NCBI GenBank assembly: GCA_011321725.1 | Contig: DROX01000255.1 | Coordinates: 1-50,460, forward strand | DNA length: 50,460 nucleotides | Source of the DNA: Nitrospirota bacterium | Lineage (GTDB): Bacteria > Nitrospirota > Thermodesulfovibrionia > Thermodesulfovibrionales > JdFR-85 | Direction of reading: 5' to 3' | Shown: positions 1 to 50,460 of the stretch, one piece after another | Layout: every line of letters starts with the position of its first letter | Position numbering within the stretch: the first letter of the stretch is position 1 | Program-made: the position numbers and the translations under genes | Notes under the pieces: generated by a model | Database searches by the model: none | What the model saw: only the letters and a program-made list of their open reading frames with translations | What the model was told of the DNA's origin: nothing

Positions 1-1475
1 AACTCCTTGTCACCTCTGAGAGGAGACCCATCGTGCTCTTCAGAAAAAGACCTGACTGCAGCCTCCCCGAGGATATAGCACCCAATAACAGCCACCTTGG
101 CTTCATGCTGCCCTATACACCACTACACTACCTCCTCTTTGCATATCCCCGGGGGAAGGATGGGGAGGGGCACCACTTCCATGCCCTTGTGATGACAAGC
201 GGCAATATATCGGAGGAGCCCATAATCCATGAAAACGAGACAGCCATGCAGAGGCTTTCCCACCTTGTGGATGCCTTTCTCTTTCACAACAGGGAGATCT
301 ATATGCGTGTTGATGACTCAGTGATAAAGGAAGGGACATTCATAAGAAGGGCAAGGGGATATGTCCCCGAGCCAGTGGTACTCTCCAATACAGGTCCCGA
401 GGTGCTTGGCGCAGGTGCTGACCTCAAGAACACCTTTACACTCACAAAGGAGACCTATGCTGTGATAAGCCAGCATATCGGGGATATGGAGAACCTTGAG
501 ACCCTCCAGTTCTACGAGGAGGTACTGAAGAACCTGAAGGGTCTCTACAGGATTGAACCCCTTGCCATCGGCTGTGACATGCACCCTGAATACTTTACGA
601 CAAGGTGGGCCGAAAGGCAGGGGCTTCCCGTCACACATATACAGCATCACCATGCCCATATCGCGGCTGTCATGGCAGAGCATGGCCTCAAAGAGCGGGT
701 ATTGGGTGTAGCCTTTGACGGCACAGGCTACGGGACTGACGGCACAATCTGGGGTGGAGAGTTTCTCATCGCAGACCTCAGTGGATTCCAGAGAGCGGCC
801 CATCTGAGGCCGATAAGGCTGCCAGGTGCTGAGGCAGCCATCCGGAAGCCCTGGAGGATAGCGGTATCAGCGCTGAAGGAGATATATGGAAGGGATGCAT
901 ACCTTTATCTTGAAAGGCTGGGCTATCCTGAACTCTACGGGCGAGAAGAGATAGAGAACATCCTGAAGATAGCAGACTCAAGGGAGTTTTCACCTCCCAG
1001 TTCAGGAGCAGGGAGGTACTTTGACCTGGTGTCCGCTGCACTCGGGATTGTCAGGGAAAACACCTTTGAGGCAGAGGCTGCAATGGCCCTTGAATCCCTC
1101 ACAGTGGATGGTGTGTCCGGGACATACCCCTTTGATCTAATAGAGGGTGAACCAATCATTGTTGACCTCTTCCCATCCATTGAGAGTGTTGTTCAGGATA
1201 TCCTCAGCAATAAGGAAAAGGGTATAATATCCACAATGTTTCATAATACCATCATAAAGGTTATAATAGATGTGATCGGCATATTAAGCAGGTCCACAGG
1301 GATCAGGGATATAGCGGTCTCAGGGGGTGTGTTCCAGAACAGCTACATCCTTGAAGGAACCTTACAGGGCCTTAAGAGCCAGGACTATAATGTATTCTTC
1401 CACAGGATGGTTCCCCCAAATGATGCCTGCATATCCCTTGGACAGGCCTGCATCCTGAGGGAGATGATGAGATGA
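1..1475 (+). CDS. hypF: Carbamoyltransferase HypF, 3' part (5' end outside window)
   Basis: HypF makes the cyanide ligands of the NiFe-hydrogenase active site: it carbamoylates the C-terminal Cys of HypE from carbamoyl phosphate in the cytoplasm. The reading frame is open to the window edge; codons before the track's GTG read LLVTSERRPIV, typical HypF sequence, so GTG at 33 is not the start and roughly the first third (acylphosphatase, zinc-finger and part of YrdC) is missing. Visible are the end of the YrdC domain (MTSGNISEEPI, RVDDSV, RRARGYVPEP) and the whole Kae1-like domain with the metal-binding HHHAH motif, DGTGYGTDGTIWGGEF, and the C-terminal VSGGVFQN. The stop overlaps the hypD start (ATGA), so the two are translationally coupled. 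No hypC lies between them, unlike many hyp operons. Confidence 0.96.
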   Translation, partial: LLVTSERRPIVLFRKRPDCSLPEDIAPNNSHLGFMLPYTPLHYLLFAYPRGKDGEGHHFHALVMTSGNISEEPIIHENETAMQRLSHLVDAFLFHNREIYMRVDDSVIKEGTFIRRARGYVPEPVVLSNTGPEVLGAGADLKNTFTLTKETYAVISQHIGDMENLETLQFYEEVLKNLKGLYRIEPLAIGCDMHPEYFTTRWAERQGLPVTHIQHHHAHIAAVMAEHGLKERVLGVAFDGTGYGTDGTIWGGEFLIADLSGFQRAAHLRPIRLPGAEAAIRKPWRIAVSALKEIYGRDAYLYLERLGYPELYGREEIENILKIADSREFSPPSSGAGRYFDLVSAALGIVRENTFEAEAAMALESLTVDGVSGTYPFDLIEGEPIIVDLFPSIESVVQDILSNKEKGIISTMFHNTIIKVIIDVIGILSRSTGIRDIAVSGGVFQNSYILEGTLQGLKSQDYNVFFHRMVPPNDACISLGQACILREMMR

Positions 1476-2527
1476 AGGAGATGATTGACACCATCCACAG
1501 GTTAACAAAGGGGGCCGGCAGGACACTAAAGCTCATGGAGGTCTGCGGAACCCACACGGTGGCAATATTCCGTCACGGTATCCGATCAGTGCTCCCCGAG
1601 GGGCTTGAGCTCCTGAGCGGTCCAGGCTGTCCTGTCTGTGTGACCTCCATTGAGGATGTGGACAGGGCCATAGCCCTCTCAATGAAGCCCGATACCATAC
1701 TCGCCACATTCGGTGATATGATGAGGGTGCCTGGTTCCCGCGGGAACCTCTACAATGCACGCTCTGAAGGGGCCGATGTACGGATTGTCTACTCACCCCA
1801 TGATGCACTGGAGCTCGCAATAAGGAATCCTGACAGGAGGGTCGTCTTCTTTGCCACAGGCTTTGAGACAACCTCCCCCCTTGTTGCAGCAATACTGTAC
1901 GAGGCCCAGCTCAAGGATGTGAAGAACTTCTTGATCTACTCTGTACACAAGCTTGTCCCTCCGGCACTCCGTGCGCTCCTGACAGACAGTGAGGTCAAGG
2001 TGGATGGCTTCATACTGCCGGGGCATGTAAGCACCATTATTGGTCCCGAGCCCTATGAGTTCATTGCAAGGGATTTCGGGAAACCGGCGGTAATCACGGG
2101 TTTTGAGCCGGAGGATATACTCCAGGGCATCCTTATGCTTCTCAGACAGATAGTGTCGGAGGAGGCATCTGTGGAGATACAGTACAGGAGGGCTGTACGC
2201 AGGGGCGGTAACAGGAAGGCCATGGAGATGATAGAGAGATACTTCCAGGCCTGCAGTGTCCACTGGCGGGGCATAGGCACTATACCTGACAGCGGACTTT
2301 CTCTGAGGCAGGAGTACGAAAGGTTTGATGCCACAAGGGTCTTTGATACAGAGGTGCAGAGCAGCCCGGAGCCAAAGGCATGCTCCTGCGGAGAGGTTTT
2401 AAGAGGGATAAAAAGACCGCCCGAATGCCCCCTCTTTGCAAAGAGGTGCACACCTGACAGTCCTGTGGGTGCCTGTATGGTAAGCACCGAGGGCAGTTGC
2501 GCTGCCTATTACAAGTACTTCATTTGA
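1472..2527 (+). CDS. hypD: Hydrogenase maturation factor HypD
   Basis: HypD is the iron-sulfur scaffold that, with HypC, assembles the Fe(CN)2CO moiety of NiFe-hydrogenases in the cytoplasm. At 351 residues it has normal length. The N-terminal MEVCGTHT and GPGCPVCVT motifs carry the conserved Cys residues, GFETTSP is present mid-protein, and the C-terminus carries the 4Fe-4S cluster Cys set (CSCGEVL, PPECPLF, CTPDSPVGACM, GSCAAYYKY). The ATG overlaps the hypF stop. The 3' end overlaps the convergent trmB stop by 8 bases, leaving no room for a separate terminator. The structural hydrogenase genes are not in the window. Confidence 0.97.
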   Translation: MKEMIDTIHRLTKGAGRTLKLMEVCGTHTVAIFRHGIRSVLPEGLELLSGPGCPVCVTSIEDVDRAIALSMKPDTILATFGDMMRVPGSRGNLYNARSEGADVRIVYSPHDALELAIRNPDRRVVFFATGFETTSPLVAAILYEAQLKDVKNFLIYSVHKLVPPALRALLTDSEVKVDGFILPGHVSTIIGPEPYEFIARDFGKPAVITGFEPEDILQGILMLLRQIVSEEASVEIQYRRAVRRGGNRKAMEMIERYFQACSVHWRGIGTIPDSGLSLRQEYERFDATRVFDTEVQSSPEPKACSCGEVLRGIKRPPECPLFAKRCTPDSPVGACMVSTEGSCAAYYKYFI

Positions 2528-3179
2528 CAAATTCAAAAACAGCTATCTTCCTTCCATCCCTCAGTGCCTTCCTGGCGTATTTTGTCTCGTAGACCTCGGG
2601 GATCCCGCAGTCTCTCTTCAGGAAGCCCTGTTCAATAAAAGTCTCCTCTATTGTCTCCGCATATCCTATGTGGTCAGTGGCCACAACTGCAACACCACCC
2701 TTTTTCAGCTTCCTTTTCAGGAGGGATACAAACTCACTGTTGATCAACCTCCTCTTGTGATGCCTCTTTTTCGGCCAGGGGTCTGGAAAGAGTATGTATA
2801 TGCAGTCTATAGATTCATCACCGAACTGCTCCTTCAGGGCCTCTCTGGTGTCTTTTATGATGAGCCTGATGTTTTCCGGCAGGGGCCTTCTCTTGTTATC
2901 ATAATCAACCATTCTGCGAATCAGCTTCACCACACCTGAGAGATAAAGCTCAATGCCGATGAAGTTGATATCCCCGTGTCTCCTGGCCATATTGTAGAGG
3001 AACTCGCCTGTGCCAAAGCCAACCTCCACATGAAGCGGCGCCTCCCTGCCGAATACAGCCCTTAAATCTACAATCCCTGGTGCGGATATATCAAGTCCGG
3101 GTAAAATCCTCTGCAGTGCCTCCTTCTGTGCACTGCTCAGTCTCCCTGCCCTTCTGCCAGAGGTTGTCCTTATCAGCAT
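2520..3179 (-). CDS. trmB: tRNA (guanine-N7-)-methyltransferase TrmB
   Basis: TrmB forms m7G46 in the variable loop of many tRNAs using S-adenosylmethionine. The 219-residue protein shows the SAM-binding loop EVGFGTGEFL followed by FIGIELY, and the family signature LFPDPWPKKRHHKRRLIN. The C-terminal ATDHIGYAE and the Lys/Arg-rich end are also typical. The start codon overlaps the stop of the upstream HDOD-GGDEF gene (ATGCTGA), so the two are probably co-transcribed and coupled, though no functional link is evident. Confidence 0.95.
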   Translation of the reverse strand: MLIRTTSGRRAGRLSSAQKEALQRILPGLDISAPGIVDLRAVFGREAPLHVEVGFGTGEFLYNMARRHGDINFIGIELYLSGVVKLIRRMVDYDNKRRPLPENIRLIIKDTREALKEQFGDESIDCIYILFPDPWPKKRHHKRRLINSEFVSLLKRKLKKGGVAVVATDHIGYAETIEETFIEQGFLKRDCGIPEVYETKYARKALRDGRKIAVFEFVK

Positions 3180-4678
3180 GGTGCAAGGCTTACAATGGTA
3201 ATCCTGTTTCGGCCCTTTTTCTTTGAACAGTAGAGCGCCCTGTCTGCCACATCAATGAGGTGTTTTTTCTCCACCACCGTTGAATGGTCCTCAATGGAGG
3301 TGACCCCAAGGCTTATGGTTACCTTTATCCTGTTACCATCCAGGACAGGCATCAGTGCCTCCACCTCGCTCCTCAGCCTTTCTGCAACAGAGAGGGCACC
3401 CTTCAGGTCTGTCTCAGGCAGTACGATGGCAAACTCCTCTCCGCCGTACCTTGCAGCTATATCCGTGTCTCTGAGGGAATCCCTGATCACCCTGCTGATC
3501 TCTTTAAGTACAACATCACCCTGGGGATGGCCATAGGTATCGTTTATCCTCTTGAAATGGTCAATATCAAGCATGATGAGAGATATGGGGTGGTTGTATC
3601 TTCTTGCCCTTGAAAGCTCTTTGTCAAGCAGTTCCTGGAAGTAGCGATGGTTGTAAAGCCCTGTAAGACCATCCTTAAGTGCCAGGTCTCTCAGTCTTTC
3701 ATTGGCTGCTTTCAGTTCCCTTGCCAGCCTCTCTGCCTTTTCTTTTGCCTGCCTCAGCTCTATCACCAGGTACTCGTAGGAGAGGTTGAGCCTGTGAAGC
3801 TCCTCGTTCGCCTCCTGCAGGATCTCCGAGTAGGGTTTCATCTCACCAGGTGGTATCTCAAAGACACTGAAGACCTCTATTGTCTTTTCAGCGACCTCAT
3901 CAATAAAGTCCTCAAGCGTCTCCACTGACAGGGAAAGCTTGTTCGTGAAGATCTCCCTCAGGCTCTTCACCTTCTGCACCGTCATGGTGCCATGATAGAT
4001 AGAGGATGTTACATCCGCGGCCCTTAGTATGCAGACAGCCCTGTCAGAACCACTGCATTCATGATGTCTTGATATGGGCTGATGGATCTGGGCAGGGATT
4101 CCCCACTTCTTCAACATCTCTGAACCAACTACCTGGTGATCAAAACCAAAGATCTTCCTTTCCGCCTCTACAACGGAGAGTTTATTTACCTCCTTCTCAT
4201 CAAAGACCCTCCTGTACTCGGAAGGCATTGTTATGTACATCACAGCAATACCGATATCCATGAGCAGGGCTGTGACAAAGGTGTTGTCTGAACGGACACC
4301 CATCATGCCTGAAAGGATCTCCGCTGCCACCGCCGATGTGATGGCCCTTTTCCAGAAGAGGTCATAGTTAAAACCATCAACACTCTGCCCCTTCATCTCC
4401 TTTACTATTACAAAGGAAAGGGCAAGGTTCCTGATGGCATCAAAACCGAGCACACCCACCGCCTTGTCAAGACTGTCAACCCTGTAGGGCAGACCATAAA
4501 AGGAGGAGTTTGCCATGCTCAGGACCTTGAATGTGAGGGCTGGATCAGAGGAGATTATCCTTGATAGCTCACTGAAGGAGGTCTTTGAATCCCTCACAGC
4601 CTGCAGGATCTTGATCGCCACTGCTGGTGGAGAGGGCAACCTTATCTCATTCCCTGTCAATTCTTCAAGAACACTCAT
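3173..4678 (-). CDS. HDOD-GGDEF diguanylate cyclase
   Basis: Predicted cytosolic diguanylate cyclase making cyclic di-GMP. Domains in order: an N-terminal HDOD domain (about residues 5-210, LPSPPAVAIKIL through RHHE), a helical linker, a coiled coil (about 290-340, rich in E/K/R/A) and a GGDEF domain. The active site is the intact RYGGEEFAIVLPE, with DIDHFKRINDTYGH upstream. RDTD, five residues before GGEEF, is a product-inhibition I-site. The track starts at GTG 4690, but an ATG 12 bases inside (MSVLEELTGNEI) fits the family better; neither has a strong ribosome site. HDOD domains usually act as signalling scaffolds, so the input is unknown. It overlaps trmB by 7 bases. Confidence 0.9.
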   Translation of the reverse strand: MSVLEELTGNEIRLPSPPAVAIKILQAVRDSKTSFSELSRIISSDPALTFKVLSMANSSFYGLPYRVDSLDKAVGVLGFDAIRNLALSFVIVKEMKGQSVDGFNYDLFWKRAITSAVAAEILSGMMGVRSDNTFVTALLMDIGIAVMYITMPSEYRRVFDEKEVNKLSVVEAERKIFGFDHQVVGSEMLKKWGIPAQIHQPISRHHECSGSDRAVCILRAADVTSSIYHGTMTVQKVKSLREIFTNKLSLSVETLEDFIDEVAEKTIEVFSVFEIPPGEMKPYSEILQEANEELHRLNLSYEYLVIELRQAKEKAERLARELKAANERLRDLALKDGLTGLYNHRYFQELLDKELSRARRYNHPISLIMLDIDHFKRINDTYGHPQGDVVLKEISRVIRDSLRDTDIAARYGGEEFAIVLPETDLKGALSVAERLRSEVEALMPVLDGNRIKVTISLGVTSIEDHSTVVEKKHLIDVADRALYCSKKKGRNRITIVSLAPC

Positions 4679-4751
4679 ATTCCCATGCACTTTTCAAGAA
4701 GGTAAGGCCTATACCATTATCGGCTATCTTCCATCCATGCTTTAATGAACC

Positions 4752-6371
4752 TCATGGAACCATCCTGTGACGTTGCAGTGACTCGGGCACATACCATCTG
4801 TGTATGTTGTAGGTAATACCAATGGGCGAAGGCCTTATCCCCCTGAACCTCGCATGAACTATGGGTAGTGCATCAGGCACGTAGAGAAACACATAGGGCG
4901 CATCCTCAGCCAGTATCTCCTGGAACCTATAGTAGATCTTCTTGCGCTTCTGCTGGTCAAATACCCGCCTGCCCTGCTCAAGGAGCCTGTCAACCTCGGG
5001 GTTCTTGTAGGAGATAAAGTTGAACTCCTTCTCACCGGTCTTGCTTGAATGCCATATGTCGTACTGGTCAGGGTCAAGCCCTATTGACCAGCCAAGTATC
5101 ACGGCCTCAAACCGCCTCTTGTCAATGAATTCATTTATGAAGGCACTCCATTCAACAAGCCTTATATTCACCTTTATCCCCACCTGTTTGAGCCTCCACT
5201 GCACTATAGTGGCGGTCTTTTCACGGAGGCTGTTGCCCATGTTTGTGAGTATGGTGAACTCAAAGGGGATGCCATCCTTTTCAAGCACACCGTCTCCATC
5301 CCTGTCCACCCAGCCTGCCTCCTTCAGGAGTTTCCTGGCCAGCCCTGGGTTGTAATCATAACGCTCCACATTGGGATTATAGGGCCATGTATTTGGCACA
5401 TAGGGGCCTGTTGCCACACTGCCAAGTCCGAATAGAACAACATCTATTATCTCCTTTTTGTCAATTGCATAGGAAATGGCCTTTCTCACCCTTTTGTCCT
5501 TGAAGAAGGGATGCCTGAGGTTGAACCCAAGATAGGTGTAGGCAAACACGGGGTAGCGGAACTTGTTGAAGTTCTTCCTGAAGTACTCCGTGTTGGTCTG
5601 GCGTGTGTACTGGATGGGGGTAAGTCCCATCATGTCCACCCCTCCTGCCCTGAGTTCCATGAACATCGTGGACTGGTCAGGGATGATCCTGTAGACATAG
5701 TAATCAAGGTAGGGCCGGCCCTCAAAATAATCCGGGTTTGCCTTCAGGGTGAGGCTCTGGCCGGGCTCCCATTTCACAAGAACAAAGGGACCCATCCCCA
5801 CGGGATGTCTGCCAAAATCCGTCTTTGTAATATCCTTGCCTTCAAGGAGATGCCTTGGAAGGATGGGAAGGTTGCCCCAGCTGCTGAGTGCCGGTGCAAA
5901 GGGCTTATCATAGGTTACCCTGAAGGTGTATTTATCTACAACCTCTGCCTTTTTCACCTCCAGGAAATCACCCTTGTATGGGGTGGGGGTCTTCTCACTT
6001 ATAATCGTCTTGTAGCCAAACATCACGTCATCTGCTGTAAACTCCACACCGTCCGTCCATCTCACACCCTTTCTCAGGTGGAAGGTTATCACACGACCAT
6101 CATCAGAAATATCCCAGGACTCTGCAAGGTCACCAACAAGTGTGAGATCCGTGTCATACTTGACAAGGCCATTGAAGATAAGCCCTGCCACATCATGGGA
6201 TGCGCTATCACCAGCAAGCATGGGTACAAGGATGCTCGGCTCCCCGATTGATCCCACAACAAGTGTGCCTCCGTAGGCAGGCCTGGCCTGGCCTGCATCG
6301 GGATTGTAACCTCCATGTGCCAGCACCAGGGAACTGATCAGGAGTATTACGAGCAGACAGAGTTTTCGCAT
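4752..6371 (-). CDS. ABC-type peptide/nickel solute-binding protein (SBP_bac_5)
   Basis: Periplasmic binding protein of the DppA/OppA/NikA family (SBP_bac_5), 539 residues. It has an N-terminal signal peptide (MRKLCLLVILLISSLVLAHG), then GGTLVVGSIGEPSILVP, the family hallmark RKGVRWTDG...FTADDVMF, and FFKDKRVRKAISYAIDK. The ORF track extends 107 codons upstream, but that segment translates the repeat-rich intergenic region and lacks coding character, so I take ATG at 6371. A TGGTATAAT extended -10 ends six bases before this ATG and there is no Shine-Dalgarno at normal spacing, so the mRNA may be leaderless. No permease or ATPase genes are adjacent, so it is an orphan; its ligand (peptide, nickel chelate or other) cannot be told from sequence. 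Confidence 0.92.
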   Translation of the reverse strand: MRKLCLLVILLISSLVLAHGGYNPDAGQARPAYGGTLVVGSIGEPSILVPMLAGDSASHDVAGLIFNGLVKYDTDLTLVGDLAESWDISDDGRVITFHLRKGVRWTDGVEFTADDVMFGYKTIISEKTPTPYKGDFLEVKKAEVVDKYTFRVTYDKPFAPALSSWGNLPILPRHLLEGKDITKTDFGRHPVGMGPFVLVKWEPGQSLTLKANPDYFEGRPYLDYYVYRIIPDQSTMFMELRAGGVDMMGLTPIQYTRQTNTEYFRKNFNKFRYPVFAYTYLGFNLRHPFFKDKRVRKAISYAIDKKEIIDVVLFGLGSVATGPYVPNTWPYNPNVERYDYNPGLARKLLKEAGWVDRDGDGVLEKDGIPFEFTILTNMGNSLREKTATIVQWRLKQVGIKVNIRLVEWSAFINEFIDKRRFEAVILGWSIGLDPDQYDIWHSSKTGEKEFNFISYKNPEVDRLLEQGRRVFDQQKRKKIYYRFQEILAEDAPYVFLYVPDALPIVHARFRGIRPSPIGITYNIHRWYVPESLQRHRMVP

Positions 6372-6377
6372 CAGTAG

Positions 6378-6386
6378 ATTATACCA
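6378..6386 (-). promoter_or_regulatory. Extended -10 promoter of the solute-binding protein gene
   Basis: On the minus strand TGGTATAAT is a perfect extended -10 (TGnTATAAT). It ends six bases before the ATG at 6371, placing the expected start of transcription at or next to the start codon. No clear -35 is visible (GGCGAA at the expected place), which is acceptable for an extended -10. Confidence 0.5.
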
Positions 6387-6404
6387 CGACAGCCTCCTCT
6401 TTCG

Positions 6405-6500
6405 CCCCTTACAGGGCTTCAAATCATATTGGCATGGATTGTCAGATATTACCCGGATCTGGTTGAGAAGAGGCCCGCCCCGACAATCCATAAGCGTATT
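6405..6500. repeat. Degenerate intergenic element, copy 1
   Basis: This segment contains CAGGGCTTCAAATCA, then ATCTGGTTGAG and CGACAATCCAT, in the same order and orientation as CAGGACTTCAAATCA, CTCTGGCTTGAG and CGACAATCCAT upstream of leuB (42180-42313). Read in minus-strand frame both give an MDCR..P.L peptide, which is why both downstream ORFs carry false N-terminal extensions. The element looks non-coding and decayed. Confidence 0.5.
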
Positions 6501-6604
6501 GTCATCGCCGTGCTTGACACGGCGATCCATGGTCTTTTTAGATTCCCCAGTCAAGCTGGGGAATGACAAGGAGAGAATTGTAATTGTCGGACTTGATCCG
6601 ACAG
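6501..6604. repeat. Three CTTGA-loop palindromic repeats
   Basis: Three hairpins lie in 104 bases: 6504-6526 (9-bp stem ATCGCCGTG), 6542-6564 (9-bp stem ATTCCCCAG, opposite orientation) and 6585-6603 (7-bp stem TGTCGGA). All have the same five-base loop, CTTGA, and similar flanks (GTCAT or GTAAT before, ATCC or GTCC after in the CTTGA orientation), while the stem sequences are quite different but always self-complementary. This is a family of about 28-bp palindromic repeats with covarying stems. They are not positioned as terminators, since both neighbouring genes start here. Confidence 0.8.
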
Positions 6605-6761
6605 TCCAGGGCAAAACAAATGACTGGATTACCAGGTCAATCTGAAAAGGATAAAGGATAAATGTGGTGGGATGGATTCCCGGACCAAGCATGCATTTTG
6701 ATCTCCTGATCTGGTTGAGGACGGATTTGATCGGAGGGCTTCTGATGACACCGGAATGGAT

Positions 6762-6791
6762 TTGACCACATATGGATGTTTGTGTGATAAT
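6762..6791 (+). promoter_or_regulatory. Sigma-70 promoter of the TPR lipoprotein gene
   Basis: TTGACC and GATAAT are separated by 18 bases, close to consensus. The -10 ends six bases before the ATG at 6798, so the predicted transcript starts at the start codon; there is no Shine-Dalgarno, consistent with a leaderless mRNA. Confidence 0.6.
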
Positions 6792-6797
6792 TAATTC

Positions 6798-8558
6798 ATG
6801 AGATGGATTATCCTTTTGTTGATAACAGCCTCCTTCCTCCTGTCCTGTAGCACAACAGGGGCCTTGAAAACACAGGCAAAGACTGTCAGGCCTGTACAGA
6901 AGGAAAGGAAAGAGACAAAAAGGGCATCCACGGGAAAGCAGTTCCAGGAAAAGACACCTGGTGAGGCCTACTACTATTACATGCTTGGCTACAAGGCAGA
7001 GATTGAAGGCAGGTGGGAGGATGCACTGGCATACTACAACAGGGCATCCGGGCTTGACCCCTCATCATCCTATCTGAAGGTCCGTATCGGGTACATCCTT
7101 TTGAGGATGGGGAAGGTGAAGGAGGCAACAGAGCTTGCCGAAGAGATAGTGAAGACACATCCTGATGATGTGAAGGCGCTGAAACTCCTTGGCCAGCTAT
7201 ACAATGGCCAGAAGAGGAGAGATGATGCAATTGGTGTATACAAGAAGATAATCGCCCTGGATCCCGAGGACACGGAGGCCCATCTCTTCCTTGGCGTACT
7301 TTATGCCTCCACCAAGAGATATGACGAGGCAGTAAAGATACTGAAAACCCTTATTGAAAGGAAGCCTGACAACCTGATGGCCCTGTACTATCTGGCATCC
7401 ATCTATCTTGACAAACGTGACTACCAGAATGCAGAGCTATACTTCAGGAAGTGCCTTGATATAAAGCCTGACTTTGATACCGCCTATTTCAATCTTGCCC
7501 TTATTGAGGAGCTCCGGGGCAATGCCGAGAAGGCGATAGAATACTACCAGAAGGCATCAAAGCTGAACCCCCATAATCTTGAGGCAAGGGAGCGACTATC
7601 GCGCATGTATATCAAGAAGAAACGCATAGGCGAGGCGATCAAGGAGCTTGAAAAACTGAGCCATGACCTGCCGAAGAACATTGAGATACACAAAAGACTG
7701 GGGCTTCTCTACATGGACCAGAAACAATACGAAAAGGCGATTGAGGAGTTCCAGATCGTCAAGGAGGCTGAGCCCCGTGATGTGGTTGCAAGGTACTACA
7801 TCTCTGTAGCACTTGAACAACTCAAACGGTATGAGATGGCAATAAAGGAGATCAAGGAACTACTGGATATGGATCCGAAGAATCTCAATGCATTGTTGCA
7901 CCTTGCCTACCTGTACTCTGAGACAGAAAACTACGAGGAGTCAATCAAGACCTATGATGAACTGCTGCGCATTGAAAAGAAGGCGGAGTTCTACATCTAC
8001 AAGGCAATAAACTACCTAAGGCTGAAGAGATACAGGGAGGCAGAGAAGACACTTCTGGAGGCTGTAAAGCGCTATCCCGAAAATGCCGAGGTCTATTTTA
8101 ACCTTGCCATTGTATATGAAAAGATGGACAGGTTTGATGAGATGGTCAGATACCTGAAGAAGACGATAGAGCTGAACCCCGAGCATGCTGATGCCCTGAA
8201 TTACCTTGGATACAGCTATGCTGACCGGGGGGTGAATCTTGAAGATGCACTGGATTTGATCAGGAGGGCACTCAAGCTCAAACCGGACAGTGGCTATATA
8301 ATAGACAGCCTGGCCTGGGTATACTACAAGCTCGGCAGATACGAGGATGCGCTCAGGGAACTCAAAAGGGCCCTCGGGTATGTAAATGATGACCCCGTAC
8401 TGTACGACCACCTTGGTGATGTCTATCTCAAGCTTGGTAGAAAAGAAGAGGCCCTGGAGGCATACAAAAAGGCATTAAAGTACCATAAAAAAGAGGAAGG
8501 CATAAAAGAAAAGGTAGAGAAGAAGATCAAAGAACTGACCAATGAGGCTAACCCTTAA
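6798..8558 (+). CDS. TPR-repeat lipoprotein
   Basis: A 586-residue predicted lipoprotein: the N-terminus MRWIILLLITASFLLSC ends in a lipobox-like FLLSC with Cys17 as the lipidated residue. After a Lys/Thr-rich linker it is almost wholly TPR repeats (about 14-15 units of 34 residues from about residue 52 to 575), e.g. AEAYYYYMLGYKAE-like starts and repeated A-x-x-x-Y-x-x-A-L patterns. Such proteins serve as envelope scaffolds, for example in outer-membrane or secretion assemblies; the partner here is unknown. The promoter sits immediately before the ATG. The 3' end overlaps ispE by 17 bases, so the two form an operon. The alternative, a cytoplasmic TPR protein, is less likely given the lipobox. 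Confidence 0.88.
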   Translation: MRWIILLLITASFLLSCSTTGALKTQAKTVRPVQKERKETKRASTGKQFQEKTPGEAYYYYMLGYKAEIEGRWEDALAYYNRASGLDPSSSYLKVRIGYILLRMGKVKEATELAEEIVKTHPDDVKALKLLGQLYNGQKRRDDAIGVYKKIIALDPEDTEAHLFLGVLYASTKRYDEAVKILKTLIERKPDNLMALYYLASIYLDKRDYQNAELYFRKCLDIKPDFDTAYFNLALIEELRGNAEKAIEYYQKASKLNPHNLEARERLSRMYIKKKRIGEAIKELEKLSHDLPKNIEIHKRLGLLYMDQKQYEKAIEEFQIVKEAEPRDVVARYYISVALEQLKRYEMAIKEIKELLDMDPKNLNALLHLAYLYSETENYEESIKTYDELLRIEKKAEFYIYKAINYLRLKRYREAEKTLLEAVKRYPENAEVYFNLAIVYEKMDRFDEMVRYLKKTIELNPEHADALNYLGYSYADRGVNLEDALDLIRRALKLKPDSGYIIDSLAWVYYKLGRYEDALRELKRALGYVNDDPVLYDHLGDVYLKLGRKEEALEAYKKALKYHKKEEGIKEKVEKKIKELTNEANP

Positions 8559-9390
8559 ATCCCCTGCCAAGATAAACTGGTTTCTCCTTGTCACGGGAAA
8601 ACGTTCAGACGGATACCACAACATCTTCAGCCTTATGCAGAAAGTATCACTCTATGACACCCTTGTCTTTGAGACCTCAGAGGATAAAGAGATACACCTG
8701 GTCTCAGAGATGGGTATCCCTGAAGAGGACAACCTCGTCTACAGGGCTGCCACCTTCCTGAAGAAGGAGAGGGGATGCAGCATGGGGGCAAGGATTACAC
8801 TCCACAAGGAGATCCCCCTGGAGGCAGGCCTTGGCGGAGGAAGCAGTAATGCTGCCACTACACTTATTGGGTTAAACATGCTCTGGGAGCTAAATCTCCC
8901 TGTGGACACCCTGATCTCCATAGGGTCAAGAATCGGCTCTGATGTCGCCTTTTTTATCACAGAGGGTCCCTCATTAGTGGAGGGGATGGGTGAAAGGATC
9001 ACCCCCATCGGGATGGGCGGTGGGTTACCCCTTTATATTCTTATTGTTAAACCTCCCTTTGGTGTATCCACGGCAGAGGCATACAGGGGTCTCAGTTCAT
9101 ACAGCAGGGTTGACAGAAGCCTTGTTGAACTCTTTCTTGATGCCATTAAGAGGAAACGGTACAATCTTCTATCAGGGGTATTACGGAACGATCTTGAAGG
9201 GCCTGTGCTCCTGCGGTATCCTCAACTGAAGGAGATCAAAGACAGGCTCTCAGGTACAGGTGCCATTGGAACCCTCCTATCAGGCAGTGGGTCATCGCTC
9301 TTTGCAGTCTATGATGAAAGGGATGAGGCTGAAAGGGCCCTAAGACTTTTCAGGGAGAGTTTCTGGTGCAGGATTGTACAGCCTCTTTAG
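8542..9390 (+). CDS. ispE: 4-diphosphocytidyl-2-C-methyl-D-erythritol kinase IspE
   Basis: IspE is the ATP-dependent kinase of the MEP isoprenoid pathway, phosphorylating the 2-hydroxyl of CDP-methylerythritol. The 282-residue GHMP kinase begins with the family start SPAKINWFLLVTGKRSDGYH (KIN..L...RSDGYH). It has the ATP-binding glycine-rich loop PLEAGLGGGSSNAA and the C-terminal GTLLSGSGSSLFAVY. It overlaps the TPR gene by 17 bases without its own ribosome site, so translation is probably coupled. It is convergent with the HDOD gene, whose stop lies 2 bases away. Confidence 0.97.
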   Translation: MRLTLKSPAKINWFLLVTGKRSDGYHNIFSLMQKVSLYDTLVFETSEDKEIHLVSEMGIPEEDNLVYRAATFLKKERGCSMGARITLHKEIPLEAGLGGGSSNAATTLIGLNMLWELNLPVDTLISIGSRIGSDVAFFITEGPSLVEGMGERITPIGMGGGLPLYILIVKPPFGVSTAEAYRGLSSYSRVDRSLVELFLDAIKRKRYNLLSGVLRNDLEGPVLLRYPQLKEIKDRLSGTGAIGTLLSGSGSSLFAVYDERDEAERALRLFRESFWCRIVQPL

Positions 9391-9392
9391 TC

Positions 9393-10220
9393 TTACAGGG
9401 TCAGGAGGGCCTCCATCTCAGCAGCCTCTGCCATTGATATCTCTTTGATCCTTGAAAGCCTCACATCATCAAGGTTCAGCTCAAGCAGTACGGCATCAAG
9501 CTCATCAGACCAGTATCCATCATCCTCAAACCTGGGGAAAAACATCCTTGAAAGACCCTCTGAGAGTGAGACAACGGCAACTGTTTCCCTGAAATCCCTG
9601 CAAAGGGAAGGACTATGGTGAAATCTAACAGTGGCAATAATCTCCTCATTCAGCCTTGCCGAACTCAGATAGCTGTATCCGGCCTCGGTATGATCAATAT
9701 CAAAAAAGGCCTTCTCCGTTGCCAGGATGTCTTCATTATAGATAAGTTGCAGATAACTTTCAGAATCAATGCTCAGAAAGACAACCCTGCCGATATCATG
9801 CAAAAGCCCCGAGACAAATGTTACAGCCCTGTCAACATTGGATATCTGGTCAGCAATGTTTGCCGCAATAATGGCCACCTCACAGGAGTGTTTCCAGAGG
9901 TTGCTGACTATGCTGCGTTTTGTCTTGTCAAGAAGTTTGAATGTGGTCGCACCAAGACATATGCCCTTGACGAGATCGTACCCGAGGAACATCACAGCCT
10001 GTTCAATGGATATTATCCTGCCGGAGTGTCCAAAATAGGGGGAGTTGGCCACCCTGAGTATCCTCTCTGTTATTGCCTGGTCATACTTTATGATTTCCGC
10101 GATATCGCAAAAGGTTGAATCCTCATCCTGAAGTACATCGTAGAGACGTTTCAGGATCACCGGCAGAGTCGGTAATGCCTTCAGTTTCTTGATCTTACTC
10201 ATTGAAACCAAGTTGTTCAT
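9393..10220 (-). CDS. HDOD domain protein
   Basis: A 275-residue single HDOD-domain protein (KALPTLPVILKRLYDVL, ITERILRVANSPYFG, SGLLHDIGRVVFL). HDOD domains are related to HD phosphohydrolases but usually lack catalysis and act in signalling. An HD pair (LLHDIG) is kept here, but the full HD-GYP set is not. The ATG at 10220 has AAGGA upstream; an internal ATG at 10202 is possible. It overlaps the cheW 3' end by 26 bases and is the last gene of the MCP-cheW-HDOD set, suggesting a chemosensory output or adaptor role. Confidence 0.85.
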   Translation of the reverse strand: MNNLVSMSKIKKLKALPTLPVILKRLYDVLQDEDSTFCDIAEIIKYDQAITERILRVANSPYFGHSGRIISIEQAVMFLGYDLVKGICLGATTFKLLDKTKRSIVSNLWKHSCEVAIIAANIADQISNVDRAVTFVSGLLHDIGRVVFLSIDSESYLQLIYNEDILATEKAFFDIDHTEAGYSYLSSARLNEEIIATVRFHHSPSLCRDFRETVAVVSLSEGLSRMFFPRFEDDGYWSDELDAVLLELNLDDVRLSRIKEISMAEAAEMEALLTL

Positions 10221-10683
10221 CTATATCACTGTCCTTGAAAAGCCTCTCAAGATCAAGCAATATTATCAGTCTGTCATCAAGCTTTCCGATCCCCTTGATA
10301 TATTTTGAGTTTATCCCGCCTGTGATTGCCGGTGCAGGCACCACAGTATCAGAGGAGATCCTGAGGACCTCTGACACAGCATCAACAATCATACCGATGG
10401 TCCTGCCCTTTATATCCATAACCATGATCCTTGTGTCCCTGCCTATCTCTGTATCTACAAGGCCGAACCTCTTCCTCAGATTTATTACCGGAATCACCCT
10501 GCCTCTCAGGTTGATCACACCCTCAACATAGTGTGGCGCATTTGGCACCCTTGTAATCTCTACCATCCTGTTTATCTCCTCCACATTCAGGATGTTGACA
10601 CCGAACTCCTCATCTCCAAGACGAAAGGTAACAAGCTGCAACAGCTCGTCACTGCCCTTTTTTTCCTCTACGACAGCCTCCAT
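10195..10683 (-). CDS. cheW: Chemotaxis coupling protein CheW
   Basis: CheW couples methyl-accepting proteins to CheA. The 162-residue protein has the standard fold signature LVTFRLGDEEFGVNILNVEEI, then VEGVINLRGRVIPVINLRKRFG, and GMIVDAVSEVLRI. The start is supported by AAGGAGG eight bases upstream. It lies between the MCP gene (83-base gap) and the HDOD gene (overlap). No cheA, cheR, cheB or cheY is in the window, so the array's kinase must be encoded elsewhere. Confidence 0.95.
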   Translation of the reverse strand: MEAVVEEKKGSDELLQLVTFRLGDEEFGVNILNVEEINRMVEITRVPNAPHYVEGVINLRGRVIPVINLRKRFGLVDTEIGRDTRIMVMDIKGRTIGMIVDAVSEVLRISSDTVVPAPAITGGINSKYIKGIGKLDDRLIILLDLERLFKDSDIDEQLGFNE

Positions 10684-10766
10684 ATCAATACCTCCTTGGA
10701 TAGAATCTGATATTGTGACGGTATCCTATTAGATATATCGTCCATTTTTGAGATTTCTTTAATCTT

Positions 10767-12494
<1,728 letters not shown>

Positions 12495-12741
12495 CTAAAG
12501 ATGTAATTAATATATTCACTAAACCCACAACTTTATATTTCCTCTATCGTCCATAATCTGAAAAACTTTAGGGCGTTTGATAAATTATCCTCTCTTCGTA
12601 ATAAGGGATATGCTGATATGGAACTTGCTCAAGAGAGGCCTTATTATCTGTTTTGTGATGAGCACAAATAAAGAAAGATATTAAGGGTCAGCTGAAAGAA
12701 GGAATCATTTCATAAGAAATCTGGACGAAGGGGTTGGATGA

Positions 12742-12768
12742 ATCCGTCGGCCAGAACGGCCGACGGAT
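12742..12768. repeat. GC-rich perfect hairpin downstream of the FKBP gene
   Basis: Arms ATCCGTCGGCC and GGCCGACGGAT (11 bp) flank the loop AGAAC. It lies 13 bases after the FKBP stop on the minus strand, so it may end that transcript, but no T-run follows; it may equally be a dispersed palindromic repeat. The rest of the 12486-12780 gap shows nothing recognisable. Confidence 0.5.
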
Positions 12769-12780
12769 ATGGGTTCAGTC

Positions 12781-13209
12781 CTACACTATCTCCACCAATT
12801 TGATCTCAAAGATCAGGTCTTTACCTGCAAGTGGATGGTTTGCGTCAAGCGTTACTGTATCCTCTGTTACATCTGTGACAAGCACATTTGTTACCATCCC
12901 GTTTGGCGTCCTTACCTGTAACTCCTGACCGGTAACAGGGTCAATATCAGGAGGGATCTGTTCTCTGCTTATGGTAATAACAAGTTCTTCTCTTCTTGGA
13001 CCATATGCATCATCAGAAGATATCTGAACTGTTTTTGTCTCTCCCACATCCATCCCCAGCACTGCATCTTCAAAGCCCGGGATAAGCATCCCGCTCCCGA
13101 TGGTAAATTCCAGAGGGTCTCTTTCAAGGGATGAGTCAAAGACAGTGCCATCCTCAAGAAAGCCACTATAGTGGACCCTCACCGTGTCTCCTTCCTTTGC
13201 CTTGGCCAT
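12781..13209 (-). CDS. slyD: FKBP-type peptidyl-prolyl isomerase, SlyD-like
   Basis: A 142-residue prolyl isomerase/chaperone. KEGDTVRVHYSGFLEDGTVFDSS and FTIGSGMLIPGFEDAVLGM are the FKBP core, and the inserted region from AYGPRREELV to about TPNGMVTNVLV is the insert-in-flap chaperone domain of the SlyD type, before the closing DANHPLAGKDLIFEI. The His-rich metal-binding tail of Escherichia coli SlyD, which serves nickel insertion into hydrogenase, is absent. The start is supported by GGAG seven bases upstream. It is a single gene, cytoplasmic by sequence (no signal peptide). Confidence 0.92.
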   Translation of the reverse strand: MAKAKEGDTVRVHYSGFLEDGTVFDSSLERDPLEFTIGSGMLIPGFEDAVLGMDVGETKTVQISSDDAYGPRREELVITISREQIPPDIDPVTGQELQVRTPNGMVTNVLVTDVTEDTVTLDANHPLAGKDLIFEIKLVEIV

Positions 13210-13256
13210 TTCTTTCTCCTTTCAAAAATAATTAACCCTCTGAGGGCCTCTTTAAG

Positions 13257-13275
13257 GATACCATAAAATGGTATC
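13257..13275. terminator. Hairpin downstream of the metallophosphoesterase gene
   Basis: GATACCAT and ATGGTATC (8 bp) flank an AAA loop, 15 bases after the stop on the minus strand. The T-run is lacking, so termination is only possible. Confidence 0.35.
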
Positions 13276-13289
13276 ATCAAACAACAAGC

Positions 13290-14027
13290 TCACATCCCCT
13301 TTTCAAGCCTTTCTATCAAGAACTCGGGCAGCCCGGCACGCCTCATCTTCTCCTGGGTAGAGCTGATATCATAGCCTACCCTGACAATCCTGGCCGACTC
13401 ATCTGTGATAATCCCGTATGCAGCTTTCGGATTCCCGTCCCTTGGCTGTCCGACACTGCCGACATTGATAATGTATCTGCAGGAGTCCTTGAGTGCTATC
13501 TCGTCACGATGTATCACGATCTCACCTGAAGGGAGCCTCTCAATGATGAAGGGAACATGGCTGTGACCGATAAGGCAGATGCGCTCCTTGAAATACTGAA
13601 AATTCACCTCTGCATCATAAAGGGTGAGGATGTAGTTCCATGCATCAGGTTGCCTTGGTGAGGCATGCACAAGGAAGAGGCTTTCCGAATCCATGACCTT
13701 TACTATACTTAATGACTGAAGAAACTCCAGATCCTCATCTGATAATTGATCTCTCGTCCATTCAATGGCAATACGGGCATTATAGTTGAAATAATCAGTG
13801 GGTGTATAACCAATCACAGCCCAGTCATGGTTTCCTGCAACAGAGTGGAGACACCTCTTTTTCACCAGGTTGATACACTCCCCTGGGTCAGGGCCATATC
13901 CCACTACATCCCCCAGGAAGAGGATCCTTTCAATATCCCTTCTGTCAATATCCTCCAGAACGGCGCGGAGGGCCTCAAGATTGGAATGGATATCCGAGAT
14001 CACAGCATATTGAAACACCCCTCCCAT
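13290..14027 (-). CDS. Metallophosphoesterase (YfcE/MJ0936-like)
   Basis: A 245-residue calcineurin-like phosphoesterase with all metal-binding motifs: ISDIHSN (D-x-H), LGDVVGYGPDP (GD), AGNHDW (GNHD), LVHASP (H) and GHSHVPF (GH-x-H). This small class includes phosphodiesterases and bis(5'-nucleosyl)-tetraphosphatase-like proteins; the true substrate is not evident. There is no signal peptide, so it is cytoplasmic. The start is uncertain: the track ATG lacks a ribosome site, and GGGAGGGG just inside could serve a later start. It is followed by a small palindrome and preceded by the universal stress protein gene 67 bases away. Confidence 0.85.
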   Translation of the reverse strand: MGGVFQYAVISDIHSNLEALRAVLEDIDRRDIERILFLGDVVGYGPDPGECINLVKKRCLHSVAGNHDWAVIGYTPTDYFNYNARIAIEWTRDQLSDEDLEFLQSLSIVKVMDSESLFLVHASPRQPDAWNYILTLYDAEVNFQYFKERICLIGHSHVPFIIERLPSGEIVIHRDEIALKDSCRYIINVGSVGQPRDGNPKAAYGIITDESARIVRVGYDISSTQEKMRRAGLPEFLIERLEKGM

Positions 14028-14094
14028 AAGGAAATTTTACTATATATGAAGGATATTGTAAAGCAGGATAAGACCCCCTGTCCAGTCCGGAAAA

Positions 14095-14955
14095 TCAGGA
14101 GCTTAGCATCTTCTTCTTGATAACAAGAATGGGACTGCTTATCTTTTTCATTACACTATTGGCTACACTGCCCATAAGCAGTCTGCTCAGCCCTGTTCTG
14201 CCCTCGCTCCCGAGGATTACAATCCCTGGATTGACATCCCTGCAGACCTGGACCAATGTATCGCTTATTGAGCCCTCCTTTACAAGCCCTGTACACCTGA
14301 TGCCCATATCCTTTGCCCCTTTAACAATACGCTGAACATTCTCCCTTGCCCTGACAAAGAAGCTCTCCAGAAGCTCTGGTGCATGTATCTGCAATACCTC
14401 ATTAAAGTCCACCACAGTCAATACATACAAAGTGCCACCGAATCTTTTGGTCAGTAATAGTGCATCCTCCTCTGCACCTTTGTTCTTCTCGGAACCATCT
14501 GTGGCAAGCAACAGCCTTTCAAAGGGTCCCGGAAGAAATGTATCGGTGACTACAAGACAGTTACCACTGCAAAACCCTATTATTTCTCCTGTTATGTGGA
14601 TAACGCCGCTCTTCAGTCCCTTTGAAAGCACAACAAGATCAGGCCTGAGTGAATCAATAGACCTTTTTATCTCATCAAGGGGGATGCCGATCTTTACAAT
14701 AACATCCTCACATCTGAGTCTGGTATGGCTGATTTCAGCACAGATTGTCTCCCTTGTTTCTTCTATGAAATCACTCTTCACTGCCTGGGCAACCTTGCCA
14801 ATAACACCGATGGTCCTGGTTGTATCCCTTACAGCAGACTCATCAATCATGCTGAGAACCCTTATATGTGCCCCGATCATATCTGCCCAGAATTCGGCTG
14901 CACTCAGCAGGTCCTTTCTCATGCGTGCATCATCTATGACCAGTATCTCTTTCAT
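14095..14955 (-). CDS. Tandem-domain universal stress protein
   Basis: A 286-residue protein of two Usp domains. The first (MKEILVIDDARM to about residue 140) is degenerate in its nucleotide motif (FCSGNCLVVTD). The second (about 145-285) has the ATP-binding pattern G-x2-G-x9-GS in GSEGRTGLSRLLMGSVANSV and ends in SSPILVIKKK. Usp proteins bind ATP and modulate stress physiology. It lies beyond the strong terminator that ends the TSUP operon, so it probably has its own promoter; TATGAT lies shortly after the terminator T-run. GGGAG directly abuts the ATG, which is unusually close. Confidence 0.9.
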   Translation of the reverse strand: MKEILVIDDARMRKDLLSAAEFWADMIGAHIRVLSMIDESAVRDTTRTIGVIGKVAQAVKSDFIEETRETICAEISHTRLRCEDVIVKIGIPLDEIKRSIDSLRPDLVVLSKGLKSGVIHITGEIIGFCSGNCLVVTDTFLPGPFERLLLATDGSEKNKGAEEDALLLTKRFGGTLYVLTVVDFNEVLQIHAPELLESFFVRARENVQRIVKGAKDMGIRCTGLVKEGSISDTLVQVCRDVNPGIVILGSEGRTGLSRLLMGSVANSVMKKISSPILVIKKKMLSS

Positions 14956-14984
14956 CTCCCTGGACTGACGACTTTATTTTATCA

Positions 14985-15020
14985 TAAAAAAAGAGGCATG
15001 CAGAAATCATCTGCATGCCT
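14985..15020 (-). terminator. Rho-independent terminator of the TSUP operon
   Basis: On the minus strand the arms AGGCATGCAGA and TCTGCATGCCT (11 bp, five-base loop) are followed by CTTTTTTTAT. This is the clearest intrinsic terminator in the window, 41 bases after the TSUP stop. Confidence 0.9.
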
Positions 15021-15061
15021 TCAGACTGGGGGGCGAAAGATACCGAGAAAGGAGGTGTTTA

Positions 15062-15847
15062 TCACTTCGCAAGTATCTTGTACCAGATCTCAACACTTGT
15101 AAAAATAATGACCAGCATCAGGGAGTACCTCAGGACAAGTGCCGGCGTCTTCTTGCTCACCATACTGCCAAGCTGTGCAGAGGGAATTGAGCTGATAATC
15201 AGGGCAAGTGCAAGTAGCCAGTCAACCTGACCTGTGGCCATCTTACCAATGGCACCCATCACCGCGCCTATAAAGACTATACCAAGGCTCGTTCCAATGG
15301 TAACCCTGATGGGGATTTTCAGGATGTAGATCATTACGGGTATCAGGATAAATCCACCTCCTGCACCAACCATACCTGCCAGTGAACCGATTATGAAACC
15401 CAGGATGATCGCAAGTATCCTGTTGAACTCTATGCTGTCAGGATCGGTTATATTTTCAGCATCCTCTGTCCTTGGGGGAATGAACATCATCACGGCTGCG
15501 ATCACGGCAATCACACCAAAGGCAACCATGAGAAGTTCGTTACTCATGTATTTTGAGATGGTAGAACCGAATCCAGAGCCGATGGCCATTGCCACACCAA
15601 GGGAGAGCATCAGCTTCATGCTTACAAATCTGTTCTTCCTGTGTCTGATTACACCTGAAAACGATGCAAACACAACCTGTATCATTGAAAGCCCTGCAAC
15701 GGCCTTCATGCTGAGCGCACCAACCCCGAGAAGCTTTGGCACCATCAGCATGAGGGGGATCATAATTATGGCGCCCCCGAGCCCAAGGAGCCCTGAAAGG
15801 AATCCACCAAACAGCCCAAGAATCAACAGTACAATAAACATAGCCAT
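15062..15847 (-). CDS. TauE/SafE (TSUP) family anion exporter
   Basis: A 261-residue inner-membrane protein with about eight hydrophobic helices, starting ILGLFGGFLSGLLGLGGAIIMIPL and with the second family repeat AGMVGAGGGFILIPVMIYIL. TSUP members (PF01925) carry sulfite, sulfoacetate, thiosulfate or related organic and inorganic anions; the substrate here is inferred only from the family. AAGGAGG precedes the ATG. It is the last gene of a three-gene unit (Usp-like, 63-residue protein, TSUP) that begins with a sigma-54-like promoter and ends at a strong terminator. The NtrC-type regulator just upstream is the likely activator. Confidence 0.9.
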   Translation of the reverse strand: MAMFIVLLILGLFGGFLSGLLGLGGAIIMIPLMLMVPKLLGVGALSMKAVAGLSMIQVVFASFSGVIRHRKNRFVSMKLMLSLGVAMAIGSGFGSTISKYMSNELLMVAFGVIAVIAAVMMFIPPRTEDAENITDPDSIEFNRILAIILGFIIGSLAGMVGAGGGFILIPVMIYILKIPIRVTIGTSLGIVFIGAVMGAIGKMATGQVDWLLALALIISSIPSAQLGSMVSKKTPALVLRYSLMLVIIFTSVEIWYKILAK

Positions 15848-15859
15848 TTTATCGCCTCC

Positions 15860-16051
15860 TTATTTGCCTTCCACGGGATTTGTAGTTAGATGCATCATCT
15901 CCTGCCTCTTCTTTGAGAGGTCTTTATGTTCCAGGCCTTCCTCTGACTCCCTGATTATCTGCAGTGCCAGCTCATAGTCGCCATGCTGCGCCACTGCAGC
16001 TGCCGCCATCTCATCCTCAAACCTTTTTATTATTCTTCTTAAAAATCTCAT
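15860..16051 (-). CDS. Small protein with the EDEM-AAA-AQHGD module
   Basis: A 63-residue hydrophilic, probably helical protein that I cannot assign to a named family. The segment RFEDEMAAAAVAQHGDYELA is closely matched inside the neighbouring 160-residue Usp-like protein (RLEDEMSAAAMAQHGDLGTA), followed in both by Q-I and later by D-x-S-x-K. It is therefore a stand-alone form of a module of about 40 residues. A perfect AAAGGAGG lies seven bases before the ATG. It sits 12 bases before the TSUP gene and 26 bases after the Usp-like gene, so it is surely co-transcribed. A role as adaptor or regulator of the transporter is an inference. Confidence 0.8.
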   Translation of the reverse strand: MRFLRRIIKRFEDEMAAAAVAQHGDYELALQIIRESEEGLEHKDLSKKRQEMMHLTTNPVEGK

Positions 16052-16077
16052 CTCTATCCTCCTTTAAAAGTGGTTTC

Positions 16078-16560
16078 TCAGACCCTTGCCGGTCTGGACA
16101 TTGTTACAACCGGTCTTGATATCTTCCTTCTCAGTTTCTTGAAGCTCAGCTTCCTGTCACTGTCCATCAGTGAAGGACTGAGGATCACGATCTCAAGGGT
16201 TGGATTGTTCTGGAGAATCTTCTCAATGGCTGAAATAACCTCATCAGTGCTCCAGCTGTGTTCTGTCACGAGACCGCCTCCCTTTGACATGGACTGAAGT
16301 ACCCTCACCTTCTGGCTGGCATCCTTTTTTATCCTTTCATCTCTCTCTGAAAGGATCTGCCTTGCAGTGCCAAGATCACCATGCTGTGCCATTGCCGCAG
16401 CTGACATCTCATCCTCAAGCCTCCCGAGCCCCTCCCTGTTATAATGGAAGAGGACAAACACACCACCTTCAGATATCCTTGCCAGCTCTGCTGCATAGCT
16501 GAAGCCTTCACCGAAGTCAGCTGATTCACCCTTTGTTACAAAGAGCACCCTGCTTTTCAC
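16078..16560 (-). CDS. Universal-stress-like protein with embedded AQHGD module
   Basis: A 160-residue cytoplasmic protein. The N-terminus (KSRVLFVTKGESADFGEGFSYA) and C-terminus (LEIVILSPSLMDSD, SRPVVTMSRP) resemble the alpha/beta strands of a Usp-type fold, but the G-x2-G-x9-G(S/T) ATP motif is absent. Between them sits EDEMSAAAMAQHGD, shared with the adjacent 63-residue protein. The start is GTG, supported by AAAGGAGG upstream. A sigma-54-like promoter lies about 62 bases before it. It is the first gene of the TSUP operon. The exact function is unknown; nucleotide-free Usp-type regulators are one possibility. Confidence 0.8.
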   Translation of the reverse strand: MKSRVLFVTKGESADFGEGFSYAAELARISEGGVFVLFHYNREGLGRLEDEMSAAAMAQHGDLGTARQILSERDERIKKDASQKVRVLQSMSKGGGLVTEHSWSTDEVISAIEKILQNNPTLEIVILSPSLMDSDRKLSFKKLRRKISRPVVTMSRPARV

Positions 16561-16621
16561 TGTCTCACCTCCTTTATTTATCTGAATTTCCTCTTTCCCT
16601 TACCCGTTCGCTTTTATATAT

Positions 16622-16637
16622 CTCAATATACGTGCCA
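16622..16637 (-). promoter_or_regulatory. Sigma-54-type promoter for the Usp-like/63-aa/TSUP operon
   Basis: On the minus strand TGGCAC-GTATA-TTGAG matches the -24/-12 consensus TGGCAC-N5-TTGCW except for A in place of the -12 C. It is correctly oriented, about 60 bases before the GTG start, and the gene immediately upstream encodes an NtrC-family activator with the GAFTGA sigma-54 contact loop. Confidence 0.6.
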
Positions 16638-16911
16638 GGATATAACTATTTGATTTTCAAAGGTTTTTAATATCCAAGAATACGGATGAGTGTTTCAGAT
16701 TTGAACGCACCTGAACAGCTGGACATGAATAGGGATGAAAAGGGGATTACAGGAAGGTATTGAGGCAGAACAGCCCCTGCAGTGCATGCTTTTCATTGAA
16801 TAAAGCGCTAAGGTGGCTTGCGGTGACAAGGATAGTGAGAGTCATCCTGGTCAGAGAAGAGAAAACTTATGCTCTCAGGCAAGGAGAGGGAAAAGGATGT
16901 GCTGGAAAGGC

Positions 16912-16944
16912 GTTGAGGGGCTTTGAAGGACAAAGCCCCTCAAC
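16912..16944 (-). terminator. Long perfect hairpin after the NtrC-type regulator gene
   Basis: Arms GTTGAGGGGCTTTG and CAAAGCCCCTCAAC (14 bp) with loop AAGGA lie 6 bases after the regulator stop. It is well placed to terminate the kinase-regulator transcript before the sigma-54 promoter, although no long T-run follows. Confidence 0.6.
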
Positions 16945-16950
16945 TTTAAA

Positions 16951-18285
16951 TTACTCCTCTTTCAGTATCCTCCACAGGCTGGTCCTTGAGATACCAAGCA
17001 TCTCTGCAGCCTTTGTCCTGTTACCATCAACAAGCTCAAGCACCTTCTGGGCGTACTCCCTTGTAAGCTCATCTACGGTTTTTATGGTCTCAGGAGAGAC
17101 TGTTTCAATTTTGAACAGCTGCATGCTCACGGGCAACGATTCGGGTCTGATATACGGGGTCTTTTCCAGAATCACTGCCCTTTCAATGATATTCTCCAGC
17201 TCTCTTACATTACCAGGATAGCTATAGGACTTGAGTATCTCCATGGCCTCTCTTGTGAAGCCCTTGATATTCCTGTTGGCTGACCTTGCATGCTTCTGGA
17301 GGAAATATCTGCTCAGCGGAGGTATATCCTCCCTCCGTTCCCTGAGCGGTGGGATGTATATCTCCATCACATTAAGACGGTAATAGAGGTCCTTCCTGAA
17401 CCTGCCCTTTTCAATCAGATCCCTGAGATTCTGATTGGTGGCAGCAATGAATCTTACATCCACCTTTATTGGCCTTGTTCCACCCACCCTGAAGAACTCC
17501 TTGTCTTCAATTACCTTCAGGAGTTTGGCCTGCAGCACAGGTGGCATCTCGGCTATCTCATCAAGAAAAAGGGTACCCCTATGGGCAATCTCTATAAGGC
17601 CCTTCTTGGTGGTAACAGCACCTGTGAAGGCACCCTTCTCATGACCAAAAAGCTCGCTTGCAAGGAGTTGCTCCGTAAATATGGCACAGTTGATTGCAAG
17701 AAAGGGTTCATTTCTTCGCATGCCGGTGTAATGGATCAGTTTTGCCACAAGCCCCTTCCCTGTCCCACTCTCACCTGTGATTATCACGTTACAGTCAGAC
17801 TGGGAGATGCTCTTTATAATATCAACAATCTGGAGCATCTTCTTACTGCGAGCGATAAATGTGGGCAGGTCCCTGTCTATTCCAAGGGATGTCCTGAGTG
17901 CTATGTTCTGGTTCTCAAGGCTTTTTTTTTCAAAAATCTTTCTTATCTTCAGGATCAGCTCATCAAGATTGAAGGGCTTTGTTATGTAATCAAAGGCACC
18001 CCTCTTCATGGCCTCCACAGCAGAGTCAATACTGCCAAAACCCGTAATGATTATCACCTCTGTCTCTGGCCATTCATCCTTAATCCGTTCAAGCAGCGTT
18101 ATTCCATCCATTCCAGGCATCTTGATGTCTGTTATCACCACATCAAAATGCTCCTCCTTGAGTCTTTCCATGGCTGCAGCACCATCAGCAACGCCTGATA
18201 CAGTATACCCTTCTTTTTCAAGGGCATAAATCAGGTGCTTGAGCGTGATCTGTTCATCCTCTGCTATTAGTATCTTAAGGCTCAT
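16951..18285 (-). CDS. NtrC-family sigma-54-dependent response regulator (left system)
   Basis: A 444-residue transcription activator. The receiver domain carries the phospho-acceptor Asp in VVITDIKMPGMDG. The AAA+ domain has Walker A GESGTGKG, the sigma-54 contact loop GHEKGAFTGA, and Walker B-type LFLDEIAEMP. The C-terminal Fis-type helix-turn-helix is TKAAEMLGISRTSLWRIL. Its ATG overlaps the stop of the kinase gene upstream (ATGA), so they form one unit. The next operon downstream (Usp-like, 63-aa, TSUP) has a sigma-54-like promoter, making it the probable target. Confidence 0.96.
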   Translation of the reverse strand: MSLKILIAEDEQITLKHLIYALEKEGYTVSGVADGAAAMERLKEEHFDVVITDIKMPGMDGITLLERIKDEWPETEVIIITGFGSIDSAVEAMKRGAFDYITKPFNLDELILKIRKIFEKKSLENQNIALRTSLGIDRDLPTFIARSKKMLQIVDIIKSISQSDCNVIITGESGTGKGLVAKLIHYTGMRRNEPFLAINCAIFTEQLLASELFGHEKGAFTGAVTTKKGLIEIAHRGTLFLDEIAEMPPVLQAKLLKVIEDKEFFRVGGTRPIKVDVRFIAATNQNLRDLIEKGRFRKDLYYRLNVMEIYIPPLRERREDIPPLSRYFLQKHARSANRNIKGFTREAMEILKSYSYPGNVRELENIIERAVILEKTPYIRPESLPVSMQLFKIETVSPETIKTVDELTREYAQKVLELVDGNRTKAAEMLGISRTSLWRILKEE

Positions 18286-19835
18286 ATACCCCTTGGCAAA
18301 TATATGGTAAAGGTTGTACCTCTCTCATTACTTGTTGCCTCTATCCTGCCAAAATGGTTCTTGATTATATTATAAACTATTGACAGACCAAGACCTGTGC
18401 CCTTGTCCTTGGTGCTGAAAAAGGGATCAAATATTTTATCAATATACTCAGCAGGGATGCCAGGGCCTGTATCCGTGACCTCTACCTTCACAACATCCTT
18501 CTCATCATGAATCCTCACCGTTATTTCACCTTCTCCCCTCATCGCATCAATAGCATTTGAAAAGAGGTTAACAAAGACCCTCTCCATCTGCCCCGGATCC
18601 ACGGATATATAAACCTCCTCAGGTGCATGGATGGAAAATCTGACCCCTGTCTCAGGGTATATCTTCTCTATCTGCTCATAGACCCCCCTGATAAGCTCAG
18701 GCAGGTTTACTCGCATCTTCTCGGGCTTCTTTTCCCTGGCAAACTCCAGCAGGTCTCCCACAATCTTCTTTACCCTCAGGGTCTGGCTAAGGATATCCTC
18801 CACTGTTTCTTTTATAATACCCTCACTGGTTCCCTTTACCTCTCTCGCAAGTATCTGTGCAGAGATGTGGATATTGTTGAGAGGGTTGTTCAGTTCATGG
18901 GCAACACCAGAGGCAAGTGTCCCTATTGCGGCAAGTTTCCTGTGTCTGATCAACTCTTCCTCCTTCTTGATTAGCTGTACCTCCCTGTCCCTTAGCGCCT
19001 CTGCCATGCTGTTGTAGGTCCTGATGAGGGTACTGACCTCATCCTTGCCGGAAGGAAATGGCAGCGGGGAATAAAAACCCTCGCCTGTCTTCTCTATGGT
19101 TACCATCAGCTCGTTAAGTCTCTTGACGATATTCTGGGTTACCCTGAAGAGGGCTATAAAGCCAAAGAGAAAGGCAAAGGGGAAGACGACCAGGATGCCT
19201 ATCTCGGATGCCTTAATCACATACTGGACCCTGTAGCGGGCTGCCTTGTCAATCTCTCTGGAGATATCAATGATCTCCTCACCTGAGCTGCGCAGCTTCT
19301 TGACCTGATCGTTGATCTCTTTGAGATGGGTAACAAGCCTGCCATCCCCTCTAAGTGAAAATATCTTTTTCAGCACCGTAATGGTCTGTACAGGGTGTTC
19401 CAGAAAGGTAGACTCCATGACAGGTACGAAGTAACTGTACCTGTCTGAGTAACCTTTAAGCTGCCTGATCTCCCCGATTGTTAACCTTGCCAGCTCTGTT
19501 ATGTAGCTGAAGCGGTCCTCGTACTCACCTATCTTGCCAGCAAGCCTTATGAGATTCCTGTCCTTGGGATTCAAACCCTTGAATGTCGTGATCAGCTGTT
19601 TTGTTTCGGCAAGATACTGGTTTATCTTCTCAACCTCTGTAAAATCACCGTAGAGGAAGAAGTTCTTCTCATGCCGCCTTATCTGTAGGGTCTTTGTCCG
19701 GATGCTGTCCGAGAGCTCAAGAAAGGTAAAATCCCTGCGGGCCTCAAAAAAATCAAACATAGCCAGCGTACCGAATAAGGCCACTATGGCAAAGCTGGCA
19801 GAGAATATGAGTATGATCTTCTTCTTGATAGACAT
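18282..19835 (-). CDS. Sensor histidine kinase (left system)
   Basis: A 517-residue inner-membrane kinase. It has a first membrane helix (about residues 6-28), a helical periplasmic sensor of about 175 residues (RRHEKNFFLYGDF region), a second helix (about 212-232), HAMP, a short coiled coil, then HisKA with the phosphorylated His in GVAHELNNPLNNI and HATPase with NLFSNAIDAM, DTGPGIP and GTGLGLSIV. Unlike its mirror-image partner, it lacks a CxxCH motif. The RRHEKNF element resembles helical sensor modules of chemoreceptors. It is divergent from the second kinase gene across about 90 bases and overlaps its cognate regulator by four bases. Confidence 0.94.
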   Translation of the reverse strand: MSIKKKIILIFSASFAIVALFGTLAMFDFFEARRDFTFLELSDSIRTKTLQIRRHEKNFFLYGDFTEVEKINQYLAETKQLITTFKGLNPKDRNLIRLAGKIGEYEDRFSYITELARLTIGEIRQLKGYSDRYSYFVPVMESTFLEHPVQTITVLKKIFSLRGDGRLVTHLKEINDQVKKLRSSGEEIIDISREIDKAARYRVQYVIKASEIGILVVFPFAFLFGFIALFRVTQNIVKRLNELMVTIEKTGEGFYSPLPFPSGKDEVSTLIRTYNSMAEALRDREVQLIKKEEELIRHRKLAAIGTLASGVAHELNNPLNNIHISAQILAREVKGTSEGIIKETVEDILSQTLRVKKIVGDLLEFAREKKPEKMRVNLPELIRGVYEQIEKIYPETGVRFSIHAPEEVYISVDPGQMERVFVNLFSNAIDAMRGEGEITVRIHDEKDVVKVEVTDTGPGIPAEYIDKIFDPFFSTKDKGTGLGLSIVYNIIKNHFGRIEATSNERGTTFTIYLPRGI

Positions 19836-19881
19836 GATTTTTTATTTTAACTCTTTTAGCAGAAAAGCTGCATCGCCTTGA

Positions 19882-19912
19882 TAGACAGGGCTCGGTTGAT
19901 TTACAGTATAAT
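19882..19912 (+). promoter_or_regulatory. Promoter of the right-hand kinase gene
   Basis: TAGACA and TATAAT are separated by 19 bases. A perfect 11-base palindrome (TACGGACCGTA, 19916-19926) sits between the -10 and the ATG at 19929, where a bound protein could block initiation. No Shine-Dalgarno is seen. Confidence 0.45.
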
Positions 19913-19928
19913 ACATACGGACCGTACA

Positions 19929-21578
19929 ATGGCCATTATGAAGATCAAAGGACTAAATAGCCTCAGTTTCAAATTCAGTTTTATCGTGGGGGTAATCCTC
20001 TTTCTCTTCTCAACGCTCCTTTCCATGATACTTTACTATTACCTGAGAGCACACGCCATTGAGAATGCAGAGAGAAAGACCCTGATTATAATGACCTATG
20101 TCAAGGCTATTGGTGATTATGTAAAAGACTCCTTCAGGCCAAGGATGCTTGAGATCATCTCAAGGTTAGACCCTGAGGATGAATTCCTGGTTGAATCAAT
20201 CTCCACCACGCATGTGAATATGGAGATAATGAAAAAATTCAACAAGGATATACATGACTATGTATACAAAAGGGTCTCTGACAGACCCTTGAACCCCCAA
20301 CACCGGGCTGACAGTTTCCACATGAAGATGATAGAGTATTTCAGAAAGCATCGTGACAGAGATTCCTGGCACTCCATTGTAAAACTTGACAACAGGGAGA
20401 CCCTTGTCTATGCCCGTCCTGTAATAAGCAACAAGGGATGTCTCCTGTGCCACGGAGAAAAGGAGAGGGCACCTGCTGCAATAGTCAAAAAATACGGCAG
20501 GGATGGCAACTTCGGCTGGCAGGCTGGCAGGATAGTGGGGGTTGAGACCGTCTCAATCCCAATGGATAAAACATTTGAGTATCTCCGGGGTATTGCATTG
20601 AGCACCTTTCTGTTTGGACTGGTAACACTGGGAGCCCTCTTTTTTGCAATCTATGAGACCTTTACACAGCTTGTGACCCGCCCCATAGGGAGGCTCTCAA
20701 ATGTCTTCAAAGGGATAGTCAGTGGTTCATTACCCCTTGGCAAGGACATTGACGTTACAAACAAGGATGAGATAGGTGAACTCACAGAATCCTTTAACAT
20801 ACTGGCAAGACACCTCCATGAGGCACAGGAAAGGCTGAAGAGAACGGCAAGGATTGAAAGGCAGATGATGGAAACAGAGAAGCTTGCTGCCCTTGGACAG
20901 CTCTCGGCAGGCATAGCCCATGAGATAAACAATCCCATTGGTGGCATAAAGCTCTGCTTCAACAACCTGATCAATACAGAGATGGATGAAGAAACCAAAC
21001 AGCAGCACATAGAGGTGGTACAGTCAGGGCTGGACAGGATCCAGGCGATAGTAAAACAGCTGCTTGAATTCTCAAGGAACACTCCCCTCAACATCACGCC
21101 TGTAAAGGTAGACTCCATCATAGACAATGTACTGAAGATCTCGGAGTATACAATATCAAAAAAGGGCATAAAGATAGAGAGAGACTCCTCACCCGATATA
21201 CCAACGCTTTGGGTTGACTCAAACAAGATGGAACAGGTACTCCTGAACATAATAATAAATGCCATACAGGCGATGGATGAAGGTGGCACCCTGACCATCA
21301 AAACCTGGTTAGAGGGTGAAAGATGCAATATATCAATATCTGACACAGGCAGGGGCATCCCCGGGGATATCATCTCCAGGATATTTGACCCCTTCTTTAC
21401 CACAAAGGAGGTGGGAGAGGGTACCGGGCTCGGGCTTACCGTAAGTAAGGCCATTGTGGAACAACATGGCGGTTCAATAGAGGTTGAGACTTCAGAAAGA
21501 GGAACAACCTTTACAGTAAGGATACCATTGGGTCAGGAACCTGAGACCCTCAAGGGAGGCAATCCTCATGACCGATAG
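19929..21578 (+). CDS. Haem-binding (Tll0287/DUF3365-like) sensor histidine kinase (right system)
   Basis: A 549-residue inner-membrane kinase. The track's TTG start at 19878 lies before the promoter, so ATG 19929 (MAIMKIKGL) is chosen. One membrane helix (about 13-35) leads to a periplasmic sensor of about 180 residues containing C171-L-L-C174-H175, within YARPVISNKGCLLCHGE; this is the c-type haem motif in the context typical of Tll0287-like (DUF3365) domains. A second helix (about 221-245), HAMP, HisKA (AGIAHEINNPIGG) and HATPase (NIIINAIQAM, DTGRGIP, GTGLGLTVSKAI) follow. It probably senses redox state or a haem ligand such as NO, CO or sulfide. It overlaps the regulator gene by 11 bases. 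Confidence 0.93.
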   Translation: MAIMKIKGLNSLSFKFSFIVGVILFLFSTLLSMILYYYLRAHAIENAERKTLIIMTYVKAIGDYVKDSFRPRMLEIISRLDPEDEFLVESISTTHVNMEIMKKFNKDIHDYVYKRVSDRPLNPQHRADSFHMKMIEYFRKHRDRDSWHSIVKLDNRETLVYARPVISNKGCLLCHGEKERAPAAIVKKYGRDGNFGWQAGRIVGVETVSIPMDKTFEYLRGIALSTFLFGLVTLGALFFAIYETFTQLVTRPIGRLSNVFKGIVSGSLPLGKDIDVTNKDEIGELTESFNILARHLHEAQERLKRTARIERQMMETEKLAALGQLSAGIAHEINNPIGGIKLCFNNLINTEMDEETKQQHIEVVQSGLDRIQAIVKQLLEFSRNTPLNITPVKVDSIIDNVLKISEYTISKKGIKIERDSSPDIPTLWVDSNKMEQVLLNIIINAIQAMDEGGTLTIKTWLEGERCNISISDTGRGIPGDIISRIFDPFFTTKEVGEGTGLGLTVSKAIVEQHGGSIEVETSERGTTFTVRIPLGQEPETLKGGNPHDR

Positions 21579-22935
21579 GGGAACATTAAAAAGACATATA
21601 CTCATAATTGAAGATGAGCCCAGTCTGCGGCTGGGAATGAAACACTTCCTCACATCCCAGGGCTACGCCGTCTCACTCTGTGCTGACGGTGCCCAGGGTA
21701 TGGAAGCAGTAAAAAGAGGCGACTTTGATCTCGTAATCACTGATATCAGGCTACCCCACTGTAGCGGTTTTGAGATTCTGAAGAACCTGAAGGAACTGCA
21801 CCCTGACAAGGGTATAATACTCATAACAGCCTATGCAGACATAAAAGATGCTGTTCATTCAATAAAGGAAGGTGCCTTTGATTACATTGCAAAGCCCTTC
21901 TCAAACGAGGAACTTCTTATAACGATTGAGCGTTTCTTCAGGTTCCAGAGCCTTGAAAACGAGGTAACCCTCCTGAGAGAGACCCTGAAGAGGAGAGAAA
22001 GTTTTGCAGATATTATCGGTGCAAGCCCGGGGATGAAGATGGTATTTGACAGGATCTCCTCTATTGCCAACACGGATGTACCTGTACTGATTGAGGGAGA
22101 AAGTGGCACCGGTAAAGAACTGGTAGCCAATGCCATACATAACCTGAGCAGCAGGAAGGACAAACCCTTTGTCAAGATAAACTGCGCTGCCATCCCGGAG
22201 CATCTCTTTGAGTCGGAACTCTTTGGACATGAGCGGGGCGCCTTCACAGGTGCCACCGAGACCCGTAAGGGAAAGTTTGAGTTTGCCAGTGGTGGCACAA
22301 TTTTCTTTGACGAGATTGGCGATATCCCCCTGGTACTACAGCCAAAACTGCTCAGGGTAATAGAGGAGCATGTTATAACAAGGCTTGGTGGCAATGCCAC
22401 AATAGCTGTTGATGTACGAATAATCTACGCCACAAGCAAGAATCTGAAGGAGCTGGTAAAGGAGGGAAAGTTCAGAGAGGAGCTTTTCTACAGGATCAAT
22501 GTGGTACCCATACAGATACCCCCCCTCAGGCAAAGGCGGGAGGATATCCCCTACCTTATAGACCATTTCCTCAGGCACTACATGAAAAAATTTGACAAAC
22601 AGCAACTACGCATATCCCAGGAGGCATACCATGCACTGCTGAGCTATCACTGGCCAGGAAATGTAAGGGAGCTGAAACATGCCATGGAGAGGGCAGTGGT
22701 GCTCTCAAAAGATGGTGTGATAACCCTAAGAGACCTGCCAGAAGAGGTTTCAGGCCTCAGTATTCCCTGCCTTTCAGAGGGATATACCCTTGAGGAGAGT
22801 CTCAGGTGTTTTGAAAGAGAGATGATCTGCAGGGCACTCAAGGACACAGGCGGTAAAAAGACCGAGGCAGCCCGCAAGCTTGGCATAAGCAGAAAGGTGC
22901 TCTGGAAGAAAATGAAGGACTACGATATTGAGTAG
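21568..22935 (+). CDS. NtrC-family sigma-54-dependent response regulator (right system)
   Basis: A 455-residue activator. The receiver domain has the acceptor Asp in LVITDIRLPHCSGF; AAA+ has Walker A GESGTGKE, GHERGAFTGA and IFFDEIGDIP; the Fis-like DNA-binding helix pair is TEAARKLGISRKVLWKKM. It is coupled to the haem kinase by an 11-base overlap. The next gene downstream is the YeiH-like exporter, whose leader has a canonical sigma-54 promoter and an upstream dyad at typical enhancer distance, so this regulator is very likely its activator. Confidence 0.96.
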   Translation: MTDRGTLKRHILIIEDEPSLRLGMKHFLTSQGYAVSLCADGAQGMEAVKRGDFDLVITDIRLPHCSGFEILKNLKELHPDKGIILITAYADIKDAVHSIKEGAFDYIAKPFSNEELLITIERFFRFQSLENEVTLLRETLKRRESFADIIGASPGMKMVFDRISSIANTDVPVLIEGESGTGKELVANAIHNLSSRKDKPFVKINCAAIPEHLFESELFGHERGAFTGATETRKGKFEFASGGTIFFDEIGDIPLVLQPKLLRVIEEHVITRLGGNATIAVDVRIIYATSKNLKELVKEGKFREELFYRINVVPIQIPPLRQRREDIPYLIDHFLRHYMKKFDKQQLRISQEAYHALLSYHWPGNVRELKHAMERAVVLSKDGVITLRDLPEEVSGLSIPCLSEGYTLEESLRCFEREMICRALKDTGGKKTEAARKLGISRKVLWKKMKDYDIE

Positions 22936-22947
22936 TTCCCTTGAGGT

Positions 22948-22987
22948 AACATCCCTGAAGACATAGATGTTCCTTGCCGGGAACATC
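22948..22987 (+). promoter_or_regulatory. Candidate activator (UAS) dyad for the right-hand regulator
   Basis: GATGTTCC and GGAACATC form a perfect 8-bp inverted repeat with a 6-base spacer (22966-22987), and a further half-site AACATCC lies at 22948-22954. The dyad ends about 70 bases before the -24 element, a normal distance for NtrC-type enhancers. It could also be an mRNA hairpin ending the kinase-regulator transcript, but no T-run follows. Confidence 0.55.
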
Positions 22988-23057
22988 CATTCTCATCAGG
23001 ACAATATTCTTTTAAGAATTTCACTTAAAAATCAAGCCCTAACAAAATTTCACCAGC

Positions 23058-23073
23058 TGGCACCATGATTGCT
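23058..23073 (+). promoter_or_regulatory. Sigma-54 promoter of the YeiH-like exporter gene
   Basis: TGGCAC-CATGA-TTGCT is a full match to the -24/-12 consensus TGGCAC-N5-TTGCW. Transcription should begin near 23085, giving a leader of about 80 bases that contains a 6-bp GC hairpin (CCCCGA/TCGGGG, 23112-23130) before the GAGGAGG ribosome site. Confidence 0.85.
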
Positions 23074-23164
23074 ATTTTCCTATGGAATCTTTACGAAAAC
23101 TGCCAGAATGCCCCGACCTTTGATCGGGGAGCTTCACCAAAACCTTATAGAGAGGAGGTAACGC

Positions 23165-24565
23165 ATGGAAGAGAAAAAGGCTGAAACCACCCCTATGCCA
23201 CACTCATCGGGTATGGGGTGGAAGGAGTTGTGGTTGAAGGAGGACTGGTGGGCGGTATGGTTAGGACTTGGCATTGTCGTGGTGGCGTACTTCTTCTTTG
23301 CAAGTGGCAGCACCATAAAACCGATAGCGATCAAGCCGGCGAAGTGGCACACCTTTGCACAGTTATGGTCGGATTTCATCAGTCATATTGGTGCCTATGC
23401 AGCCAATTTTATTATCTGGCTTGTCATCTTTAGCGTAAGCACTGCCATACTGGGGTTCAAACAGTCAGAGTTCATCCCATCCTTTATCTTCGTCTACATC
23501 TTCTCGGTAATTATCTTCATGATCGGTGCATGGGACAAGGCCCACAACTACAACCTTGAACCACCACTGGTAGCACTGGCGCTGGGAATGATAATCTCCA
23601 ATGTCTTCAGACTTCCCAAATGGATGGACACGGGCTTCAGGGTTGAGTACTACATCAAGACAGGCATAGTGCTGCTTGGTGCAACACTGCCCTTCACATT
23701 GATAATCTGGGCTGGTCCTATCGCATTTGTGCAGGCAACAATTGTGTCTGTTACAACCTTTCTGGTCATATTCTTCGTGGGCACAAAGGCCCTGGGGCTT
23801 GACAAGAGGCTTGCCTCATGTCTTGGTGCTGGAGGTGCTGTCTGTGGTGTCTCCGCAGCCATTGCAATCGGCGGTGCAGTAAAGGCTAAAAAGGAGTATC
23901 CCTCCATCGCCATAACAATGGTGATTATCTGGGCGATCATAATGATCTTCTTCCTGCCTCTTGTCTCAAGGGCTATGGGCCTCCATGCGGGTATTGTTGG
24001 AGCCTGGGTAGGAACCTCCGAGTTTGCGGATGCGGCAGGCTTCGCTGCGGCACAGGCATACGGTACAATGGCACAGAACCTGCCGAACATCCCTGGCACC
24101 GAGGATGCAGCTGTCTGGGGATTCACCCTCATGAAGGTCATTGGCAGGGACATCTGGATTGGCATCTGGGCATTTGTTCTTGCCCTTATATCCACCATGA
24201 AGTGGGAGGCTGAGGAATCCGGGGTCAGGCCAAGCCCTGCTGAGATATGGTGGAGATTCCCCAAGTTCGTGCTTGGCTTCTTTGCTGCATCCCTTCTCAT
24301 GACCGCCATATCAAGCGGCTACACCCTTGAGGCCTACAACAAGGTGGTCAAGCCCATGCTTGTTGGACCCATCAAGACGATGAGGACATGGTCATTCATA
24401 TTCTGCTTCTTCAGTATAGGCCTTACCACAAGGTTCAGGGAGCTGACCAAGACAGGCGCAAAACCCTTCTGGGCCTTCACTGCCGGGGTGGTGGTAAATG
24501 TAATCCTTGGATTCATACTCTCTGTGCTTGTATTTGGTAACTACTGGTCAAGCCTTGGCAAATAG
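23165..24565 (+). CDS. YeiH-type putative sulfate exporter (PSE family, PF03601)
   Basis: A 466-residue inner-membrane protein with about 11 hydrophobic segments. A soluble N-terminal lead of about 30 residues precedes the first helix. Family-like features are PPLVALALGMIISN, the glycine-rich CLGAGGAVCGVSAAIAIGGA and GAWVGTSEFADAAGFAAA. The family name putative sulfate exporter comes from annotation and from association with sulfur metabolism; the transported ion is not experimentally settled for most members. The protein is longer than the usual 330-350 residues because of the N-terminal lead with an extra paired helix segment. GAGGAGG lies before the ATG. Control by the adjacent haem kinase/NtrC pair is inferred from the sigma-54 promoter. 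Confidence 0.9.
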   Translation: MEEKKAETTPMPHSSGMGWKELWLKEDWWAVWLGLGIVVVAYFFFASGSTIKPIAIKPAKWHTFAQLWSDFISHIGAYAANFIIWLVIFSVSTAILGFKQSEFIPSFIFVYIFSVIIFMIGAWDKAHNYNLEPPLVALALGMIISNVFRLPKWMDTGFRVEYYIKTGIVLLGATLPFTLIIWAGPIAFVQATIVSVTTFLVIFFVGTKALGLDKRLASCLGAGGAVCGVSAAIAIGGAVKAKKEYPSIAITMVIIWAIIMIFFLPLVSRAMGLHAGIVGAWVGTSEFADAAGFAAAQAYGTMAQNLPNIPGTEDAAVWGFTLMKVIGRDIWIGIWAFVLALISTMKWEAEESGVRPSPAEIWWRFPKFVLGFFAASLLMTAISSGYTLEAYNKVVKPMLVGPIKTMRTWSFIFCFFSIGLTTRFRELTKTGAKPFWAFTAGVVVNVILGFILSVLVFGNYWSSLGK

Positions 24566-24575
24566 TGTACTACAT

Positions 24576-24603
24576 GGTATCACCCCCTGAGGGGGGTGAT
24601 ACC
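24576..24603 (+). terminator. Strong hairpin between the exporter and the small Cys protein gene
   Basis: GGTATCACCCCC and GGGGGTGATACC (12 bp) flank loop TGAG, 10 bases after the exporter stop and 26 before the next ATG. With no T-run it may act as an attenuator or as an mRNA 3' stabiliser separating expression of the two genes. Confidence 0.6.
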
Positions 24604-24629
24604 AACCAAACATTCAGACTGGAGGAATC

Positions 24630-24830
24630 ATGGAGGAAGTTAAAACTAAATGCTGTTTCAACTGTATGTATTTCAACAATGACCCTGAATATATAGAAAG
24701 GGCCTTCGCAGGGCTGAGGGTCCTCGGCTCTGGATACTCCTCTGTGAAGAGAGACGACGGCATCTGTCAGCTTGATGACAGATATCTATCAGGCTACAAT
24801 GTCTGTGATGGGTACAAGGAGAGGGAATAA
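24630..24830 (+). CDS. Small Cys-motif protein (66 aa)
   Basis: A 66-residue soluble protein with Cys residues at 8, 9 and 12 and two further single Cys (KCCFNCMYF ... GICQL ... NVCDGYKERE). The CxxCxYF...C...C layout resembles small zinc-ribbon-like or iron-sulfur-like proteins, but I cannot name the family. GGAGGAATC before the ATG supports the start. It follows the exporter on the same strand, separated by a strong hairpin, so expression may be coupled but modulated. A metal-binding or redox role linked to the exporter is an inference only. Confidence 0.8.
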   Translation: MEEVKTKCCFNCMYFNNDPEYIERAFAGLRVLGSGYSSVKRDDGICQLDDRYLSGYNVCDGYKERE

Positions 24831-24884
24831 AAGAGGTATCTACCCACCTATCCAATAAAATCATCATACTTTAACCTTTCATAT

Positions 24885-24914
24885 CTGTAATCTTTCTGTA
24901 ATCAATTTGCAATC
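24885..24914 (+). promoter_or_regulatory. Pho-box-like 11-bp direct repeats
   Basis: CTGTAATC occurs at 24885 and 24896 and TTGCAATC at 24907, exactly 11 bp apart. This spacing is the hallmark of OmpR/PhoB-family operators (one helical turn per half-site). The AT-rich stretch 10-20 bases downstream could supply the -10 of an activated promoter reading toward htrA. Confidence 0.4.
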
Positions 24915-25014
24915 TACATGTTATATATTATTGATTATAGGACGGCATTATATTAACTCAGTAGTGTCCAAAATAATTTCAGTTTTACAAACCAAGGCTG
25001 GGTGCCAATAAGAC

Positions 25015-25118
25015 AGTCAGGAGTCAGGAGTTAACAGTTAACAGTAAGCAGTGAGCAGTTGATGGGTGGATGAGTAAATGGGTTGATGGGTTAGTAGTAA
25101 GCAGTGAGCAGTAAGCAG
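25015..25118. repeat. Degenerate heptamer tandem repeats (AGTNANN)
   Basis: Six consecutive in-register heptamers run from 25015 to 25056 (AGTCAGG twice, AGTTAAC twice, AGTAAGC, AGTGAGC). After a GATGGGT-rich spacer, AGTAAGC, AGTGAGC, AGTAAGC recur at 25096-25116. Such short tandem heptamers are a known class of dispersed repeat in some bacteria. No spacers of CRISPR type are present. Confidence 0.75.
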
Positions 25119-25189
25119 AGGCCTCCGAAAAATCGCAGATTTTTCGGAGTAGACTTATAAATTGAATTCCAATCACCTGGAGGTGTGAG

Positions 25190-26638
25190 ATGAAGAGAAG
25201 ATACCTTTTGGCTATCACCATGGTCTCCTTCCTTTTTGTATTCTTTCTCCTGTTATCCCCCTATTCCACCATGAACAGGGCCTTTGCTGACAACCATGAG
25301 GGTGTAACAGCAGCAACGGATTTCCTGAGCAAACTGAGTAACTCCCTCTCTGAGGTATCCAGCAGGGTGACCCCATCGGTTGTAAACATATCAACCACCA
25401 TGACCGTTACGGCTCAGGAGACACCCTTTGGAGAGCTCTTCAACGACCCCTTTTTCAGGAGATTCTTTGGTACACCCTTCGGGCCTGAACAAAAATACAG
25501 GACCACCGCCCTTGGCTCAGGCGTGATCGTATCAAAGGATGGCTATATTCTAACAAACAATCATGTAGTGAAGAATGCCGAGAAGATCAAGGTGATACTC
25601 TATGACAAGAGACAGTATGATGCCAGGGTAATCGGTACAGATCCCAAAACAGATCTTGCGGTAATAAAGATAGATGAGAAGAATCTACCAGCTATCAAGA
25701 TAGGGAATTCCGACAGGCTGAGGGTTGGTGATGTGGTGCTTGCCATTGGTAACCCCTTTGGCCTCAGCCATACCGTAACAATGGGAATAGTAAGTGCTGT
25801 GGGCAGGTCAAATATCGGTCTGGCAGATTACGAGGACTTTATCCAGACCGATGCTGCCATTAACCCTGGCAACTCTGGAGGCGCGCTGGTCAATGCAAAG
25901 GGAGAACTGGTGGGGATAAACACCGCCATATTCAGTAAGAGTGGCGGATACATGGGAATAGGGTTTGCCATCCCCTCAAACATGGCAAAGGCCGTGATGG
26001 AGAGTATCATAAAATACGGAAAGGTGATCAGGGGCTGGCTTGGCGTAACCATCCAGAACATCACACCCGAGATAGCTAAACACCTTGGCATAAAGGCAAA
26101 CAAAGGAGCACTGGTAACCGATGTGGTGAAAGGAAGCCCTGCTGACAGTGCAGGACTGAAAAGGGGAGACCTTATTGTGGAGTATAACGGCAACCCTGTA
26201 AACAACACAACCGAACTCAGAAACATGGTGGCCCAGACCCGGCCTGGCAAGATTGTAGAGTTGAAGATCATAAGAGATGGAAGGGAAATAACCATGACAG
26301 TAACTATCGGTGAACTCCCGGAGAAACTGGCAGAGGCAGGAACACCTGCACATGAAAATATACTCAAGGGTGTGTATGTCCAGAACCTGACCCCACAGAT
26401 AAGAGAGGAACTGAGTATACCATCAGATGTCCAGGGTGTGGTTGTCACCAATGTGGATGAAGACAGTCCTGCATATGGTATTCTGAGAAGAGGGGATGTT
26501 ATAACAGAGGTGAACAGAAGGGAGATAAAAGACACAAAGGACTTTGAAAATGCCCTTTCCGGGATTGGTGGAAATGAGAGTGTATTGCTTCTTGTCTACA
26601 GACATGGAGGATATGTGTATCTGACAATCAAACCATGA
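25190..26638 (+). CDS. HtrA/DegP-family periplasmic serine protease
   Basis: A 482-residue protease/chaperone for envelope protein quality control. An N-terminal signal or membrane anchor (YLLAITMVSFLFVFFLLLSP) is followed by the trypsin-like domain with catalytic His in LTNNHVVKNA, Asp in DPKTDLAVIKI, Ser in NPGNSGGALVN, and two PDZ domains (about residues 275-370 and 385-480). GGAGG supports the ATG. tatA follows 11 bases later, so they are likely co-transcribed. It probably acts on misfolded exported proteins; the exact DegP/DegQ/DegS type is not determined. Confidence 0.95.
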   Translation: MKRRYLLAITMVSFLFVFFLLLSPYSTMNRAFADNHEGVTAATDFLSKLSNSLSEVSSRVTPSVVNISTTMTVTAQETPFGELFNDPFFRRFFGTPFGPEQKYRTTALGSGVIVSKDGYILTNNHVVKNAEKIKVILYDKRQYDARVIGTDPKTDLAVIKIDEKNLPAIKIGNSDRLRVGDVVLAIGNPFGLSHTVTMGIVSAVGRSNIGLADYEDFIQTDAAINPGNSGGALVNAKGELVGINTAIFSKSGGYMGIGFAIPSNMAKAVMESIIKYGKVIRGWLGVTIQNITPEIAKHLGIKANKGALVTDVVKGSPADSAGLKRGDLIVEYNGNPVNNTTELRNMVAQTRPGKIVELKIIRDGREITMTVTIGELPEKLAEAGTPAHENILKGVYVQNLTPQIREELSIPSDVQGVVVTNVDEDSPAYGILRRGDVITEVNRREIKDTKDFENALSGIGGNESVLLLVYRHGGYVYLTIKP

Positions 26639-26649
26639 AAGGAGATATC

Positions 26650-26820
26650 ATGTTTGACCTTGGGTTTCCAGAGCTGTTGGTGGTACTGGTGATTGCACTG
26701 GTGATTTTTGGCCCAAGCAGACTCCCCTCTCTTGGCAGCAGCATAGGACATGCAATAAGGGGATTCAAGAAGGCGATAAATGAGGGTGACAGGGATGAAA
26801 ACTCAGAGATAGAGAAATAA
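26650..26820 (+). CDS. tatA: Twin-arginine translocase subunit TatA
   Basis: TatA forms the pore of the Tat system that exports folded, often cofactor-bearing proteins such as hydrogenases. The 56-residue protein has one membrane helix (FDLGFPELLVVLVIALVIFG), the FGPSRLPSLG hinge and the amphipathic helix IGHAIRGFKKA. The track start at 26635 overlaps the htrA stop and would add MKGDI; the ATG at 26650 has AAAGGAG properly spaced and gives the usual N-terminus. tatB and tatC are not adjacent. Confidence 0.93.
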   Translation: MFDLGFPELLVVLVIALVIFGPSRLPSLGSSIGHAIRGFKKAINEGDRDENSEIEK

Positions 26821-26824
26821 AGGA

Positions 26825-27319
26825 ATGCTGTTTTACAGGATCCCAAGGACCATGGCAGATGGCAGTCTCAGGCTGAGACCGGTAAGGATCTTTGATGCCT
26901 CCTTTATAACAGAGGGGTTCCTGGAGGAAGGGATCTCTCCCTACAGGAACATAAGACCCCTTCCTCTATGGCTATCGCTCTGGTGGTGGACAAGGAAGAC
27001 CTTTTTGCCAGCCTATTGTATTGAGTATGATACAGAAAGGATCGGTTTTATGGGCCTTTACAACCTGAGACCGGGCGAATCTGCAGGGCTGAGCCTTGTG
27101 ATATTCGTAAAGGAGATGAGAAGACACGGCTATGGCAGGAGGGCATTTCATCTTCTCCTGCAAAGCCTGAAGAGATACTCTGTAGTCAAGAGGATATACG
27201 TTGAGGTCAGAGGAGACAACACAGGTGCCCTATCTTTCTGGAGGAGGATGGGATTTGCGGAGATAAGAAGCCAAGGGGGGATTGTAACCATGTCCCTCAA
27301 GGTGGATGAAAAGACCTGA
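26825..27319 (+). CDS. GNAT family N-acetyltransferase
   Basis: A 164-residue acyltransferase. The acetyl-CoA binding motif is in [16 protein letters not shown] (R-x-x-G-x-G/A), followed by [19 protein letters not shown], the typical GNAT C-terminal signature. The substrate is unknown. AAAGG abuts the ATG, four bases after the tatA stop, so it belongs to the htrA-tatA unit. Confidence 0.88.
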
Positions 27320-27471
27320 TGCGTTACCTTAGCGCTGTATTTAAGGCAAAAAGGATGGAACCCCCACAATCCGGACCAAAAGAGCTTGTCTGGAACACCT
27401 CTTCAGACAGAGGAGTTTTTTCAGCAAGCGGAGGTTGTTCTTTAGAGAATAATCATAAAGGAGGTGGACAG

Positions 27472-28218
27472 ATGTTAAAACTGGTTTTACTGAGGCATGG
27501 AGAGAGCATATGGAATCTGGAGAATAGATTTACGGGCTGGACCGATGTTGATCTCTCAGATCATGGCATCCAGCAGGCACGTAATGCAGGCAGGCTGCTA
27601 AAGGAAAAGGGGTTCTCCTTTGATACTGCATATACCTCTGTGTTAAAGCGGGCCATAAGGACACTATGGATGGTCCTTGAGGAGATGGATCTAATGTGGA
27701 TACCTGTTTATAAGTCATGGCGGCTCAATGAAAGGCACTATGGAGCACTCCAGGGGCTTAACAAAAAGGAAACAGCGGAAAGATTAGGTGTAGAACTTGT
27801 TCAGAAGTGGCGTCGCAGTTATGATATAGCTCCACCCCCGCTGGAGAGAACGGACAGACGTCATCCACGATATGATCCAAGATACCGGGAACTCAATGAA
27901 GACGAACTTCCCGATACAGAGAGCCTTAAGGATACCCTCAACCGTGTACTGCCTTACTGGCACAGAACAATAGAGCCCTCTTTAAGGGCTGGCAAAAGGG
28001 TTCTGATCTCAGCCCATGGCAACAGCCTCCGTGCCCTTGTCAAATACCTTGACAATATCTCTGACGATGATATACCCATGCTTAATATCCCGACAGGCTT
28101 CCCGCTGGTCTATGAACTTGATGACAACCTCAAGGCGGTAAAACATTATTATCTTGGCAATGAGGAGGAGATCAGGGCTGCCACAGAATCAGTAGCCAGG
28201 CAGCTTAGTCAAGGATAG
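27472..28218 (+). CDS. gpmA: 2,3-bisphosphoglycerate-dependent phosphoglycerate mutase
   Basis: GpmA interconverts 3- and 2-phosphoglycerate in glycolysis and gluconeogenesis. At 248 residues it has the family's normal length and shows the phosphohistidine motif [40 protein letters not shown] and the second His motif [11 protein letters not shown]. The track start at 27319 would add 51 residues without similarity to the family; AAAGGAGG eight bases before ATG 27472 fixes the true start. It lies upstream of the proton ATPase and glycogen phosphorylase genes, with a 218-base gap. Confidence 0.96.
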
Positions 28219-28436
28219 CATTAAAGCGGAAGGAAAGGAATAGCCAGGGATCAACTAAACAAGTCACTTGTTAGCCAGCTCATGGACCTCTTCCTTCAGG
28301 CGGTACAGAGACATTGATCTGTTCAATATAAACTGTTCCCTGCAAGAAGGGAGAAAAACCGCTACAAAACTCTAAATGAGGAGACCACGAGGGCTTTATC
28401 AGTACGAAAAGGACTTTATTCCTGAAGGAGGCAAAG

Positions 28437-31037
28437 ATGGCAAACACCAAGGAATATGAAAAATTATCAGTAGAGGAAACACTCAAAAACCTGCAGACAG
28501 ACAGGACAAAAGGACTCAGCTCAGAGGAGGTGAAGAAGAGGCTTCATGAGTACGGCTATAACGAGATACCCGAGAAGGAGGAGTCCACCTTTCACAGGGT
28601 CTTCAGACGGTTCTGGGGACCGATCCCCTGGATGATAGAGATCGCTGCGGTGCTATCTGCCATGGTGAAGAGATGGGAGGATTTTGTAATAATAATGGTC
28701 CTGCTCCTGACAAATGCATTTATTGACCTCTGGCAGGAATCAAAGGCATTGAACGCACTGAAGGTATTGAAAAGCAAACTGGCCAAGAAGGCACTTGTCC
28801 TCAGGGACGGAAGATTCCAGACACTTGATGCCAGAGAACTGGTCCCAGGAGATATAATAAAGATAAAGATAGGAGACCTGATCCCAGCAGATGTAAAGCT
28901 TGTTGAAGGAGATTTCATACAGGCAGACCAGTCTGCGCTTACCGGAGAATCACTGCCTGTTACCAAAAGGGCAGGGGATGTGGCCTATTCCAACTCCATA
29001 GTAAAACAGGGTGAGATGGTGGCGGTGGTGATCAATACGGCGATGAATACCTTTTTCGGAAAGACCGTTTCGCTTGTAGCAAGGGCACAGAGGGAAGAGA
29101 AAAGCCATTTCCAGAAGGCGGTTATACACATTGGAAACTACCTGATTCTTATCACCATATTCCTGGCAGTGATTATTCTCATTACCGCCATGTTTAGACA
29201 CGAAAACATGATAGAAATATTGAGATTTACCCTCGTCCTGACAGTTGCAGCAATTCCTGTTGCCCTGCCAGCAGTACTGTCTGTAACCATGGCTGTGGGT
29301 GCCATGAACCTGTCAAAGAGACAGGCCATTGTAAGCCGCCTTGTGGCTATAGAGGAACTTGCAGGTGTGGATGTCCTCTGCTCTGACAAGACAGGTACAC
29401 TGACCCAGAACAGGATGACCGTTTCTGATCCTGTTACCTTTGGTGGGCATACCATAGAGAAATTAATGCTCTATGCAGCGCTTGCATCAAAGGAAGAGAA
29501 CAAGGACCCTATTGAGGTTCCTCTTTACGAGTATCTTGAGAAGACAGGTCAGATACAGGTGCTCAGACAGTATGAACAGATAAAGTTTACACCCTTTGAC
29601 CCTGTCAGTAAAAGGACAGAGGCAGTGGTGAGGTCGGGGGAGAAGACATTCGTGGTTACCAAAGGGGCCTCCCAGGTGATACTTGAATTGTGTGGAGACA
29701 ATATTAACATGCAGGAGATCCTGAAAAAGGTGGAGGATTTTGCAGAAAAGGGCTTCAGGACACTGGGTGTGGCAGTAAAGCAGCCTGAAAAGGAGAACTT
29801 TGAGTTTATAGGACTGCTTCCACTCTTTGATCCTCCACGGGAGGACTCGAAAGAGACAATTGAGGAGGCAAGCAGCTTAGGGTTGGATATCAAGATGGTA
29901 ACAGGCGATAATGTATCCATTGCCCGACACATAGCAGACATCCTGGGGATAGGGGAGAATATACTGGATGCCCGTGAACTCAAGGGGGCAAGCAATAAGG
30001 AGCTTATCCTGTTGGGTGAGATTATTGCCAGGACTGTATACAGGCGACTGGCACCTGATGCTACTGAAGAGGAGTCCAGGGGGATTGCAAAGGAGATTGT
30101 AAGGGAACTGGAAAAGGAGTTCGGGAAGATAGAACTGCCAAAGGGATATGTAAAGATGCATGAATCCGAAATCATAGAGGTGATAGAGAATGCCGACGGA
30201 TTTGCACAGGTCTTTCCAGAGGACAAATACTTTATCGTTGACAAACTTCAGAAGGCTGGCCATATTGTGGGAATGACAGGCGATGGCGTTAATGATGCAC
30301 CAGCGCTGAAGAAGGCTGATGCTGGTATTGCTGTCTCTGGAGCAACAGATGCAGCAAGGGCAGCTGCAGACCTTGTACTGCTCTCTCCGGGGCTATCCGT
30401 AATCATAGATGCCGTAAAGGGAGCCAGGGTTACATTTGAAAGGATGAAGAGTTACAGCATATACAGGATAGCAGAGACCATCAGGGTAATCCTCTTTATG
30501 ACTGCATCCATTGTTATATTCAATTTCTACCCTGTTACTGCTATTATGATTATTATACTGGCCTTTCTGAATGACCTTCCCATACTGGCCATTGCCTATG
30601 ACAGAACAAAGGTGAACAACAGGCCGGTCAAGTGGAATATGACAGAGGTGATGGGTATATCCACTGTGCTTGGCATCCTTGGTGTTATTGCAAGCTTTGG
30701 AATCTTCTACATAGCTGAGGAGTATATGCATCTGTCAGCCCCTGTTGTTCAGAGCTTTATATTCCTGAAACTGGCTGTGGCAGGACATCTCACAATATTT
30801 ATAACACGAACAGATAACCGTTTCTGGCGTAAACCGCACCCTGCACCACTACTTCTCTGGGCCGCTATTGCCACAAAGGGTGTGGCAACACTCTTTGCAG
30901 TGTATGGATGGTTTATTGCTCCCATAGGCTGGAGGAATGCCCTCCTTGTCTGGGGATATGCCCTTGCATGGTTTGTGATCAATGACTTTGTAAAGATCTG
31001 GACATACAGGATACTCCGAAGGGACAAAAAAATATAA
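28437..31037 (+). CDS. Plasma-membrane proton ATPase (P3A-type)
   Basis: An 866-residue P-type ATPase of the fungal/plant PMA class, which also occurs in some archaea and bacteria. It shows the actuator loop ALTGESLPV, the phosphorylation site CSDKTGTLTQNRM, the nucleotide-binding KGASQVI, MVTGDN and the hinge MTGDGVNDAPALKKADAG, with about ten membrane helices. The M4 motif is PVALPAVLSV, as in proton pumps, and there is no N-terminal metal-binding domain. An insert between ILDAREL and HESEIIEV of about 55 residues is long relative to plant enzymes. GGAGGCAAAG supports the start. It would extrude protons using ATP. It ends 15 bases before glgP. Confidence 0.93.
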   Translation: MANTKEYEKLSVEETLKNLQTDRTKGLSSEEVKKRLHEYGYNEIPEKEESTFHRVFRRFWGPIPWMIEIAAVLSAMVKRWEDFVIIMVLLLTNAFIDLWQESKALNALKVLKSKLAKKALVLRDGRFQTLDARELVPGDIIKIKIGDLIPADVKLVEGDFIQADQSALTGESLPVTKRAGDVAYSNSIVKQGEMVAVVINTAMNTFFGKTVSLVARAQREEKSHFQKAVIHIGNYLILITIFLAVIILITAMFRHENMIEILRFTLVLTVAAIPVALPAVLSVTMAVGAMNLSKRQAIVSRLVAIEELAGVDVLCSDKTGTLTQNRMTVSDPVTFGGHTIEKLMLYAALASKEENKDPIEVPLYEYLEKTGQIQVLRQYEQIKFTPFDPVSKRTEAVVRSGEKTFVVTKGASQVILELCGDNINMQEILKKVEDFAEKGFRTLGVAVKQPEKENFEFIGLLPLFDPPREDSKETIEEASSLGLDIKMVTGDNVSIARHIADILGIGENILDARELKGASNKELILLGEIIARTVYRRLAPDATEEESRGIAKEIVRELEKEFGKIELPKGYVKMHESEIIEVIENADGFAQVFPEDKYFIVDKLQKAGHIVGMTGDGVNDAPALKKADAGIAVSGATDAARAAADLVLLSPGLSVIIDAVKGARVTFERMKSYSIYRIAETIRVILFMTASIVIFNFYPVTAIMIIILAFLNDLPILAIAYDRTKVNNRPVKWNMTEVMGISTVLGILGVIASFGIFYIAEEYMHLSAPVVQSFIFLKLAVAGHLTIFITRTDNRFWRKPHPAPLLLWAAIATKGVATLFAVYGWFIAPIGWRNALLVWGYALAWFVINDFVKIWTYRILRRDKKI

Positions 31038-31052
31038 TAAGGAGGAGAAGAG

Positions 31053-33152
31053 ATGTTTACCAATCTTCCCGAGAGAATCAGTGGTCTTGGAGAACTGGCC
31101 TATAATCTCTGGTGGAGCTGGCATCCTGAGGCAAGGATGCTTTTCAAGATGCTTAACCGGCAGGCATGGAAGGAATGCACACACAATCCAGTAAAGATGC
31201 TCAGGGAGCTTCCACAGGATATACTGGAGAGTGCTGCAAAGGATCATGAATATCTCCACCACTATGATGTGGTGATTGCGAAATTCAAAAGGGAGGTATA
31301 TACCAAAAAAGGCTGGTTCCAGGAAAATATGGACGATCCTGATTACCTGCCAATAGCCTATTTTTCAGCAGAATACGGGCTGCATCATTCCCTGCCCTTT
31401 TATGCAGGAGGGCTGGGATTCCTGGCAGGTGATCATATCAAGGAATGCAGTGACTTAGGGATTCCCCTGGTAGCTGTGGGGTTCATGTACCCCGAGGGAT
31501 ATGTAAGGCAGAAGATAAGGTCAGATGGATGGCAGGAGGATGTGGATGAGGTTCTGGACAGGGACGCTGCCCCTATCAGCAGGGTAAATGGTGATGATGG
31601 TAACCAGCTTATTGTCCGGGTACCCTTCATAGAACCACCTGTGCATGTTGCGGTATGGAAGGTACAGGTGGGCAGGGTACAGCTTATCCTTATGGATACA
31701 GACCTTGAGATAAATGATCCCTGGAACCGTCTGATCTCAGCCCGTCTATACATAGGAGACATGGAGCAGAGGCTCCGCCAGGAGATAGTGCTTGGTATCG
31801 GCGGAAGCGAGGTCCTGAACACCCTCGGGATCAAACACTCTGTGCTCCACCTGAATGAAGGACATCCTGCCTTTGCCATACTTGAAAGGATAAGGGAACG
31901 GATAGAAGGGGGAATGACCTTTGATGATGCAGCCCGTGAGGTAAAGGCCACCACTGTCTTTACCACCCACACCCCCGTTCCAGCAGGCCACGATGTATTC
32001 CCCTTCCATCTGATGGATAAGTATTTCAGCAACTACTATCCCCTTCTTGGCCTCAGCCGTGAGGATTTCCTCAAGCTGGGTATCCACCCCTCCGCACCAT
32101 CTGCTGGATTCAACATGACAGCCTTTGCCCTCAGGATGTCCGAGTACCGGAATGCTGTCAGCAAGAGACACGGAGAGGTGACACGCCGGATGTGGCAGCC
32201 CCTCTGGCCTGACACAAAGGAAGAGGAGATCCCCATCGGGCACATCACCAATGGGGTACATGTACCCACCTGGATTGAACCAAAGATGCAGATCCTCTTC
32301 AACAGATACCTTGATCCCGGATGGCTTGAAGACCATGATAACCCTGTCCTGTGGGAATTGATAGATGACATCCCTGATGAGGAACTCTGGCAGGTTCACT
32401 ACAGGCTGAAGATGAAGCTTATCAACTTTATCCGTAACAGGGTGCGTCAGAGATGGGTTGAGGACAGGGTGAGCACTGCAAACATAATTGCTGGTGGCAC
32501 CCTGCTTGAACCCTCGGCACTTACCATCGGCTTTGCAAGGCGTTTTGCCGAGTACAAGAGGGCCTATCTCATATTCCAGGATATGGACAGGCTCAAGAGG
32601 ATAGTCAACAACCGCTGGATGCCCGTGCAGATCCTTTTTGCAGGCAAGGCACATCCTGCAGACGATGCAGGAAAGAGGATCCTTCAGCAGGTCTTCAAGC
32701 ATGCCCACGACCCTGACTTCGGGGGAAGGATAGCCTTTGTGGAGAACTATGATGAACAGCTTGCCCAGTACATGACCCACGGGGTTGATGTATGGCTTAA
32801 CAACCCGCGACCTCCCCTGGAGGCAAGCGGAACAAGCGGAATGAAGGCATCCCTGAACGGTGTTCCCCATCTCAGCATTCTTGACGGCTGGTGGATTGAA
32901 GGGTTTAACGGTAAAAACGGCTGGGCCTTTGAAGGCACCGGTGATGATGGCAGGGACGCAGGACAGATCTACGACCTCCTTGAAAAGGAGATCATACCCA
33001 CATACTACAGGGTTGATGAAAGAGGCATCCCCCATGACTGGGTAAAGGTAATGAAGGAGGCTATAAAGAGCAACGCTGCCAGGTTCAGCGCAAGAAGGAT
33101 GGTAAAAGAATACGCGGAGGGATTCTACCAGAAGGCATACAAAGAGGCATAA
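31053..33152 (+). CDS. glgP: Alpha-glucan (glycogen) phosphorylase, GT35
   Basis: This pyridoxal-phosphate enzyme releases glucose 1-phosphate from glycogen or maltodextrin. At 699 residues it is of the shorter Thermotoga AgpA-like subclass (N-terminal RISGLGELAYNLWWSWHPEA). It shows YFSAEYGLHHSLPFYAGGLG, LNEGHPAFA, and the catalytic PLP-lysine site SGTSGMKASLNG. AAGGAGG precedes the ATG, 15 bases after the ATPase stop, so the two are probably co-transcribed. A 9-bp hairpin follows the stop. Confidence 0.95.
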   Translation: MFTNLPERISGLGELAYNLWWSWHPEARMLFKMLNRQAWKECTHNPVKMLRELPQDILESAAKDHEYLHHYDVVIAKFKREVYTKKGWFQENMDDPDYLPIAYFSAEYGLHHSLPFYAGGLGFLAGDHIKECSDLGIPLVAVGFMYPEGYVRQKIRSDGWQEDVDEVLDRDAAPISRVNGDDGNQLIVRVPFIEPPVHVAVWKVQVGRVQLILMDTDLEINDPWNRLISARLYIGDMEQRLRQEIVLGIGGSEVLNTLGIKHSVLHLNEGHPAFAILERIRERIEGGMTFDDAAREVKATTVFTTHTPVPAGHDVFPFHLMDKYFSNYYPLLGLSREDFLKLGIHPSAPSAGFNMTAFALRMSEYRNAVSKRHGEVTRRMWQPLWPDTKEEEIPIGHITNGVHVPTWIEPKMQILFNRYLDPGWLEDHDNPVLWELIDDIPDEELWQVHYRLKMKLINFIRNRVRQRWVEDRVSTANIIAGGTLLEPSALTIGFARRFAEYKRAYLIFQDMDRLKRIVNNRWMPVQILFAGKAHPADDAGKRILQQVFKHAHDPDFGGRIAFVENYDEQLAQYMTHGVDVWLNNPRPPLEASGTSGMKASLNGVPHLSILDGWWIEGFNGKNGWAFEGTGDDGRDAGQIYDLLEKEIIPTYYRVDERGIPHDWVKVMKEAIKSNAARFSARRMVKEYAEGFYQKAYKEA

Positions 33153-33153
33153 T

Positions 33154-33177
33154 ATAGATTCATGGGTTTGAATCTAT
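33154..33177 (+). terminator. Hairpin after glgP
   Basis: ATAGATTCA and TGAATCTAT (9 bp) flank TGGGTT, two bases after the glgP stop codon. It is AT-rich and lacks a T-run, so termination is likely but not certain. Confidence 0.4.
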
Positions 33178-33265
33178 CTATATCCCCGAACCAGCAGGGC
33201 CTTTCATGATTAGATACAAAAGCCTTTAAAGACAGAGGTAGCTCAATGTCCTCAATCGTACAGGT

Positions 33266-33311
33266 TTGATCAAAGTGATTAATATGATATACAATATATA
33301 TGTGATATACA
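33266..33311 (+). promoter_or_regulatory. Promoter and operator-like direct repeats of the CopG/PIN pair
   Basis: TTGATC-N16-TATACA (33266-33293) is a plausible promoter. TGATATACA occurs twice (33285-33293 and 33303-33311), 18 bp apart, overlapping the -10 and the transcript start, as expected for autorepression by a ribbon-helix-helix antitoxin. Confidence 0.45.
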
Positions 33312-33328
33312 CCTTCAGGAGGTTAAGG

Positions 33329-33577
33329 ATGGCTACACAGATGATAATACGATTGGATGAAAAGACCAAAGAAAGACTGAACAGACTGGCCAGGATGGAA
33401 GGTAAGTCCATGAGCCAGATGGTGAGAGAAATCATTGAAGAGCGCCTCAGGGAGCGTGATATCGGTGCATATATTGATGACCTCTGGGACAGGATCGGAA
33501 ACAAACTTACCTCAAAGGGTGTAACAGAGGCAGAGGTAAAGAAGGCTATCAGACAGTCCAGAAGATCCAGCAGATGA
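33329..33577 (+). CDS. Ribbon-helix-helix (CopG/Arc-type) antitoxin
   Basis: An 82-residue DNA-binding protein; the strand-helix-helix segment MATQMIIRLDEKTKERLNRL followed by GKSMSQMVREIIEERL is typical of the CopG/RHH fold. The C-terminal part should bind and neutralise the toxin. The track start at 33266 lies in the promoter; ATG 33329 has CAGGAGG upstream. The stop overlaps the toxin start (ATGA). It probably represses its own promoter through the TGATATACA repeats. Confidence 0.85.
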   Translation: MATQMIIRLDEKTKERLNRLARMEGKSMSQMVREIIEERLRERDIGAYIDDLWDRIGNKLTSKGVTEAEVKKAIRQSRRSSR

Positions 33578-33978
33578 GGGTGGTTATAGATACCAATGTG
33601 TTCGTCTCGTCCTTTTTCGGGGGCAACCCAAGAACTATTATAGACCTCTGGAAGGATGGTGCTATTACCCTGTGTCTGTCCAGGGATATACTTGATGAAT
33701 ATGTAGATGTCCTAAACCGGTTGGGCATGAGGGATGAAAAAGAACTGAAGGAACTACTGTCATTTTTTTCAGAAGGATTTAACATCCTCTTTACAACGAA
33801 GACGCCCGAGATTAATATAGTTGACAATGACCCTGCTGACAATAAGTTTATTGAATGTGCTCTGGCACTTAAGGCAAAGGTAATCATAACCGGAGACAAA
33901 CATCTTCTTTCGGTAAAGAAATTTGGAGAGATTGGGATAATGACACCAAAAAAGTTTCTTGAAATATACCATGATTGA
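33574..33978 (+). CDS. PIN-domain toxin (COG1569-type)
   Basis: A 134-residue predicted ribonuclease toxin. PIN acidic residues are visible in VVIDTNVFVSSFFGG (Asp), SRDILDEY, VDNDPADNKFIECA and IITGDKHLL. This PIN_3 branch is commonly annotated as putative toxin of a toxin-antitoxin system. It is coupled to the RHH antitoxin by a 4-base overlap. The RNA target is unknown. Confidence 0.87.
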   Translation: MRVVIDTNVFVSSFFGGNPRTIIDLWKDGAITLCLSRDILDEYVDVLNRLGMRDEKELKELLSFFSEGFNILFTTKTPEINIVDNDPADNKFIECALALKAKVIITGDKHLLSVKKFGEIGIMTPKKFLEIYHD

Positions 33979-34027
33979 TACAGACGGATATGGTCCTTGA
34001 AAGGATTCATAGAGAGGGGCTTACAAA

Positions 34028-34117
34028 GTGAATATCAGAGAGATCTACAGGCATCTTCAGGAAGACCTGAAGGATTTTGATCAATTCGCAAGATATATCA
34101 CCGAATATCTGAAGTGA
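34028..34117 (+). CDS. Possible 29-residue small ORF
   Basis: A GTG-started frame too short for the track: it reads from NIREIYRHLQEDL to a terminal EYLK. AGAGGGG lies eight bases before the GTG, and the peptide is helical and charged. It sits between the two toxin-antitoxin pairs and may be a true small gene or the remnant of a third one. Evidence is limited to the ribosome site and composition. Confidence 0.3.
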   Translation: MNIREIYRHLQEDLKDFDQFARYITEYLK

Positions 34118-34190
34118 ATAAAGAGGTTCGCCCTCTTCTATCAATTTTCAGTTTTTCTAAATATGCCATGATTATTCCTACTTTATATGT

Positions 34191-34196
34191 TATAAT
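34191..34196 (+). promoter_or_regulatory. -10 element of the AbrB/PIN pair
   Basis: A perfect TATAAT lies 31 bases before the ATG at 34228, leaving a short leader with TAGGAG. No convincing -35 box is seen. Confidence 0.4.
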
Positions 34197-34227
34197 CAGA
34201 ATATAAACCATATTGTAGGAGAAAAAG

Positions 34228-34464
34228 ATGTCATTAACTGTAAAGATAGGAAAAAAGAGTCAGATTGTTATACCGAAGAAGCTTCGTGAGGCCATCGGGA
34301 TATCAGAGGGTGATGAGATAATAATTGACCTGGAGGATGATCGTATTGTAATAAAACCCAAGCCTGATAGCTACACAAAGAAACTGAAAGGGCTTCACAG
34401 ACAGTTATGGAAGGGCGTGGATGCTAAGAGGTATGTAAAGGGTGAACGGAAGGCATGGGATTGA
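34228..34464 (+). CDS. SpoVT/AbrB-type antitoxin
   Basis: A 78-residue swapped-hairpin DNA-binding protein: VKIGKKSQIVIPKKLREAIG and EGDEIIIDLEDDRIVIKP form the AbrB fold of VapB/MazE-type antitoxins. The basic C-terminus (RYVKGERKAWD) overlaps the start of the toxin gene by 10 bases. TAGGAG is well placed before the ATG. Confidence 0.9.
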   Translation: MSLTVKIGKKSQIVIPKKLREAIGISEGDEIIIDLEDDRIVIKPKPDSYTKKLKGLHRQLWKGVDAKRYVKGERKAWD

Positions 34465-34895
34465 GGTTGCCCCAGGACAGGACCATTGCCCTTGATACAA
34501 TGGTATTCATATACCACTTTGAGGCCCATCCGCTATTTTCTCCTGTAACTACCAAGATATTCGAACAGATTGAGACAGGCAAAACAAAGGCGGTTACCTC
34601 CTACATTACCCTGTTAGAAATTCTCGTTAAACCCTTCAAAGAGGGTAATAGAAGGGCGGTTTCTGATTACACTGAGCTTCTTTGCACCTTTCCAAACCTT
34701 GAGTTTGTCCCTATTGGTAAGGAGATAGCCAAGGTGGCAGCTTCAATCAGGGCCAGGTATTCAATTAAGACACCTGATGCTATACAGATTGCAACAGCCA
34801 TAGTATCAGACACTGCATTGTATATCACTAATGATGATACACTGAAAAAGATAAGTGAAGTCAGGATAATGTTACTAAAAGATATGCTTTCTTAA
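34455..34895 (+). CDS. vapC: VapC-like PIN-domain toxin
   Basis: A 146-residue predicted ribonuclease. Catalytic acidic residues lie in IALDTMVFIYHFE (Asp), TSYITLLEILVKP (Glu), TPDAIQIATAI (Asp) and YITNDDTLKK (Asp). The layout is that of VapC paired with AbrB-type VapB. It overlaps the antitoxin gene. This is the second PIN toxin within 1.5 kb; the two share little beyond the PIN motifs, so they are not recent duplicates. Confidence 0.88.
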   Translation: MGLRLPQDRTIALDTMVFIYHFEAHPLFSPVTTKIFEQIETGKTKAVTSYITLLEILVKPFKEGNRRAVSDYTELLCTFPNLEFVPIGKEIAKVAASIRARYSIKTPDAIQIATAIVSDTALYITNDDTLKKISEVRIMLLKDMLS

Positions 34896-35214
34896 ATGAC
34901 ATACAGATACTCCATATCATTACGCTCCCTGGCCACACATGCTCTCCTACTACATCATCCGTAATATAAGAGCATGGAGGCTTCAGGTCTTCACTGTCAC
35001 TGTGTACCACAGAGCTTGAGGGTTACAGAAGGAAGGTCATGCCTGAACTTTTCAAATATGTAATCTTCAGGAAATCCTCCTGTAATCTTACTCCTGTATT
35101 ATATTTAAGGTATTTGGTATCCAGAAAATCACAGCTCAGTATGTCAACAGTGAGCAGGAGGTTTTGCTGCGTGCAGGGCCTTTCCAATTGATCAGAAAGA
35201 CATAGAGGATGTGA
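34896..35214. other. Region with a gene remnant only
   Basis: Apart from the decayed PAP2 fragment (34935-35040), this 319-base gap holds no recognisable gene, promoter or terminator. The minus-strand ORF at 35023-35220 has no coding character. Confidence 0.6.
34935..35040 (+). pseudogene. Decayed PAP2 phosphatase gene fragment
   Basis: Bases 34943-35000 match 39976-40033 of the DedA-PAP2 fusion gene at 53 of 58 positions, with a 37-base exact run ending CTTCACTGTCAC. About seven bases later, 35008-35036 resembles the extreme 3' end of the same gene (CACAGGACTTGAGG; about 21 of 29). The intervening roughly 117 bases are deleted. It is therefore a broken C-terminal copy of a PAP2 gene, lying just upstream of a live PAP2 gene. 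Confidence 0.65.
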
Positions 35215-35844
35215 ATGCAATTGGTGGAGGGTGCGGATACTGGTTTGAAGGTGATGGAGATGTCAGGAATTGAGGCCATAAACAGTGAGATTTTCAGATG
35301 GATAAACAGACCGGCAGGCAGGGAACCTGCGCTGGACTATATTGCCACATTCTTTGCAGAGGGTGGCCTCTATATCCTGATAGTGCTTCTTGTACTCCTC
35401 TGGTTTGCTGTTGATAAAGAAAGACGGAATGAACTCCTCCTTGCCACAGAGGCATCCCTATCAGGGCTCCTCTTGAACTTTGTCATTACACTCTTTTATT
35501 TTCATCCCCGTCCATTCATGATCGGCACGGGACATCTCCTCATACCTCATGAGGCTGAGACATCCTTCCCAAGTGATCATGTAACGGTGATCCTCTCTGC
35601 ATCCGTCTATCTGCTCCTGTCCGGTCAGTGGATATCCCTGGGGATGGTTCTACTTGTCATTGCCATTCTGACCGCATGGGGACGGGTCTACTGTGGAATC
35701 CACTTCCCCTTTGACATGCTGGGTTCCCTGGCGGTCTCTTTTATAGCATCATTGTTTATCTATATCACGCACCCCGTAATAAGACCTCTGAACAGAAAAA
35801 TTATAAGGCTCTATGATATAATTTTCGGTAGATTTATTTCTTGA
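35215..35844 (+). CDS. PAP2-family (BcrC-like) undecaprenyl pyrophosphate phosphatase
   Basis: A 209-residue membrane phosphatase with about five or six helices. PAP2 motifs are FHPRPFMIG, SFPSDHVTV (PSxDH) and WGRVYCGIHFPFDMLG with the catalytic His. The SFPSDH form is characteristic of BcrC-type enzymes that dephosphorylate undecaprenyl pyrophosphate, the lipid carrier of peptidoglycan precursors. The track ATG at 35215 has AGAGGA in front; internal ATGs at 35251 or 35257 are alternatives. It heads a tight plus-strand unit with the methyltransferase and the OmpR-type pair. Confidence 0.88.
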   Translation: MQLVEGADTGLKVMEMSGIEAINSEIFRWINRPAGREPALDYIATFFAEGGLYILIVLLVLLWFAVDKERRNELLLATEASLSGLLLNFVITLFYFHPRPFMIGTGHLLIPHEAETSFPSDHVTVILSASVYLLLSGQWISLGMVLLVIAILTAWGRVYCGIHFPFDMLGSLAVSFIASLFIYITHPVIRPLNRKIIRLYDIIFGRFIS

Positions 35845-35853
35845 ATACTATTT

Positions 35854-36600
35854 ATGTCTTTACGGGAAGAGATAGAAAAACAGGGTAACTGGTTGTTCAG
35901 GTACAGGAGCTACATTCCCCTCATATTCCTGCCTTTATTCCTCCTGGCCTTAAAGGACTCGGAGGTCATTGAGAAGATCTTCGGAGACTCCATTGAGGAT
36001 GCCTGGGAGGTCTTTTGCGTGGTGATTTCCTTTACAGGGCTTTTCATACGCTGTCTGACCATCGGCTTTGTTCCAAAGGGGACCTCGGGCAGGAATACTG
36101 ACAAGCAGAGGGCTGACAGGCTTAATACAACGGGGATGTACTCATTGGTAAGGCATCCGCTCTATCTGGGCAATTTCCTGATAATGCTTGGCATGATGAT
36201 GTTCACACAGGTATGGTGGATTGTGATAATCTCAGTCCTTGCCTTCTGGCTGTATTACGAAAGAATAATCTTTGCTGAGGAGGAGTTTCTGAGGAAAAAA
36301 TATGGTGATCTCTTCGTAGAATGGGCTGAAAGAACCCCTGCCTTCCTGCCCAAGCTGAGGGGGTGGCAGAGGCCGGAGCTACCCTTTTCCTTCAGGACCG
36401 TACTGAGGAGGGAATACACAGGGCTTTTCGTGATCACATCATCCTTTGCATTCATAGAGATTATCGGTGATACCATTGAAGAGGGAAGGCTTGAACTTGA
36501 CATGGGATGGATAATCCTGTTCATCCTGGGACTGGTAATGTATCTGACCCTCAGGACACTGAAGAAGAAGACCCGAATTCTTGATGTTGAAGGAAGATAA
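35854..36600 (+). CDS. Isoprenylcysteine carboxyl methyltransferase-like membrane protein
   Basis: A 248-residue membrane protein with about five hydrophobic segments and the SAM-binding ICMT/PEMT signature LVRHPLYLGNFLIMLG, plus YYERIIFAEEEFLRKKYG. Members methylate isoprenoid, lipid or other small hydrophobic substrates; in bacteria the true substrates are mostly unknown. It starts 9 bases after the PAP2 stop and ends directly at the regulator start. With its phosphatase neighbour, a polyprenyl or envelope-lipid substrate is a reasonable inference. Confidence 0.82.
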   Translation: MSLREEIEKQGNWLFRYRSYIPLIFLPLFLLALKDSEVIEKIFGDSIEDAWEVFCVVISFTGLFIRCLTIGFVPKGTSGRNTDKQRADRLNTTGMYSLVRHPLYLGNFLIMLGMMMFTQVWWIVIISVLAFWLYYERIIFAEEEFLRKKYGDLFVEWAERTPAFLPKLRGWQRPELPFSFRTVLRREYTGLFVITSSFAFIEIIGDTIEEGRLELDMGWIILFILGLVMYLTLRTLKKKTRILDVEGR

Positions 36601-37287
36601 ATGCGCATACTCATTGTAGAGGATGATGATAAGATAGCCTCCTTTGTGGCCAGAGGACTCAGGGAGGCAGGCTTTGCCGTTGACCATGTAACAACTGCAG
36701 AAGAAGGGCTTGGCCTTGCCTCAACTGTCCCTTATGATGCAGCCATTGTAGACATCATGCTTCCCGGCATGGATGGCCTCAGCATGATAAGCCAGATGAG
36801 ATCAGGGGGGATCAATACACCTGTTATCATCCTCAGTGCAAAGCGCTCGGTTGAGGACAGGGTAAAGGGACTTCAGACCGGCGGGGATGATTATCTGGTA
36901 AAGCCCTTTTCATTCTCTGAACTCCTGGCAAGGATACAGGCACTGCTGCGAAGGACAACAATGTCCAGAGAGACAACGGTACTTGAGTTTGGAGGGGTCA
37001 GACTGGATCTCCTGAGCCACGAGGTCTTCCGTGATGGCAGGAGGATTGATCTGAAGCCAAAGGAGTTTGCCCTCCTTGAATACCTGATGAGAAACCACGG
37101 AAGGGTTGTAACAAGGGCGATGATCATGGAGCATCTCTGGAACTATGACTTTGACCCCCAGACCAACGTGGTGGATGTCCTTGTCTGCAGGCTCCGCGAC
37201 AGGATAGACAGGGGGTTTGACAGAAAACTCATACATACACTGAGGGGGGTAGGGTATGTCCTTAAGGAACCTGAAGAGGATACATAA
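36601..37287 (+). CDS. OmpR/PhoB-family response regulator
   Basis: A 228-residue regulator: receiver with acidic DD at residues 8-9, acceptor Asp in AAIVDIMLPGMDGL, Lys in GDDYLVKPFSF, then a winged-helix DNA-binding domain (VRLDLLSHEVFRDGRRIDLK, RGVGYVLKEP). It starts with no gap after the methyltransferase and overlaps the kinase by 32 bases. It probably controls envelope genes, possibly its own cluster; an OmpR-type operator-like triplet was seen upstream of htrA. Confidence 0.95.
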   Translation: MRILIVEDDDKIASFVARGLREAGFAVDHVTTAEEGLGLASTVPYDAAIVDIMLPGMDGLSMISQMRSGGINTPVIILSAKRSVEDRVKGLQTGGDDYLVKPFSFSELLARIQALLRRTTMSRETTVLEFGGVRLDLLSHEVFRDGRRIDLKPKEFALLEYLMRNHGRVVTRAMIMEHLWNYDFDPQTNVVDVLVCRLRDRIDRGFDRKLIHTLRGVGYVLKEPEEDT

Positions 37288-38641
37288 AACCATCGGTGTC
37301 CGTATAACACTGTGGTATCTTGCCATCTTCAGTCTTAGTTTTCTTGCCCTCTTCTCAATACTTTATCTTTATATCTCATCATCCCTCATTATGGAAGACC
37401 ATCAGCGGATAAACTCAAAGCTGAAGGAGCTTGTATCTATATACAAAAAAAACGGGATAGAGGGGGTTCGTGAGGAGTTGGACATTGAAAGGGGAACCGG
37501 ACGTAGGATGAGATACTATGTAAAGATCACCAACAGACAGGGTAGAACCCTCTTTATATACCAGCCTCAGGAGATGAAGGGGCTCAGGATCAGGTCTATC
37601 AGAGAGGCCAACTCTGACAGGCTGTCATCCCTGCTTCAGAAGATAGATATCAGGACATACATAGAAGTGGCATCAACAACCCTGCCTGATGGTAACCATC
37701 TCATTGTGGGCAGGAGTAACAGGGAGAGGGAGAGGCTCCTTGAGCGGTTCAGGGAGACCTTTGGAGGGGTGGTAGTGGTTGTGATAATCCTTGGATTCGG
37801 AGGTGGCAGCATCATTGCCTTTCGTGCACTCATGCCGCTCAGGAATATAATCAATACCGTCAAAAGGATTGAAGGAGGAAGGTTTGATGCACGTGTCAGT
37901 GTGCCCAGAACAGGCGATGAACTTGAGGAACTCTCACTCCTTTTTAACAGGATGCTTCAGCGGACTGAGACACTGATTGAGGGTATGCGTTCTGCCCTTG
38001 ACAATGTTGCCCATGACCTCCGCACACCCATAACAAGGCTCAGAAACACTGCCGAGGCTGCAATCACCGGTAATGATATAAAGCAGTGTCACGAGGCCCT
38101 CTCTGACTGCCTTGAGGAATCAGCAGAGATACAGAGGATGCTCAACACCCTGATGGACATATCAGAGGCAGAGACTGGCGTGATGAGGCTGGACTTCAGG
38201 CGGATTGACCTCTCCCTTCTTGTTGAGGATGTAGTTGAGCTTTACGGTTATGTGGCAGAGGAAAAGGCAGTAACCATTGAGGTTGATCTTGAGAAAGGAC
38301 TCCATATCAATGCAGATGAGGGGCGGCTGAAGCAGGTGGTTGCCAATATCCTTGACAATGCCATTAAATACACGCCCCCTGGTGGTCGTGTAACGGTCAG
38401 GACAGGATTGATGGATGGATATGCCTTTGTCAGCATAAAAGACACGGGGATCGGCATACCCGAGGAGGAACTGCCCAGGATATGGGACCGACTCTATCGT
38501 GGAAGGAATGTACTCACTCAAAAAGGGCTTGGTCTTGGTCTCAGCCTTGTCCGTGCCGTGGTCAGGGCACATGGCGGGCATGTGGATGTGGAAAGCGGTC
38601 TTGAAGAAGGCTCAACATTTAGGGTATCTCTACCAGTGTAA
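37256..38641 (+). CDS. OmpR-type system sensor histidine kinase
   Basis: A 461-residue inner-membrane kinase: two helices (about 18-38 and 168-190) flank a periplasmic domain of about 130 residues, then HAMP, HisKA (NVAHDLRTPITRL) and HATPase (NILDNAIKYTPPGG, DTGIGIP, GLGLGLSLVRAV). The layout resembles heavy-metal or envelope-stress kinases (CusS/QseC-like). The stimulus is unknown; no metal efflux genes are adjacent, and the operon context points to envelope lipids. Confidence 0.94.
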   Translation: MSLRNLKRIHKTIGVRITLWYLAIFSLSFLALFSILYLYISSSLIMEDHQRINSKLKELVSIYKKNGIEGVREELDIERGTGRRMRYYVKITNRQGRTLFIYQPQEMKGLRIRSIREANSDRLSSLLQKIDIRTYIEVASTTLPDGNHLIVGRSNRERERLLERFRETFGGVVVVVIILGFGGGSIIAFRALMPLRNIINTVKRIEGGRFDARVSVPRTGDELEELSLLFNRMLQRTETLIEGMRSALDNVAHDLRTPITRLRNTAEAAITGNDIKQCHEALSDCLEESAEIQRMLNTLMDISEAETGVMRLDFRRIDLSLLVEDVVELYGYVAEEKAVTIEVDLEKGLHINADEGRLKQVVANILDNAIKYTPPGGRVTVRTGLMDGYAFVSIKDTGIGIPEEELPRIWDRLYRGRNVLTQKGLGLGLSLVRAVVRAHGGHVDVESGLEEGSTFRVSLPV

Positions 38642-38739
38642 ATCTGGTTTATGGCGACACCACCCTAACAGTACGCACAATTCGTGACCAGGCCAAACTG
38701 CACAGTTAAAAGAACCGGTAATCTTTCCCTATTTCATGC

Positions 38740-38745
38740 TATAAT
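38740..38745 (+). promoter_or_regulatory. -10 element upstream of the DedA-PAP2 gene
   Basis: A perfect TATAAT in an AT-rich stretch, 68 bases before the ATG. A short leader frame (38787-38813) follows. Confidence 0.35.
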
Positions 38746-38786
38746 CAAAATCAGTGGTGTCCGGGTAAAAAAACAGGAAAAGAGAA

Positions 38787-38813
38787 ATGTTTTTAAAACA
38801 CATGCCCTCTTAA
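38787..38813 (+). other. Possible 8-codon upstream ORF
   Basis: ATG-TTT-TTA-AAA-CAC-ATG-CCC-TCT-TAA is preceded by AGGAAAAGAGAA, and its stop directly abuts the ATG of the DedA-PAP2 gene, which lacks a ribosome site of its own. It could load ribosomes for the main gene by termination-reinitiation. Confidence 0.35.
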
Positions 38814-40211
38814 ATGGCAGATAAGATACTTCATATCGTCACCCTCCTTGGCCACTGGGGCTATCTGATAATATTCCTTGCCGCATTCCTTGAGAGTTCA
38901 GCCTTCCTGGGGCTACTGGTGCCGGGGGAATCTGTTGTGATACTCTCGGGGTTTCTGGCCTCGCAGGGCTACCTGGACATAGGCGACTGCATATGGGTGA
39001 TTGCCCTGGGCGCTGTACTTGGTGACAGTGTTGGCTACAGCCTTGGCAAGGCCCTGGGACGGAGATACTTTGAAAGACACCACAGGTTGTTCCTCCTTAA
39101 GGAAAGGCACATCCATAAGGTGGATGAGTACTTTGAACGGCACGGCGGGAAAACCATATTCTTCGGCCGTTTCATCGGCATACTCAGGGCAATGGCCCCC
39201 TTTGTGGCTGGCATGTCAAGGATGCCCTACGGCAGGTTTTTCATATACAACGCCTCCGGTGGCATCCTCTGGTCTGCTACGTTTACCCTCCTTGGGTATT
39301 TCTTCGGCCAGAGCTGGCAGCTCATAGAGCGGTGGTCAGGAAGGGCAGGGGTATTTGTCCTTTTCATTCTAATGGTAGGAGCTGGATTTGCCTATCTATA
39401 CAGGAAGGCTGCCGGAAGAAAGCACGAAATATACCAGTGGTTTCTGCTGAGATACCGTAAGATCTCCGGGAACAGGCGGGTTGCAAGGTTTATTGAAGGT
39501 CATCCCGGGCTGGTCTCCTTCCTGAAGGAGAGGCTCTCACCGGGCAGTTATCTTGGACTTCACCTCAGCATAGGGCTTGCCATAAGTGCGTTGTTTGTCT
39601 GGATATTCGGAGGTATCACAGAGGATATCCTTACAGGTGACCCCTTTGTTGAGGTTGACAGGTGGGTGGTATCCCGTGTACTCTACTTCAGGAGCCCTGA
39701 GGTTACAGTCTTCATGAAGGCCATCACCCACCTGGGTGGTGGGATAACCATTGCAGGGGGCAGTCTCCTCTGTATCCTGGTCCTTTTAATGAAAAGGAGA
39801 TGGGAATACGCCCTGGGTCATCTTACGGCTGTTGCAGGCGGGAGCATACTTGTATATGTCCTCAAGCTGGCAGTACACAGGCCAAGACCAATCACGGAGA
39901 CATCCCTTGTCCGGGCATGGGGATGGAGCTTTCCCAGCGGACATGCCATGATGTCAGTGATCTTCTATGGCATGGTCTCCTACTTCCTTGTCCGTGATAT
40001 AAGAGCATGGAGGCTTCAGGTCTTCACTGTCACCACGGCCGTGTTCCTCGTCTTCCTCATCGGTCTCAGCAGGATATATCTCCAGGTGCATTACCTGAGC
40101 GATGTTCTTGCCGGGTTTGCAGGTGGCATGTTCTGGCTGAGTATATGTATCACAGGACTTGAGGTCTACAGGAAAAGGGGGAGCGGAAAAAACAGGCCAG
40201 CTCCTCCCTGA
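38814..40211 (+). CDS. DedA-PAP2 fusion membrane protein
   Basis: A 465-residue membrane protein. The N-terminal half (about 1-200) is a DedA/SNARE-associated domain (ESSAFLGLLVPGESVVILSG, GDSVGYSLGKALG, FFGRFIGILRAMAPFVAG); DedA-family members are established undecaprenyl phosphate flippases. The C-terminal half (about 240-455) is a PAP2 phosphatase with KLAVHRPRP, SFPSGHAMM and SRIYLQVHYLSDVLAG. The fusion could dephosphorylate undecaprenyl pyrophosphate outside and flip the monophosphate back in one protein. There is no ribosome site; a short upstream ORF ends at its ATG. It is convergent with nfo, 12 bases apart. Confidence 0.92.
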   Translation: MADKILHIVTLLGHWGYLIIFLAAFLESSAFLGLLVPGESVVILSGFLASQGYLDIGDCIWVIALGAVLGDSVGYSLGKALGRRYFERHHRLFLLKERHIHKVDEYFERHGGKTIFFGRFIGILRAMAPFVAGMSRMPYGRFFIYNASGGILWSATFTLLGYFFGQSWQLIERWSGRAGVFVLFILMVGAGFAYLYRKAAGRKHEIYQWFLLRYRKISGNRRVARFIEGHPGLVSFLKERLSPGSYLGLHLSIGLAISALFVWIFGGITEDILTGDPFVEVDRWVVSRVLYFRSPEVTVFMKAITHLGGGITIAGGSLLCILVLLMKRRWEYALGHLTAVAGGSILVYVLKLAVHRPRPITETSLVRAWGWSFPSGHAMMSVIFYGMVSYFLVRDIRAWRLQVFTVTTAVFLVFLIGLSRIYLQVHYLSDVLAGFAGGMFWLSICITGLEVYRKRGSGKNRPAPP

Positions 40212-40223
40212 CAAAGAGAGGGA

Positions 40224-41087
40224 TCATCTCATGGACTGCTCCACTGTCTCCAGTATCCTCCTCACCGCAAGGAGGTTCCTCCTGTCGTCATCCTCGCTCT
40301 TTTTCGGTGTCTCAAGTATCAAGGGGATATCCCTGAAGAAGGGATAGGAGAGAAACACCCTGAAGCCCTCTATTCCAATGCCTCCCCTGCCGATATGCTC
40401 ATGCCTGTCAAGGCCTGAATTAAACCCTGCCTTTGAGTCATTGAGATGAATCAGCCTTATCCTGTAACCCGGCATATACCTCTTCATCTCTTCCTCTAAT
40501 GACTCAAGCCCCTGGGGGGTCGCTATATTGTATCCTGCCTGGAATGCATGGGCCGTATCAAGACAGAGACCCCTGACCAGTCCTCCTGTTACTGAACCAG
40601 CGATCTCGGCAAGCTGTGCTATCCTTGAGGATATGTCACCCCTCTGGCCTGCCGTATTCTCAAGAAGTATGCCGGCACTACCATCCCATCTCTGCTCTAT
40701 TATCCTGAATGACCTCCTGAGCTTCTCCATCGCCTCAGAGGCTGACTGGCCTGATGCCCTTCCAGGATGAAGCACCACGTATTGCACACCAAGTTTATCC
40801 GCCACTTTTAGCTCATAGAGGAGCATCTCAATTGATCTTTCGCGGGTAGTCCTGTCAGGGGAGCAGAGATTTATGAGATAGGATGAGTGAATGAATATGT
40901 GCTCATAGCCGTAACACCTCCTCAGCCTCCTGAACTCCCCGGCCTCCCTGTCATCTATGGGGCCTCTTACCCAGGTCCGTGGAGAGTGTGAAAATATCTG
41001 AAGGGCGGTACAACCAAGTTTGTGGGCCCTCTCAATGGATAGATGTACACCCTTAGCTATGGAGGTGTGTACCCCAAGGGGTCTCAT
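40224..41087 (-). CDS. nfo: Endonuclease IV (AP endonuclease)
   Basis: Zinc-dependent AP endonuclease of base excision repair. The 287-residue TIM-barrel protein has family motifs RPLGVHTSIAKG, VLHPG, LENTAGQRGD, CLDTAHAFQAGYN, LIHLNDSKA and RHEHIGRGGIG, with the metal-binding His, Glu and Asp residues in place. Its ATG overlaps the leuB stop by one base (TGATG), so the two are coupled, though functionally unrelated. Confidence 0.96.
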   Translation of the reverse strand: MRPLGVHTSIAKGVHLSIERAHKLGCTALQIFSHSPRTWVRGPIDDREAGEFRRLRRCYGYEHIFIHSSYLINLCSPDRTTRERSIEMLLYELKVADKLGVQYVVLHPGRASGQSASEAMEKLRRSFRIIEQRWDGSAGILLENTAGQRGDISSRIAQLAEIAGSVTGGLVRGLCLDTAHAFQAGYNIATPQGLESLEEEMKRYMPGYRIRLIHLNDSKAGFNSGLDRHEHIGRGGIGIEGFRVFLSYPFFRDIPLILETPKKSEDDDRRNLLAVRRILETVEQSMR

Positions 41088-42151
41088 CAGAGCCTGCTGA
41101 CATAATCAGCCACAAGGTCACCAACCTCTGTGGTGGTATATCCCATCTTGCCCGCTGCAAGGCTCTTCAGGTGCTTACCTGTGACCTCCATGACCGATCT
41201 TTCAATACACCGGCCTGCCTCCTCCTGGCCAAGGTGTTCAAGCATCATGCCACCGGCACAGATTGCAGCAAGGGGATTTATTACATTTTTCCCTGTGTAC
41301 TTCGGGGCAGAACCGCCTATTGGTTCAAACATACTGACCCCCTCGGGGTTTATATTCCCTCCCGCAGCGATACCCATACCACCCTGTATCATTGCACCAA
41401 GGTCGGTAATTATATCGCCGAACATGTTGTCAGTAACTATCACATCAAACCACTCAGGGTTCTTGACAAACCACATGGTAATGGCATCCACGTGTGCATA
41501 ATCCGTCTCAATATCTGGATATTCCTCCTTGACCTCATCAAAGGCCCTCTGCCAGAGGTCCCATGCAAAGGTAAGCACATTCGTCTTGCCACAGAGGGTC
41601 AGCTTCTTTTCCCTGTTTCTCTTCCTGCAGTACTCAAAGGCAAACCTTATGCATCTCTCAACACCATAGCGTGTATTCACGGATTCCTGCACAGCCACCT
41701 CATGGGGTGTACCCTTCCTCAGAAAGGCACCTCCACCAACATAAAGACCCTCTGTGTTTTCCCTCACAACCACAAAGTCAATATCCTCCGGTCCCTTGTC
41801 CTTCAGAGGGCAGTCAACGCCAGGGTAGAGTTTAACAGGCCTCAGATTGATGTACTGGTCAAGCTCAAACCTCAGCCTGAGAAGTATACCCTTCTCCAGT
41901 ATGCCTGGTTTGACCTGGGGATGTCCTATTGCACCAAGGAGTATGGCGTCATGCCCTCTTAACTCATCAATTGCACTGTCAGGGAGCACCTCCCCTGTCC
42001 GCAGGTATCTATCTCCACCAAAGTCGTAGTAGTGCAGATCCAGATTGAACCCGTATCTCTTTGAGGCAGCCTCCAGCACCTTCACGCTCTCCCGAATCAC
42101 CTCAGGACCTGTGCCATCACCGGGGATCACGGCTATGTTATAGCTCTTCAT
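41087..42151 (-). CDS. leuB: 3-isopropylmalate dehydrogenase-like decarboxylating dehydrogenase
   Basis: A 354-residue beta-decarboxylating dehydrogenase (IPMDH/IDH/tartrate family), N-terminus [28 protein letters not shown] with [20 protein letters not shown] resembles the actinobacterial-type Leu[19 protein letters not shown] and [13 protein letters not shown] are the metal and cofactor motifs. LeuB is preferred over isocitrate dehydrogenase by its length and the active-site loop, but tartrate-type activity cannot be excluded. The 54-codon upstream extension in the track translates a repeat element; GGAGGATGAT before ATG 42151 fixes the start. No other leu genes are adjacent. nfo follows. 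Confidence 0.88.
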
Positions 42152-42179
42152 ATCATCCTCCAGGGTTTCATGGTTAGAT

Positions 42180-42313
42180 TGACAGGACTTCAAATCAACT
42201 TTAGATTTTAGCAGATAGAGGAAGGAAATGTCTAATCGCGAGGGAATGCCTTCTCGGTCATTGTCGGTGATCTCCTCTGGCTTGAGCTGGGGCCTGACAC
42301 GACAATCCATCAT
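42180..42313. repeat. Degenerate intergenic element, copy 2
   Basis: Contains CAGGACTTCAAATCA, CTCTGGCTTGAG and ACGACAATCCAT in the same order as the element upstream of the solute-binding protein gene (6405-6500), with a longer middle part. Both lie just upstream of minus-strand genes. Confidence 0.5.
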
Positions 42314-42372
42314 AAAGATCTTTAAAGTCTCTCCCTGATCCGGCCGATAAATATATCAAGGAGCACCAGGCC

Positions 42373-42495
42373 ATGCTTAACAGGGAGAAGATAAGGGAGC
42401 TGATCGGGATACTCATGGAGAGCACCTTTTATTTTGAGATGCCTCTGAAGGAAAGGCTCAACCTGATCAAGTATATGCTTGATGAATTTGCGTGA
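42373..42495 (+). CDS. Small conserved-looking protein, 40 aa
   Basis: A short frame missed by the track, ATG to TGA, reading MLNREKIRELIGILMES to KYMLDEFA; it is amphipathic and helical. AAGGAG lies nine bases before the ATG. The frame stays open and coding-like for about 19 codons upstream (KSLPDPADKYIKEH) to a TAA at the edge of the repeat element, so this may be the 3' part of a gene truncated by that element. The function is unknown. It runs between the divergent leuB and the convergent radical SAM gene. Confidence 0.5.
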   Translation: MLNREKIRELIGILMESTFYFEMPLKERLNLIKYMLDEFA

Positions 42496-42526
42496 TTTCA
42501 CGCCCTGTTATGGATTTTCACACACC

Positions 42527-43990
42527 TTAATCCATGGAGCCCACCATCTCAAGCATCTTCCGGACAGCCTCGGGCATCTCACCCTTCATGACATCTGCAA
42601 GGTAGGAACTGGTGGCTATTATATTCATCACCTTTATCATGAATTCACGTTTCTTGGGGCTCATACTGCCAAGATTCATCATCTTGTTCATGTAAAACTC
42701 CCTTGATGCCCTGCCAAGTTCACTGAAAACCTCCTCAAGGGTCATACTTAGTGGTTTCACCACTGGCTCCACAAGATTGTATTTGCTGTAGTCATCCACT
42801 GCTATGTAGCCTTTCAGCTGGGGATATATCTCTGAGTAGGGCCAGGGTGCTATGGCGAGGAAGAAGGCAAGGTCAGGATTGTAGTATCTGGCAAGTTCTA
42901 CCGTGGAACGTATGGTCTCCCTGGTATCCTCTGGCATACCAAGGACAAAAGAGGTCTCCGAGACTATGTCGTATCCGTTTATTAAATCAAGCGCCCTCTT
43001 TGACTCCTCTACTTTTATATTCTTGTTGAACCTGTCAAGCATCTCCTGCGAGGTGGACTCCACGCCTACATAGATATGATCTATCCCTGCCTCGCGGTAC
43101 TTCCACATAATGTCCTCGTCCCTTATTATGTCATCCACCCTCGTCTCCATCAGTATCTTCACACCTACCTCACGCTCTATCATCAGATCAAGGATCCTCT
43201 CCCATCTGGTCCTTGAGAGTGTGGGGGTCTCATCTGCAAGCATGACAACACTCACCCCGTAGGTGTCCCTCAGGTATTCAAGCTCCGACACGAGGCTCTC
43301 AGCGCTCCTTGCCCTCCACTTCCTCTGCCAGAACCTCTGCTGTGAGCAGAAGCTGCATGCCTGGTTGCATCCCCTTGAGGAACTGACTATGGCAAGGGTG
43401 GAACCCTCCATGGTCTTGTATCTGTATATGGGCCAGTCTATCAGGTCCCATGCCATGGGTAGCCTGTCAAGCTCCCTGATGAAAGGCCTTGGCTCTGTGG
43501 CTACTGTAACACCATCCCTGTAGAAGGCAATGGATTTCACCTTCTCGGGGTTGTCACCACTGCTGAGGCAGTCCATCAGTTCCACCATGGTCTCCTCTCC
43601 CTCACCCCTTACTATGAAATCCACGTACTCATGATGCTCCTTCAGTATCTCCTCATAGCAGAATGTGGCATGTACATTGCCCAGCACCGTTACCACCCTG
43701 GGGTTGATATCCTTGGCAAGTCTTAAGAGCTTGAGCGAATCCACTATGGCTGCTGTAAAGGCGGTTGTGGCCACCACATCGGGCATCTCAGCGATAATCC
43801 TCTCCTCAATCTCCTCATACCCGTGCCAGTAGCTCATGGCATCATAGATCATGGGTTCATACCCCGCGGCCCTGAGGGAGCCTGCTATGTAGACAAAGCC
43901 CACATTCAGCCACACACCTGCTGATTCCACCACTCCAGAGTGGTAGGGTGGGGTAATGAGCATTATCTTCTTTATTCTTTTCATAACCAT
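42527..43990 (-). CDS. B12-binding radical SAM protein (BchE-like)
   Basis: A 487-residue radical SAM enzyme with an N-terminal cobalamin-binding domain (about 1-140, GYEPMIYDAMSYWHGYEE, TVLGNVHATF) and a radical SAM core with the 4Fe-4S motif C-x3-C-x2-C in SSRGCNQACSFCSQQ. VGVESTSQEMLDRFNKN and SFVLGMPEDTRETI fit the BchE/anaerobic cyclase group of class B radical SAM proteins. It likely performs methylation or ring chemistry on a hydrophobic or tetrapyrrole substrate; true bacteriochlorophyll synthesis is not implied, as no bch genes are present. It is the last gene of the cytochrome-assembly cluster. Confidence 0.9.
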   Translation of the reverse strand: MVMKRIKKIMLITPPYHSGVVESAGVWLNVGFVYIAGSLRAAGYEPMIYDAMSYWHGYEEIEERIIAEMPDVVATTAFTAAIVDSLKLLRLAKDINPRVVTVLGNVHATFCYEEILKEHHEYVDFIVRGEGEETMVELMDCLSSGDNPEKVKSIAFYRDGVTVATEPRPFIRELDRLPMAWDLIDWPIYRYKTMEGSTLAIVSSSRGCNQACSFCSQQRFWQRKWRARSAESLVSELEYLRDTYGVSVVMLADETPTLSRTRWERILDLMIEREVGVKILMETRVDDIIRDEDIMWKYREAGIDHIYVGVESTSQEMLDRFNKNIKVEESKRALDLINGYDIVSETSFVLGMPEDTRETIRSTVELARYYNPDLAFFLAIAPWPYSEIYPQLKGYIAVDDYSKYNLVEPVVKPLSMTLEEVFSELGRASREFYMNKMMNLGSMSPKKREFMIKVMNIIATSSYLADVMKGEMPEAVRKMLEMVGSMD

Positions 43991-44020
43991 CGTTATTCCA
44001 AAGCAAATACCATGCCTGGA

Positions 44021-44371
44021 TCAATCAAAGGCCATTCTGTACTGCCAGTAGATCCCTGCACCGAATAGGACAAACAACACTATATGTTTTATCACCAGTG
44101 ACCTTCTTCTCACCGCCTCTGCATCCCTGCCATAGACCTCGCCAACATAGGCATAGGTGAAGGTTCTTCCCACACCTGCAAGCAGGACCACTGCCACACA
44201 GACAAGGCCGATATAAAAGAACTCCTTCTGGAGCCCCTGGAGGAGACCTTTCAATGCTCCATCCCTCTTCAGTATCCTTTCAAGCCAGTAGATGGAAAGC
44301 ACCGTTGCTGCCCAGCATCCAGCAGCAAGGTCATGGAGAAAACCCACGATAATGGTTAACAATCTTTTCAT
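44021..44371 (-). CDS. Small membrane protein with conserved-looking His residues
   Basis: A 116-residue inner-membrane protein with three or four helices (LLTIIVGFLHDLAAGCWAAT, EFFYIGLVCVAVVLLAGVG, LVIKHIVLFVLFGAGIYW). His residues near the first helix (LHD) and in the last helix (IKHIV) could bind haem b, as in CopD-like proteins, but I cannot name the family. CAGGG lies before the ATG. It lies between the lipoprotein and radical SAM genes of the System II unit, so a link to cytochrome maturation or electron transfer is suggested by context only. Confidence 0.75.
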   Translation of the reverse strand: MKRLLTIIVGFLHDLAAGCWAATVLSIYWLERILKRDGALKGLLQGLQKEFFYIGLVCVAVVLLAGVGRTFTYAYVGEVYGRDAEAVRRRSLVIKHIVLFVLFGAGIYWQYRMAFD

Positions 44372-44393
44372 CCCTGGTGTTTGTTCCCCTTTT

Positions 44394-44918
44394 CTAATTA
44401 ATCTTTACAGCCCTTCCCTTTCTGAATTGTCTTGGCGGTTCCTTTAGTGGCCGGTCTTCCTTTGCATCACTTGTCTTGATTGCCACAACCCTTGCCACAA
44501 GCCATCTACCATCCTTTTGTTTCTCAAGATGGTATCCCAGTTCATATATAAAGTCCTTCTCCTCAAGGGTTTTGGCACCTGTTTTAATACTATAATGTGC
44601 ATAATCCCATACCTCTCGTGTCCTTACAACAGCCTTATTGGCTGACTCAAAATTTATATCAACAAATTCAAGTTTCTTCAGCCTTGCCTCAAGTCTTGAA
44701 TCACCTTCTGCCATTGCTGCCATATGGATATAAAGGGTCTCAGCCTGCCATTCGGTAGCAACCTCTCTCATGATATTCATATCCATTGTCCTGTATCCTC
44801 TGATGAGAAGCTCATTGTATCTTTTAATTGTATCTTTTAGTTTAGAAATCTCGCTATCGGTGTTACTGCATCCAAGAAAATACAACAGTACAATACCTAT
44901 CAAAAAAATTCTTCTCAT
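44394..44918 (-). CDS. Lipoprotein of the cytochrome-maturation operon
   Basis: A 174-residue predicted lipoprotein: signal MRRIFLIGIVLLYFLGC with lipobox Cys17, then an alpha/beta domain resembling an NTF2/IMS-type fold (VVRTREVWDYAHYSI, DGRWLVARVVAIK). No name is recognised. Its start overlaps the ccsA stop by four bases (ATGA), so it is co-translated with CcsA and may help deliver apocytochrome or hold partners at the membrane. Confidence 0.75.
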   Translation of the reverse strand: MRRIFLIGIVLLYFLGCSNTDSEISKLKDTIKRYNELLIRGYRTMDMNIMREVATEWQAETLYIHMAAMAEGDSRLEARLKKLEFVDINFESANKAVVRTREVWDYAHYSIKTGAKTLEEKDFIYELGYHLEKQKDGRWLVARVVAIKTSDAKEDRPLKEPPRQFRKGRAVKIN

Positions 44919-45742
44919 CTGAAATAGGCTGAATGTATACTTGCCTCAATCAGGGGTGTAAAGAATATGGATACTATTGCAAGTATAAAACCGATTGTGT
45001 ATAGATAGGCAGCCCTTTCACCCTTCCACGCAAAGAATCTTCTAAGGTGAAGATAGATACCAAAAAATACCCATGTCAGTAACGACCATGTCTCAACAGG
45101 GTCCCAGCCCCAGAACCTTCCCCATGACTGGTATGCCCAGATTGAACCGGCAAGCATGGCTATCGCCCAGAAGATAAAACCAAAACCGGTGAATCTATAA
45201 GCATAAACATCTGATACCCCCAGCTCGGGCAATCTCTCTGTCCATCTTGCAGATGACCTTTTCTTCAGTATATAGAACAGGGAAAATGCAAAGGCAATCA
45301 CAAGGGTTCCCATTGCGATCTTGTAGAAAAGCACATGAAGCACCAGCCAGATGCTCCTCAATGATGGCGGGATCTTCTTTATGGCCGGGTTGGTAAACTG
45401 CCCAAGTGCAACCATCAAGAAGGCAGAGGGAAAAACAACAACGCTGCTTATCTTTATCCTTGGAAAATATTTCGTAAAAATAAGAAAGAGAAAGAGCAGC
45501 ACCCAGGCATAGGACGAAAGCACCTCATGCTTGACCATATAAGGGCCATGTCCAGAAACAACCCATCTATAAATGATGACCACGCCATGCACAAACATAC
45601 CTGCCATAAGTGTTACGTATGACCTTTTTTCAAATACCTCACGTTTAAAGATTACACCTATGGTGTTAAATAGGGTTGCGGTGATATAGATCAGGACAAC
45701 AACCCAATGGATAGCAACATCTATAGTTACAGGGTCTTTCAT
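44915..45742 (-). CDS. ccsA: Cytochrome c biogenesis protein CcsA (CcsB/ResC-type)
   Basis: The haem-handling subunit of System II cytochrome c synthase: it conveys haem to the outer face and attaches it to CxxCH motifs with ResB. The 275-residue protein has about eight helices and the WWD-type haem-binding motif WGRFWGWDPVETWSLLTW, with flanking His residues (VKHEVLSSY, VLHVLFYK, IYLHLRRF). It lies 5 bases after resB and overlaps the lipoprotein gene. Confidence 0.95.
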   Translation of the reverse strand: MKDPVTIDVAIHWVVVLIYITATLFNTIGVIFKREVFEKRSYVTLMAGMFVHGVVIIYRWVVSGHGPYMVKHEVLSSYAWVLLFLFLIFTKYFPRIKISSVVVFPSAFLMVALGQFTNPAIKKIPPSLRSIWLVLHVLFYKIAMGTLVIAFAFSLFYILKKRSSARWTERLPELGVSDVYAYRFTGFGFIFWAIAMLAGSIWAYQSWGRFWGWDPVETWSLLTWVFFGIYLHLRRFFAWKGERAAYLYTIGFILAIVSIFFTPLIEASIHSAYFR

Positions 45743-45747
45743 AGAGC

Positions 45748-47049
45748 CTAAATTTCAAACCTTTCCTTTATCATGTCAAACTCCTCTACATACTCATCCC
45801 TGAATCTGCTACATCTCCATGTCAGGACAAAGATGCCATCCTCAACGGGCTTTACATAAATCTCTCTTGGTGGCGTAAAATAATAAAATATACCACCTAA
45901 AATAATAACAAAAAACCCGAGAAAGACTCCTGACATACCATTGGATTTCACAAAAATTATTGATGCCCATCTACGCACATCAAAAAGACGAATCCTGTAG
46001 TTTCCGAGAGTTCCTTCCTGACCCACTGTGAGGGTTGTCTTACCGAGTATCTCCCGCCCCTTCAAGAGACGTAAAGTGAGCTCTGGATTTGGGCCATCCA
46101 TTACCGCCCTTGATACATCTGTGAAGTATTTTGCCTGCACTACATAGGGGAAATCAGGAGGCGAGAAATCCTCGTAGGATGGCATGTTCCTTTTAGGGGG
46201 TATCTTCATCAGGAGCATTGTCTTAAACCCTCCACCACCTTCTTCCTGAAACTCCACAAAAAAGGCATGACCAAAGACCTTCCCCTGGTAGATTTTAAAG
46301 CCTTTATAGTTCATGGTATTGTTGATGGCTATGGAGGCATCGGTGAAGGCACCATTGTCTCCTATGAGTCTTATCTCTGTTGTGACCTGTTTAAGGTCAT
46401 CTGTGTCCCAGAATTCGGGCTTCACCCTTTTCATTAAAACCGTGAAAGGGAGTTTCAGCTCACCACCCAACAAGCCCGTAGATACAAGGTCCCATCTCTT
46501 TCCAGGCTGGAATGCCTCGCCTTCAACAAGATAAACAAGCCCACGTTTCTCTGTCAGCACTACAACAAGGGATGCAAGGATAGAGATACTCAGGCCAAGA
46601 TGAAAGAGTGCACCACCCCAGTAACCCCAGGGATGTTTGACAAACCTCTTTATGGATCTGTTACCTCTTATCCTTCTGTAGCCACTTCCGACAAGAATAG
46701 AGTTAATATTCTTTTCATTGTTCCTGACCTCATGGGAAAGAACACCTGAAGCCACTCCTGTCTGAAAGGTCTTTTTCAATGCCATCCTTACCTGCTCATA
46801 GGATGAAAAGAAAAGGGACAGAAGAAAAAGAGCAAGTACTCCTGCAAACCATGGTGTGGTGTAAACATGATCAAGCCCCAGTCTTTCAACGGCCGGTGAC
46901 AGGTAGGGATGCTCACTCAACCATCTGTTTATCTCAAGGTTAGAACTATTAAACCTTTGCGGAATAATATAGGAAATCAATACAAAGAGGAGCAATAATA
47001 CAATCAGTGTAATTACGGTCTTTCGTGATAGTAGAAACCTTTTTATCAT
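45748..47049 (-). CDS. resB: Cytochrome c biogenesis protein ResB/Ccs1
   Basis: The ResB (CcsB/Ccs1) subunit of System II, which chaperones apocytochrome for haem ligation. The 433-residue protein has three N-terminal helices (first SRKTVITLIVLLLLFVLISY), a large periplasmic domain (about 180-370) and a final helix (GMSGVFLGFFVIILGGIFYYF). The track's TTG start is one codon earlier; ATG at 47049 is preferred. TATAAT ends 8 bases before this ATG and no ribosome site is seen, suggesting a very short or absent leader. It lies 94 bases after the multihaem cytochrome gene, across a hairpin. Confidence 0.92.
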   Translation of the reverse strand: MIKRFLLSRKTVITLIVLLLLFVLISYIIPQRFNSSNLEINRWLSEHPYLSPAVERLGLDHVYTTPWFAGVLALFLLSLFFSSYEQVRMALKKTFQTGVASGVLSHEVRNNEKNINSILVGSGYRRIRGNRSIKRFVKHPWGYWGGALFHLGLSISILASLVVVLTEKRGLVYLVEGEAFQPGKRWDLVSTGLLGGELKLPFTVLMKRVKPEFWDTDDLKQVTTEIRLIGDNGAFTDASIAINNTMNYKGFKIYQGKVFGHAFFVEFQEEGGGGFKTMLLMKIPPKRNMPSYEDFSPPDFPYVVQAKYFTDVSRAVMDGPNPELTLRLLKGREILGKTTLTVGQEGTLGNYRIRLFDVRRWASIIFVKSNGMSGVFLGFFVIILGGIFYYFTPPREIYVKPVEDGIFVLTWRCSRFRDEYVEEFDMIKERFEI

Positions 47050-47057
47050 CAATAATT

Positions 47058-47063
47058 ATTATA
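47058..47063 (-). promoter_or_regulatory. -10 element of the resB-ccsA unit
   Basis: A perfect TATAAT on the minus strand, in an AT-rich stretch, ends 8 bases before the ATG, placing the start of transcription at most a few bases before the coding region. No clear -35. Confidence 0.45.
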
Positions 47064-47087
47064 CATAATAGTTTTTATTATAGGCAC

Positions 47088-47119
47088 ATCAGGAGACCGG
47101 GTGAATCCGGTCTCCTGAT
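47088..47119 (-). terminator. Hairpin after the multihaem cytochrome gene
   Basis: ATCAGGAGACCGG and CCGGTCTCCTGAT (13 bp) with a six-base loop lie 24 bases after the cytochrome stop on the minus strand. The following sequence is AT-rich but not a T-run. It separates the cytochrome transcript from the resB promoter. Confidence 0.6.
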
Positions 47120-47143
47120 GCCAAGGAAATATGTTCCTGTACT

Positions 47144-50100
47144 TTACCAGACGGGCTTACCAGCAGACCTGCCCTTATGGTCACCGCACTGGCTGTTTTC
47201 AGACCAGCAATTATCTTTGTTTGGATTGCCTGACCACTTGAGAATACCATACAGATATATAGTTCCACCGCCGTTACCATCTGGTTTATATCTGGCAGGG
47301 GCATTTGCACCTGTAATCAGTCGGGAGGTCTTTGCACCATGTGGTACACGTACATGGCAGCCCACACAACCTGTACCACTGTTTGGCACATTTGTATGCG
47401 CCTTTTCTCTCCCGGTCCAGCTTCCTCTGGCATCATGACCTGCGGTAGTAACATCATGGCAGTTTGCACAGAACACCCCATCATCATTACCTGTGGTTAT
47501 ATTATTCCATCTCCTGTAAGTACCTGAGCTTGTACCATTGTTTGCAGCAGAGGTATAAGGCCATGCCTTGTTTGTACCCGCAAGCATCCACTTCACAGCT
47601 GAACCATGGGGACCTTTAGCACCAGAAAGGCTGGTGGCATGGCAGTCTGTACAGGTCATGATATCATTGCCTCCACCTGACCACCCACCTGCCATCTGTG
47701 AACTCAAGAGCCCCTTTGGAGAATCGGAATTTGGATAGTTGTTCAGGTTGGTTACAACTGGATGGCCTGACTCGTTGTTCGGACTGAATTCAACAGCAAG
47801 GTTTGTAAATGAACTCGCACCAGAGCCAGACCCTGAGCCAGGATCAAAGGGTGTCAGGGTCGTCCCTGTAGCTGCATGACATTTGAAGCATACCTTGTAC
47901 TCAGCGTCTGCCGTGCCAGAGGTAAGGGCTGATGCACCGCTCCAGACACCCGGGTTCCAGGTTGGTGTTACTCCGCTGACACCTTTAAGCACACCTGCCA
48001 GTGTGGTGCTTCCCTGTGTATGGTTTCCAACTTCAGCCTGATGCTGGTTATGACAGTCAAGACATGTAATTGAGCTGTGTCTGCCACCGGTGAGATCAAA
48101 CTGGTCTTTGATAGCCTTTGCACCGAACTGAGGTGTGTTTCCGTGGCAGTTATAACAGATATTTCCTGCTGTGGTAACAGAATCTGTAATGTTATAGACA
48201 AACCTCATGAGCTTTGTTTCATCCGAGCCATGTGCGTTTATCACAGGATCAAGGGTTGTACCTGCTGCACCGGAGTTGCCATGACAGGCCATGCATTTAT
48301 CAGAGAGGGAGGTGCTGCTATGGGCAACTGTACCAATTGTCCAGCCGATATCAGGTGGTGCTGTATTGTCGCCTGAGTCTGCAAAGGGCTTTGTTGCATT
48401 GGCACCGAGCCTTGAGGCACCATTGCTGTCATGGCAGCTTACACAGAAGCCCTCAAGGGAACCGCCGGTACCGTCATACACAATGGCAGCACCTGTATCT
48501 TCATTAAAGACTCTAACATTTGGATCACCCTCCTGGGTGTGATTGCTTCTGTCGTGACATACTGTACAGGAAGCATCAACCGGTGTACCTGTTATATGAT
48601 GTGAGGTCTTTGTAAAGTCATTACCTGCCTTGAAGATCCCACGTCTTACCGTGGCAGTAAGCCCCATATCATTTGTATGACATGAGGAACACGTGGTTGT
48701 CCCGATACCCCAGGTGGGTGTGGTAGATCCACCATGGCAACTCACATTGGAGCAGGTACCAAGCCCTGAGCCTGTAAGATCGTTTACCTGGGGAAAACTC
48801 GTCCCTTTACTGTAAGAAGCACCAGAATCACCATTTATCGGACTTGCCATATCAATATTTCCGTCCCTGTGGTCAAAGGTCGTTGGTTTTATATGACACT
48901 TTGAACAGTCAAAGGGATGCTTGCTGTGTGAACCAACCACTGCTCCCACAGGTGTGTTTCTCTGGCCTGTGGCATCTGTGGGTGGATAATCGTGACAGTC
49001 TGAGCAGGAGGTTACTGTGTACTTCGGACCTGTGTTGTCTATTGTTATATTGGTGGAAGAACCGGTTGTAACCGCGCCGCAGTCAGGGTCTGTATAATCC
49101 ACTGATATGGTTATGGGATTCTCTGCTGGATTTCCGCACGCACTGGTATCCCAGGAGTATTCAAAGGCACCTGTGCCGGAATTCCATGTCATGTTCTGGT
49201 TGGTAACATCACAGGCACTGCTTCCGGAGATCGTCACTGTGGCAGAGCCGCTTCCAGGGGTGCTCTCACCCGAGATGGTAGCCTGAACGGTTACCGTCCC
49301 GTTCACAGTAGAACCTGAGGCAGGGGTAACAGTAACCCCTGCTGTCGGATCAGGGTCGGTGCAGGAAGGCGTGGTCACAGTGGCCACATTAGAATCTCCG
49401 CTTTCACAGGCGCCGGCGTTACTGTAGCCACGGACTGTATAGTTGTAAGTTGTACTTGGGGAAACTGCAGTATCAGTATAAGAGCCTGTGGTTATGTTTG
49501 TTGCTATCTGAACACCGTCACGATATATATTGTAATAATCATTACTGGTCCCGTCATAAGTCCATGCAAGGTCAACCTGCGTTGACTGGACATTGGTCGC
49601 CTGAAGGTCGTTTGGTGCAGTGGCAGAGCAGGCAGGGGTTTCATCAACAGTAATCCACCCTGTGCTCTGACCTGAGTAAGTATTTCTTCCGTTTGTAGGG
49701 CCAAAGTAAACACGAATCCGTGTACTTGCACCAGTATAGGAAAACCGATAACCTATTTTCCCACCAGCTGGCACAACACCCCCAAGAGCTGACAGATCAG
49801 GTTCTATTTCATCGTCAAAATTCGCAGGAATGTTCATATCATATGTTCCAAGACTCGTCTCGGTACCATCAGGCATAACATAGTATAATTCAAAGGTTAC
49901 AGTTGCTGACTTTCCACTTCTTTCACGAATAGTAAAGCGATTACCAGTTGCCTGGCCGGCAACCTGCGTATTCTGTGTATATGCAGTATTATAATATGTA
50001 TTAAAGAAAATCCCCGGACTCGTTAATTCAACTCTGTCATCACAACTGCCATCAGCATCCTTTACCAAGTTAGTATTTGAGCCTGGCGTCCTGTCACCAC

Positions 50101-50242
50101 ATACACCGTAGTTGTATGATATACCTGTTGCAACATTAGCAGTTCCTCCTGAAACATCAATAGCATATTTGGCAAGTACAGCTTCTGCACTGCTCCCTAA
50201 TCCCAAAATCATCACCAAGGCAAGGAGGGCCATGAGGGCCAT
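47144..50242 (-). CDS. Multihaem c-type cytochrome with FN3/Ig-like domains (CxxxxCH/CxxCH family)
   Basis: A secreted protein of about 1032 residues. I start it at MALMALLALVMIL, a clear signal peptide ending SSAEA; the track start at 50440 adds 66 residues that translate a 9-bp tandem repeat and an ATTTGAGA repeat. The N-terminal third has an adhesion-like segment, an FN3 domain (PNDLQATNVQSTQVDLAW region) and an Ig-like domain. From about residue 412 on, 12 CxxCH motifs and one CxxxxCH (TCSNVSCHGG) follow, i.e. about 13 haems; CSNVSCH with CSSCH is the hallmark of the Geobacter CxxxxCH...CxxCH family (TIGR01904). The C-terminal CWSENSQCGDH may be another metal or haem site. It is probably extracellular or outer-surface and involved in electron transfer. 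System II genes follow. Confidence 0.88.
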   Translation of the reverse strand: MALMALLALVMILGLGSSAEAVLAKYAIDVSGGTANVATGISYNYGVCGDRTPGSNTNLVKDADGSCDDRVELTSPGIFFNTYYNTAYTQNTQVAGQATGNRFTIRERSGKSATVTFELYYVMPDGTETSLGTYDMNIPANFDDEIEPDLSALGGVVPAGGKIGYRFSYTGASTRIRVYFGPTNGRNTYSGQSTGWITVDETPACSATAPNDLQATNVQSTQVDLAWTYDGTSNDYYNIYRDGVQIATNITTGSYTDTAVSPSTTYNYTVRGYSNAGACESGDSNVATVTTPSCTDPDPTAGVTVTPASGSTVNGTVTVQATISGESTPGSGSATVTISGSSACDVTNQNMTWNSGTGAFEYSWDTSACGNPAENPITISVDYTDPDCGAVTTGSSTNITIDNTGPKYTVTSCSDCHDYPPTDATGQRNTPVGAVVGSHSKHPFDCSKCHIKPTTFDHRDGNIDMASPINGDSGASYSKGTSFPQVNDLTGSGLGTCSNVSCHGGSTTPTWGIGTTTCSSCHTNDMGLTATVRRGIFKAGNDFTKTSHHITGTPVDASCTVCHDRSNHTQEGDPNVRVFNEDTGAAIVYDGTGGSLEGFCVSCHDSNGASRLGANATKPFADSGDNTAPPDIGWTIGTVAHSSTSLSDKCMACHGNSGAAGTTLDPVINAHGSDETKLMRFVYNITDSVTTAGNICYNCHGNTPQFGAKAIKDQFDLTGGRHSSITCLDCHNQHQAEVGNHTQGSTTLAGVLKGVSGVTPTWNPGVWSGASALTSGTADAEYKVCFKCHAATGTTLTPFDPGSGSGSGASSFTNLAVEFSPNNESGHPVVTNLNNYPNSDSPKGLLSSQMAGGWSGGGNDIMTCTDCHATSLSGAKGPHGSAVKWMLAGTNKAWPYTSAANNGTSSGTYRRWNNITTGNDDGVFCANCHDVTTAGHDARGSWTGREKAHTNVPNSGTGCVGCHVRVPHGAKTSRLITGANAPARYKPDGNGGGTIYLYGILKWSGNPNKDNCWSENSQCGDHKGRSAGKPVW

Positions 50243-50249
50243 CCTCAAA

Positions 50250-50290
50250 GATTTGAGATTTGATATCTGAGATTTGAGATTTGAAAAATG
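50250..50290. repeat. ATTTGAGA-type repeat before the cytochrome gene
   Basis: GATTTGAGATTTGA, TATCTGAGATTTGAGATTTG-like tracts repeat here; read on the minus strand they give the KSQISNLKS peptides of the false N-terminal extension. Non-coding low-complexity repeat. Confidence 0.6.
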
Positions 50291-50340
50291 ATCTCCCCTA
50301 CCTGAGACTCCTCCCATGACCGTCCTCACCTCACTTTCTT

Positions 50341-50448
50341 TTGCGTTATTTGCGTTAATCTGGTTTATTTGGTTTGTTTGGTTGATTTCGTTTATTTCTT
50401 TGATCTCATTCATTTGTTTCACTTGGTTGATTTGGTTCATATGGTTGG
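50341..50448. repeat. 9-bp tandem repeat (TTTGGTTGA-like), 12 units
   Basis: Twelve in-register nonamers of the form TTTGGTTNA with variants (TTGCGTTAT, TTTCGTTTA, TTTCTTTGA, CTTGGTTGA) run to near the window end. On the minus strand they encode N-Q/E-I triplets, giving the Asn/Ile/Gln-rich start of the track ORF. It probably lies upstream of the real gene. Confidence 0.75.
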
Positions 50449-50460
50449 AGGATCCAGGGA

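Follow-up and report, generated by a model that had tools for sequence, protein, structure and literature searches.

Genes and signals at the locus

The window, which is the whole stretch of 50,460 nucleotides analysed from a Nitrospirota genome, carries on its minus strand a histidine kinase gene, an NtrC-type regulator gene, a 390-bp gap, a gene for a 160-aa protein, a gene for a 63-aa protein and a TSUP transporter gene, in that order, followed by a terminator-like hairpin and a tandem universal stress protein (Usp) gene. The segment common to the 160-aa and 63-aa proteins is called the module below. The features are:

18282..19835 (-): sensor histidine kinase (HAMP-HisKA-HATPase), 517 aa; Pfam domains over cut-off; present at the equivalent place in many module loci
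16951..18285 (-): NtrC-type response regulator (receiver, sigma54-activator AAA domain and Fis HTH), 444 aa; PF00072, PF00158 and PF02954 over cut-off
16622..16637 (-): probable sigma54 -24/-12 promoter, TGGCACGTATATTGAG; 10/12 consensus positions
16078..16560 (-): 160-aa Usp-like protein with inserted hairpin module and no ATP motif; orthologs across the order
16309..16437 (-): module in the 160-aa protein, residues 42-84; profile match 1.6e-17, AlphaFold2 model
15860..16051 (-): 63-aa free-standing module protein; dN/dS <1 in close orthologs elsewhere
15914..16045 (-): module in the 63-aa protein; profile match 6.0e-19
15062..15847 (-): TauE/SafE (TSUP) anion transporter, 261 aa; PF01925, 5.6e-50, 170.6 bits
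14994..15020 (-): hairpin resembling an intrinsic terminator, located between the TSUP gene and the double-Usp gene
14095..14955 (-): tandem universal stress protein, 286 aa; PF00582, 6.2e-25, two stretches

Both module genes have a strong Shine-Dalgarno sequence, AAAGGAGGTGAGACA before the GTG start of the 160-aa gene and AAAGGAGGATAGAG before the ATG start of the 63-aa gene. The 261-aa transporter matched PF01925 far over the cut-off of 32.6 bits and along nearly the whole profile (positions 1-235 of 237), which places it in the TSUP family, and it carries no module. An earlier note on this DNA had placed the gene pair ahead of a TSUP transporter, which was correct because the TSUP gene begins 12 bases beyond the end of the 63-aa gene. 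The tandem Usp, as read from its sequence, keeps G-2X-G-9X-GS in its second half. A second kinase and regulator pair (19878-21578; next regulator gene 455 aa) adjoins the window kinase and is divergent from it.

The shared module and the fold of the 160-aa protein

In a single BLASTP comparison, the 63-aa and 160-aa proteins shared 23 identities over 46 residues (50%, E=7e-11), so that the module claimed for both neighbours, here of about 35 residues, was borne out. The further matches reported downstream, A-x-QI and D-x-S-x-K, are likewise present in both proteins (LALQI/TARQI and KDLSKK/KDASQK). Chance similarity was ruled out by this E value together with profile matches across the phylum down to 8e-20. 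Neither window module protein had a Pfam or NCBIfam match over cut-off, nor did any of 50 small module proteins scanned, in agreement with the earlier statement that no named domain applies; the module had no sequence relative in the PDB (best E 0.19), and neither it nor its consensus is described in the literature searched. The small module genes are real protein-coding genes under purifying selection, because Nei-Gojobori dN/dS between close relatives was 0.15-0.71 (median about 0.3) in the 14 closest pairs, which are not independent and include one pair from within a single locus.

The AlphaFold2 model of the 160-aa protein reached a pLDDT of 84.5 with 33 homologues in the input alignment. 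It comprises beta1 (4-10), alpha1 (20-29), beta2 (33-39), an extra helix (45-59), a turn at G61-D62, a long helix (63-91), beta3 (98-104), alpha3 (108-118), beta4 (122-127) and beta5 (151-153), giving the topology beta1-alpha1-beta2-(module)-alpha2-beta3-alpha3-beta4-alpha4-beta5, in which the module follows beta-strand 2 as an insert. Foldseek against the PDB ranked Usps at the top (2dum, 6hcd and 3s3t; E 2-3e-4, best 2.4e-4, probability 1.00), and the matches also included TeaD (3hgm) and the KdpD Usp domain (7ji4); model and search together assign the protein a Usp alpha/beta fold. From the model and these matches, the module is predicted to be a helical hairpin whose second helix (63-91) runs on as Usp helix alpha-2. 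In the Pfam Usp search (PF00582, cut-off 24 bits), two of three insert-type orthologs passed (L014, 25.4 bits; L024, 25.9 bits), while L006 and the 160-aa protein itself had no match. The earlier proposal of an insertion in a Usp-like fold is thus supported by the predicted structure, by Foldseek and by two of the three relatives.

The motif G-2X-G-9X-G(S/T) defines the ATP-binding Usp subfamily. It is absent from the 160-aa protein after beta-4 (ILSPSLMDSDRKLSFKK; also given as ILSPSLMDSDRKLSFKKLRRKISRPVVT), and the alignment consensus has an invariant S-P and no glycine motif. The 160-aa protein thus lacks the motif, as had been claimed, and falls outside the ATP-binding subfamily. TeaD, which belongs to the TRAP transporter TeaABC, and the KdpD Usp domain resemble it in having a Usp fold beside or joined to a transport system, whereas in the 160-aa protein the ATP motif is gone and the hairpin is inserted.

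Below cut-off, the module matched profiles of TPR_4, TPR_6, PPR, FimV_Cterm and helices 1-2 of EIIA-Lac, all of which are helix-G-helix hairpins. Its predicted helices (45-59 and 63 onward) and the columns A15, F18, A19, G22, F24 and A27 follow the TPR-like pattern of a helical hairpin with spaced small and aromatic residues, and TPR_4, TPR_6 and the FimV/HubP C-terminal domain share with it a helix-turn-helix in which Gly and Ala are spaced as in TPRs. In contrast to TPR and FimV, the module has its own invariant core, FAEAGE, and occurs free or inserted in one to three copies. The best TPR_4 score, in a protein with three copies, was 23.2 bits against a curated cut-off of 27, and the window proteins had no TPR match. 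Most carriers have one copy and none has more than three, in place of the several adjacent repeats of a TPR superhelix. A model of a tandem small protein was of low confidence (pLDDT 60) and too poor for module packing to be read. The module is described here as a TPR-like hairpin by form and not as a member of the TPR family, because all of these matches are hairpins below cut-off and it has no sequence relative in the PDB.

Distribution, carriers and genomic neighbours

The earlier note had named a similarity confined to this locus as grounds for refutation. Instead, of the 198 Nitrospirota genomes sampled, 63 had a match to the module profile, representing 44 of 96 genera; the module also occurs in many Desulfobacterota, and full-length relatives of the 160-aa protein occur across the order. 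The genome of the window gave four good matches, two at the window locus and the other two within one 215-aa protein encoded on contig 12; a weak match at C78 proved to be a prismane/CO-dehydrogenase fragment and was rejected. Because the initial alignment (A2) proved too diverse to scan the collection, a tighter one (A4) took its place. Scanning GTDB representatives with it gave 140 relatives, from which 80 loci were kept, mostly from Nitrospirota and Desulfobacterota and biased by A4 towards FAE[AT]GEF variants; because of this bias, genomic contexts were re-tested on whole genomes without the filter. Isolated records assigned to Thiotrichaceae, Deferribacteres, Gaiellales and Actinomycetes may be binning errors.

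The 80 loci and the window together contained 179 module-bearing ORFs. Sorted automatically by module position, with a few misassignments, these comprised free single modules (57 ORFs), free tandem modules (11), modules inserted in Usp-like proteins (39), N-terminal modules (44, mostly on Usp-like proteins), C-terminal modules (18, mostly on receiver proteins), modules joined to a 2-TM protein (7) and modules inside a PPDK_N/PEP-utiliser protein (3). One operon type thus contains six or more kinds of carrier (free, tandem, Usp, CheY receiver, 2-TM and PPDK_N protein). The earlier description of a free-standing and a Usp-embedded form held for both forms and was too narrow, since receivers, 2-TM proteins, PEP-synthase-like proteins and tandem small proteins also carry the module. 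The consensus was KK-F-E-D-x-M-x-A-x-A-F-A-E-A-G-E-F-E-T-A-R-E-I-L, and a common core ran through all carriers (A15 96%, F18 96%, A19 100%, E20 96%, G22 91% and A27 90% in 194-196 copies). The 2-TM family has the module in Desulfobacterota (115 aa) and lacks it in Nitrospirota (80-100 aa); because one family exists in both states, the module is gained or lost as a unit. These results indicate a genuine, conserved mini-domain that has no name yet and belongs to a regulatory setting known in part.

Individual carriers showed further features. In three PEP-synthase-like proteins (PPDK_N plus PEP-utilisers; L060:3590-6256, L066:12649-14818 and L111:11773-14439), the module lies inside the nucleotide-binding domain at residues ~193-220, and a paralogue beside the last of these (L111:9159-11759) was not flagged as a carrier. 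Among N-terminal fusions, L059:8001-8474 and others, the Usp-like part often retains two cysteine motifs (GC[LI]K and either DC or EC), which could form a redox or metal site. Two adjoining free-standing module genes at L131:5497-5840 are 85% identical and are a recent tandem duplication.

Free and inserted modules of the same locus had a similarity of 0.517 against 0.501 in permuted pairs (p=0.06), and free modules compared with N-terminal fusions had 0.565 against 0.533 (p=0.003). This slight likeness within loci represents weak coevolution, which is compatible with contact and no proof of it.

The clustering with TSUP genes suggested as a check in the earlier note was confirmed when all TauE genes and module copies of ten whole genomes were mapped: TauE lay within 5 kb of 31 of 35 copies (0.93 expected), and near 20 of 22 module loci. 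Of the four copies without a TauE gene nearby, three belong to genome G021 and are flanked by a kinase-NtrC pair on one side and a TrkA_C-containing CitMHS/Na_sulph_symp transporter on the other, an arrangement matching the contig-12 locus of the window's own genome. There, the 215-aa protein (L139:7660-8307; two N-terminal modules and a Usp domain) is encoded between a kinase-NtrC pair and a CitMHS/Na_sulph_symp-TrkA_C transporter, with TauE and transporter-like genes next. Across the 81 loci, TauE lay within 6 kb of a module in 64, and TauE or DASS was present in 68; neighbours within 6 kb also included kinases (67), response regulators (64) and Usps (48). A common order in Nitrospirota was kinase-NtrC, Usp with insert, small protein, 2-TM protein, TauE (~362 aa) and tandem Usp (~284 aa). 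Many loci have a second TauE paralogue (for example L074:12057-12845 and L066:11092-11874) paired with a PF09608 (Alph_Pro_TM) membrane protein, often directly after the Usp-with-insert gene. A natural 640-aa fusion of TauE with two Usp stretches (L105:8738-10660) supports contact between TSUP transporters and Usps. TSUP members of sulfate reducers are mostly uncharacterised (PMC5840216), and no literature combining TSUP with universal stress proteins was found.

Transcription units were scanned upstream for TGGCACG-N4-TTGCW at 10 or more of 12 matches. Sites preceded 54 of 88 module units, compared with 5 of 304 other units of the same loci and 13 of 1,760 shuffles (Fisher 8e-37, on units that are related and hence not independent). 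The window site, at 16637-16622, lies 61 nt ahead of the start codon (GTG) of the 160-aa gene, and its mismatches are the last two positions of the -12 element. Module operons follow or face kinase-NtrC pairs, and many also face the receiver-domain Lon protease described below. Sigma54 control of the window operon is likely, because the NtrC-type regulator gene lies directly upstream of the promoter-like site.

Some module genes adjoin a Lon protease of ~666 aa, found in 8 of 80 loci, in which a receiver domain precedes the AAA domain (Response_reg-AAA-Lon_C, 3/3 scanned). Examples are L111:5546-7546 (-), L104:5399-7402 (-), L146:9706-11703 (+) and L149:883-2916 (+), all adjoining module genes. 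A receiver-Lon was called at 110 bits or more against its N-terminal 115 residues, where canonical Lon reaches at most 106. The dsrA gene, over its curated cut-off, was present in 55 of 63 module genomes (the window's own included) compared with 29 of 135 others, and receiver-Lon in 25 of 198 Nitrospirota genomes, together with the module in 23 of these (Fisher 2.5e-11), both sets of counts being confounded by phylogeny, with whole Nitrospirota families lacking dsrA and the module alike. Receiver-Lon lay within 1 kb of a module gene in 16 of the 23 genomes, mostly on the opposite strand, and 3 of 4 receiver-Lon loci in Desulfobacterota had adjoining opposite-strand module genes; one of these three loci continues with a DASS-like transporter and two kinase-regulator pairs, named by sequence resemblance. 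Most module genomes lack receiver-Lon, and the window's own genome (assembly 96% complete) had only a canonical Lon (797-aa frame, 82.5 bits).

Two systems of Desulfovibrio vulgaris (D. vulgaris) resemble the operon in the window. The receiver-Lon DVU3303, the kinase DVU3304 and the sigma54-type regulator DVU3305 control DVU3302-3298, whose products are hypothetical or membrane proteins, with UspA domains in some of them (PMC3333781, PMC4641369), and the putative anion transporter DVU3299 matters under chlorate (PMC10102598). Like the window, with its kinase, sigma54 regulator, Usp/anion-transporter operon and sigma54 promoter, this system places a kinase and a sigma54-activating regulator over an operon in which genes for Usp-type proteins and an anion transporter stand with hypothetical and membrane-protein genes. 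A receiver-Lon gene adjoins that operon, which is also the case at many module loci, whereas the window has none. The papers on DVU3298-DVU3305 make no mention of a shared module, and the hairpin module would be expected among the DVU3302-3300 proteins because the gene content closely resembles module operons. The second system, DVU0539-DVU0545, consists of a kinase, a sigma54 regulator, two Usps, a PSE transporter and a 133-aa membrane protein and responds to molybdate; its Usp DVU0542 and its kinase matter for growth with molybdate (PMC10102598). Its functional parts list equals that of the window, except that its transporter is of the PSE family and that of the window is TSUP.

Candidate roles of the module

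We consider it about evenly balanced that the module is a mobile, TPR-like docking mini-domain for protein-protein contact, marking the regulators of a sigma54-controlled anion-transport system. This reading draws on a Rosetta-stone pattern, in which one short module recurs on many proteins of one operon type and also exists in free copies. It is favoured further by the predicted hairpin joined to the Usp core, the linkage to TSUP or DASS genes, the sigma54 sites with adjoining kinase and NtrC genes, the dsrA counts, and published D. vulgaris genetics in which comparable clusters respond to molybdate and chlorate (PMC10102598). The low-confidence tandem model, the slight same-locus likeness of free and fused modules and the module-free TSUP protein of the window speak against it. 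The kinase and NtrC protein would sense a sulfur-oxyanion or energy state and switch the operon on, and the hairpins would thereafter bind one another or a single shared partner. At the window, the hairpin would bring the ATP-motif-less Usp-like protein to the TSUP transporter (or elsewhere to a DASS transporter) and set transporter activity, while the free 63-aa protein may be a bridging or competing adaptor. In other loci, receivers, the 2-TM subunit or the PEP-synthase-like protein could be recruited to the transporter through the same hairpin. A broader and more tentative form, which we hold possible and somewhat doubtful, is that the hairpin is an interchangeable plug of ~35 residues assembling Usp-like proteins, phospho-receivers, PEP-synthase-like proteins, 2-TM proteins and perhaps receiver-Lon on TSUP/DASS sulfur-oxyanion transporters, a scheme undescribed in sulfur-cycling bacteria.

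TPR-like hairpins often self-associate, and the module might instead be a structural extension, spread by local duplication, that stabilises its carrier or makes it self-oligomerise with no contact between different carriers. Tandem duplications are indeed common, and in the model the second helix merely continues as Usp helix alpha-2. We regard this explanation as unlikely, since the near-invariant core on unrelated carriers exceeds what a filler would need, and different carriers co-occur in one operon type.

The association with receiver-Lon, both in shared genomes and in adjoining genes of Nitrospirota and Desulfobacterota, raises another alternative, in which the module is a tag or adaptor for regulated proteolysis: a phosphorylated receiver-Lon would degrade module proteins, and the free small protein would be an adaptor or decoy. 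The joint action of DVU3303 with DVU3304/3305 in D. vulgaris (PMC3333781, PMC10102598) agrees with this. However, most module genomes, that of the window included, lack the protease, a degron would not usually be located inside folded domains, as the module is, and in its conservation pattern the module is more like a packed hairpin than like a short linear tag. Proteolysis is thus a serious rival where receiver-Lon is present and rather improbable as the role of the module in general.

That the module is a diverged fragment of an EIIA-Lac-like phosphotransfer protein of the PTS, by which the operon would be connected to PEP-dependent phosphorylation, is very improbable: PEP-synthase-like carriers exist, TIGR00823 (EIIA-LAC) matched 11 of 50 small proteins (best 4.1e-5; 3.2e-6 for a triple-module protein) and PF02255 one of the 50 (1.6e-4), but the TIGR00823 matches span only model positions 21-58 of 99 (the helix 1-2 region) at 27 bits at best against a curated cut-off of 137, the module lacks the third helix, which bears the phosphorylated histidine, no histidine is conserved at the core columns, and TPR, PPR and FimV profiles match the same hairpin.

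Sulfate-reducing and other sulfur-cycling bacteria have many TSUP transporters with substrates and control unknown (PMC5840216), and the module labels the regulators of these transporters. As a marker, it offers a route to partners, supplies a missing domain family name and allows annotation of many 'hypothetical' proteins of 55-65 aa. It also connects the phospho-regulated Lon, so far noted as an oddity of D. vulgaris, with an identifiable group of proteins that may be its substrates or partners, and it provides a means to test the regulation of sulfur-oxyanion traffic.

Follow-up and report, generated by a model that had tools for sequence, protein, structure and literature searches.

A predicted sigma-54 promoter with a tandem enhancer precedes a PSE/YeiH-like transporter gene in a Nitrospirota bacterium

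The NtrC sites of the Escherichia coli glnAp2 promoter lie at about −108 and −140, and the E. coli NtrC consensus is TGCACC..GGTGCA. These two high-affinity activator sites stand upstream of a sigma-54 promoter (PMC3870243). In Desulfovibrio vulgaris, TSUP or PSE (putative sulfate export) transporters of unknown substrate are encoded by nine sigma-54-dependent operons (PMC4641369), and two-component NtrC-family regulators are described (DVU0539, DVU0946, DVU0110; PMC4641369, PMC3333781). In Salmonella, YeiH, a transporter of the same broad family (PF03601), is required for sulfite resistance and is activated by the product of a neighbouring gene, the LysR-type regulator YeiE (PMC12880088).

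The locus analyzed in this study lies in a stretch of 50,460 nucleotides (the whole stretch analyzed, hereafter the window) from a Nitrospirota bacterium; among named organisms, its closest relatives are Nitrospirota MAGs, of which some carry the label Thermodesulfovibrio sp. The locus very probably comprises a tandem enhancer upstream of a sigma-54 promoter, the right-hand NtrC-family regulator as activator and a PSE/YeiH-like transporter as output (Table 1). The positions of the two glnAp2 sites closely match those of the two dyads found here, which are centred at −107.5 and −141.5 relative to the predicted start. However, the dyad here is of the form TGTTCCC-N4-GGGAACA and not the NtrC consensus, the regulator scores below the equivalog cut-off of TIGR01818 (NtrC/NR(I); 463 against 558.6 bits), and the target is one transporter and not the nitrogen genes. 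The term NtrC-type, which the initial annotation applied to this enhancer, holds for its architecture and should be restricted to it, since its sequence differs from that consensus.

In a comparison of regulators, promoters and transporters, the locus shares with Desulfovibrio the two-component NtrC-family regulators and the PSE/TSUP transporters under sigma-54 promoters in a sulfate reducer; it differs in phylum and in its haem-c Cache kinase, which the passages considered here do not mention for Desulfovibrio. As PSE transporters under the control of sigma-54 are known from that genus, this type of circuit has a precedent, and the locus is a well-supported further example of an already known type of switch, not a new type. 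The likeness to YeiE-YeiH is that of a neighbouring regulator activating a related transporter, as predicted here, although the regulator there is of the LysR type and the system here is a sigma-54 two-component system; moreover, the window transporter exceeds the gathering cut-off of PF03601 (160 against 24.5 bits) but falls outside the YeiH subfamily TIGR00698 by score (96 bits, NCBIfam cut-off 232.6). A literature search confined to one collection of papers returned no description of the dyad motif or of the circuit.

Table 1. Features of the locus, in window coordinates.
Feature	Coordinates	Strand	Basis
Sensor histidine kinase, Tll0287/DUF3365 (haem-c Cache), HAMP, HisKA, HATPase	19878..21578	+	Pfam PF11845, 6e-34
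NtrC-family response regulator, predicted activator	21568..22935	+	Pfam receiver, AAA+ with GAFTGA, Fis-type HTH; orthologue analysis
Distal predicted activator dyad, AGTTCCC-TTGA-GGTAACA (AGTTCCCTTGAGGTAACA)	22934..22951		2 mismatches to TGTTCCC-N4-GGGAACA; position conserved in orthologues
Proximal predicted activator dyad, TGTTCCT-TGCC-GGGAACA	22968..22985		1 mismatch to conserved consensus; centre −107.5
Sigma-54 −24/−12 promoter element, TGGCACCATGATTGCT	23058..23073	+	TGGCAC-N5-TTGCT; predicted start 23084
PSE/YeiH-like membrane transporter, predicted target gene	23165..24565	+	PF03601, 6.8e-47

The promoter element matches both GG-N10-GC and TGGCAC-N5-TTGCW exactly, is kept in orthologues, and in the pattern search was the sole exact TGGCACN5TTGCW of the window, where 0.09 would be expected; the full-consensus box reported by the initial annotation was thus confirmed. 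The start predicted from it by the −12 rule lies one nucleotide before the earlier estimate of about 23085. The host genome encodes rpoN (PF04552, 212 bits). Between 22800 and 23250, a promoter search returned no sigma-70-like promoter; the leader had no Rfam match and folded no better than shuffled sequences (z 0.23), and an inspection by eye between enhancer and promoter showed no evident conservation of an IHF site.

The perfect dyad previously noted, GATGTTCC-N6-GGAACATC at 22966-22987, is present above chance (0.36 sites expected in the window, allowing up to three mismatches), and the proximal site of Table 1 is its core. Its edge-to-edge distance to the sigma-54 box is about 70 nt, in agreement with the original estimate. 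The AACATCC sequence described as an extra half-site is also there; it is not a lone half-site, but makes up the right arm of another complete dyad, the distal one, the left arm of which begins inside the TAG stop codon of the regulator gene (22933-22935). In the 2.6 Mb genome of the host, the locus dyad is the only perfect match with either of the two patterns tried, and a search for a wider dyad regulon in this genome and nine relatives gave near matches at the level of a reversed-pattern control. As no other site in the host genome rises above background, the right-hand regulator looks dedicated to this single locus.

The conservation check proposed at the outset was carried out on the 20 best regulator homologues, in the region around and downstream of each stop codon, and alignment of the close relatives showed that both dyads and the sigma-54 box are kept. 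All 15 orthologues with the HTH sequence LGISRKVLW carry a pair of TGTTCCC-N4-GGGAACA sites, 30-34 nt apart and adjoining the regulator stop, and each best site beat all 500 shuffles, with a scoring consensus partly derived from the same sequences. A strong sigma-54 box follows the dyads in 14 of these 15, with the proximal dyad centred between −85.5 and −109.5 and the distances clustering near −86, −97 and −108, that is, in helical steps of approximately 10-11 bp (R 0.79 at 10.5 bp; p 0.0001 over all and 0.003 on eight distinct distances, both optimistic since orthologues are not independent). Tolerance of sigma-54 enhancers for insertions or deletions of 10-11 bp has been predicted and found (PMC4740811). 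The dyads are therefore conserved, tied to their cognate regulator and in register with the promoter, as an enhancer would be.

The fifteenth orthologue, L126, has kept the regulator and lost the adjacent transporter; its sigma-54 box is gone and its dyads, with 3 and 4 mismatches, are decaying, as one would expect once an enhancer has no target. The five remoter homologues (HTH SRKA, SRKT or SRET) have no dyads around or downstream of the stop codon; among these five, L140 retains a sigma-54 box. In L128-L131, from other families, a Usp-like gene comes first after the sigma-54 box and a distant YeiH-like gene adjoins it, so that the same enhancer type stands before a different leading gene.

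Strong sigma-54 boxes within the 330 bp before transporter genes were also counted. Such a box precedes 10 of the 15 transporter genes that have the two-component pair upstream and 3 of the 4 that have it nearby, but only 2 of the 56 transporter homologues that lack it. In four of the remaining five (L071, L083, L090, L102), the box instead precedes an intervening stretch or gene of approximately 1.2 kb. The gene between box and transporter reads as an exported double rhodanese in L083 (3515-4489) and L102 (3451-4419), which suggests a sulfur-handling operon.

In a second set of 13 loci, a transporter of the same family and a haem-Cache kinase are accompanied by a regulator whose HTH reads ...ERQSLQHLMRKYGI. 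The tandem dyad of this set is TGCAA-N8-TTGCA, located before the sigma-54 box and, in most loci, at the regulator stop codon; support for this motif comes from all the loci taken together, since the best-site shuffle p is weak (0.016-0.088) in 4 of the 13 loci. The transporters of L043 and L018 group with that of the window in the tree (100/100), the L043 protein being 93% identical to it, and their regulators group with the second set (100/100), as do their dyads by type; the genome of L043 (G003) is congeneric with one that carries the first dyad type (G010). Judged from these comparisons of sequence, the dyad type follows the HTH type of the right-hand regulator and not the transporter, so that the assignment of the dyads to this regulator, as first proposed, is supported. 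Of the evidence gathered here, this is the strongest for the predicted binding of the dyads by the right-hand regulator. The swap of regulators between close relatives with near-identical transporters amounts to a natural experiment on the joint change of enhancer sites and DNA-binding domains. Among regulators of the second group (L018, L068, L083 and others), a C-terminal ANKI-stop is conserved; part of the reason may be that an enhancer dyad (TGCAAATAAAATATAGCA) is formed by its codons.

Other readings of the dyads were weighed against these data. The divergent left-hand NtrC-family regulator (16951-18285), a sigma-54-type activator approximately 3 kb away that adjoins its own kinase, could bind them alone or together with the right-hand one, and regulators of this kind can share sites in Desulfovibrio (PMC3333781). 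However, the orthologues of the left-hand regulator (L143, L145) precede another type of sigma-54-like box and another conserved block, before Usp-like and TauE genes, and the TGTTCCC dyad tracks the HTH type and stop-codon position of the right-hand regulator also in genomes of other families; we therefore consider a role of the left-hand regulator at these sites very unlikely.

It is still less probable that the dyads act in the transcript of the regulator, as terminators or RNA hairpins, and that the sigma-54 box alone is regulatory. Inverted repeats directly after a stop codon can indeed be terminators, but a search of the + strand between 22800 and 23250 returned no terminator-like site, the two copies maintain a set spacing and a helical register to the promoter, and in L131, L132 and L134, where the regulator has a longer C-terminus, the dyads fall within the coding region. 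As for chance matches in an intergenic region, the counts expected for the box and the dyad in 50 kb, each taken alone, are modest, yet the elements are jointly conserved and co-vary with the regulator, which reduces this explanation to a nearly negligible one. The data thus favour a tandem enhancer bound by the right-hand regulator.

Near this locus and at others, further arrangements of similar form were seen. The divergent left-hand two-component system (15062-19835, − strand) resembles a second sigma-54 circuit, with a sigma-54-like box (16637-16622) before a Usp-like gene (16078-16560) and a TauE/SafE family gene (15062-15847). At −12 this box has GA and not GC; the orthologous boxes in L143 and L145 likewise are without GC (GT and GA) and share an upstream GTTCA..TTCAAAT-TGAAAC block. 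Some relatives seem to lack the left-hand regulator, but this was dropped as evidence, being unreliable due to contig ends. At L004 (G000, contig C120, 1100-1800, − strand), dyads of the TGTTAC-N6-GTAACA type and a sigma-54-like box, TGGTATGAATATTGCC, come after a paralogous regulator with 51% identity; they precede a gene whose product, as read from the sequence, is a 4Fe-4S electron-transfer protein containing CxxCH.

Concerning the function of the circuit, what is established for these protein families suggests the following. The haem-c Cache kinase, with its sensor domain expected in the periplasm, would phosphorylate the adjacent regulator, dimers of which would bind the two dyads, about three helical turns apart; the bound dimers would form an AAA+ oligomer, loop to the sigma-54 polymerase at the promoter element and use ATP to open it, with transcription starting near the predicted position and one gene, the transporter, as output. 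The regulator has the GAFTGA motif of NtrC-family enhancer-binding proteins at residue 224, and the kinase combines the PF11845 domain with a CxxCH motif (CLLCH at residue 188) flanked by two hydrophobic segments; CxxCH was present in all 19 cognate kinases checked. The DUF3365/Tll0287 domain is described as a Cache domain that binds haem c covalently, and NO-sensor-like behaviour is reported for one signalling member (PMC12889525, preprint). The signal here might be NO or redox, an assignment taken from that one preprint on other proteins of the domain family.

Sulfite or sulfate export by the transporter is plausible, and the rhodanese neighbour and dsr genes fit a sulfur role. The dsrA family of dissimilatory sulfite reductase is encoded in the genome, so sulfite is a likely metabolite, and the transporter would probably export sulfite or a related sulfur oxyanion, although transfer of the substrate from Salmonella YeiH is weak because the score of the window protein is far under the cut-off of the YeiH subfamily.

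We tentatively suggest, giving it somewhat less than even weight, that the locus belongs to a dedicated circuit widespread in Nitrospirota and Desulfobacterota, in which sulfur-oxyanion export is controlled via sigma-54 by a haem-c Cache kinase that responds to NO or redox in the periplasm, and in which regulator-plus-enhancer cassettes have been swapped between transporters while the sigma-54 box stayed put. The present analysis links a recently described haem sensor domain, few of whose physiological outputs are known, to a transporter family of unproven substrate, for which it provides precise, testable predictions of where the activator binds and where transcription starts.
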